A DNA stretch of 36,870 bases, from the NCBI GenBank assembly GCA_020073615.1, contig JAIQEX010000066.1:1-36870 (forward strand), written 5' to 3'. The translations under genes were made by a program, and so were the position numbers. Under the pieces are notes generated by a model that was given only the letters and a program-made list of their open reading frames with translations, was not told the origin of the DNA and searched no databases. Source of the stretch: Terriglobia bacterium. Its GTDB lineage: Bacteria > Acidobacteriota > Terriglobia > Bryobacterales > Bryobacteraceae. This document shows positions 1-36,870 of this stretch, in pieces (positions within the stretch are counted from its first letter, which is position 1; each line of letters opens with the position of its first letter).

Positions 1-622
1 GCTGGGCGGATTCGAGTGCCGATGCCGATTCGCAGATGCCCCTTGCTTCTGCGTTCTCCGTCGAGGCCCTCTCGCACTCATCCACCATACGGTAAACGAT
101 CCGGCGAGGTTTGTCCAGCAAAATCGACACGGGTACTTGAACTGTTACGTTTTGCTTTCATCGGATCTCCCGTAGGGTGTAGGTTGTTCTCACCGGTAGT
201 ACGTGGGGGAGACGCGGATCGGATGTGGGGATGGGAGATTTTTTCCTCAGAAGAAATCGCGGGTTGATTCGGGCTATTCGGGCTCAGCCAGCTTGCCAGG
301 TGAGTGGCACGGCGACTTCGATAAACCGCGCCACCCCAAGCTCATCTTTCCGGCCTGGAGCGTTACTGTCGTGGCTTGGACGGCTCGCCTCGCTGGTGGA
401 GAGGGGTGGGAAAAGGATCCGCCGCCAGACGAAGAACTGATGGCCTGTTTCCGGCCTTTCTGGTACCGATGGCCTCTTCGGATCCGTCGACCAAGACTAT
501 TCAATCCAGACTTGTCAATTTAGAGGACAGAGGATGGGGGGCTGGGTGTATACTAAAAGTCGACCCGCGAGTCCGAAATGGAAATTCCGGGTCAGAACCT
601 GGCCGCTAGGAGCCTCCTGAAA
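1..622. other. leader region without a supported gene
   Basis: No open frame here has recognisable protein character; the frames that exist overlap one another on both strands and look random. A TATACT hexamer at 549-554 could be a -10 element for the beta-helix gene at 623, but no convincing -35 lies 16-18 bases upstream (TTGTCA at 512-517 is too far). No tRNA, rRNA or repeat array was seen. The left edge may contain the end of something outside the window. Confidence 0.5.
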
Positions 623-3178
623 ATGCGACACGCGATGGGGGCTCTCCCCTTCTTATTGGCCATCGGCTCACTCCCGATCATAGCGGACACGCTGCCTGTC
701 TATTGCGGTGGGGTCGGCGCGAAGAGCTATACCCCTCCGGCGGTGAGTATTCCGCCTGTGGTTCTCAATCGCGGCACGGTGATCACGGTCACGAATGCCA
801 CGATGCTGATTAATGGCAACACGTCCTCGGTGAAGGCGCTGGTGGCGAATCCCGGCCCGGACGGGATTTCTCTCCAGGAAGCGATCATGGCTACGAACAA
901 TGACCCGGGCACATGGAACATCCAGTTCGCCCCTGCCCTCAAAGGGGCGACCATCGACGTCGATTCCGCGCCTCCCGGGGGATTGGGCTTCTTAAGCGGG
1001 GGCAACGTCACCATCAATGGCGACATCGACGGCGACGGGAAGCCCGATATTACGCTTACCAGCCTGTCCGGGAACCTGGCGGTTAATATCATTTCCGGAG
1101 GCAACACTCTCAACGGGCTGGCTCTTCAGGGCTGTGGGACCGTCGGCTGTGTCATTCTTCGGAGTCCTTCTGTCGGCGGTGGGCTCGGGCAGGGACCACA
1201 AGTAACCGGGAAAACCTTCGCCAATACCACCCTCAGCAATCTGGTGCTGACGGACATCTCAGCGCAAGGCACCGGAATCCGAATCTGTCCAAACTGCGCC
1301 CCGAATGTCACATCGCCCACGGGCAACACTTGGGACCATGTGCTGATTACGGGCAACACCATTACCGGCAACGCCGCCGGCCCACATAACGGGATCTGGG
1401 TACAACTCCTCTTTGGCGATACCTTGCAGCACATTACCATCGCCAACAACAATATTGTTCTTCCGGCAGTGGGTACAATCGGCATTCCGGGCATCATCGG
1501 AGCCACCACGGGCGCGGGGACAAATCAGGGGACCAATACCGTGCTGGATTTGCGGGTGATCAACAATACCATCACGGCCGGGACGGGGATGATCTTCCGC
1601 GGTGGCGGGCTGGGCTTGCAAGGCGTGGGCTCGCTCTATGACGGCGCCCAGGTGATCGGCAACCAGATCACCTTGACAGGCCTGGGCGCAGGCGCAGGCG
1701 ACGAGGGCATAACCTTCTTTGCCGCGGATGAGGAGACCGGAGTGGGGTCCGACGTGGCGGAGCCCGGGTACAACAACTTCATGAAGAACATCGCGATCCT
1801 TGGGAATACCGTCCGGGCATATGGGCCCGGTATTCGGATCCAGGCGGCAATGAATGCAGCGTCGAACAACGCGATCTCCAACGTATCCATCCTGGGCAAT
1901 ACCCTTCTGAATCCCCGGACGAACCCGAACTCGCCGATCACCGGAATTGTCCTTCGTGGGGTCGATTCTTACGGCTCGGCCGTCGTCGGCACCGGGAATT
2001 CGCTCAACAACATTCTGATCCAGGCGAACACCATCCAAAGCTCGGTTCCTCCTGGAGATGTCGGTTTTGGCGGCGGCAATCCTCGATATGCGATCAATAG
2101 CGCGGGGATTTCCGTTTGGGCGGGAAGCACCGCGCAGGGAAATAGCATCAACGGACTCGCGATCGCCAATAACGACGTGAACACGCCCCGGGTCGGGATC
2201 GCCATTACGGGAGGATCTGGAAGCGGAACAGCACCCGAGGATGGCGGCCCCACCTTCCCGGCAGACAACAATGTCATCGCGCGTGCACAGATTTTTTGCA
2301 ACCAGGTGGACCAGATTCCAACGAACGGCGTCCTGCCCTCCTCGGGAATCAAGGGCATCAACGTGATAGCGGGAATGGATGACGCGCATGGAAACCAGGT
2401 GCAGCAGTTGCTCGTAACAGACAACCTGGTGGGCGGACTGCTCGGCGGCGCGTCGCTTCTCCCCTACTTCGGCAGCGGTGGATCGGGTAATACGATAACG
2501 ATGTCACAAGCTTCCGCTCCGTGGCCGCAGTTCATGCCAGGGGATCTGGTCAGCGCTGCCACGTTTCAGCAAGGCGCTTTGGCTGCGGGAACCCTGGTCA
2601 GCCTGTTTGGTCTCAACCTGAATGGCGCGACGGTGCAGTTTGACGGTGTTTCGGCTCCAATCCTCTATTCGTCCGCGTCGCAAGTGAACGTGCAGGTGCC
2701 ATGGGAAGTGCAGGGCAAGGCGAGTACATCGGTGACGGTGACGGCGAATTCAGTCACCAGCGCGCCACAGGCAATTTCAGTGGGTGCGGCCGATCCCGGC
2801 ATTTTCTCGCTCGGCGCGCCGCAGGGCGGGCAAGGCGCCATCGTGAATCCCGCCGGAATCGTAGTTGACGCCAACTCGCCCGCCCATGCCGGCGACTACG
2901 TGGAGATTTTCTGTACCGGACTGGGAGCCGTGAGCAACACACCGCAGACCGGAGCCGTAGCCGTGGCAAGTCCCCTTTCCAAATTGATCGGCAACCCAAC
3001 GGTGACGATTGGCGGCGTGCCGGCTGCAGTCAGTTTCGCAGGACTGGCTTCCGGCTTTATCGGGCTCTACCAGGTGAACGTGCAGGTACCACAGGGAGTC
3101 GCCGCCGGTGACGCCGTTCCGGTCATGCTTTCGGCCGGCGCTATCGCTTCGAATACAGTTACCATTTCCGTTCGCTAG
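623..3178 (+). CDS. secreted right-handed beta-helix protein with TIGR03437 C-terminal domain
   Basis: Product of 851 residues. The frame is open from 578, but ATG 623 is preferred: it is preceded by AGGAG (608-612) and begins a good signal peptide (MRHAMGALPFLLAIGSLPIIA), so the protein is probably exported. Residues about 100-620 consist of irregular repeats rich in N, G and T with recurring NNxI / GNTI steps (for example ITGNTITGN, IANNNIV, VINNTITAG), the look of a parallel beta-helix as in pectate-lyase-like or adhesin folds. Residues about 640-851 match the TIGR03437 domain that I know as abundant in Solibacter-type acidobacteria: SAATFQQGALAAGTLVSLFG, paired YSSASQVNVQVPW and LYQVNVQVPQG segments, GIFS, and VEIFCTGLGAV. 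No catalytic residues can be assigned. It is monocistronic and faces a convergent operon 73 bases downstream. The domain identification is strong; the function (surface or extracellular binding or degradation) is unknown. Confidence 0.88.
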   Translation: MRHAMGALPFLLAIGSLPIIADTLPVYCGGVGAKSYTPPAVSIPPVVLNRGTVITVTNATMLINGNTSSVKALVANPGPDGISLQEAIMATNNDPGTWNIQFAPALKGATIDVDSAPPGGLGFLSGGNVTINGDIDGDGKPDITLTSLSGNLAVNIISGGNTLNGLALQGCGTVGCVILRSPSVGGGLGQGPQVTGKTFANTTLSNLVLTDISAQGTGIRICPNCAPNVTSPTGNTWDHVLITGNTITGNAAGPHNGIWVQLLFGDTLQHITIANNNIVLPAVGTIGIPGIIGATTGAGTNQGTNTVLDLRVINNTITAGTGMIFRGGGLGLQGVGSLYDGAQVIGNQITLTGLGAGAGDEGITFFAADEETGVGSDVAEPGYNNFMKNIAILGNTVRAYGPGIRIQAAMNAASNNAISNVSILGNTLLNPRTNPNSPITGIVLRGVDSYGSAVVGTGNSLNNILIQANTIQSSVPPGDVGFGGGNPRYAINSAGISVWAGSTAQGNSINGLAIANNDVNTPRVGIAITGGSGSGTAPEDGGPTFPADNNVIARAQIFCNQVDQIPTNGVLPSSGIKGINVIAGMDDAHGNQVQQLLVTDNLVGGLLGGASLLPYFGSGGSGNTITMSQASAPWPQFMPGDLVSAATFQQGALAAGTLVSLFGLNLNGATVQFDGVSAPILYSSASQVNVQVPWEVQGKASTSVTVTANSVTSAPQAISVGAADPGIFSLGAPQGGQGAIVNPAGIVVDANSPAHAGDYVEIFCTGLGAVSNTPQTGAVAVASPLSKLIGNPTVTIGGVPAAVSFAGLASGFIGLYQVNVQVPQGVAAGDAVPVMLSAGAIASNTVTISVR

Positions 3179-3251
3179 CCTCTGATCGCAGCGGTCTCAA
3201 TGGACGGCGAAACCTCGGACGAGGCGATTTATTAGGGCGGACCCCGCTTGC

Positions 3252-3845
3252 TTACGCGCGCGGCTCGGAGATCTGCCTCTGCAGATCGAGCAGCCAGGCC
3301 AGTTCGGCGCGCTTTTTGCGACGGTACCAAAAGAGAAACGCGAAGAATGCCAGGGTGCACATCCAGACCATGTCGATGAACAGTGAGCTGAAGACTAGCC
3401 ACGCCAGCAAGGACGGCCGGTTTTGCGGGGCGTGGCGATAGATCCAGCCCAGGCAGAATGCGATTTCCGAGAGGTACAGCACCGTTCCGAAGCGGACCGC
3501 CGCGAGCCGGGCGCGGCAGCGGCGGATGGAAAGATCCACGAAGGAGGCGGTATCGAGCGCGGCAGGAGACCAGGTGCCGCGGTTGACGGTGAGGGAGAAG
3601 GTCCAGGCAGCGAAGATAAACAGCCAGGTGACGATGGCCAGCAGCAGGATGTCGGGCTTAGGCGAGCGCACGGCCAGGGCGATGACTCCGCCTCCGATTC
3701 CGGCGGTCACGAGGATGTCGGCGGCGAACGCGATCTTCATAAAGCGGGACTGTAGCTCGACCTTCCGCAGCAAGTCCGGAGGGACCGGCTCAACCCCGGA
3801 TTGCCACTGCCGGCGCCACACGTCCAATTCGGCATCGATATTCAT
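3252..3845 (-). CDS. four-helix membrane protein, probable partner/anti-sigma of the ECF factor
   Basis: Product of 197 residues. It has a cytoplasmic-looking N-terminus (MNIDAELDVWRRQWQ...) and four hydrophobic segments at roughly 35-58, 66-88, 118-136 and 145-172, followed by a basic tail (WYRRKKRAELAWL). Its ATG overlaps the TGA of the sigma-factor gene in an ATGA overlap (3842-3845), so translation is almost certainly coupled. I recognise no named domain and no zinc-binding HxxxCxxC anti-sigma motif. The role as membrane anti-sigma or signal sensor is inferred from position only. It could equally be an accessory membrane protein of the ABC exporter encoded first in this operon. It is the last gene of the operon; no terminator is evident in the 73-base gap to the convergent beta-helix gene. 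Confidence 0.75.
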   Translation of the reverse strand: MNIDAELDVWRRQWQSGVEPVPPDLLRKVELQSRFMKIAFAADILVTAGIGGGVIALAVRSPKPDILLLAIVTWLFIFAAWTFSLTVNRGTWSPAALDTASFVDLSIRRCRARLAAVRFGTVLYLSEIAFCLGWIYRHAPQNRPSLLAWLVFSSLFIDMVWMCTLAFFAFLFWYRRKKRAELAWLLDLQRQISEPRA

Positions 3846-4390
3846 TTCTTGTTCTCCAGCGCCTCACGCAGCATCTGGCGCGCGCGGCTCAAACGAGCGC
3901 CCACATTGCTCTCCGAGATGCCCAGCACTTCGGCGATCTCGCCATATCCCAGGCCTTCGAGCGTCAGGGTGACCACCTGCCGCCAGGCCACCGGCAGGCG
4001 ATGGACGGCGGCCCGCAACCGCGCCGCGGCCTGCTCCCGCGCGAGCCCCAATTCCGGATTGGGCGACGGATCGTGGACTTCCCATTCTTCGACCGATGGC
4101 GGCTGGGAGCGAACGCGGGCCAGATAAGAGATGGCGCGATTATGAGCGATGCGGAACAGAAAAGTGCGCTCAGAGCTCTCGCCGCGAAACCGGGGCAGCG
4201 CCTGCCAGATGGCCAGGGCGATCTCCTGGAGCAGGTCGTCGCGGTCGCCGGCCGTGTTGGTGTAGCTGGCGGCAAGGCGGGTGAGCGCGGGACCATTGGC
4301 CGCGAGCAGACGATCGAACTGCCGTTCCAGCGTTACACGATCCACGAGGTTCAATGGCCCGGCGTCAAAGACAACGCCGTCACTCCCCAT
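3842..4390 (-). CDS. ECF-type RNA polymerase sigma factor
   Basis: Product of 182 residues from ATG 4390; the frame also offers ATGs at 4402 and 4426, none with a good ribosome site. Region 2 is visible as DRDDLLQEIALAIW (the acidic DDLxQE helix) and RTFLFRIAHNRAISYL, which corresponds to the -10 recognition and melting part. Region 4 is a helix-turn-helix: LGYGEIAEVLGISESNVGAR followed by LSRARQML. No sigma region 3 and a short linker are as expected for ECF (group 4) factors. The start overlaps the end of the ABC permease gene by about 11 bases and the stop overlaps the next gene by 4, so all four genes form one operon. The context suggests a membrane or envelope signal relayed through the neighbouring membrane protein; the regulon cannot be told from this window. 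Confidence 0.93.
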   Translation of the reverse strand: MGSDGVVFDAGPLNLVDRVTLERQFDRLLAANGPALTRLAASYTNTAGDRDDLLQEIALAIWQALPRFRGESSERTFLFRIAHNRAISYLARVRSQPPSVEEWEVHDPSPNPELGLAREQAAARLRAAVHRLPVAWRQVVTLTLEGLGYGEIAEVLGISESNVGARLSRARQMLREALENKK

Positions 4391-5165
4391 AAACGATTGC
4401 ATCACGGTGTAACATGCGCGCGGCAATCCGCAAGACCAGCACGGCCAGGGCGGCCGTAGCGCACCCCACTACGGACGGCTGAATCAGGTTGAGTGTCTTG
4501 CCGTCCATGAGCCGTTGCAGCTCCAATTGTTGTCCCGCCAGCGGAAGAAAACGGCACCACGCGGCGCCGGCCGGGAAGAACACGAGAAACATCCCGATTC
4601 CCATGGGCAGGAACACGATCAGCGACAAGTAAGTCTGCGCCTCCTTCGCGCTGCGGCATACGGTGGAGATGAGTAACTGGACCGAGGCAGCGAACAGCGG
4701 CAACGGCAGGACGCCCAGTAACAATGCGAGCAGGAGGTAAGGCAATGTTACTGCCAGGACCATTCTTGAAGTTACAAAGACGACTGCGAACCCCGCCAGG
4801 TTGAGTAATAAGCCGGCCACGGAAAACAGGCTGACGGCCAGCCACTTCCCGAGCAGGATGTCGAACCTGCGGAGGGGATTCAACAGCAAGGGCAGCAGGG
4901 AGCGGCGCTCTCTTTCCCCGGCGACCGTATCCATGGCGACATTCATGCCGCCGACAAAGGCCGCCACCAGCGCGAAAATGGACATCATGCCTGCCAGGAC
5001 GGTGGCGCTCGAAGCCGGCCGCGCATCACCGCGATTCGCCACCGACACCAGGCCCACCACCAGCGGCCCCATCAGCGCGTAAAACAGAGACGAGACGACC
5101 GAGCGGAGGTCGCGCAGCGACTCGGCGATTTCTTTGCGGGCAACCACCAGGGCATGGTTCAGCAT
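4380..5165 (-). CDS. ABC-2 type transporter permease
   Basis: Product of 261 residues starting at ATG 5165 (MLNHALVVARKEIAESLRDL). The amphipathic N-terminal helix containing VARKEIAESLRD is typical of ABC-2/NatB-type permeases. Membrane segments follow: about 25-45, 55-80 (containing GMMSIFALVAAFVGGMNVAMD), then the conserved cytoplasmic GERERRSLLPLLLNPLRR loop that contacts the ATPase, then further helices around 108-130, 137-165, 180-205 and 235-252. An open frame extends upstream to 5345 but runs inside the ATPase gene and is not needed. Its start overlaps the stop of the ATPase gene by 7 bases. With the ATPase it would form a homodimeric or minimal exporter; the substrate is unknown (NatAB-like sodium export or drug/lipid export are the family's usual roles). 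Confidence 0.92.
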   Translation of the reverse strand: MLNHALVVARKEIAESLRDLRSVVSSLFYALMGPLVVGLVSVANRGDARPASSATVLAGMMSIFALVAAFVGGMNVAMDTVAGERERRSLLPLLLNPLRRFDILLGKWLAVSLFSVAGLLLNLAGFAVVFVTSRMVLAVTLPYLLLALLLGVLPLPLFAASVQLLISTVCRSAKEAQTYLSLIVFLPMGIGMFLVFFPAGAAWCRFLPLAGQQLELQRLMDGKTLNLIQPSVVGCATAALAVLVLRIAARMLHRDAIVYGE

Positions 5166-5893
5166 GAGGAATTCTCCGTGGTGTAGGTCAATTCGATGAA
5201 TGCGTCTTCCAAAGACGCCGCGTCCGCTTGCGCGCATATTTCCGCGGGCGAACCCTGGGCGATAAGGCGCCCGTGCGCCAGGATCACAACCTTGTCGCAC
5301 AGCGCGCGGACCTCCGCGAGCACGTGGCTGGAAAAGATAATGCACGTTCCGGCGTCGCGCAAACGCCGCAGCAGATCGCGCAACGAACGGATGGTGGGGA
5401 TGTCCAACCCGTTGGTCGGCTCATCGAGCAGCAGATTGGGCGGCGCATGCAGGATGGCGCGGCCGAGGGCGGTTTTCATGCGCTCGCCCTGGGAAAATCC
5501 GGCGGTGCGCCGGTCGGCGATCGCCTGCATGCCGAGCATGGAGAGTACCGATTCCACGCGCTCGCCGAGCAACTGCGGCGGCATGGAGCGGAGCCGGCCG
5601 AAATACTGGAGATTCTCCCGCACCGTAAGCCGGGAATAGATCCCGGTATGATCGAGCAGCGCTCCCAGGCGGCGTTGCCGGGCAAGCGGATCTGCCGTCG
5701 CGGCGACACCGTCGACCGCGATGGAACCCGCGTCCGGATGGAGCGCGCCCGCAATCATCCGCAGGGTGGTGGTTTTGCCGGCGCCATTGGCGCCCAGGAG
5801 GCCGGTGATGGCTCCATCCGGTGCCTCGAACGACAGATCCTTGACCGCTGGCCGCTGGTGGAAACTTTTTCCGAGTGCTTGAACTTGAATCAT
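5159..5893 (-). CDS. ABC transporter ATP-binding protein (NatA/CcmA type)
   Basis: Product of 244 residues from ATG 5893 (MIQVQALGKSF). Walker A is GANGAGKTT at about residues 36-44. A Q-loop region precedes the signature FSQGERMKTALGRA. Walker B is LLLDEPTNGLD and the H-loop is IIFSSHVLAEV. All ATPase residues are present, so it should be active. The sequence ends in a short extension (ENSSC) that overlaps the permease start. It is the first gene of the minus-strand operon ATPase-permease-ECF sigma-membrane protein. An open frame upstream to 5992 lacks family similarity, so the shorter start is used; no strong ribosome site is seen. The 504-base divergent spacer upstream presumably contains its promoter. 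Confidence 0.94.
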   Translation of the reverse strand: MIQVQALGKSFHQRPAVKDLSFEAPDGAITGLLGANGAGKTTTLRMIAGALHPDAGSIAVDGVAATADPLARQRRLGALLDHTGIYSRLTVRENLQYFGRLRSMPPQLLGERVESVLSMLGMQAIADRRTAGFSQGERMKTALGRAILHAPPNLLLDEPTNGLDIPTIRSLRDLLRRLRDAGTCIIFSSHVLAEVRALCDKVVILAHGRLIAQGSPAEICAQADAASLEDAFIELTYTTENSSC

Positions 5894-6397
5894 GTTTGTA
5901 TGCCAGGGTAGTCCATGCCGGGCGGAATCCCTTACAAGAAATTTGCAGGTGGCGGACGAACCGCCTAAGTGGATGTGGCATGAGTCTTGCACGCGGGAAT
6001 CGGAACCACACCGCTCCGATACGGGCCCGGCCTCGTAATATCCGCAGTGAGTTCCGTAAAGTTACGGTAGTCTAACTCACAAGTTGTTAACGTTGTGTGG
6101 GTTGCGTAAAAATTCAGGCGGCCGTTCCGTAATTCTACGTAAACGCGGCCGGACTATCTTTTGATACTCTTGACCAAGCAGGCGAGCACCGGAGGGAAAA
6201 CAAACAGATCCTTACCAGATATAAAGCCTCGATAGCAGGTTGCGAAGCACGGTGACAGGCAACGCGGTCCACGCGCCGCGGCGCTGATTCCATTGATTCC
6301 GGGTGAGTATGGCTCATGACGGCGAAGCCACGTCACCATTCATTCGCAACCTGTCGGAGGGGCCGCCTGATACTTGCGAGGAGAAGAGTACACAGCT
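5894..6397. other. divergent intergenic region between ABC/sigma operon and copper oxidase operon
   Basis: About 500 bases with no supported gene. It must carry the promoters for both diverging operons. It contains three copies of GTT(C/G)CGTAA and a short perfect palindrome (listed separately), and two CGGCCG blocks (6119-6124 and 6146-6151) that could pair. GAGGAG at 6378-6383 lies 14 bases before the oxidase ATG, a long but possible ribosome-site spacing. No confident -35/-10 pair could be assigned. Confidence 0.5.
6051..6132. promoter_or_regulatory. candidate operator: repeated GTTNCGTAA with palindrome
   Basis: GTTCCGTAA occurs at 6051-6059 and again at 6124-6132, with GTTGCGTAA at 6101-6109, all in the same orientation (spacings 50 and 23 bases). 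The first copy is part of a perfect palindrome CCGTAA-AG-TTACGG (6054-6067). Clustered repeats of this kind between divergent operons often bind a regulator, but the regulator and the regulated direction are unknown. The repeats are read directly from the sequence; the function is inference. Confidence 0.35.
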
Positions 6398-8518
6398 ATG
6401 AGCAACGGACATTTCTTTCTTCCATGGAACGCGTCGAAAGCACGATTGAGAGAGGCGGAGAACGCACGAAAGAACCGCCTGGAGATCGTCAAGGGCCTGT
6501 CACAGGGCGGATTTTCGCGGCGCGATCTTTTTAAGTGGGGCCTGATCACCGGCGCCGGCGCTTTGGCGCCGATTCACGGCTTGAGCCCCTTTGTCAAGAG
6601 CGCCTACGCCTCCGGCGGCAGCATCGGCATCCCCACGGGCGCACCCCCGAGCCCCGGAGTCATCGGATTGGATTTCACCCAGTCCATGCTGCGGATGGAA
6701 GTATTGCAGCGGAATCCAGTGTCGAGCCTGACCCCGACGCCGACGGCGTTTTCCAACCAGACCCTGCAGGCCGTTGACCCGGCATTGGGCGGGGGCTTTG
6801 GTCCCATCGAAGGCCGTCCTCCGGGGCCGGACTGGGCGCACCAGCGGTTCGACGTGCTGGCGCCCCAGGTGGCCGTAGAGGTTTCGCAGGAAGGCGCCAA
6901 GACGAACGTGAATGGCAACATTCCGTTCAAGTTCCACCCCAAGCTGCCCACCCAGGGTCCGCTGGCCATGTGGACGTTTAACGGTACCGTTCCGCCGAAA
7001 CTTCTCATTGGCCGCTACGGCGAGCCGATCCTGTTCCGCCACCACAACAAGCTGCCTGCCGACGTGAAACAGAACGGCGGCTTCGGGCGGCACACCATCT
7101 CCACGCACGAGCACAACGGGCATCATGGCGCCGAGAACGACGGCTTCACGGGCGCGTTCTTCTTCCCCGGCCAGTACTACGACTATCACTATCCGATCGT
7201 GCTGGCGGGCATGGACACCATCAATCCCGACGCTACCGACATCATGGCCTCCAGCCCCACCGACGACGGCGGTCTGAAGAAGGTGCCGGGCGACTGGCAC
7301 GAGACCATGAGCACGCACTGGTTCCACGATCACATGTTCAGCTTCACCGCTCAGAACGTGTACAAGGGCAACGCCGGGATGTTCAACATCTACAGCGGCC
7401 TGGATCGCGGCAACGAGGAGATCAACGACGGCGTGAACCTGCGCCTGCCCAGCGGCAATTCCAAGTCGTGGGGCAACCTGGATTACGACGTCAACCTGAT
7501 GCTGTCGGACAAGGCCTGGGATCAGGACGGGCAACTGTACTTCGACATCTTCAATCTGGATGGCTTCCTCGGCGACGCTATGACCGTGAACTTCCTGTAT
7601 AAGCCGTTCTTCGAAGTCGAGGCGCGCAAGTACCGTTTCCGGATTCTGAACGCCAGCGTCTCGCGCTTCTTCAAGGTGGCCCTGAGCGATGGCTCCACGA
7701 TGGTCCAGATCGCCAATGACGGGAACCTGTTCCCGCATCCGGTGCCCCTCACGCAATTGGACGAGCAGGGCATCGCCGAGCGCTACGACATCGTCATCGA
7801 CTTCTCGCGCTACACGCCGGGCCAGAAGGTGTGGATGGTGAACCTGTGCGAGCATCGCGATGGGACCAAGCCGAACAAGGACCTGTCGCTGGCCGATGCC
7901 CTGGCGGGCAAGTCGAACGATCCCTGCGTCGGGAAATTCCTGGAATTCCGGGTGATTCCGGCGAAGGGTGTGGACAAGAGCGTGGTGCCGGATACCATGG
8001 TCCCCAATCCGGATCTGTCGAAGATCCCGGTGGTGCGGGAGCGCACGTTCGAATTCGGGCGTGCCAATGGCACCGACTCCGCGCCCTGGACCGTCAAGAC
8101 CGATGGCGGGCAGGGACTGGCAGCCGACTTCAGCCGGCTGGCCGCGGCCCCGAGACCGGGTACCCGCGAGATCTGGCACTTGAACAACGGTGGCGGTGGT
8201 TGGGATCACCCGATCCACATCCACTTCGAAGAGGGCCAGATCCTCGCCCGCAACGGCAGCCTGAGCAACGTGCCGGCGTGGGAGCGCGGCCGCAAGGATG
8301 TGTATCGCCTGCATCCCTCCGGAAGCGTCACGATCACCATGCAGTTCCGGGAGTTCGCCGGAATGTTCATGGAGCACTGCCACAACACCCAGCATGAGGA
8401 CAACGCCATGCTCATCCGTTGGGAGATTGACCGCGGCCTGGTCGCCATGCCGACTCCGAACCCGACGCCGCAGGGCGTGGGCTTCATCAGCACCAGTGTC
8501 CTGCCGACAGCTTTCTAA
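6398..8518 (+). CDS. Tat-exported multicopper oxidase
   Basis: Product of 706 residues from ATG 6398. An unusually long N-region precedes a twin-arginine motif SRRDLFKWG (RR at 41-42) and a hydrophobic stretch (LITGAGALAPIHGLSP), so the enzyme is probably exported folded by Tat. All four copper-ligand blocks are visible: HEHNGHHG near 236-243, HWFHDH at 307-312, HPIHIHF at about 604-610, and HCHNTQHEDNAM at 660-671, whose final Met is a type-1 copper axial ligand. Hence the trinuclear and mononuclear copper sites look intact, and oxidation of a substrate coupled to four-electron reduction of oxygen is expected. At about 700 residues it is longer than bacterial CueO/CotA-type enzymes; extra loops lie between the second and third blocks. 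The substrate (metal ion, phenol, other) cannot be told. It is followed by a terminator-like hairpin and a SCO-cytochrome c gene, which suggests a linked copper/electron-transfer module. Confidence 0.92.
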   Translation: MSNGHFFLPWNASKARLREAENARKNRLEIVKGLSQGGFSRRDLFKWGLITGAGALAPIHGLSPFVKSAYASGGSIGIPTGAPPSPGVIGLDFTQSMLRMEVLQRNPVSSLTPTPTAFSNQTLQAVDPALGGGFGPIEGRPPGPDWAHQRFDVLAPQVAVEVSQEGAKTNVNGNIPFKFHPKLPTQGPLAMWTFNGTVPPKLLIGRYGEPILFRHHNKLPADVKQNGGFGRHTISTHEHNGHHGAENDGFTGAFFFPGQYYDYHYPIVLAGMDTINPDATDIMASSPTDDGGLKKVPGDWHETMSTHWFHDHMFSFTAQNVYKGNAGMFNIYSGLDRGNEEINDGVNLRLPSGNSKSWGNLDYDVNLMLSDKAWDQDGQLYFDIFNLDGFLGDAMTVNFLYKPFFEVEARKYRFRILNASVSRFFKVALSDGSTMVQIANDGNLFPHPVPLTQLDEQGIAERYDIVIDFSRYTPGQKVWMVNLCEHRDGTKPNKDLSLADALAGKSNDPCVGKFLEFRVIPAKGVDKSVVPDTMVPNPDLSKIPVVRERTFEFGRANGTDSAPWTVKTDGGQGLAADFSRLAAAPRPGTREIWHLNNGGGGWDHPIHIHFEEGQILARNGSLSNVPAWERGRKDVYRLHPSGSVTITMQFREFAGMFMEHCHNTQHEDNAMLIRWEIDRGLVAMPTPNPTPQGVGFISTSVLPTAF

Positions 8519-8543
8519 GGCTGGCCGGTAGAGATGCCAACAG

Positions 8544-8584
8544 GGCCGGCGGGTTGCCTGCAGAGGCGGCCCGCCGGCCGTTTT
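8544..8584 (+). terminator. terminator/attenuator hairpin between oxidase and SCO genes
   Basis: GGCCGGCGGG (8544-8553) pairs perfectly with CCCGCCGGCC (8570-8579) around a 16-base loop and is followed by GTTTT (8580-8584). The 10-bp GC stem is very stable but the T run is only four long, so partial termination is likely. It could lower downstream expression relative to the oxidase. The hairpin is seen directly; its efficiency is inference. Confidence 0.7.
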
Positions 8585-8614
8585 CCAAAGTCCAAGTTGA
8601 AAAGCAAAGGAACT

Positions 8615-9583
8615 ATGAGCATGCCACGGAAGAGCCTGGCCGCCCGTGTGGCGGCAGCCGCGGTGTTGGTGAGCGCGGCGATTATTCCCGTTACCTCCGC
8701 TTCGGCCGTAACCTGGGGGGCGAATTACTTTCCCAACGTCCCGCTGACCACCCAGGACGGCAAGACGGTGCACTTTTTCGACGATCTACTCAAAGGCAAG
8801 AAGGTTGTTATCAACTTCATCTACACGAAGTGCGGGGACTCCTGCCCGCTGGAAACGGCCCGCATGGCCCAGGTACAGCGCATCCTGGGCGCCCGCATGG
8901 GGCGCGATATTTTCTTTTACTCGTTCAGCATCGACCCCGTCCGCGATACGCCTGCGGAGCTGAAGTCGTACGCGCAGAAGTTTCACACCGGGCCGGGCTG
9001 GCTGTTCCTCACCGGCAAGAAGGCGGACATCGAATTGATCCGCCGGAAGCTGGGACAGCAGGCGCGCGCCGAAGATAACGAGCTGACCGACCACAGCACC
9101 AGCCTCATGATCGGCAATGTGGACAGCGGGGAATGGATCAAAGACAGCTCGCTCGACAACCCCCAGTACATAGCGGCCATGATCCGCGACTGGCTGTCGG
9201 ACTATAGCAACCAGGGGCCCGTAAAAAGCTACACGGAAGCGACGCCCCTGCCCGAGTATGTGTCGAACACGGGGGCTTACCTGTTTCAGACGCGCTGCGC
9301 CGCGTGCCACACCATCGGGCAGGGCGACAGCGTAGGGCCGGACCTGCTGGGCGTAACGAAGAACCGCAAGCGTGAATGGCTGACCAACTTTATCGCGCTG
9401 CCCAACGTGATGATTGCGAAAAAGGACCCGCTCGCCGTGTCGCTGTATGCGCGGTACAACCAGTTGCTGATGCCCAACCTGCGCCTGAACGACGTGGATT
9501 TGAAGAACCTGCTCGGCTTCCTGGAAGCGCAGGACGCCCTCCCGCGCGGCCAAGCCAAGGCGGAAGCGCCGGCTGCACGCTAG
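8615..9583 (+). CDS. SCO1/SenC copper chaperone fused to a cytochrome c domain
   Basis: Product of 322 residues. ATG 8615 is chosen because AAAGGAA lies just upstream (8606-8612) and a signal peptide begins there (RVAAAAVLVSAAIIPVTSASA). Residues about 40-210 form a thioredoxin-fold SCO domain with the copper-binding CGDSC (C73, C77) and the distal histidine in LTDHSTSLM (H160). Residues about 220-310 are a class I cytochrome c domain with CAACH haem attachment (C228, C231, H232) and a likely axial methionine in LLMPNL (M286). In SCO families the CxxxC/His triad delivers copper or handles disulfides for copper enzymes such as cytochrome oxidase. Here the neighbour is a multicopper oxidase, so copper insertion into, or electron transfer with, that enzyme is a reasonable inference. 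A strong intrinsic terminator follows. Confidence 0.93.
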   Translation: MSMPRKSLAARVAAAAVLVSAAIIPVTSASAVTWGANYFPNVPLTTQDGKTVHFFDDLLKGKKVVINFIYTKCGDSCPLETARMAQVQRILGARMGRDIFFYSFSIDPVRDTPAELKSYAQKFHTGPGWLFLTGKKADIELIRRKLGQQARAEDNELTDHSTSLMIGNVDSGEWIKDSSLDNPQYIAAMIRDWLSDYSNQGPVKSYTEATPLPEYVSNTGAYLFQTRCAACHTIGQGDSVGPDLLGVTKNRKREWLTNFIALPNVMIAKKDPLAVSLYARYNQLLMPNLRLNDVDLKNLLGFLEAQDALPRGQAKAEAPAAR

Positions 9584-9645
9584 GGCGCCAATCCGCACCT
9601 ACGATTTGCTGCAACACCGTCTGTCTCCTGAAACCCGACTCGAAC

Positions 9646-9680
9646 GCCCACGGGGAGTAGTTTACCCGTGGGCTTTTTTT
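9646..9680 (+). terminator. intrinsic terminator of the copper oxidase operon
   Basis: GCCCACGGG (9646-9654) and CCCGTGGGC (9665-9673) form a perfect 9-bp stem with a 10-base loop, followed by seven T residues (9674-9680). It ends transcription from the SCO-cytochrome gene and separates it from the convergent ClC fusion gene. On the minus strand there is no T run after the stem, so it is directional. Confidence 0.93.
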
Positions 9681-9694
9681 GTCCCAGGGGACGG

Positions 9695-12553
9695 TTACGG
9701 GCGGGCGAGTCTGGTCATGACGCGCTTCAGGGCTTCGTCCGGAGGCGGGTTGGCGGCGCAGGACTTCACCCCCACGGACCAGAGTTGTTCGGCGATCGCG
9801 GTGTTCGCCTCCACGGCATCGCTGAAGGACGGCGGACGTCTCTTTGCGGCCAGCGAGGCCCGCGCCCGCTCGACCGCATCTTTCAGAGGAGTTGGGAGAG
9901 CGTCCTCGCCGCCGGCACAGCGCAACGCCTCGTCGAGAAGCTTGCTCAGGATCTCCCGGCTGCGGCCAAATCGTTCTTTGGCCGGGAGACCCTTTAGAGC
10001 CGGGTCCAGCACGAGAGTTCTGTCGCACAGGTCCATGCGGCTCGCCGCGGCCCGATCCGCGGGCTCGATCTGCAAGGCGGCGCGGAAGGCCTGGCGGGCC
10101 GCTTGATCGTCGCCCATGGCGAACTCCGCTTCGCCCAAGCCGTCCCAGGCGCCCGCGTCCTGCCGGTTGTGATCGAGGAGGTGGCGGAAGAGGGTGGCCG
10201 CTTGCCGGGGCAGACCGAAGTCGATCATCATGCGAGCCACCTGCTTCCCCATCGCTGGATCGCCAGGCAACTCGGCGGCCAGCGAGAGAAGCTCCGCCTG
10301 GGCCTGCGGGAGTTTGCCGGCGCGGCCCAGAACACCAACCAGCTCGATGCGCGTCTGGACGCGGTTCTGCTGCGCATTCCGCACCCACGAGCCGTAGATG
10401 GCGCGTTGATAGTGCGCCAGCGCATCGTCGATGCGTCCTTCCTGGGCGGCCACGCGGGCCAGGCCGAGGTTGACGGGACCGCTCGCGGGGCTGTCGCGCA
10501 GGGCTTCTCGCAGGTAGATGGAAGCCTCGTCCAGGCGGCCGGCCTTGAGCAAGGCCAGGGCGAGCGCCTGCCGGCGCTCACTGGTGTGGGTGATGGACAG
10601 GGCCTGGCGGTATTGAGCGATGGCCTCGTCGTAGCGGCCCGCGGCCAGTAGTTCCTCGCCCGCCTGGTAGTATCGCTGGGCGCGGCCGACGCGCTCGGCG
10701 CGGTAGTAGTAGTTCAGCGAGGCGGCGAGAAAGGCGACGCCGGCCACGGCCGCGACCAGGCGCACCAGCAGCCGGCGCGTGGCCGGAGGGTCCGCCATGC
10801 CGGCGGCGGAGGGCTGTTCGTGGGCCTGCGGTTCGTGGGCCTGCCCGATGCGGTATGCGGCGAGGACATCCGGCAGAGAGATGGTGCCCTGCACGTCGCG
10901 CACATTGGTGCGGCTGACGACGGGCAACACCGGCAGGCCGCTTTGGGCGAGGCGGTGCATGGCGGCATCGAGCGGATGGTCGGCGTGGAGATGCGGAAAA
11001 TTCACGGCGGCGAGATGTTCGATCGGGCCGGGATCGGGGACCAGCCCGCCCAGCGTCTCGCCGCCGCGCCCGGCCTGGACCGCCTCGTCCAGTTGAGTGG
11101 CGGCGATCATGCCGCGCAGTCCATGCTGGTCCACCACGGGCCAGGCGCCGCGGTCGCGATCGGCCGAAGCCGCCGCCTGGCTGACCGTCTCGGTGGCGGA
11201 TAACACCTGGGCCGCGGGGCGGTACGCGTGGCCGACCATGAGGAACGATTCCCGCGCGCGGGCGCCGGAGGGGAGGTGGATTCCGTCCTGGTGCTGGAGC
11301 GCTTCGTAGATAGGTTCGTGCTGCAAGCGGCTGGAGATGTAATAGCTGATGAGGTTGGCAATCATCAGGGGCACGATGATGGAGTAATCGCGCGTCATTT
11401 CGAAGATCATGATGACGGAGGTCAGGGGCACGCGCACGATGCCGGCGAAGGCCGCCCCCATGCCCACCAGCGCGTAGGCGCCCACGCTGCCGGTGTAGTC
11501 CGGCAGGAGCAGATGGGCCACGCCGCCGACGGCGCCACCCATCATGGCCCCCATGAACAGGCTTGGTCCGAAGATGCCGCCGGCGTTGCCGGAAGCGTAG
11601 CAGGTGGCCGTGGCGACAATCTTCAAGCCGACGAGCAGGGCCATGGCCGCGATGGCCAATTGCCCGTTCAGCGCCTTGCCCACCACGCCGTAGCCCACGC
11701 CCAGCACATCGGGCACGAACCAGCCGAGCAGCCCCACCGTCAAGCCGCCCACCGCGGGATACAGCCAGCCGGTGGATCGGGGCAGCGTCAGGAAGCGCTT
11801 GCGCTGCCATAACAGGAGCTTGACGAAAGCCGCGGAGACCACGCCGCCGGCCAGGCCCAGCACCGCATAGCAGGCGAATTCGAGGGGATGCACCAATTGA
11901 TAGGCCGGCACGTGGAACAGGGGCTCGTCGCCGAGCACCAGGTGCAGCACGATCCAGGATGTGGCGGAACCCAGGACGATGGAGCCCAGCACCGGCGCAT
12001 GCATATCGCCCATGACTTCTTCGAGGGCGAACAGCACGGCGGCGATGGGAGTGTTGAAGGCGGCGGCGAGCGCCGCCGACGCGCCCACCGGCACCAGGGC
12101 CTTGACGCTGGCGGCGCTGAGCCCCAGGCGGCGGCCCAGCACCGAGGCGATGCCGGCGCCCACCTGGACGGACGGGCCTTCCCGTCCCAGGGCGATGCCG
12201 CTGGCGAGGGAAACGGAGCACAGGCCGAACTTGCCCAGGACGGTGCGCAAGCTGATGTAGCCGTCGCGCAGGAAGAGCGCGGTCTTGGTCTGGGGAATGC
12301 CGCTGCCGCGCGCATGCGGAAAGTAACGGAACAGGAGATACCCGGTCGACAGCGAGCCGGCCACGGGGATCAGCACGCGCCGCCAGGCGGCGCCTCCGGC
12401 CGGATAGAGGCGCGATCCCAGATTCTCGGTCAGGAGAATGAAAGCGACCACCACCAGCCCCACCACCGCGCCGATAATCAGCGTCAGCACCAGGAGGACT
12501 TTGTTTTCGTGCTGGAACGACCCTACGGCTGCGTCGGTTCGCGGAGCCGGCAT
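9695..12553 (-). CDS. ClC chloride/proton antiporter - CBS pair - TPR fusion protein
   Basis: Product of 952 residues from ATG 12553 (MPAPRTDAAVG); the frame stays open further upstream but there it is antisense to the transketolase gene. Residues about 18-430 are a ClC core: GSGIPQ, GREGPSVQVGAG (gating Glu present), AAAFNTPIAAVLFALEEV (second Glu, the proton-path position of exchangers) and GGIFGPSLFMGA. It should therefore be an H+/Cl- exchanger rather than a pure channel. Residues about 430-570 fit a CBS pair (VVDQHGLRGMI, HPLDAAMHRLAQSGLPVLPV). Then, without a stop, comes a region starting at M586 (MADPPATRRLL) with one more hydrophobic helix (about 593-616) and at least five TPR-like repeats (ELLAAGRYDEAIAQYRQAL and others) up to about 830. 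The TPR part alone would look like an ordinary anchored TPR protein, so either a true fusion or a lost stop codon is possible. Confidence 0.88.
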   Translation of the reverse strand: MPAPRTDAAVGSFQHENKVLLVLTLIIGAVVGLVVVAFILLTENLGSRLYPAGGAAWRRVLIPVAGSLSTGYLLFRYFPHARGSGIPQTKTALFLRDGYISLRTVLGKFGLCSVSLASGIALGREGPSVQVGAGIASVLGRRLGLSAASVKALVPVGASAALAAAFNTPIAAVLFALEEVMGDMHAPVLGSIVLGSATSWIVLHLVLGDEPLFHVPAYQLVHPLEFACYAVLGLAGGVVSAAFVKLLLWQRKRFLTLPRSTGWLYPAVGGLTVGLLGWFVPDVLGVGYGVVGKALNGQLAIAAMALLVGLKIVATATCYASGNAGGIFGPSLFMGAMMGGAVGGVAHLLLPDYTGSVGAYALVGMGAAFAGIVRVPLTSVIMIFEMTRDYSIIVPLMIANLISYYISSRLQHEPIYEALQHQDGIHLPSGARARESFLMVGHAYRPAAQVLSATETVSQAAASADRDRGAWPVVDQHGLRGMIAATQLDEAVQAGRGGETLGGLVPDPGPIEHLAAVNFPHLHADHPLDAAMHRLAQSGLPVLPVVSRTNVRDVQGTISLPDVLAAYRIGQAHEPQAHEQPSAAGMADPPATRRLLVRLVAAVAGVAFLAASLNYYYRAERVGRAQRYYQAGEELLAAGRYDEAIAQYRQALSITHTSERRQALALALLKAGRLDEASIYLREALRDSPASGPVNLGLARVAAQEGRIDDALAHYQRAIYGSWVRNAQQNRVQTRIELVGVLGRAGKLPQAQAELLSLAAELPGDPAMGKQVARMMIDFGLPRQAATLFRHLLDHNRQDAGAWDGLGEAEFAMGDDQAARQAFRAALQIEPADRAAASRMDLCDRTLVLDPALKGLPAKERFGRSREILSKLLDEALRCAGGEDALPTPLKDAVERARASLAAKRRPPSFSDAVEANTAIAEQLWSVGVKSCAANPPPDEALKRVMTRLARP

Positions 12554-12676
12554 CGGCTGCAAACCCGCGGAAGAGTCTCTGCCCCTCAACAGCGCTCCAT
12601 CATTTAATGATAGCGGGGGCAGGCGGGGGCGGGCAGGGGACATCGCCTGCCCCGCCGCTGATAGAATGTTTTCAAA

Positions 12677-13498
12677 ATGCCTAAATCTCTGGCGGAACTC
12701 GCAACCATCGCGCGCCGCATCCGGCGCGAAATCGTGGTGATGATCGGCGCGGCCAAGTCGGGACACCCGGGCGGGTCGCTGTCGGCCGTGGAAATCCTGG
12801 TGGAGCTGTACTTCGATTACATGCGCATCGATCCCCAAAAGCCCAAGTGGCCGGATCGCGACCGCTTCATTCTGTCCAAGGGCCACGCGGCGCCGGTGCT
12901 GTACGCGGCCATGGCGGAGGCGGGGTATGCGGACACCCCGCTCGACCAGTTGAATACCCTGCGCAAGCTGGGGTCGGTGTACCAGGGGCACCCCGATGTG
13001 CGGTTCATCCCCAGCCTGGAGGCCTCCACCGGCTCGCTGGGCGAGGGGCTCTCGCTGGCGCTGGGCATGGGGATCGCGGCGCGGCTCGATGGCCGGCCGT
13101 CGCGCACCTACGTCATGCTGGGCGATGGTGAGAGCCAGGAAGGGCAGGTTTGGGAAGCGGCCATGGCGGGCGCGTTTCACAAACTGGATAACGTGGTGGC
13201 CATCGTGGATTACAACGGCATTCAGCTCGACGGCTTCGTGAAGGACATCATGGAGATCGCGCCGCTGGCCGATAAGTGGCGCTCGTTCGGCTGGCACACG
13301 CTGGAGATCGACGGCCACGATCTCGCGGCCATTCGCAAAGCATTCGAGGAAGCGGAGGCCACCAAGGGCCGGCCGACCGCGATTGTCGCCCACACGGTGA
13401 AAGGCAAAGGCGTCTCGTTCATGGAGAACAACCCCAAGTTTCACGGCACGGCGCCGACCGCGGCGGAAGTGGAGCTGGCGTTAAAGGAGCTCAACTGA
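12677..13498 (+). CDS. transketolase, N-terminal (TPP-binding) subunit
   Basis: Product of 273 residues. It has the N-terminal half of transketolase: SGHPGGSLSAVEI near the start, SKGHAAPVLYA, ASTGSLGEGL and the thiamine-diphosphate/magnesium motif GDGESQEGQVWEA followed by NVVAIVDYN. The C-terminal pyrimidine-binding half is encoded separately by the next gene, one base after the stop. The two products should form an alpha2beta2 enzyme that moves two-carbon units in the non-oxidative pentose phosphate pathway. Split transketolases are common in archaea and several bacterial phyla. The start ATG 12677 is 123 bases from the divergent ClC gene start; no strong ribosome site is seen. Related split TPP enzymes (DXP synthase-like) are less likely because this length and these motifs are those of transketolase. 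Confidence 0.93.
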   Translation: MPKSLAELATIARRIRREIVVMIGAAKSGHPGGSLSAVEILVELYFDYMRIDPQKPKWPDRDRFILSKGHAAPVLYAAMAEAGYADTPLDQLNTLRKLGSVYQGHPDVRFIPSLEASTGSLGEGLSLALGMGIAARLDGRPSRTYVMLGDGESQEGQVWEAAMAGAFHKLDNVVAIVDYNGIQLDGFVKDIMEIAPLADKWRSFGWHTLEIDGHDLAAIRKAFEEAEATKGRPTAIVAHTVKGKGVSFMENNPKFHGTAPTAAEVELALKELN

Positions 13499-13499
13499 A

Positions 13500-14468
13500 A
13501 TGGCAGCGAAGACCAGATTTGAAGTGAAGCTCGGGCCGGCCACGCGCGAGGCTTTCGGGCGGGCGCTGGTGGAGTTGGGCCGCGAGAACAAAGACGTCGT
13601 GGTGTGCGACGCGGACCTTTCGAAATCCACTATGACCACGTACTTCGCCAAGGAATTTCCCGAGCGGTTCATCTCCCTCGGCATCGCCGAGGCCAACATG
13701 GCGGCGGTGGGCGCGGGGTTGGCCTACGCGGGCAAGATTCCGTTCATCGCCAGCTTCTCGGCCTTCGCCATGAACAAGGGGTTCGAGCAGCTTCGTGCGT
13801 GCGCGGCGTATCCCCAAGTCAATCTGAAAGTGGTGGGGACGCACAGCGGCATCTCGATCGGCGAAGACGGCCCTTCGCAGATGAGCGTGGAAGAGATCGG
13901 GTTGGCCTGTTCGCTGGCCGGCTTCGTGGTGATAGCGCCGGCCGACGAAGCGTCGACCAAAGCGCTGGTGCGCGCCGCGGCGGCGTACGTGGGGCCGGTA
14001 TTCATCCGCACGGGACGTCCGAAAGCGCCGGTGATTTACAACGGAGACCAGAAGTTCGAGATCGGCAAAGCCATCGAGGTGGTGGCGGGGCAGGATGTGG
14101 CGATCGTCGCCAGCGGGCTGCTGGTGGCGGAGGCGATTTTGGCGGCGGAGACGCTCGAAGGGGAAGGCGTCCGGGCACGCGTCATCGACATGCATACGGT
14201 GAAGCCGATCGACCGCGAGACGATTCGCCACGCCGCGACGGAAACCGGCGCCATCGTGGTAGCCGAGGAGCACCTGGTAGATGCCGGGCTGGGGGTGCGG
14301 GTGGCGCAGGTGGTGGCGGAGACGGCGCCGTGCCCCATGGAGTTTGTCGGCATCCAAAACACCTACGCGGAATCCGGCCAGCCGGAGGAGTTGATGGACA
14401 AATACGGGCTGGTGGCCCGCGACGTGGCCGCGGCAGTTCGCAAGGTGGTGGCGCGGAAGAAGCAGTAA
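13500..14468 (+). CDS. transketolase, C-terminal (pyrimidine-binding) subunit
   Basis: Product of 322 residues starting one base after the N-terminal subunit. It has the pyrimidine-binding domain with the catalytic-Glu region FISLGIAEANMAAVGAGLA, the following IPFIASFSAFAMNKGFEQL, and GTHSGISIGEDGPSQMSVEE. The C-terminal transketolase domain includes FIRTGRPKAPVIY, VAIVASGLLVAEAI, VIDMHTVKPID and IVVAEEHLVDAGLG. It completes the active site of the split enzyme in the cytoplasm. The next gene, a sensor kinase, begins three bases after its stop, so the two-component genes are probably co-transcribed with transketolase. Confidence 0.93.
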   Translation: MAAKTRFEVKLGPATREAFGRALVELGRENKDVVVCDADLSKSTMTTYFAKEFPERFISLGIAEANMAAVGAGLAYAGKIPFIASFSAFAMNKGFEQLRACAAYPQVNLKVVGTHSGISIGEDGPSQMSVEEIGLACSLAGFVVIAPADEASTKALVRAAAAYVGPVFIRTGRPKAPVIYNGDQKFEIGKAIEVVAGQDVAIVASGLLVAEAILAAETLEGEGVRARVIDMHTVKPIDRETIRHAATETGAIVVAEEHLVDAGLGVRVAQVVAETAPCPMEFVGIQNTYAESGQPEELMDKYGLVARDVAAAVRKVVARKKQ

Positions 14469-14471
14469 GCC

Positions 14472-15476
14472 ATGACGGGCGACCGATGCCGATGTTCCGA
14501 TAGGTTTCTCGAGCAGAGCCCCGGGTGTCATTGGGTGGTGGGCGCCGATGGCATCTTTCAGCGAGTCTACGGCGATGCAGCGGCGCTCTTCGGCAAGCCG
14601 GCCGCGGAACTGGAGGGGCGGCCGGCGGCTACGGCGATCGATACCGATCTCTACCTGGTGTGGCGGGGCCGTTTCGAGCGGGCGTTTGCGGGCGAGACCG
14701 TGATGGTGCGCGAGCGGCGCGGGACCGGCACCTGGCTGATCACCCTCTTTCCCATGCGGGCGGAGGGAGCGATCTGCTGCGCCGGCGGCACCGCGGGCGA
14801 AGTTACGCCCTGGAGCAGCGCCGAGCGCGAGTTGCGCAACACCGTGCTCGGTGCGCTGAAGGCCCAGGAATTCGATCGCGCCATGGCCTCCAAGTTCCTG
14901 CACGATTCGGTGGGCCAGAATCTGACGGCGTTCGGCCTGCAACTCGATCTCATCCGCATGGACCTGGAGAGCGTGCAGCCGGAAACCTGCGCGCGGGTTA
15001 CGGAGATCCAGGGCGTACTCGAAACCATGATGGAAGACGTGCGGGAATACAGCTACGCGTTGAATCCATCGACGGTGGAACGCGCCGGGCTCCGCTCCGC
15101 CCTGGACCGCCTGACCGCGCGCATCCACGAGCGATTTGCCGGCGTGTTGCGAGTGAATGTGGATCCGTTCCTGAAGCTCGACCCCAAGATAGCCGTGGCC
15201 CTCTATCAGATTGCCCAGGAGGCCGCCGAGAACGCCGTGCAACATGCCAGTTGCTCCGCGATTGAAATCGCGGTAAAGTCCACACGTACTGGTACTGTTC
15301 TGGAAGTCCGGGACAATGGGCGGGGATTCGATCCTTCCGACACACTGAGGGGATGCCGCGGTTTGGGGCTGTTGAGCATGGAACACTATGCCGCGCAGGC
15401 GGGTTTAGATCTTTCCATCACCAGCAACCGGGAGTTTGGAACGACCGTAAAAGCGGCGGCGGTGGAAGCCGCCTGA
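14472..15476 (+). CDS. soluble NarL-family sensor histidine kinase with PAS-like domain
   Basis: Product of 334 residues. The N-terminus (about 12-100) is PAS-like: FLEQSPGCHWVVGADGIFQR and LFGKPAAELEGRPAAT. It carries a few cysteines (CRC near residue 6, a further Cys at about 17, and CC near 100) that might sense redox or bind metal; this is speculation. There is no transmembrane segment, so a cytoplasmic signal is expected. A HisKA_3 dimerisation domain follows with the phospho-accepting FLHDSVGQNLTAFGLQL (H144). The ATPase domain has the N-box IAQEAAENAVQHA and G-box VRDNGRGFD plus GLGLLSM. It lies 3 bases after transketolase and 9 bases before its cognate response regulator. The kinase class pairs with LuxR/NarL regulators, as found here. 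Confidence 0.93.
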   Translation: MTGDRCRCSDRFLEQSPGCHWVVGADGIFQRVYGDAAALFGKPAAELEGRPAATAIDTDLYLVWRGRFERAFAGETVMVRERRGTGTWLITLFPMRAEGAICCAGGTAGEVTPWSSAERELRNTVLGALKAQEFDRAMASKFLHDSVGQNLTAFGLQLDLIRMDLESVQPETCARVTEIQGVLETMMEDVREYSYALNPSTVERAGLRSALDRLTARIHERFAGVLRVNVDPFLKLDPKIAVALYQIAQEAAENAVQHASCSAIEIAVKSTRTGTVLEVRDNGRGFDPSDTLRGCRGLGLLSMEHYAAQAGLDLSITSNREFGTTVKAAAVEAA

Positions 15477-15485
15477 GACACAACT

Positions 15486-16163
15486 ATGCCATTCGACATT
15501 GTTCTCGTCGACGATCACAAGCTGGTGCGCGATGGCGTCAGGGGCATCCTGGAGCGCGGCACGGAGTTTCGCGTGGTGGGGGAAGCGGAGAACGGCGCCG
15601 ACGCGGTGCAGCTCTGCAAGAAGTCGGCGCCGGACATGGTCCTCATGGATATCGGCCTGCCCGGGATGAACGGCATCGAGGCCACCACCGAACTGCTGCG
15701 CCACTGCCCCGGCGTCAAAGTGGTGATCCTTTCCATGTACGACGACGAGAACTCGGTGGTGAGCGCCATCCGTTCGGGGGCGCGCGCGTTTGTGCTCAAG
15801 AAGGCTTCTTCGAGCGAGTTGCTGGACGCGCTGCGCACGGTGGCGCGCGGCGGCTCCTACCTGAGCTCGCAGGTGTCCGACCACCTGCTGGCGCGCATCC
15901 AGCGCGGCGACCTGGACACGCACGATCGCAGCCCGCTGGAATCGCTTTCCCCGCGCGAGCTGCAGGTGCTGCGCCTGGTGGCCGAAGGCAAGACCAGCAA
16001 GGATATCGCCGTGCTGCTCGACCTGGGCCTGCAGACCGTGCGCAGCTACCGCAAGACCATGATGAAAAAGCTGGGCGTGAACAACGTGGCCGGGCTGACG
16101 CAACTGGCGCTGGCCGCGGGCATCACCCACTGGAACAAACCGGATGCTAACACCCTGGGGTGA
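15486..16163 (+). CDS. NarL/FixJ-type response regulator
   Basis: Product of 225 residues. The receiver domain (1-120) has the acidic pair VDDH at 9-11, the phospho-acceptor in LMDIGLPG (D55), Ser/Thr-position LSMYDD and the conserved Lys in VLKKAS. The DNA-binding LuxR-type helix-turn-helix lies at about 155-215: LSPRELQVLRLVAEGKTSKD, then LGLQTVRSYRKTMMKKLGV. It is phosphorylated by the kinase encoded 9 bases upstream and should act as a dimeric transcription regulator. Its last 20 bases overlap the next gene, an amidohydrolase. Targets cannot be read from this window; the tight packing with transketolase and the hydrolase suggests co-expression. Confidence 0.95.
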   Translation: MPFDIVLVDDHKLVRDGVRGILERGTEFRVVGEAENGADAVQLCKKSAPDMVLMDIGLPGMNGIEATTELLRHCPGVKVVILSMYDDENSVVSAIRSGARAFVLKKASSSELLDALRTVARGGSYLSSQVSDHLLARIQRGDLDTHDRSPLESLSPRELQVLRLVAEGKTSKDIAVLLDLGLQTVRSYRKTMMKKLGVNNVAGLTQLALAAGITHWNKPDANTLG

Positions 16164-17052
16164 TTTCCCCGCAAGCGACGCGCACGTGCATTTCTTCTCG
16201 CGGCGGTTCTTCGCGACGCTGGGCGCGCAATGCGGCAAGAGCGCCGAAGAGGCGGCCGGTGCGGCGGGCTGGGACCTTCCGCCGGAAGACCCCGCCGAAC
16301 TGGCGCGCACCTGGGCGGCGGAGATGGACCGGCACGGCGTGGCGCGGGCCGCGCTGATTTCGAGCGTTCCCGGCGACGAAGCGTCGGTGATTGCCGCCGC
16401 CGCCGCCTGCCCCGGCCGTTTCCATGCCTTCGCCATGGTCAACCCGCTGTCGGGGAACGCCACCGTCGCCGCGGGCCTCGAGGCCGTGTGCCTGTTCCCC
16501 GCCATGCACCTGTACTCCATGGCCGACGCGCGCGTCGAACCGCTGCTGGAGCAGGCCGCGGCAGCGCACTGCGCGGTGTTTGTGCACTGCGGGGTGCTGA
16601 CGGTGGGGGTGCGCAGGAAGCTGGGACTTCCCTCGACGTTCGACATGCGCTATTCGAATCCCCTCGACTTGCACGCGGTGGCGCTGCGCTTTCCCGCGAC
16701 GCCGTTCCTCATCCCCCATTTCGGCGCGGGCTATCTGCGCGAAGCCCTGATGCTGGCCGACCTGTGCCCCAACGTGTACCTGGACACCTCCAGCAGCAAT
16801 TCCTGGATGCGCTATGAAGGCCTGGAGCTGAAGACCGTATTCCGCCGGGCGATCGAGGCAGTGGGCGCCTGGCGTCTGCTGTTCGGGACCGACTCTTCCT
16901 TCTTCCCGCGCGGCTGGAACTACGAAGTGTTCGAAGCGCAGGTGCAGGCGCTGCTTGCCCTGGGAATCAGCGGCGAAGAGGCAAGATTGATTCTGGGAGA
17001 GAATCTGGAGCGGATTTTCGGGGGGCAGGCGGAGCAGCCGGCGGCAGGTTGA
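16144..17052 (+). CDS. amidohydrolase-2 family metal-dependent hydrolase
   Basis: Product of 302 residues from ATG 16144, overlapping the response regulator by 20 bases. It has the amidohydrolase TIM-barrel metal motifs in order: HVH in SDAHVHFF (H14, H16), a His in VFVHCGVL (about 147), a His in LIPHFGAGYLREAL (about 191) and Asp in LFGTDSSFFPRGW (about 247). The family (PF04909) contains decarboxylases and hydrolases of cyclic acids, lactones and amides, including ACMSD-like and TIM-barrel fold enzymes; substrate assignment is not possible here. Cytoplasmic, no signal peptide. It ends the run that began with transketolase; a GCCCGC/GCGGGC hairpin (17059-17075) follows but has no T run. Confidence 0.88.
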   Translation: MLTPWGDFPASDAHVHFFSRRFFATLGAQCGKSAEEAAGAAGWDLPPEDPAELARTWAAEMDRHGVARAALISSVPGDEASVIAAAAACPGRFHAFAMVNPLSGNATVAAGLEAVCLFPAMHLYSMADARVEPLLEQAAAAHCAVFVHCGVLTVGVRRKLGLPSTFDMRYSNPLDLHAVALRFPATPFLIPHFGAGYLREALMLADLCPNVYLDTSSSNSWMRYEGLELKTVFRRAIEAVGAWRLLFGTDSSFFPRGWNYEVFEAQVQALLALGISGEEARLILGENLERIFGGQAEQPAAG

Positions 17053-17183
17053 GAAACGGCCCGCGCCCAGCGGGCTCGTGGCGTGGACTTCGTGTCGACC
17101 GCTTGGCAGGCGCGTGCGCCTTCCTCAGCCGAGCGGCTTTGCCAACGCAGTGTCTAGGTCGGACAATCAGTTGAGAGTTCCGA

Positions 17184-18056
17184 GTGAAGAATCACTCAAG
17201 CCTCACCGCAGAATACATGGCGCTGTTCCGTGCCCTCGAATCGTCGCGGCCTGCCGATTCGCGCCTCTTCGTCGACCCCCACGCGGCCTTTTTCCTTCGC
17301 GGTTGGCGGAGGTGGCTCTATGGGATTGCCCGGTTTCACGCCGGGCTCCGACTCGCGGAGGTGTTGCTCGATCGAGCTGCTCCAGGCGCAAGAGCGGCGG
17401 GTATCGCCCGCACCAAGTGGATCGATGATGAGGCCACAGCGGCTTTGGAAACCGCCACGCAGCTCGTCTTGCTCGGAGCCGGATTCGATACGCGCGCCTA
17501 TCGCCTGACCGCCGCAACGCGCGCTACCACTTTTGAGCTGGACCACCCGGAAACCTCCTTCGCCAAACAGGCAATATTGAGAAAGGTGAGGCGATCGCTA
17601 CCGGAGCCGGTCCGGTATACCGGTATCGATTTCAACAGCCAGTCTGTTACCGAGGTTCTCCTGGAAGCGGGGTTCGACAACCGACGACCCACCTGTTTTA
17701 TCTGGGAAGGCGTCACGAACTACTTGACGGCGGAAGCCGTCGATAGCGTTTTGCGTCAGATTCGGCAAACGGCCAGAGACAACATTCTAATATTCACCTA
17801 TATCGATTGCACCGTTCTCGACCATCCGGAACGGTTCTTCGGTGCTGCGAAGTTGATGGCCAGGCTGCAGTCGTACGGTGAGCCCTGGACGTTTGGGCTG
17901 CATCCCGACGAGCTCAAACCGTTTCTTGCCGCCCGAGGATTCGAGCTGGTCAACGATTCGTGTGTCGCCGAGGTATGGAAGCGTGCACGTCGATCAAGCT
18001 CCGGCACGCGCGGATACGAGTTTTATCGGCTCGCCTCAGCCCGCGTGGCGTATTGA
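17184..18056 (+). CDS. class I SAM-dependent methyltransferase, leucine carboxyl methyltransferase-like (TIGR00027/PF04072)
   Basis: Product of 290 residues. SAM-binding motif I is LVLLGAGFDTRAYRL at about 93-107, followed by the family's acidic FELDHPETSFAKQAIL, and FIWEGVTNYLTAEAVD, a block typical of the TIGR00027/LCMT group. Such proteins methylate carboxyl or other groups on polyketides, peptides or unknown small molecules; no partner is encoded beside it. The N-terminal SLTAEYMALFRALES and the short conserved RTKWIDD also match the family. The gene stands alone, 131 bases after the amidohydrolase and just before a decayed glycosyltransferase tail. Its start at 17184 is the first good ATG of the family-length frame. 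Confidence 0.87.
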   Translation: MKNHSSLTAEYMALFRALESSRPADSRLFVDPHAAFFLRGWRRWLYGIARFHAGLRLAEVLLDRAAPGARAAGIARTKWIDDEATAALETATQLVLLGAGFDTRAYRLTAATRATTFELDHPETSFAKQAILRKVRRSLPEPVRYTGIDFNSQSVTEVLLEAGFDNRRPTCFIWEGVTNYLTAEAVDSVLRQIRQTARDNILIFTYIDCTVLDHPERFFGAAKLMARLQSYGEPWTFGLHPDELKPFLAARGFELVNDSCVAEVWKRARRSSSGTRGYEFYRLASARVAY

Positions 18057-18183
18057 CGCCCGGCGTGGGTGGCCGACCGGGTCTCCGACTCAAGAGCTGG
18101 CCGGGAACACGCCGGGCAAACAATAAGGGCGGACAGGCATCGGGATCGCCAACTACGCGAGCTCCGGCGCCGATGCGAAAGAG

Positions 18184-18743
18184 TTGCGCGGGAAGCTCTA
18201 CGCCGCTGCCAAAAAGCCCGTTCGCACCGTGATCGGCGATCCGTCGATTGCACCGCCGTTCACCGCCAAACAGGGTCAATATCTGGCCGTCATCTACAAA
18301 TATCCTCATTACCTGTCGTTCTTCAATGTTTTGGTTGGGGGACCGTCGCATGGCCCAGAATACCTATCGGATTCAAACATCGACTGGGGCCAGGATGTTA
18401 AGTATCTCAGGGCTTACGCAGACTCGCACGGCATCAGGAATCTGTGTTTGAGTTACTACGGCCTCGCCGACCTGGGCTACTACGGGATCGCATGCCGGCC
18501 TATCCCCAAGTACTCCAGCCTGGCTGCCTTAGGTAAGATGGACTGCACCGTCGCCGTTAGCTCACCAACCTGTATAACCCCGACGGGTCGTTCGAATGCC
18601 TGCGGGCGATTGAACCGGAAGCCCGCGTTGGAAACAGCATATACGTTTACAACCTCCAGGCCGATTGGACCAGGTTGCGCGGCCCTGACGACTCGTATAG
18701 CGCGGCCTTCGCCCGCACCCACCTCGCGCCAGGCGCCAGGTGA
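18184..18743 (+). pseudogene. C-terminal remnant of a GT39/ArnT-like membrane glycosyltransferase
   Basis: From about 18280 the frame encodes the soluble C-terminal signature I know from dolichyl-phosphate-mannose/ArnT-like glycosyltransferases: YPHYLSFFNVLVGGP, then YLSDSNIDWGQDVKYLRAY and LSYYGLADLGYYGIACRP. After CTVAVS (ending 18561) the match continues only in the frame shifted by one: TNLYNPDGSFECLRAIEP, EARVGNSIYVYNLQADW, up to TGA 18741-18743. Restoring one base after 18561 would read AVSVTNLY, the usual family sequence, so a single-base deletion is the simplest explanation. The large N-terminal membrane domain is absent upstream; the stretch 18184-18280 is not recognisable. In the unshifted frame translation would run on into the downstream GDSL gene, which has its own ATG and signal peptide. 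Confidence 0.78.
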
Positions 18744-18819
18744 TTTGAGAGATGTCGCGAGGCTTCGGGCCCGGCTGCGGCTTGATTATTTCCCAGCCCC
18801 CTGCCATACAATAGCTACC

Positions 18820-19575
18820 ATGCGCATTATCCTTGCGTTCCTGGTAGCGGCCGGCGCCTGGGCCCAGCAACCCCCGCACGAGCCGGCCGTGGTCGGCCGC
18901 CTGCGCGCCGCGCTAGATGGCATCAGCCATACCATTAACGATTTCGGCGACACCCGCCGTTACGCTCCCGACAACGAGACGGTTCCGCCGCCCGCCCCCG
19001 GCGAGGAGCGTGTGGTCTTCCTGGGCGATTCCATCACCGATTTCTGGGGGCGCCGCGGCAGCCCGTTCTTTCCCGGCAAACCGTATATCAACCGCGGTAT
19101 CAGCGGACAGGTCACGCCGCAGATGCTGGTCCGCTTCTATCCCGATGTCGTCGCGCTGCGGCCCAAAGCCGTTGTCATACTGGCCGGGACCAACGATATC
19201 GGCGGCAATATCGGCCCCCTGCCCGTCGAGGCCTCGGAGAACTCCCTGATGTCCATGGCTGATCTGGCGCGCGCCAATAACATAAAGGTCATCCTGTCTT
19301 CGCTGCTGCCCGTCTCGGACTATCATCCCCGCCCCAACCAGCCGCCGCAAACTCAGACCAGGCCGCCCGAAAAGATCCTGGCCTTGAATCGCTGGCTCCG
19401 GGATTACGCCGCTAAGAATCAGTTTGTCTATGTCGATTACTTCTCCGCCATGGTAGACGACAAGGGCCTCTTCCGCGCGGAGCTCACCGACGACGGATTG
19501 CATCCCAACGCGGCCGGCTACGAAGTTATGGCTCCGCTGGCGGCGAAGGCCATCGCCGCGGCGCTGGCCCGCTAA
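18820..19575 (+). CDS. secreted GDSL/SGNH-family hydrolase
   Basis: Product of 251 residues from ATG 18820, chosen because it starts a clean signal peptide (MRIILAFLVAAGAWAQ). The frame is open far upstream only through the glycosyltransferase remnant. SGNH blocks are present: GDSITDFW with nucleophile Ser71, GQVTPQML (block II Gly), GTNDIGG with Asn125, and DGLHPNAAGY with Asp225 and His228. The catalytic Ser-His-Asp triad and oxyanion residues are therefore complete. SGNH enzymes remove acyl or acetyl groups from lipids, carbohydrates or arylesters. The following two genes encode exported carbohydrate-active-like proteins, 9 bases and -4 bases away, so a role as a carbohydrate esterase acting on the same glycan is a fair inference. 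Confidence 0.93.
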   Translation: MRIILAFLVAAGAWAQQPPHEPAVVGRLRAALDGISHTINDFGDTRRYAPDNETVPPPAPGEERVVFLGDSITDFWGRRGSPFFPGKPYINRGISGQVTPQMLVRFYPDVVALRPKAVVILAGTNDIGGNIGPLPVEASENSLMSMADLARANNIKVILSSLLPVSDYHPRPNQPPQTQTRPPEKILALNRWLRDYAAKNQFVYVDYFSAMVDDKGLFRAELTDDGLHPNAAGYEVMAPLAAKAIAAALAR

Positions 19576-19584
19576 GGCGGCCTC

Positions 19585-20730
19585 ATGACTGACTCGCACA
19601 CTCCCTCACCGGGGCGCCGCGGCTTCCTTCGGCGCCTGTTCACGGCCGGCGGTTTCGCCGCCGCCGCTCCCCAGTCCGCCCTGCCGCAAGCGCGCGACGC
19701 CGGCGTGTCGGACCTTTCGTTGCTACCCGCGTACACCCGCGCGCGCAACTGCAAATCACGGAAGCAATCCAGCTTCGATCGCACCGGCGGCAACCGCGAC
19801 TACTGGACCATCGCGGCCGGAGCTACGCAAGCGGTGTTCGAGGCCGATGGACCCGGGGTCATGAGCCACATCTGGTTCACTATCGCCGCGCGCGGCGGAG
19901 ACCACCTGAAAGAGCTGGTGCTGCGCGGTTACTGGGATGGTAATGCGAGGCCCAGCGTCGAAACGCCCATCGGCGACTTCTTCGGCCTCAACCTGAACTC
20001 CTACCATATCTATCAATCCGAATATCTGGCCTGCTCGCCGGGTAAGTCGCTCAACTGTTACTTCGCCATGCCATATCATAAGTCGGCGCGCTTTACCGTT
20101 ACTAACGAAGGCAGGCAGGAAGTGGGCGCCTTTTACTCCAACATCGATTACATCACGGTGCCCAAGCTACCCGATGACGCCCTGTACTTCCACGCACACT
20201 ACCGTCAGAGCGCACCCTGCGTGCCGGCTGCGGGTGATTCCGCCAGGCTGAATCCCGACGGCCGGCAGAATTACGTGTACGTGGAAACGCGCGGCCGCGG
20301 CCACCTGATGGGCGTAACGCTGGGCGTGCTCCAGAACGCCGACGGCTGGTGGGGCGAGGGCGACGAGATGATCTTCGTCGATGACGAAGCGAAACCGGCG
20401 ATGACCGGCACAGGTTCGGAAGATTATTTTCTGGGAAGCTGGGATTTCGGCGGACGGGACGGGGCCGAGCCCTTCGCGCACGCTATGTACGGCGCGCCGC
20501 TGATCGTGAACGCCGAGCGCACCGGCGGCCGCTACTGCTGCTACCGCTGGCACGGCGACAACCCGGTGACTTTCGAGCGTTATCTCAAACACACGATGGA
20601 ACACGGCCACGCCAACGACCGCGGCGACAGTTTCTTCTCGGTGGGCTACTGGTACCAGGCCACGCCTTACACCGATTTTCCCGCTCTTCCGCCGCTTGCG
20701 GCGCGCATCCCGCGAGTGAGGACCGCGTGA
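19585..20730 (+). CDS. exported DUF2961 / glycoside hydrolase family 172 protein
   Basis: Product of 381 residues. The N-terminus has a twin-arginine signal (GRRGFLRRLFTAGGFAAAAP), so Tat export is likely. The core matches DUF2961, now classed as GH172: residues about 45-130 contain FDRTGGNRDY and the GVMSHIWFTI strand, followed by GDFFGLN and NCYFAMPYHKSARF. The strongly conserved motif GTGSEDYFLG (Glu279) corresponds to an active-site acidic position in the family. Characterised GH172 enzymes act on difructose anhydride and on alpha-D-arabinofuranosides or fructofuranosides; the substrate here is unknown. It starts 9 bases after the GDSL hydrolase gene and its stop overlaps the GTG of the next gene, so the three form an operon for glycan processing outside the cytoplasm. 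Confidence 0.9.
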   Translation: MTDSHTPSPGRRGFLRRLFTAGGFAAAAPQSALPQARDAGVSDLSLLPAYTRARNCKSRKQSSFDRTGGNRDYWTIAAGATQAVFEADGPGVMSHIWFTIAARGGDHLKELVLRGYWDGNARPSVETPIGDFFGLNLNSYHIYQSEYLACSPGKSLNCYFAMPYHKSARFTVTNEGRQEVGAFYSNIDYITVPKLPDDALYFHAHYRQSAPCVPAAGDSARLNPDGRQNYVYVETRGRGHLMGVTLGVLQNADGWWGEGDEMIFVDDEAKPAMTGTGSEDYFLGSWDFGGRDGAEPFAHAMYGAPLIVNAERTGGRYCCYRWHGDNPVTFERYLKHTMEHGHANDRGDSFFSVGYWYQATPYTDFPALPPLAARIPRVRTA

Positions 20731-22043
20731 AGGTCACCCGGCGCGAAGCCGCCGCCGCGCTCACCGGCTCGCTCGGCCTGGCGCAGGTGAGAGCGCAGCA
20801 GCCGCCCGCCAGTCCGCGCGAAGTTCACGCCGTGTGGGCCGGCGCTTCCGACGCGGGCGCCTCGGCCGACTCCGTCCGCGCGTTCATCGCCCAACTCAAG
20901 AGGGCCAGTATCCATAAGCTGGTGATGTGTGCCAAGGAGGGCAACGGCAACGTCTGCTGGCACAGCCGGCGCTTCCCCCAGCTCGTCGCCCCGCGGTACA
21001 AGGACTTCGACCTGGTCGAGAACCTGGTGCGCGAGGCCCACGGCCAGGGCATCGAAGTCCACATCTGGCTGATCGATTTCTCCGAGGGCGAAAACGGCGC
21101 CGCCTTCCGCGAGCACCCCGAGTGGGCGCAGGTGAGCGCCGAAGGCAAACGCACCAACTCCGAGACGCTGCTCGACCGCGCCTACCACGCCGTCTGGATG
21201 TGCCCCGCGCAGCGTCCCGGCTATACCGATCAATGGCTGCTGCCGCTCATCGACGAGCTTGTCTCGCGCTACGCCATCGACGGCATTCACCACGATTATG
21301 TGCGCTACCCGGGCGACGTCGCTCCGGACACTTACTGCTTCTGCGATTACTGCCTGAAGCAGATCCCGCGCCACGCGCTGTTGCATTGGGAGACCGGTCC
21401 GCGGGAACATCAGCGCGTGGAGATCGTGCGGCCGCGCCTGGAAGCGAACTGGGAAGCCACGCCCGACATGCTGCCGGCCGGTTGGGAGCAGTTCGACCGC
21501 CGTGAAAAGGCCGATTTCTTCCTCAATGGCCGCACGCTCCCCGGCGGCCCGCCCGACATGCGCTACTTCTTCTACGAGTACCGCGCGGACCAGATTGCGC
21601 GCTTCGTGCGCGAGGCATGCGAGCGCGCCCGGCGGATCAATCCCAAGATCCAGATGACCGCCGCTGTTTTCAAGAACCCGATTCAGAGCGGGCGCTACCT
21701 CGGGCAGAAGTGGAGCGACTGGACCCCGTGGATCGATACCTTCATGCCCATGAATTACCGCAGCCACTTCCTGGGCGACTTCGATACCTACCTGGCGCAC
21801 CTGACCGAGATCACTGCCCGCCAAATGGAATGGACGCGCCACGAAAGGCCGCTCTACTCCGGCATTTTCACTTCGGACCTGTATAAAGAGGAGGCGGCAT
21901 CGCGCACTTATCCGCCGGAGAAGCTGACGCGCGCCATCGAGGCCGCCCGCGCCGCCAGGCCCGGCGGCCTCGTCATCTTCTCCGCCGGCACGCTCACGCG
22001 CCAGAACCTGTGGCCGCAACTGGAGGCGGTTTTCAAGGGGTAG
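20727..22043 (+). CDS. exported glycosyl hydrolase-like 10 (GHL10/DUF187) protein
   Basis: Product of 438 residues starting with GTG 20727 in a GTGA overlap with the upstream stop. The start MKVTRREAAAALTGSLGLA is a Tat-type signal peptide. The body is a TIM-barrel of the GHL10/DUF187 (PF02638) family: REVHAVWAGASDAG, LVREAHGQGIEVHIWLIDFS, and the family hallmark GIHHDYVRYPG at about 187-197. The family includes putative glycan- or peptidoglycan-active hydrolases; few members are characterised. A CxxC-containing insertion (YCFCDYCLKQIP) follows the hallmark and may bind metal or form a disulfide. It is the last gene of the GDSL-GH172-GHL10 operon. Ordinary codon use continues through the whole frame. 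Confidence 0.88.
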   Translation: MKVTRREAAAALTGSLGLAQVRAQQPPASPREVHAVWAGASDAGASADSVRAFIAQLKRASIHKLVMCAKEGNGNVCWHSRRFPQLVAPRYKDFDLVENLVREAHGQGIEVHIWLIDFSEGENGAAFREHPEWAQVSAEGKRTNSETLLDRAYHAVWMCPAQRPGYTDQWLLPLIDELVSRYAIDGIHHDYVRYPGDVAPDTYCFCDYCLKQIPRHALLHWETGPREHQRVEIVRPRLEANWEATPDMLPAGWEQFDRREKADFFLNGRTLPGGPPDMRYFFYEYRADQIARFVREACERARRINPKIQMTAAVFKNPIQSGRYLGQKWSDWTPWIDTFMPMNYRSHFLGDFDTYLAHLTEITARQMEWTRHERPLYSGIFTSDLYKEEAASRTYPPEKLTRAIEAARAARPGGLVIFSAGTLTRQNLWPQLEAVFKG

Positions 22044-22078
22044 GACTCTCCTGGCCTCGTTCGTGCGCGCAGTGCGCC

Positions 22079-22159
22079 TCATTCCAGCCTGCTACAGGCG
22101 AGCTGGTTCAGCAACCTCAAGAACTCTTTGAAGTCGGGTGGTAGCAGGATCGTAGCCAT
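22079..22159 (-). pseudogene. truncated start of a nucleotidyltransferase-like gene
   Basis: ATG 22159 opens 26 residues, MATILLPPDFKEFLRLLNQL and six more, then a stop. I recognise the first 18 residues as the N-terminus of a family of about 150-190-residue nucleotidyltransferase-like proteins that normally continue with VEYLLIGGYAV. Here the match stops right after LLN, so the rest has been lost by deletion or recombination near 22105. It overlaps the neighbouring 67-residue gene in another frame over 68 bases. The family recall is from memory and needs a search; the truncation is clear if the family call is right. Confidence 0.6.
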
Positions 22160-22295
22160 AGTGGATCTGCCGCATGAACTCGAGGGCCTGCAATCGTTCC
22201 AGGGGTGTCTTGGACAGCCAGTACACCTTATCGCCGGATTCGTCCGATAAGGAATCCACACGGAACGCGCTGCGATCCACGCGGAGGGTATCCAT
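22092..22295 (-). CDS. small conserved protein, upstream partner of the truncated nucleotidyltransferase
   Basis: Product of 67 residues from ATG 22295, which has a near-perfect ribosome site GGAGGTGAT (minus strand, 22300-22308) four bases upstream. The sequence contains SLSDESGDKVYWLSKTPLER, then LQALEFMRQIHYGYDP and TTRLQRVLEV. I recognise this as a widespread small protein encoded directly before, and overlapping, nucleotidyltransferase-like genes in acidobacteria and planctomycetes; such pairs resemble toxin-antitoxin-type modules but I know of no proven function. The last four residues (PARL) may come from the junction where the partner was truncated. Soluble, no signal peptide. Because the partner is broken, this gene is probably an orphan. 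Confidence 0.75.
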   Translation of the reverse strand: MDTLRVDRSAFRVDSLSDESGDKVYWLSKTPLERLQALEFMRQIHYGYDPATTRLQRVLEVAEPARL

Positions 22296-22299
22296 GGCT

Positions 22300-22308
22300 A
22301 TCACCTCC
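22300..22308 (-). promoter_or_regulatory. strong ribosome-binding site for the 67-residue protein
   Basis: GGAGGTGAT on the minus strand, almost the full anti-Shine-Dalgarno complement, four bases before ATG 22295. It decides the start of the small gene against a frame that stays open upstream to 22784. Most other genes in the window have much weaker sites. Confidence 0.85.
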
Positions 22309-22385
22309 AATTTTACTCCGCTTCCCGGCGCCGGCAGGGCAGGCCAGGAGGCCCAGCCCACTGGTACAATTGAGCCGAACCCCCC

Positions 22386-24905
22386 ATGAAACCCGCATTG
22401 CTGCTGGCCCTGCTGGCCGTTCCGGCACTCGCCCAGAACCCCTACAACGAGAAACCCTCCTACGCGCGCAGCCACGATTTCGACCTCCAGCATCTCAAAC
22501 TGGAGCTGACTTTCGATCTTCCGGCGCGCAAACTCCTCGGCACAGCCACACTGCGCATGGCGCCCCTGGCGGGCGATTTGCGCGAAGCGGTGCTCGATTC
22601 CGCCGGGCTCAACATCGAAAGCGTCACCGTGGCCGGCCGTCCGGTCGCGTTTCACACCAGCAACGATCAGCTGCACATCACGCTCGACCGCCAGTACCCC
22701 GGGGGATCGCCGGTGGAATTCGCCATTCGCTATAGCGCGCAGCCCAGGCGCGGGCTCTTCTTCATTCTCCCCGACAAGTACCATCCGAACCGCCCCAGCC
22801 AGATCTGGGCCGATGGCGATACCGCCGGCGGAAACAACCGCTACTGGTTCCCGAACTACGATTTTCCCAACGACAAGACCACCACCGAGATGCTGGTCAC
22901 CGTGCCCGCCGGTTGGGAGGCGCTATCGAACGGGAAGCTGGTGAACAGCACCGCGGACAAGCGCGCCGGCAGCACGACTTTTCATTGGCTGCAGGACAAG
23001 CCGATGTCCACGTACCTGGTTTCGCTGGTGGCGGGCGAGTTCGACAAGCGCGAAGAGAACTGGAAGGTCCCGGTGGTGTACTACGTTCCGCATGGCCACA
23101 GCGGCGGCATCGAACGCACCTTCGGCCGCACCAGGCAGATGCTCGATTTCTTCTCCGACAACATCGTTCCGTATCCTTGGGCGAAGTACGCGCAGGCGGC
23201 GGTGGACACGTTCGGCGGCGGCATGGAGAACACCAGCAACACGACGCTCGGCGCCAGCGCGATCCTGGATGCGCGCGAGTTCGAGGACCGCCGTATCGGC
23301 GTGGACAGCCTGGTGGCGCACGAGATGGCGCACCAGTGGTTCGGCGACCTGGTCACCTGCGCCGACTGGCGGCACACCTGGCTGAACGAAGGCTTCGCCA
23401 CCTACTTTCAGGCGCTGTGGGAGGAACATGCCGAAGGCCGCGACCGCTTCGACTGGAACGAGCTGCGCGCTGGCCGCGGCATCGCCGCCTCACGCCTCGC
23501 CGTGGCCGTGGTCCCGCAGGATGGGCAGGAGGCCAACTCCGCCTATTCGTTCATCTACAACAAGGGCGGCTGGACGCTGCACATGGTCCGCGGCCAGCTC
23601 GGCGACGCCCGCTTCTGGAAGGCCATTCAGTATTACACGAAGAAATTCAGCTACCAGGTGGCCACTACCAGCGACTTCGTGGAAGCCGTCAACGAGGCCA
23701 CCGGCCAGGACCTCGAGTGGCTGTTCGATCAATACGTGTACAAGCCCGGCAACCCCGAATTCGAAGTTTCTTGGGACTACGATGCCGATACGCACCTGCT
23801 GCATCTCTCCGTGAGACAGAACCAAAAGGTGGACGGCAAGCCGGCGCCCTTCCGCCTGCCGCTCGAAATCGAGGTGCTGGGCGATGGCGCTCCGCAGACT
23901 TTCCGCTTCCGCGTGGCCAAGGAATCCGAGGACTTTTTCTTTGGCGTGGGCGAACGCCCGCGCACGGTGCTGTTCGATCCGCGCGACATCATTCTGAAAT
24001 CCATCAATTTCAAGAAGGCCGCCGCGGAGTGGATCTGGCAGTTGGAACATGCTTCGCGCGCCTTGAACCGTTCGGAGGCCGCCTTCGCGCTCGGTTCCTT
24101 CGCCGGCGCGGAGCCCGTTGCCGCGCTCGAGCGCGCCGGCACGGCCGACCCGTTCTACGGCATTCGCATCGATGCAGCCCAGTCGCTGGGGCGCATCAGG
24201 CGCGAAGAGACGCGGCCGGTTCTGCTGAAAATGCTTGGCGACAAGCACCAGGACGTGCGCTCGGCGGCGGCGAGCGCGCTCGGCGGGTTGCCCAAGAACC
24301 GCGGAACCATCGACCGTCTGCTCGAGCTGGCGCACGGCGATGCGAGTTTCGCCGTGCGCTACGCCGCGCTGACGGCGGCGGCGCGCCTGAAGCCGGACAA
24401 GGCCGTCGATCTGGTGACGCCGTTCCTGGATATGGATTCTCCCGGCCAAGGAATGCGCGTGGCCGCGGTTGCCGCCCTGGAGCTGATCGGCGACGATGCT
24501 GCGGTGCCCAAACTGATGGCCTTGTCCAATGACAGCGACGATCGCGTGCGCACCAGGACTCTGGGTGCGTTCGCCGTGCTGGGCAAGGGGAAGCAGGAAG
24601 TGACCGATCGCCTTCTGGAAGCGCTGGAGGATCCCGCGGGCGGCGACCGCCAGTCCGCCATTTTCGCCTTGCAGCGCCGCAAGGAGGTTTCGGCCATTCC
24701 GGCGCTGGATCGCCTGGCTGCCGCTGAGGGACAACCGAATATCGCGCGGGCGGCGCACAATGCCGCCGAAACGTTGCGCGCGTCCGCCACTCCGGCCGCG
24801 AACTCGAGCGCCGACAATATCTCCCCTTTGCGCGACCGCATCTCCGAACTGGAGAAGGAGAACAAGGAACTGAAAGCGCGACTTGACCGGTTGGAAAAGA
24901 GATAG
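22386..24905 (+). CDS. M1-family zinc aminopeptidase with C-terminal HEAT repeats and coiled coil
   Basis: Product of 839 residues, with a short signal peptide (MKPALLLALLAVPALAQ). The M1 fold is shown by the GGMEN exopeptidase motif (278-282) and the zinc site HEMAHQWFG (H312, E313, H316) with the third ligand E335 in NEGFATYF, exactly the HExxHx18E spacing. It should remove N-terminal residues from peptides outside the cytoplasm. After the catalytic and second domains, residues about 550-795 form HEAT-like repeats (DKHQDVRSAAASALGGLP, DDRVRTRTLGAFAVLG and similar), replacing the usual M1 C-terminal helical domain. Residues about 812-839 form a charged coiled coil (ISELEKENKELKARLDRLEKR), which may give oligomers. 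The gene is alone between the small minus-strand pair and the Fur-family regulator. Confidence 0.95.
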   Translation: MKPALLLALLAVPALAQNPYNEKPSYARSHDFDLQHLKLELTFDLPARKLLGTATLRMAPLAGDLREAVLDSAGLNIESVTVAGRPVAFHTSNDQLHITLDRQYPGGSPVEFAIRYSAQPRRGLFFILPDKYHPNRPSQIWADGDTAGGNNRYWFPNYDFPNDKTTTEMLVTVPAGWEALSNGKLVNSTADKRAGSTTFHWLQDKPMSTYLVSLVAGEFDKREENWKVPVVYYVPHGHSGGIERTFGRTRQMLDFFSDNIVPYPWAKYAQAAVDTFGGGMENTSNTTLGASAILDAREFEDRRIGVDSLVAHEMAHQWFGDLVTCADWRHTWLNEGFATYFQALWEEHAEGRDRFDWNELRAGRGIAASRLAVAVVPQDGQEANSAYSFIYNKGGWTLHMVRGQLGDARFWKAIQYYTKKFSYQVATTSDFVEAVNEATGQDLEWLFDQYVYKPGNPEFEVSWDYDADTHLLHLSVRQNQKVDGKPAPFRLPLEIEVLGDGAPQTFRFRVAKESEDFFFGVGERPRTVLFDPRDIILKSINFKKAAAEWIWQLEHASRALNRSEAAFALGSFAGAEPVAALERAGTADPFYGIRIDAAQSLGRIRREETRPVLLKMLGDKHQDVRSAAASALGGLPKNRGTIDRLLELAHGDASFAVRYAALTAAARLKPDKAVDLVTPFLDMDSPGQGMRVAAVAALELIGDDAAVPKLMALSNDSDDRVRTRTLGAFAVLGKGKQEVTDRLLEALEDPAGGDRQSAIFALQRRKEVSAIPALDRLAAAEGQPNIARAAHNAAETLRASATPAANSSADNISPLRDRISELEKENKELKARLDRLEKR

Positions 24906-25075
24906 AAACATAATCAGCCGGAGAGGCAGGGGAGAGCGCATTGATGCCGCCAGCTCTCGCCCGAGGCTTGCACAGGCAGTTGCGCGGCAGGGACTCACAG
25001 ACAAATCAACCCCACACGCCTGAAGGTGCTCATAATGGAGAACCCGGGCTTGCTAGAATTGGAAAGCCTACTTTT

Positions 25076-25621
25076 ATGGCCCTCGACTCGATTGAAGGAT
25101 CGCTCAAGGAGCGGGGCGTTCGCCTCACCCGCCAGCGCCAGATTCTGCTCGAATTGATCGACAAGACCGGCGAGCATCTCGACGCCGAGCGGCTGTACCA
25201 GATGGCGAAGGAGAAGGATCCCAAGCTGAACCGGGTCACGGTGTATCGCACCATCAAAATGCTCAAGGCCGGCGGGCTGGTGGACGAGCTGGACCTCATG
25301 CACTATGGCGGCGATCAGCACTACTATGAGACCCGCCTCAAGCAGGAACATGCGCACGTGATCTGCCTGCGCTGCGGGAAAGTGGAGGAGTTCTTCGGCG
25401 ATCCGCTGCAGCGCCTGCGCAAGCAGATCGAAAGCCATTTCGGATTCCAGGTACTCCTGGCGCGGACCGAAGTGGGCGGCTACTGCGCGCACTGCCAGAC
25501 ACTGCGGGCGCGCGAGGTGGAAGAGCTGCGCAGCCGCCCGGCGGAGTCTCCCAAACCGGACGGAGCTGCGGCGCGGCGCGCGCGGCGTCCCGCACGGCGC
25601 GCGGATTCGCGGCGCGGCTAG
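25076..25621 (+). CDS. Fur-family metal/peroxide-responsive repressor
   Basis: Product of 181 residues from ATG 25076; the frame is open from 24941 but the upstream part has no family similarity. The winged helix is at about 10-75: GVRLTRQRQILLELI, HLDAERLYQMA, NRVTVYRTIKMLKAGGLVDE. Metal-site residues lie in MHYGGDQHYYE and EHAHVICLRCGK. Two structural zinc CxxC pairs are present (C97/C100 and C137/C140), as in Fur and PerR. Which metal or peroxide it senses cannot be decided from motifs alone. It ends in an unusual tail of about 30 residues rich in Arg, Ala and Pro (ARRARRPARRADSRRG). Its stop codon directly abuts the ATG of the FHA-GAF-PP2C gene, so the two are co-translated. Confidence 0.94.
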   Translation: MALDSIEGSLKERGVRLTRQRQILLELIDKTGEHLDAERLYQMAKEKDPKLNRVTVYRTIKMLKAGGLVDELDLMHYGGDQHYYETRLKQEHAHVICLRCGKVEEFFGDPLQRLRKQIESHFGFQVLLARTEVGGYCAHCQTLRAREVEELRSRPAESPKPDGAAARRARRPARRADSRRG

Positions 25622-27310
25622 ATGGAACCGACGGCGGCCGCATCCACGCCCGCACCGGCGTCGCTGGTGGTGATCGACCCCAATGGTCACCGTACGCGCG
25701 TGCCGCTCGTGCCGCTGCCGTTTCGGATTGGCCGCCAGCCCGAAAACAACCTCATCATCCGCGACAGCCGCGCCTCGCGCACCCACGCGCGCATCGTAGC
25801 GGAGGAGGGGGAATACGCGATCGAGGATTGCGGCAGCCGCCACGGCACGCACGTGAATGGCAAGCGCATCTCGCGGCACATCCTGCACAGCTCGGACCGG
25901 ATCGAATTCGGCGCACAGGATTCGTACCAGCTCATATTCGTGCTGGACGGCGAGGAGCTGACGCGGCTCATGGAGCAGATGGGGACGGCGGAGAAAAACG
26001 CACCGGCGCCCGGCGTGGGCGGGAACCTGGCGAAACTGCGCGCCATCCTGGACCTGGCGCGCACCCTGCAAAGCTCGTTCTCGGTGGACGACGTACTGGC
26101 CTCGGTGGTGGACACGGCGCTGGCGATCACCGGGGCGGAGCGCGGATTCCTCCTGCTGCGCGCGGGCGAGGGGCTGGAGACGCGCGTTTCGCGGCACCGC
26201 CGCGGGCATCATCTGCATGCCAGCGACCTGCGCGTGCCGCGCGAGGTGATCCACCGCGCGCTGCACCACCGGCGCGAGCTGTTGTTCATGAATTTCGACC
26301 CGGTGGGTGAGGGGGACACACGACCACAGGACAGCATCGCCGATCTCGAGCTGCGCAGCGTCGTCTGCGTTCCGCTGGTGCGCATCCGCACGGGGCAGGG
26401 CGATACCACCAGCATGCTCTCGACCGGCGGCGAGACCGTGGGGGTGCTGTACATGGACTCGCGCGTGGCGGCGGCCGACCTGGCGGGCGGCAACCGCGAG
26501 CTGCTCCAGACGCTGGCCATCGAAGCATCCACCGTGCTCGAAAACGCGCGGCTACTGGAAGAGGAGCGGGCCAAGCACCAGATGGAGGAGGAACTGCGCC
26601 TGGCGCGCGCCATCCAGCAGAGCCTGTTGCCGGGGAAATTGCCGGCCACGGGATGGTTGCGCGCTGCCGGCAGCAGCGTGGCCTCGCACGAAGTGGGCGG
26701 CGATTACTTCGATGTGACGCCGGTGAACCCGCGCTGCTGGTCGGCGGTGGTGGCCGACGTTTCGGGGAAGGGCGTCAGCTCCGCGCTGCTGGCTTCGCTG
26801 CTGCAGGGCGCGCTCATCACCGCCACCGAACATCCCGAGGCCATGGGCCGGCGCATGGAGCGCCTGAACCGTTTCCTGCTGGACCGCACCGGCGGCGAGA
26901 AGTACGCCACTGTGTTCTACTGCCTGCTGCATTCCGGCGGCCGGCTCCATTATGTGAATGCGGCGCACTGCCCCCCGCTGGTGGTGCGCGGGTCGGGCGA
27001 GCAGGTGGCCCTGGAGGCCACGGGCATGCCGGTAGGCCTGGTGGAGACGGCGGATTTCGGCGTAGCCGAGCAGCAACTGGCTCCCGGCGACAAGGTGGTC
27101 ATCTACACCGACGGCGTCACCGAGGCGCAGAATACCGAGAGCGCATTCTTCGGCAAGAAGCGGCTGCGGGAGATTGTGGCGGCGCGCGCGGGCGAAGGGT
27201 GCGCGGCGATGCACGACGCCATCCAGGAGGGCGTGGCGGCTTTCACCGAGGGGGCAGCCCAATCCGACGACATCACCGTGTTGGTCCTGGAGTTTGCGGG
27301 CGATCCATAA
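25622..27310 (+). CDS. FHA-GAF-PP2C (SpoIIE/RsbU-type) serine phosphatase
   Basis: Product of 562 residues beginning immediately after the Fur stop. An FHA domain at about 30-100 has FRIGRQPENNLII, SRTHARI and SRHGTHVNGKRI, the phosphothreonine-binding loops. A GAF domain spans about 135-310 (LARTLQSSFSVDDVLASVVD, VVCVPLVRI, GVLYMDSRV). A helical linker EEELRLARAIQQSLLPG leads into a SpoIIE-like PP2C domain at about 350-560 with the metal-binding acids in VGGDYFDV, VADVSGKG, YTDGVTEAQN and QSDDITVLVLEF. It should dephosphorylate Ser/Thr phosphoproteins, typically an anti-anti-sigma (STAS) partner, in response to a ligand of the GAF domain and docking by FHA. No such partner is encoded in this window. 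Confidence 0.95.
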   Translation: MEPTAAASTPAPASLVVIDPNGHRTRVPLVPLPFRIGRQPENNLIIRDSRASRTHARIVAEEGEYAIEDCGSRHGTHVNGKRISRHILHSSDRIEFGAQDSYQLIFVLDGEELTRLMEQMGTAEKNAPAPGVGGNLAKLRAILDLARTLQSSFSVDDVLASVVDTALAITGAERGFLLLRAGEGLETRVSRHRRGHHLHASDLRVPREVIHRALHHRRELLFMNFDPVGEGDTRPQDSIADLELRSVVCVPLVRIRTGQGDTTSMLSTGGETVGVLYMDSRVAAADLAGGNRELLQTLAIEASTVLENARLLEEERAKHQMEEELRLARAIQQSLLPGKLPATGWLRAAGSSVASHEVGGDYFDVTPVNPRCWSAVVADVSGKGVSSALLASLLQGALITATEHPEAMGRRMERLNRFLLDRTGGEKYATVFYCLLHSGGRLHYVNAAHCPPLVVRGSGEQVALEATGMPVGLVETADFGVAEQQLAPGDKVVIYTDGVTEAQNTESAFFGKKRLREIVAARAGEGCAAMHDAIQEGVAAFTEGAAQSDDITVLVLEFAGDP

Positions 27311-27437
27311 TCTGCCGATAGGATGTCACCGCCGATGCGCCGAGCGAAACCACAGGACATCGGTTCTCCGCGTGCCCGGCCGGCTCGGGGCGATCCGGCA
27401 CCCGCGCACGCCCCCGTGGGCGCACCCGTTCCGCTGC

Positions 27438-27469
27438 TATAATCGAGATTCATTTTTGCCATAAAGGAG
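27438..27469 (+). promoter_or_regulatory. -10 element and ribosome site of mdh
   Basis: A perfect TATAAT lies at 27438-27443; the base 7 or so beyond it would begin a leader of about 25 bases. The sequence 17 bases upstream is GC-rich and shows no TTGACA-like -35, so an activator or weak -35 may be used. AAAGGAG at 27463-27469 is six bases before ATG 27476, a good ribosome site. Confidence 0.6.
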
Positions 27470-27475
27470 CTTGCC

Positions 27476-28408
27476 ATGCGACAGAAGATCACCGTTGTGG
27501 GCGCCGGAAATGTGGGCGCGAACTGTGCCTTGCGGATTGCCGACAAGGAACTCGCCGATGTCGTCCTGGTGGATGTGGTGGAGGGTATTCCGCAAGGCAA
27601 GGGGCTGGATTTGCTGCAATCCGGCCCGGTCCAGGGCTACGATGTCACGCTGGTGGGCGCCAACGATTACGAGCTCACGGCGAACTCCGATATCACCATC
27701 ATGACGGCCGGGTTCCCGCGCAAGCCGGGAATGAGCCGCGACGACCTGTTGCTGGCCAACTACGACGTGGTGCGCATCGCCATCGAGCAGGTGGCAAAGT
27801 ACTCGCCCGATTGCATCCTGATTGTGGTCACCAATCCGCTGGATGCCATGGCGCAGGCGGCGTACTGGGTATCGAAGTTCCCCAAGAACCGCGTGGTTGG
27901 CATGGCGGGCGTGCTGGATAGCGCGCGCTTCCGGACCTTCATCGCGCAGGAACTGAAAGTCTCGGTGGAGAACGTCACTGCCGTGGTAATGGGCGGCCAC
28001 GGCGATACCATGGTGCCGCTGGTGCGGCTGAGCGGCGTTTCCGGCATTCCCCTGACGGAGCTGATGGACCAGGCGGCCATCGACCGAATCGTCAACCGCA
28101 CGCGCAACGGAGGGGCGGAGATCGTGAAGTACCTGAAGACCGGCAGCGCGTATTATGCGCCTTCGGCCGCCGCCGTGGAGATGGCCGAATCGATCCTGAA
28201 GGACAAGAAAAAGGTGCTGCCCTGCGCCGCTCTCCTGGAGGGAGAATACGGTATCAGCGGTCTGTTCGTGGGCGTTCCGGTGAAACTCGGCGCGGGCGGC
28301 ATCGAGCAGATCTACGAGATCAAGCTCACCGCCGAAGAGCAGGCCATGCTGAAGAAAAGCGCGGATTCGGTCGCGGAGCTGGTCGCCGTGCTCAAGCAGA
28401 AACAGTAA
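27476..28408 (+). CDS. mdh: malate dehydrogenase, LDH-like type
   Basis: Product of 310 residues. The NAD-binding glycine motif is [12 protein letters not shown] at about 6-17. The substrate-binding segment [16 protein letters not shown], with both arginines, marks malate rather than lactate specificity. [27 protein letters not shown] and the catalytic histidine in [11 protein letters not shown] (H175) complete the active site. It interconverts malate and oxaloacetate with NAD in the TCA cycle. It has its own promoter-like TATAAT and ribosome site and appears monocistronic. About 200 bases after the stop lies the left end of the ISL3 insertion, so its downstream flank has been changed recently, but the gene itself is whole. 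Confidence 0.96.
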
Positions 28409-28611
28409 CCGCAGCGTGGCCTTGTCCGAGGGGCTCGGGCTTCCGCTGCGCAAACCCGGTTTCCGATCAGCCGCCACGGCTACGATTTGGCACTCGCAGA
28501 TGCACCACTCCCGGTCGCGGGGTTACGAATCCGGCGAGTGGCCACATTTCCGTCGGCCTCTGGCGCGGCACACCAAGGACGTCAACGGCGTGGTCACGAG
28601 GACGCGGGCAT

Positions 28612-28619
28612 CGGAAAGT
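28612..28619. repeat. left target-site duplication of the ISL3 element
   Basis: CGGAAAGT, identical to the octamer at 30361-30368 at the far side of the element. Eight bases is the duplication length known for the ISL3 family. Confidence 0.93.
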
Positions 28620-28643
28620 GGCTCGTCCGGGGAATCTGTGGGT
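28620..28643. repeat. left terminal inverted repeat of the ISL3 element
   Basis: Begins GGCTCGTCCGGGG and ends ATCTGTGGGT at 28634-28643. Aligned without gaps to the reverse complement of 30337-30360 it matches at 18 of 24 positions, including TCGTC and an unbroken 11-base block AATCTGTGGGT. Confidence 0.88.
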
Positions 28644-28655
28644 AACTTGCGGGTC

Positions 28656-29018
28656 TCAGCGCTGGGATTGAGTGAGGAAACGGTGAAACTTGCGGCAGGT
28701 GGAATCGAAAGAACGCTGCTCGTCTTCCCAGCCGTTGTGGATCAGCGGACCGCCGTCCTCATGGATCGCGGTTCGAACAAGTTGTTCGGCGGAGTTCTTT
28801 CTTGAACGAGGCTCTTCGTTCACGTCGCGGATGATCTCTCCGCCGAGCAGCCACATATTGTCGACGTGGTTTTGGATGGTTCTTTTCGACAGGCTGGACT
28901 CGGCGAGGTGAACGAGGAAGGGCATGAAGTATTCCACGAGCCTTTGCCCGACAGGAAGATCCTTTTCCTCGCCCATCCAACGCTTCAACGCTCTGGCCAC
29001 TCCGAAAGATCGCGGCAA
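28656..29018 (-). CDS. passenger gene of the ISL3 element, unknown function
   Basis: Product of about 120 residues if started at TTG 29018; ATG 28976 would give 106. The segment QRLVEYFMPFLVHLAESSLS followed by KRTIQNHVDNMWLLGGEIIR resembles the N-terminal helical (SAM-like, core-binding) domain of tyrosine recombinases, then comes DVNEEP and a C-terminal CRKFHRFL. I recall similar uncharacterised proteins in many bacteria, so it is probably a genuine gene. No catalytic recombinase domain is present. Upstream the same frame stays open to 29084 with protein-like sequence (RFSPINARRAIALLPGLP), but has no ATG. A good ATG (29080, MKTNPDS) lies one frame off, so the gene may carry an N-terminal frameshift. 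It lies wholly inside the inverted repeats, divergent from the transposase, hence mobile cargo. Confidence 0.7.
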   Translation of the reverse strand: MPRSFGVARALKRWMGEEKDLPVGQRLVEYFMPFLVHLAESSLSKRTIQNHVDNMWLLGGEIIRDVNEEPRSRKNSAEQLVRTAIHEDGGPLIHNGWEDEQRSFDSTCRKFHRFLTQSQR

Positions 29019-29102
29019 TCCCGGCAGTAGGGCAATAGCACGGCGGGCGTTAATAGGAGAGAATCGGGATTCGTCTTCATCTTCCTATCGATCTAAGAAC
29101 TC

Positions 29103-30354
29103 ATGCGCCTTCCCAGAATTTTGAACCAGTGCCATCCCATCCCGGGGTTTGTCTACGGGCAAGCCAGTTTCGCCCAAGACCAGCAAGCCGTTCTGATCCC
29201 GGTCCGGCCGCGGAAACGATCCACGGCCCTTTGTTCGGGCCGCCATCAACCCGCGCCAGGCTATGACCAGTCTCGCACGCCGCGGCGATTCGAGTTCATC
29301 GGATTCTGGGGCTATCTGGTTTTTCTGGTCTATTGCATGCGACGGGTCAACTGCCAGCAATGCGGGGTGGTGGTCGAAGAAGTGCCGTGGGGTATGGGGA
29401 AGCACGCCTCGACCAAGGTTCACATGCATTTTCTGGGGCATTGGGCGCGCAAACTCTCCTGGAAGGAAACCGCCGAAGAGTTCCGCACCTCCTGGGACAA
29501 GGTCCACGACGCGGTGGAGTATCTGGTCACCTGGGGGCTGGAGCATCGCGTCCTGGGGGCGATTCGCGCCATTGGCGTGGATGAGATTCAGCGCGGCAAA
29601 GGCCACAAATATCTGACCTTAGTGTATCAGATCGATCTGGGCTGTACCCGGCTGCTGTGGATCGGCAAGGAACGGACCGTGAAAACCTTCAAGGAATTCT
29701 TTGCCATGATCGGCCCGGGGGTGTCGGCGAAGATCGAGTTCGTCTGCTCGGACATGTGGAAACCCTATTTGGGGGTGATTCGCGAGAAGTGTTCCCAGGC
29801 CCTCAATATCCTCGACCGGTTCCACATCGTGGCCAAGGTGAATAAGGCGCTCGACGACATCCGCTCCGCCGAAGCCCGGCGCATGAAGGGGGACGGGTAC
29901 GAACCGGTCCTGAGCAAGTCCCGCTGGTGCCTTCTCAAGCGGCCGGCGAACCTCACCGCCAACCAGAAGGTGAAACTGAAAGACCTGGTGCGCTACAACC
30001 TCCAGAGCGTTCGCGCTTATCTGCTCAAGGAAGATTTCCAGCAACTCTGGAATTACGAGTCCACCGCCTTGGGCAGCCAAGTTCCTCGACCAATGGTGCC
30101 GCCAGGTGATGCGCTCGCGGATCGAGCCGATGACGAAAGTCGCCAGAACTTTACGCGCTCACCGTGAACTCATCCTCAACTATTTTCGTGCCCGAAAAGA
30201 GTTCTCCAGCGGCGTAATCGAGGGTCTGAACAACAAAGCGAAAGTCACCATGAGAAAATCCTACGGATTCCGAACCTTCCGCGTCACCGAACTGGCGCTC
30301 TATTATTCACTTGGCAAGCTGCCCGAGCTGGAACTCACCCACAGATTTTTCTGA
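29103..30354 (+). pseudogene. ISL3-family transposase, frameshifted
   Basis: The first frame (29103-30167) gives the N-terminal part: a zinc-ribbon-like region, then the DDE domain with first Asp in IGVDEIQRGKGHKYL and second Asp in SDMWKPYLGVIREK followed by LNILDRFHIV. After NYES (30051-30062) the family sequence continues in the +1 frame from 30070: WAAKFLDQWCRQVM, then the catalytic Glu block SSGVIEGLNNKAKVTMRKS, YGFRTF and the C-terminal LELTHRFF. One extra base near 30069 (a T in CCTTGG) explains the break, so the first-frame product lacks the catalytic Glu. In the N-terminal ribbon one expected Cys is Arg (LCSGRHQPAPGYD, CGC where TGC would give Cys). Starting Met and MRLPRILNQC agree with the family's usual start. 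Confidence 0.92.
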
Positions 30355-30360
30355 CGAATC
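30337..30360. repeat. right terminal inverted repeat of the ISL3 element
   Basis: Reads ACCCACAGATTTTTCTG... and its reverse complement begins GATTCGTCAG and ends ATCTGTGGGT, pairing with 28620-28643. It contains the last codons and stop (30352-30354) of the transposase. Confidence 0.88.
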
Positions 30361-30368
30361 CGGAAAGT
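30361..30368. repeat. right target-site duplication of the ISL3 element
   Basis: CGGAAAGT, identical to 28612-28619. It begins directly after the last base of the right inverted repeat. Confidence 0.93.
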
Positions 30369-30544
30369 AAAGCGGCACCGGCAATTCGTTTCGCCCCGGC
30401 ACTGCCGGCAGGGGGACGGTTCTTCCAAACTTCCGGTCACAAGGGAACGGCCTTTCTTATCCAGCTGAAATCATTAGTCATTGCTGCATTCCGAACCATG
30501 AGCCGGCCTGTCCGAGTGTTAGGGTTGAGGATGGAAGAGGAGAT

Positions 30545-33500
30545 ATGCTCAGGATGCTTCTAGCAGCCTTCGCGGCTCTGACCGCGACGGCGCAACAAAC
30601 AACCCAGATGGACCCGAGCCAGGCGAAGCGGCCCTTTAAGACGGGAACGATATTACCAGCCAACTGCGCCCCGGGAGATATGTTTTTCAAGTCTGACGCT
30701 CCGGCGGGAGCGAACTTATACGGATGCGCGGCGACGAACACCTGGTCGTTACAGGGAGGCGCGTCGGATATGGGATCGAACGGGATTGGGTACCGGATGG
30801 GGCCGGGGACGTGGACACCAGCGAGCGCCGATAAGATGAGCGGGCCGTCGTTCTGCCAGGATGGGGGAACGACGAGCGCATATGCGTGCAATCTGACACC
30901 GGCGATTACGGCATACACGGCCGGCACAACATATTGGTTCAGAGCGAACACGGCAAATGGCGGAGCCGCGACGATTAATTTCAACTCACTCGGACCGAAG
31001 GCAATCGTGAAGCAAGTCAACCAGACGCTGGCAGGCAACGATATCAAAGCCGGCCAGTGGGTGATGGTGACCTTCGACGGGGTAAGTATGCAGATGCAAA
31101 GTCAGACGGGGAACGCTTCCGCGGGATCCGGCTCGAACCTCACAGTCAAAAGCGACGGCGTGACAGTGGGGTCTAGGGGCACGGCAAACTATGTTACAGG
31201 CACGGGCCTGACGACTGTTGTAACCGACACGGGAACGCAAATCAACATCCAAACGGCTCTCGATACGGCGGTGGTACAGACGCAGCAGGGAGAGCAGACG
31301 GGCACGGCGCTTCTCTGCATTTCGAACAGCGGTTCGACCACAGCTTACCAGTGTTTTCTAAGCCCAACGGCGGCCGCGTACACGACAGGCATGGTGCTTC
31401 GCTGGAAGCCGGATGTAAACGGAGCGGGCGGGCCCACGACGCTGAATGTCGACACTTTGGGTGCGAAAGCGGTCAAACTGGCCGACGGAGTAAGTGATCC
31501 ATCGGCCAGCGATCTTCCCGCCGGCCGGCTGAATCAAATCTGGTACGACGGGACGGCGTTCCGGCTGCTGTCAGGGGGAGGAACCGTAGCGAGCGTTTTT
31601 GGCCGGACCGGCCCAGTTACAGGGCAGACCGGGGATTACAGCGCCGGTCTAATTACGGGCTTGGCGCCGTCGGCCACCACGGATACCACGAATGCGGCCA
31701 ATATTACGAGCGGGTTGCTGTCAGCCGCGCGGCTGCCGCCCACCATCATGAGCAACACGACCGGCAATGCGCAGACCGCGACCGCTCTGGGCGCAACGCC
31801 GTCGAAGTGCAGTCCAGGCAACTATCCGTCGGGGATCGATGCGCAAGGCAACGCGCAGGACTGCGCTCCGTCTGGCTCCGGCGGGGCGCCGGGCGTGGGT
31901 CGCGCAAGCCTCTCGGCAACCTGGACAGCGATTCCGGACGACACCTGTCAGGAGCAGACCGCGACATGGAGCGGTATCGGGACCGCCGACACGGTAACCA
32001 TGGGCGCTCCGCCCGGGTTGCCCGCGGGTCTGATTGCCAACTTGCGGGTTTCGGCGCCCAACACCGTGGCAATTCGCCTGTGCAACCAATCCGGCGCGCC
32101 GGTGACCCCCGGACCGCAGACGTTCGAGGGAGTGCTCGCGGTCAATGGTGTGAGCGGGACAGCTACGCTCGATTTCGCTACGATTCCGGACGGAGCATGT
32201 GCGTCCAATGTCTTTACACTTACCGGCGTCGCGCCGGGGGATGCGCTTACTCCAAAGTGGCCTACATCCCTAGACCCCGGCCTCATAGGTCACATGGTTG
32301 GGACTGCCACCAACACGGTGCAGGTGGAGCTGTGTAACTTCTCAGGGGCGGCGGTCGATCCGGCGGGCCAATCCTTCGGCGCGTCGATAGGCGGAGCGAC
32401 GACCGATCCTACGAAGATTCTCACTACTGCTATCAACCAGCCAAACGGCGTGGCGGGCCTGGACTCCAACGGCGTGGTAACCGGCCTAGAGCCCCTCTGC
32501 TCCCCCACATTAACTGCGAACTGCATCCCCAACGCAGATAGCTTGGGGAGCGTGGGGGTGGGGACTACCTTACCTGCAGGCTCTCCAACCAACTCGCTCG
32601 GCTTGGGTGGCTATGGTATCGGGGGATCATTCGCCGTCGATGGAGTTTCTCCGCAGTATATGTACGGCTATTCCTGCTTTCTTCCCGGGGGGTGCGCGAA
32701 CACGCTGGGCGGGTGGGTGAGCGGCATCGACCAGGTCAACACGCCAAATCCTCGCGACTTTGTACCAGTAGCCAAGGTGTATGGGTTCGCAGTCAACGAT
32801 GCCATTCTAACTTCTGGCTCGAGCGTGCTAACGAGCGTACAGGCTAACTTCAACTCGCTGGCAATGGCCATGCCAATCACCGGCACGGGTGTCCCGGTGG
32901 TGGGCGCAGGCATCCCGGCGGGCACGATTATTACGAGCGTCACGGACTCCAGCCACGCCGTGATGAGCGCGAATGCAACGGCGAGCGGTAATCCTGTGAC
33001 TGTGAAATTCGTTTCTTCGGCGGTGAACGACCGCTTTTACTGGCGCCACAACGGTTTCGGCAATCCGACCGCCAATATGGAGAATACGCCGCTGTATCTG
33101 AGCGAAATCATGAACGGCGGTTGGGGGTTTAGCGGGACGAATTCCTCCAACCTCGGATCGTGCAGCGTGGGCGGGACCGATCTGGCCGTGGATGCCACAA
33201 ATCCCCTCAAGGTGACTGGGGCGACATTGAACGGCAACGACTACGGCGGGTGGATCGACATCGCGGCAGGAACGGGCTGGAAGGCGGGGCGCTACTACAT
33301 CATTTCATCGGCGAGCGGATATGCCATTCTGCAATTCTCCCCGGCTGCCGCGGGGACGACTGGCGGCCACTACCGGACCAACCTCGGGCGTATCGCTCTA
33401 ATCGACAGTACGCCAACAACCTTCTATGCTTGCCTCTCGAAGACCACGGCAACCGGTGGCGCGCAGTCGGGCGCGTGGGTAGACATCAGCTCCCCGGTGT

Positions 33501-33835
33501 ATCACCGCCAGGTGGCGGCGGCGCAGGCGGTGTTTTATGGATGGGAACCTGCGGGCGTGTCAGATTATAACGGCGCGGTCCAATTAGGGATCAACCCCAC
33601 GGAGAGTGGCTTGCTGCACTACGACGATGGCGGAAACACCACCTTATATCTGGATTCCAAGTACAACAATGCGGCGGCGAAGATGAAGCTGCGTTTGCGC
33701 ACGGCAGGAACTCCAGTGGACGCGCTTACTTTGAACGGCGATGGTACGGCATGGCTGAAACCGCCCACGTCCTGTACCGGGGTACCCACAGGAATGATTT
33801 GGAACAACGCGGGCGCTCTCGCGATTTGTCCGTAG
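30545..33835 (+). CDS. large secreted modular protein with phage-tail-fibre-like domains
   Basis: Product of 1096 residues. ATG 30545 follows GGAAGAGGAG and opens a short signal peptide (MLRMLLAAFAALTATAQQ). Residues about 110-190 and 252-343 are two copies of a module (YACNLTPAITAYTAG ... AATINFNSLGPKAI ... AGQWV ... FDGVSMQMQSQ) of the kind found in phage tail fibres. Residues about 348-399 contain the tail-fibre motif SVFGRTGPVTGQTGDY and TTNAANITSGLLSAARLP. Residues about 450-532 and 537-615 are a second duplicated module (DFATIPDGACASNVFTLTG ... NTVQVELCNFSGAAVDP ... QSFGASI). The C-terminal 480 residues are Gly/Asn/Thr-rich and end in TGMIWNNAGALAICP. No enzyme motif was seen. Likely extracellular or surface-attached, perhaps an adhesin. 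A weak terminator hairpin and a paralogous fragment follow. Confidence 0.85.
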   Translation: MLRMLLAAFAALTATAQQTTQMDPSQAKRPFKTGTILPANCAPGDMFFKSDAPAGANLYGCAATNTWSLQGGASDMGSNGIGYRMGPGTWTPASADKMSGPSFCQDGGTTSAYACNLTPAITAYTAGTTYWFRANTANGGAATINFNSLGPKAIVKQVNQTLAGNDIKAGQWVMVTFDGVSMQMQSQTGNASAGSGSNLTVKSDGVTVGSRGTANYVTGTGLTTVVTDTGTQINIQTALDTAVVQTQQGEQTGTALLCISNSGSTTAYQCFLSPTAAAYTTGMVLRWKPDVNGAGGPTTLNVDTLGAKAVKLADGVSDPSASDLPAGRLNQIWYDGTAFRLLSGGGTVASVFGRTGPVTGQTGDYSAGLITGLAPSATTDTTNAANITSGLLSAARLPPTIMSNTTGNAQTATALGATPSKCSPGNYPSGIDAQGNAQDCAPSGSGGAPGVGRASLSATWTAIPDDTCQEQTATWSGIGTADTVTMGAPPGLPAGLIANLRVSAPNTVAIRLCNQSGAPVTPGPQTFEGVLAVNGVSGTATLDFATIPDGACASNVFTLTGVAPGDALTPKWPTSLDPGLIGHMVGTATNTVQVELCNFSGAAVDPAGQSFGASIGGATTDPTKILTTAINQPNGVAGLDSNGVVTGLEPLCSPTLTANCIPNADSLGSVGVGTTLPAGSPTNSLGLGGYGIGGSFAVDGVSPQYMYGYSCFLPGGCANTLGGWVSGIDQVNTPNPRDFVPVAKVYGFAVNDAILTSGSSVLTSVQANFNSLAMAMPITGTGVPVVGAGIPAGTIITSVTDSSHAVMSANATASGNPVTVKFVSSAVNDRFYWRHNGFGNPTANMENTPLYLSEIMNGGWGFSGTNSSNLGSCSVGGTDLAVDATNPLKVTGATLNGNDYGGWIDIAAGTGWKAGRYYIISSASGYAILQFSPAAAGTTGGHYRTNLGRIALIDSTPTTFYACLSKTTATGGAQSGAWVDISSPVYHRQVAAAQAVFYGWEPAGVSDYNGAVQLGINPTESGLLHYDDGGNTTLYLDSKYNNAAAKMKLRLRTAGTPVDALTLNGDGTAWLKPPTSCTGVPTGMIWNNAGALAICP

Positions 33836-33851
33836 AAACCGTAGCCAGTCT

Positions 33852-33873
33852 CCGTAGTCGCTACGGCGATTTT
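33852..33873 (+). terminator. possible weak terminator
   Basis: CCGTAG (33852-33857) and CTACGG (33861-33866) form a 6-bp stem with a TCG loop, followed by CGATTTT. The stem is short and the T run interrupted, so termination would be partial at best. Confidence 0.35.
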
Positions 33874-33921
33874 CAAATACCGATCCCGTCTTCCGTAGCT
33901 GATAGCATCAAGGCATTTGGC

Positions 33922-33984
33922 GGACGGCCGGGAGCGGCGGCCGATCCGGCAAGCCAGTCTTTCGGCGCGCTGGTGGCAGAATAG
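33922..33984 (+). pseudogene. fragment of a paralogous secreted-protein module
   Basis: The frame ending at TAG 33982-33984 reads GAAADPASQSFGALVAE, nearly the same as GAAVDPAGQSFGASI in the duplicated module of the preceding gene (32347-32388). Similarity is also clear in DNA (GCGGCGG-CGATCCGG...TCTTTCGGCGCG). Upstream the match fades within about 20 bases. It looks like the 3' end of a lost gene of the same type, left between the two surviving genes by deletion or recombination. It ends 24 bases before the next ATG. Confidence 0.65.
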
Positions 33985-34008
33985 GGACATCAATAGGAGA
34001 TTTTAAAG

Positions 34009-34908
34009 ATGAAAACGATTCTATGTTGTCTGCTTTCAGCGGCATCGGCGCTGGCGCAGAACGCCGTGCTGCGCGACTTTTCGTGCGCAACGGCAACGGC
34101 CTCGGGCACGACGTATGCCTGCAATATAGCCGTGCCCCCCTCGGGGTACGTTACGGGCGCACGGTATATGTTCAGGGCCGATGTGGCCAACACCGCTGCC
34201 GCCACCATCAATTTCAACTCGCTGGGCGCGAAGGCGATCAAGAAAGTGCAAGGGGCGATAACGACGGATCTTACGGCCAACGACCTCCGGGCCGGGCAGT
34301 GGGTGACGCTGGTCTACGACGGGACGAACATGCAGATGCTGAGCCAACTGGGGAACGCGGCGGGCGGGGGTTCCTCATTGGGTACGGCCATGACTATGGA
34401 TCTGCCTATTGGTGGATGTAACAACGTTGGGACAGGACTCTATTATGGCTGGAACATCATTAACGGCATAACCGGCTCCTGCTTACAAGCGTCCCTACAA
34501 ATCCCAGAGATGATTTTTGCAACAACCGGCGGAGTGGTCACCTACTCCGGGTGGTGGCCCGCCAACTTTGACAACACGAAGGCGGTAGGGATTACTGTGT
34601 TGTACGACAATCCTTCCGGCGGCTCCGGTAACGTGAAATATATCGCGAAAATCGCCTGCATAGCGACGAATGGCACGCAGATCAATAATGGCGCTCCACC
34701 ATACAACGCCAGCGCCGACACGGGTACGCAGGCAGTGAATATCTATGTGAAGGCTGCCAGCATTACGCCCCTGCCGATCTCGGGCACCAGCACATGCGAT
34801 GGGAACATGCATTTTGTGTTGAATCTCGCCCGGGACCAATCCGTGAGCGGTAATTCTACAGACGGAATCGCGATATTAGGGGTGGCGCTGACGTACTCAG
34901 TGAAATAA
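34009..34908 (+). CDS. secreted protein sharing the tail-fibre-like module
   Basis: Product of 299 residues with a signal peptide (MKTILCCLLSAASALAQ); AGGAGA at 33995-34000 is well placed eight bases upstream of the ATG. Residues about 38-123 repeat the module of the 1096-residue protein: YACNIAVPPSGYVTG, AATINFNSLGAKAIKK, AGQWVTLVYDG, MQMLSQLGNA. The remaining 170 residues form a beta-rich domain (GVVTYSGWWPANFDNTKAVG, VKYIAKIACIATNG, STCDGNMHFVLNLAR) like a tail or capsid surface domain; no enzyme motif is visible. It is one base before the next secreted gene and shares its expression. The module sharing with the first gene suggests they assemble together or arose by duplication. Confidence 0.85.
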   Translation: MKTILCCLLSAASALAQNAVLRDFSCATATASGTTYACNIAVPPSGYVTGARYMFRADVANTAAATINFNSLGAKAIKKVQGAITTDLTANDLRAGQWVTLVYDGTNMQMLSQLGNAAGGGSSLGTAMTMDLPIGGCNNVGTGLYYGWNIINGITGSCLQASLQIPEMIFATTGGVVTYSGWWPANFDNTKAVGITVLYDNPSGGSGNVKYIAKIACIATNGTQINNGAPPYNASADTGTQAVNIYVKAASITPLPISGTSTCDGNMHFVLNLARDQSVSGNSTDGIAILGVALTYSVK

Positions 34909-34909
34909 G

Positions 34910-36870
34910 ATGCGACAACTCATTGCCATCGGCATTCTTCTTTCTTCGGCTGCCCTTGGACAGCAAAGCAGCTGCAGCAATGCCACGATCACGCTAAGCG
35001 CCGATGTGGTGCTGTCAGGCAGCGTGAACCTTTCGTGGGTGAACTGCACGGTCCACGGCGCGGGATTCAAGGTGGTGAACAACGGCACTGGAAGCATCAC
35101 CATCACCGGCTCCACCATCGACCATCTGGGAGACGCCGCGAATTTTGCCGTTCAACTGGTAACCTCTGGTACATACCACGGAAGCATCGATATCGAGCAT
35201 GGCACATTCGACGCTTGTGGTCCGGTCGGCAACCTGAAGGCCAACACCATCGTGGCGGGCGACGCGAATCTCCAGGTGCTCTACAACACCTGGAAAAACA
35301 CCCCCGCTGGGGCGGGGAACCTGTCGATCCAGTCCGCCGCCGTGACTACCGGATCGCAGAACATCAAGTGGAATGCCTTCGACTCGGTCGTGGGATGCCG
35401 CTTCAGCGCTTGCGGATCGGCGGACGGGTACACTGCCGACGGCAGCGCCAACGGGGCGACATTTCGCTACAACTACTTCGGCAACAACTTCAGCGGCTCG
35501 GGCTTCGCGGTGTTCGACCACAACTTCGTGCGCAACACGGTGGGCGATGTCGGCGGGACGATTTTCACGCTCGACTCCTCCTCACCCGCCAGCTACCTGT
35601 ACGCCCTGCTCGACGCGCCGCCGGGGGGTTCCAGCACGCTCAGCGACAACCCGCATTTCTTTACGGGACGGCAAAGCGGGGATCACTACATCGCAGAATC
35701 GGTCGAGGACATAACCCACGACTCGGGGGAACTGTTCTCCGCCGTCGCTCCCGGGCACACCACGCAGACCAATCACCTCGTGCTGCCCTCGCACACCGGA
35801 AACAGCACTATGGAACTGGTGGCAGGCGGGGTGGGCAACAACGGGACCTGGGACCACTGTACCTGGTGGGGCGGAGCGCCCTTAGGCGGGCCCTTCGGGG
35901 CCGCCGATATCGATGAAACCTTCGCGGGGGCCACGGGTAGTTTCTCCTTGCAAAATTCGATTCTGTGGAACCCGGATGGAGTGCGGCCCTTCCCCAAGGT
36001 GGCGGCATTCTCATTTGCGGGGTTAGGTGCCACGGCGTGGCGCAATACGAATGTCTGCACGGTCTGCGATTACAACAACGGCTGGCACTTCACCGCTGCT
36101 GTGCAATCGCCGTGCGTGGACTGCGCGAATTCGGGGAACGGTTACAACGGCAAGTGGTCCGCAACGCCAGGGGAGCATGACCGGAACGTGGACCCGCAGT
36201 TCGTGGACTACAAGCGGAATATTGCGTTGTTCGACACCAAGTACCTGGGCCACGCGCCGGGTCCAGCGTGGGTAGCCAATCACGCCTACGCCGTCGGGGA
36301 CGTGGTGAGCGTCGCCGACGCCAATCTGTGGTGGGGATTGCCCATCAACTACCGCTGCACGGCGAGCCATACCTCGGCTGCGGCCCTGGAACCCGGAATC
36401 GGCTCGGGCAACTGGCGGGCCGACTGGCAACTGGCATCGCTCTATGACATCGCCGTCAATCTTCCCGCCGGCACCGCGTACCCCGACGGCACGATCCTCG
36501 ACGCCTTGCAGCAGTGGATCTACCGCGGCTACGCCCCGACCAACCCCGCGCTCCGGGGCGCGGCCTCGGACGGAACCGACATCGGGGCTGTTCCCTTGGG
36601 CAGCCCCGTGACCACGGACGCGAATGGCCGCGTGACCAACGTGCCCGCCGGGATCAGCACCATCCTGGGCCCGATGACCGCCATGGGCGTGAATCCGTGG
36701 CCGTGGGCCGATACCGCGCAGATTGCCTGGGCGCAGCGCTACGGCGGCTGGCAGGGGACTATCCCCGCGCCGGGCGGCACCTTTGTGGACAACTGGCGCA
36801 CGCCGGACCCTCCCGCCACACCGGGAACCATCAGCGTGACCAACGGCTCGGGCACGGTCACGGGCAGCGG
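34910..36870 (+). CDS. secreted beta-helix protein with CBM5/12-like module (runs off the window)
   Basis: ATG 34910, one base after the upstream stop; the frame has no stop up to 36870, giving at least 653 residues, so the 3' end is outside the window. It begins with a signal peptide (MRQLIAIGILLSSAALGQQ). Residues about 22-430 show parallel beta-helix character: GSITITGSTIDHLGDAANF, GSIDIEHGTFDACG, NIKWNAFDSVVG, FDHNFVRNTVGDVGG. At about residues 453-507, WVANHAYAVGDVVS, YRCTASHTS and GNWRADW resemble a CBM5/12-like carbohydrate-binding module. A fibronectin-like Pro/Thr-rich linker starts near the window end (TPDPPATPGTISVTNG). No catalytic residues can be assigned; polysaccharide binding or lyase activity is possible. 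With the two genes before it, it forms a secreted-protein cluster. Confidence 0.88.
   Translation, partial: MRQLIAIGILLSSAALGQQSSCSNATITLSADVVLSGSVNLSWVNCTVHGAGFKVVNNGTGSITITGSTIDHLGDAANFAVQLVTSGTYHGSIDIEHGTFDACGPVGNLKANTIVAGDANLQVLYNTWKNTPAGAGNLSIQSAAVTTGSQNIKWNAFDSVVGCRFSACGSADGYTADGSANGATFRYNYFGNNFSGSGFAVFDHNFVRNTVGDVGGTIFTLDSSSPASYLYALLDAPPGGSSTLSDNPHFFTGRQSGDHYIAESVEDITHDSGELFSAVAPGHTTQTNHLVLPSHTGNSTMELVAGGVGNNGTWDHCTWWGGAPLGGPFGAADIDETFAGATGSFSLQNSILWNPDGVRPFPKVAAFSFAGLGATAWRNTNVCTVCDYNNGWHFTAAVQSPCVDCANSGNGYNGKWSATPGEHDRNVDPQFVDYKRNIALFDTKYLGHAPGPAWVANHAYAVGDVVSVADANLWWGLPINYRCTASHTSAAALEPGIGSGNWRADWQLASLYDIAVNLPAGTAYPDGTILDALQQWIYRGYAPTNPALRGAASDGTDIGAVPLGSPVTTDANGRVTNVPAGISTILGPMTAMGVNPWPWADTAQIAWAQRYGGWQGTIPAPGGTFVDNWRTPDPPATPGTISVTNGSGTVTGS

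Follow-up and report, generated by a model that had tools for sequence, protein, structure and literature searches.

A decayed ISL3 element with a conserved divergent passenger gene, a candidate DNA-binding tuner of transposition

The window, as the whole 36,870-nucleotide stretch of DNA analysed here is called, contains an ISL3-family insertion sequence in which a transposase and a second, divergently oriented gene, the passenger, lie between imperfect inverted repeats. This copy is a decayed relic, while the wider element family is not decayed. With somewhat better than even confidence, and judging from sequence comparison, it may be read as a descendant of elements in which the transposase stood head-to-head with a gene for a SAM-like DNA-binding protein of about 140 residues that tuned transposition. 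The ancestral elements of this subgroup would have held two head-to-head genes between their repeats, one for a DDE transposase and one for this probably helical protein, which appears to share ancestry with the SAM-like domain that binds DNA at the N-terminus of tyrosine recombinases.

The element occupies positions 28620-30360 (1741 bp) and is flanked by the octamer CGGAAAGT, identical at 28612-28619 and 30361-30368, as an earlier note on this DNA had claimed; the 8-bp target duplication of ISL3 is thereby present on both sides. The 24-bp inverted repeats described in that note are present as well, at 28620-28643 (plus strand) and 30337-30360 (minus strand), but they are imperfect, pairing at 18 of 24 positions (GGCTCGTCCGGGGAATCTGTGGGT / GATTCGTCAGAAAAATCTGTGGGT). 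Terminal inverted repeats of ISL3 elements are typically about 15-40 bp long. The claimed length of 1741 bp is confirmed. A search for further copies returned four more in the same genome (contigs C139, C142, C169, and C79), all matching from exactly the first base of the element, so that the left end is independently fixed. Three of the four reach a contig end or stop a few bases short of it, as would be expected of a repeat. Among 237 genomes from the bacterial family of the window, 42 contain the left-end pattern and none a reversed-pattern control. Comparison with 41 genomes (its own and 40 relatives) yielded no readable empty site, because in G001 only the left flank is conserved (up to the end of the upstream gene) and the right flank is not. 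Two local arrangements were also noted. At L016:1-300 the left end of one copy abuts the inner part of another copy's right end in opposite orientation, which suggests a rearrangement, and at L013:3269-3418 a second partial passenger lies just beyond the element end of the copy on C139, suggesting an older copy.

The transposase had been read as a single ISL3 gene with its stop in the right repeat. Its family membership (PF01610) and the position of the last stop, at 30352-30354 inside the repeat, held, but it is not a single gene. The first part (DDE_Tnp_ISL3, with PF01610 and NF033550 matches) covers 29103-30064 on the plus strand and the last part covers 30065-30354 on the same strand in another frame, within overlapping open frames at 29103-30167 and 30106-30354. 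Relative to a sibling copy (L021), one extra base near 30064 splits the gene over two frames, and PF01610 consequently matches in two pieces (158.9 and 63.0 bits; cut-off 23); NF033550 matches the first piece at 189.3 bits (cut-off 180). In addition, the zinc motif CSGC of the sibling reads CSGR in the window, where the codon at 29241-29243 specifies arginine in place of the second zinc cysteine. The N-terminal zinc ribbon PF14690 reaches 24.6 bits in a Paraburkholderia copy (cut-off 25.5), and the window transposase, one cysteine short, is not matched by PF14690 in the Pfam scan. Being frameshifted, the window copy lacks an intact transposase.

Decay extends to the passenger. A minus-strand gene of about 120 residues had been proposed between the left repeat and the transposase; it is a real open reading frame, although the frame is wrong for its first residues and the native protein is longer. 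The main part (from about RWMGEEK) lies at 28656-28985 on the minus strand and corresponds to positions 36-144 of the family profile, while an N-terminal piece (MKTNPDS...EWPER; profile positions 7-37) is encoded in another frame at 28988-29080, also on the minus strand. An insertion of 8 nt relative to the sibling, at approximately 28987-28994 (minus strand), shifts the frame: L021, L022, and the copy on C142 read ...EWPERWMGEEKDL... in one frame, whereas 8 additional bases interrupt the window sequence near 28994. The apparent TTG start is therefore an artefact, and the 120-residue frame comprises a sound C-terminal part plus a few out-of-frame residues. Where the frame is open and an ISL3 left end lies alongside, passengers measure about 134-148 amino acids and share a core of approximately EKDLPPG..LV..F.PFL..L....LS.KTI..HVDNLW.LGGEIIRDL...P.LRK....GGPL....E.EQRSFDSTCRKL.RFL. 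In Paraburkholderia the start codons of passenger and transposase overlap on CATG.

A frame that is broken and begins with TTG might be taken for a chance open reading frame opposite non-coding DNA. This explanation is rejected, its probability being close to nil, since homologues in two phyla hold the frame at 38-91% identity to L021 and dN/dS is far below 1. Three close pairs (dS 0.35-0.42) gave dN/dS values of 0.119, 0.225, and 0.226; values of 0.10-0.40 were obtained across the 47 of 55 pairs that allowed computation, among which only the close ones carry weight because dS is saturated (>1) in most distant pairs. Passenger distances correlate with transposase distances (r 0.71, n=11), a value matched in 0 of 5000 permutations. 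The passenger is under purifying selection and diverges in step with the transposase.

The suggestion in the earlier note that the passenger recurs inside the repeats beside ISL3 transposases received strong support, and the opposite outcome, homologues never beside such transposases, proved false. To follow up the profile matches in the family genomes, 60 stretches were fetched, including L129 from the phylum sample, with some family matches, mostly at contig ends, left out. Among 26 passengers complete at the 5' end (profile match beginning no later than position 20, with 150 bp or more of contig past that end), 23 adjoin the N-terminus of a divergent ISL3 transposase (22 of 25 with the duplicates L022/L093 counted once), a count that includes one weak transposase match (L124). 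There are three exceptions: in L095 and L108 the left end persists, and in L093 a second copy has only an inner piece of transposase. On the other side of the gene, a left-end motif (matching at 14 or more of 17 positions) lies within 400 bp of the passenger 3' end in 56 of 66 loci with that end present and at least 60 bp beyond it, usually 35-46 bp past the match; counting each of the duplicate pairs L022/L093, L023/L104, L024/L117, and L025/L139 once gives 52 of 62. Ten loci lack the motif by this measure (L013, L103, L110, L112, L113, L115, L118, L120, L129, and L149). Five of them score 12-13 of 17 at the usual distance, and the L013 miss reflects two merged passenger pieces, its left end being present. 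Exact 8-bp duplications flank five of 13 distinct passenger-bearing loci scanned: the window, L028 of Caballeronia (CTTTTTTA), L030 of Paraburkholderia (AAAAAAAT), L094 (TTCTTTTT), and L099 (TCAAATTA). The Polaromonas locus L027 has a duplication matching at 7 of 8 positions, and the other seven (L021, L022, L029, L096, L097, L105, and L116, with L096 stopping at a contig edge) have no 7- or 8-bp duplication. Both Acidobacteria and Burkholderiales thus contain passenger-bearing elements with exact duplications.

The passenger profile was found in at least 31 of the 237 family genomes and in at least two of 396 genomes sampled across the phylum, its own included, and a scan of genome contigs with the window protein gave six loci, all in Acidobacteria. 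Beyond the phylum the search covered plasmids, phages, and viral contigs. Five plasmid records carry the passenger: three from one strain of Paraburkholderia aromaticivorans, one from Caballeronia, and one from Polaromonas. Of 192 plasmid records with a transposase match, the five that are more than 60% identical are exactly these five; among the others, 55 listed matches are at most 32.6% identical and a further 132 are all under 60%. Neither phages nor viral contigs contained a match to the passenger profile, and a phage origin was dismissed on that account.

The proposed likeness of the passenger to the N-terminal domain of tyrosine recombinases found moderate support. In an hhalign comparison with SAM-like domains taken from six tyrosine recombinases of the same genome, the passenger profile scored 31.0 over 71 columns with an E-value of 1e-4, although the match itself is weak (probability 57). 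None of 100 column shuffles scored as well (mean 10.8, maximum 19.6), and the reversed alignment and the ISL3 transposase reached 11.8 and 15.4, respectively. Pfam SAM-like matches below threshold appeared in two of 15 passenger members. Scans of Pfam, NCBIfam, PADLOC, and PHROG gave no significant match for the passenger, the best Pfam E-values being 0.13-0.15, and a search of solved structures gave a best E-value of 0.19 and nothing meaningful. An AlphaFold model from four sequences (pLDDT 47) was too poor for fold comparison. A defence family was considered and dismissed, as a PADLOC defence scan of three members returned nothing. The protein is only about 140 amino acids long, and no match to the catalytic domain (Phage_integrase) was seen in the Pfam scans; a SAM-like resemblance of this kind, lacking a catalytic domain, might reflect a captured fragment of a tyrosine recombinase that interferes in dominant-negative fashion with host or phage recombinases. 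Such an origin is considered quite improbable given that the similarity is remote, and tight linkage to one transposase subgroup supplies no reason for a recombinase target.

The most likely prediction for the passenger is a small protein that binds DNA and assists or regulates transposition. Its gene ends beside the left end of the element. Its start abuts that of the transposase, which makes repression or activation at a shared promoter the simplest reading. The protein would bind element DNA, most likely at the shared divergent promoter and/or the left end, and would tune transposition as a repressor or as an architectural cofactor of the transposase. The alternative to action at the promoter would be action at the left end.

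Related elements without a passenger bear on this proposal. The earlier note had named, as evidence against its reading, related elements whose left end lies to the right of 29018. This was found in part: in a more distant set of elements, group B, transposases are 45-50% identical, and the six loci with a left end read (L195, L196, and L198-L201) have it only about 315-447 bp upstream and have no passenger, whereas many closer relatives (65-76%) have no passenger but a more distant left end with other cargo. Sequence common to group B elements is limited to 23-29 bp at the left end and about 29-114 bp around the start of the transposase. Their middle parts are unrelated between elements (and self-repeating in L200), and no conserved accessory gene was seen in them. 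Transposase matches occur in 66 of the 237 family genomes, and many of these transposases are 65-76% identical with no adjoining passenger. Many of the passenger-less transposases form the right-hand ends of longer elements, with the same left-end motif 0.8 to 5.4 kb upstream. Exact 8-bp duplications flank ten of 17 such elements that have transposase sequence and both ends, a set omitting left ends at contig edges or with no right end or transposase in the stretch. These ten (L187, L191, L203, L204, L206, L207, L211, L223, L232, and L234) span 1977 to 6331 bp; the L204 element lies at 14926-19673 and that of L206 at 13775-19777 (reverse complement). L215 has a duplication matching at 7 of 8 positions, and L202, L205, L208, L222, L228, and L236 at no more than 6 of 8. 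Because relatives lacking the passenger carry exact target duplications, the passenger appears dispensable in cis and is probably not required there.

It is surprising that a side branch of the ISL3 subgroup carries host operons. The elements of L204 and L206 contain genes for a PadR regulator (TIGR03433) and an ADOP permease (TIGR03434), L223 a TIGR03437 gene, and L232 a TIGR03435 gene. Matches below curated cut-offs identify the cargo of L191 as an MBL-fold-like protein, that of L234 as an ankyrin-like protein, and that of L207 as a nucleoside-hydrolase-like protein, the last beside IS21-like genes read by eye. An M1-aminopeptidase-like protein was recognised by eye in L203; L187 holds a 264-residue frame with no match, and no cargo was assigned in L211. 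TIGR03435 and ADOP genes are also carried by L205 and L208, respectively, which have no matching duplications. Four of the ten elements with exact duplications therefore carry ADOP/PadR, TIGR03435, or TIGR03437, families with many members in these genomes (counts per genome across four genomes: 24 to at least 56 for ADOP, 0 to 56 for TIGR03435, and 16 to 86 for TIGR03437). The TIGR03433-03437 families are lineage-expanded. By estimate, ADOP/PadR, TIGR03435, and TIGR03437 make up a few per cent of the genome, and the excess of such numerous host families among the cargo is suggestive only, because the question was posed after the data had been seen. Outside the element of L206, a few hundred bases from its left end, there is another ADOP gene (genome G630, contig C3, about 3077097-3079565), so that placement beside such genes may matter besides capture. 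The elements of L204 and L233, which come from two genome bins (G650 and G644), share the octamer TGATTTTC and are identical over their first 700 bp, reflecting either one population split across bins or transfer of a larger region.

The borders of the cargo are sharp in places and not uniform. Nine left ends of one clade align over about 168 bp, after which the match ends abruptly; the left border nonetheless varies, since in L207, L208, L222, and L225 the common part ends at about 85-92 bp. On the right, the sequence common to L191, L204, L206, and L207 starts about 100 bp before the transposase, at CAGCGTTTATCGAT, and the common length is about 48-66 bp in L187, L203, and L211, about 37-43 bp in L205, and below 15 bp in L208 and L234. 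Seven of the nine aligned left ends have the motif TAAACGCT at the left border, and L191, L204, L206, and L207 have it in opposite orientation at the right border, a correspondence that may be coincidence.

Since unrelated host genes occupy the passenger slot in these sister elements, the slot accepts cargo. The passenger might accordingly be no partner of the transposase at all, being host-beneficial or self-maintaining cargo that acts outside transposition and was fixed early by chance in this ISL3 subgroup. A solitary homologue points the same way: L129:2597-2983 (plus strand), from another family of the phylum and found in one of 13 genomes of its class, is an intact passenger with no ISL3 transposase within about 2.6 kb and no left end nearby (it falls outside the 26-locus set because its profile match starts at position 29). 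Known ISL3 passengers are also described, in passages of the literature, as uninvolved in transposition (PMC4133298; see also PMC6305408). Nevertheless, the libraries scanned gave no significant match to a toxin, defence, transport, or enzyme family, L129 is the only homologue among the loci fetched that shows no trace of an element, and overlapping head-to-head starts and co-divergence fit a partner of the transposase better. Independent cargo is thus regarded as a possible but rather unlikely account of the passenger.

A transposase tree of 16 passenger, 15 passenger-less, and 7 group B rows (with L189 and L190, at contig edges, omitted) bears on the age of the association. Each of the three lineages of the subgroup includes passenger-bearing elements and only one of them contains elements without it, and because of this distribution the passenger is probably ancestral to the transposase subgroup. 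The best tree implies five changes of cargo label, of which well-supported branches alone force two. It may tentatively be proposed, with doubts that outweigh confidence, that in this family of soil Acidobacteria the space between left end and transposase serves as a cargo bay, ancestrally filled by the SAM-like helper and in derived elements by host genes or operons, and that the elements spread ADOP/PadR, TIGR03435, and TIGR03437. If so, they move members of these families and contribute to family spread. The sister elements with other cargo would offer a concrete means of moving host operons numerous in these soil bacteria. As for the helper or regulator favoured here, Acidobacteria and Burkholderiales have in common a simple insertion sequence whose accessory gene is conserved, and since this gene stands head-to-head with the transposase in both groups, its effect on transposition is directly measurable.

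A search of open-licence literature found no paper on the passenger family or on ISL3 elements carrying ADOP. The Solibacter genome paper (PMC3174227) and a comparison of Acidobacteria (PMC5900883) discuss mobile elements, and a term search found neither ISL3 nor PadR in their main texts. The SAM-like domain of tyrosine recombinases (PF02899) is similar in profile to the passenger over the 71 aligned columns, but the passenger has no catalytic domain. IS1096 is an ISL3 element with an accessory gene inside it; its TnpR, which we take to belong to the PRiA4_ORF3 family (PF07929), represents a domain that no passenger matched in the Pfam scans. Single-gene ISL3 members have the same DDE_Tnp_ISL3 transposase, an 8-bp duplication, and imperfect repeats of about 24 bp; some members have no passenger, whereas here a conserved divergent second gene occupies the left side. 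One passenger-less ISL3 element is ISArsp7, described in part of one report with 24-bp repeats and an octamer duplication (PMC6305408). For IS1182-type elements, one section of the literature discusses passenger capture via a degenerate left repeat (PMC12056078). There too, as far as that section goes, host genes enter the element by way of a second, distant left end; IS1182 belongs to another IS family, however, and here nine left ends share a module of about 168 bp. ISPpu12 and ISPst2 are likewise ISL3 elements with extra genes between their ends. In the descriptions consulted, ISPpu12 carries TnpR and two further genes, and a title cited there credits TnpR with regulating ISL3 transposition (PMC4133298); family scans alone set the passenger apart from this TnpR, as it has no significant Pfam or NCBIfam regulator match. 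ISPst2 is described as carrying a permease and an ArsR regulator, which the PadR and permease cargo of the sister elements parallels in kind (PMC6305408). ISL3 elements with passengers are therefore already known, and what is new is a subgroup in which a divergent accessory gene is conserved.
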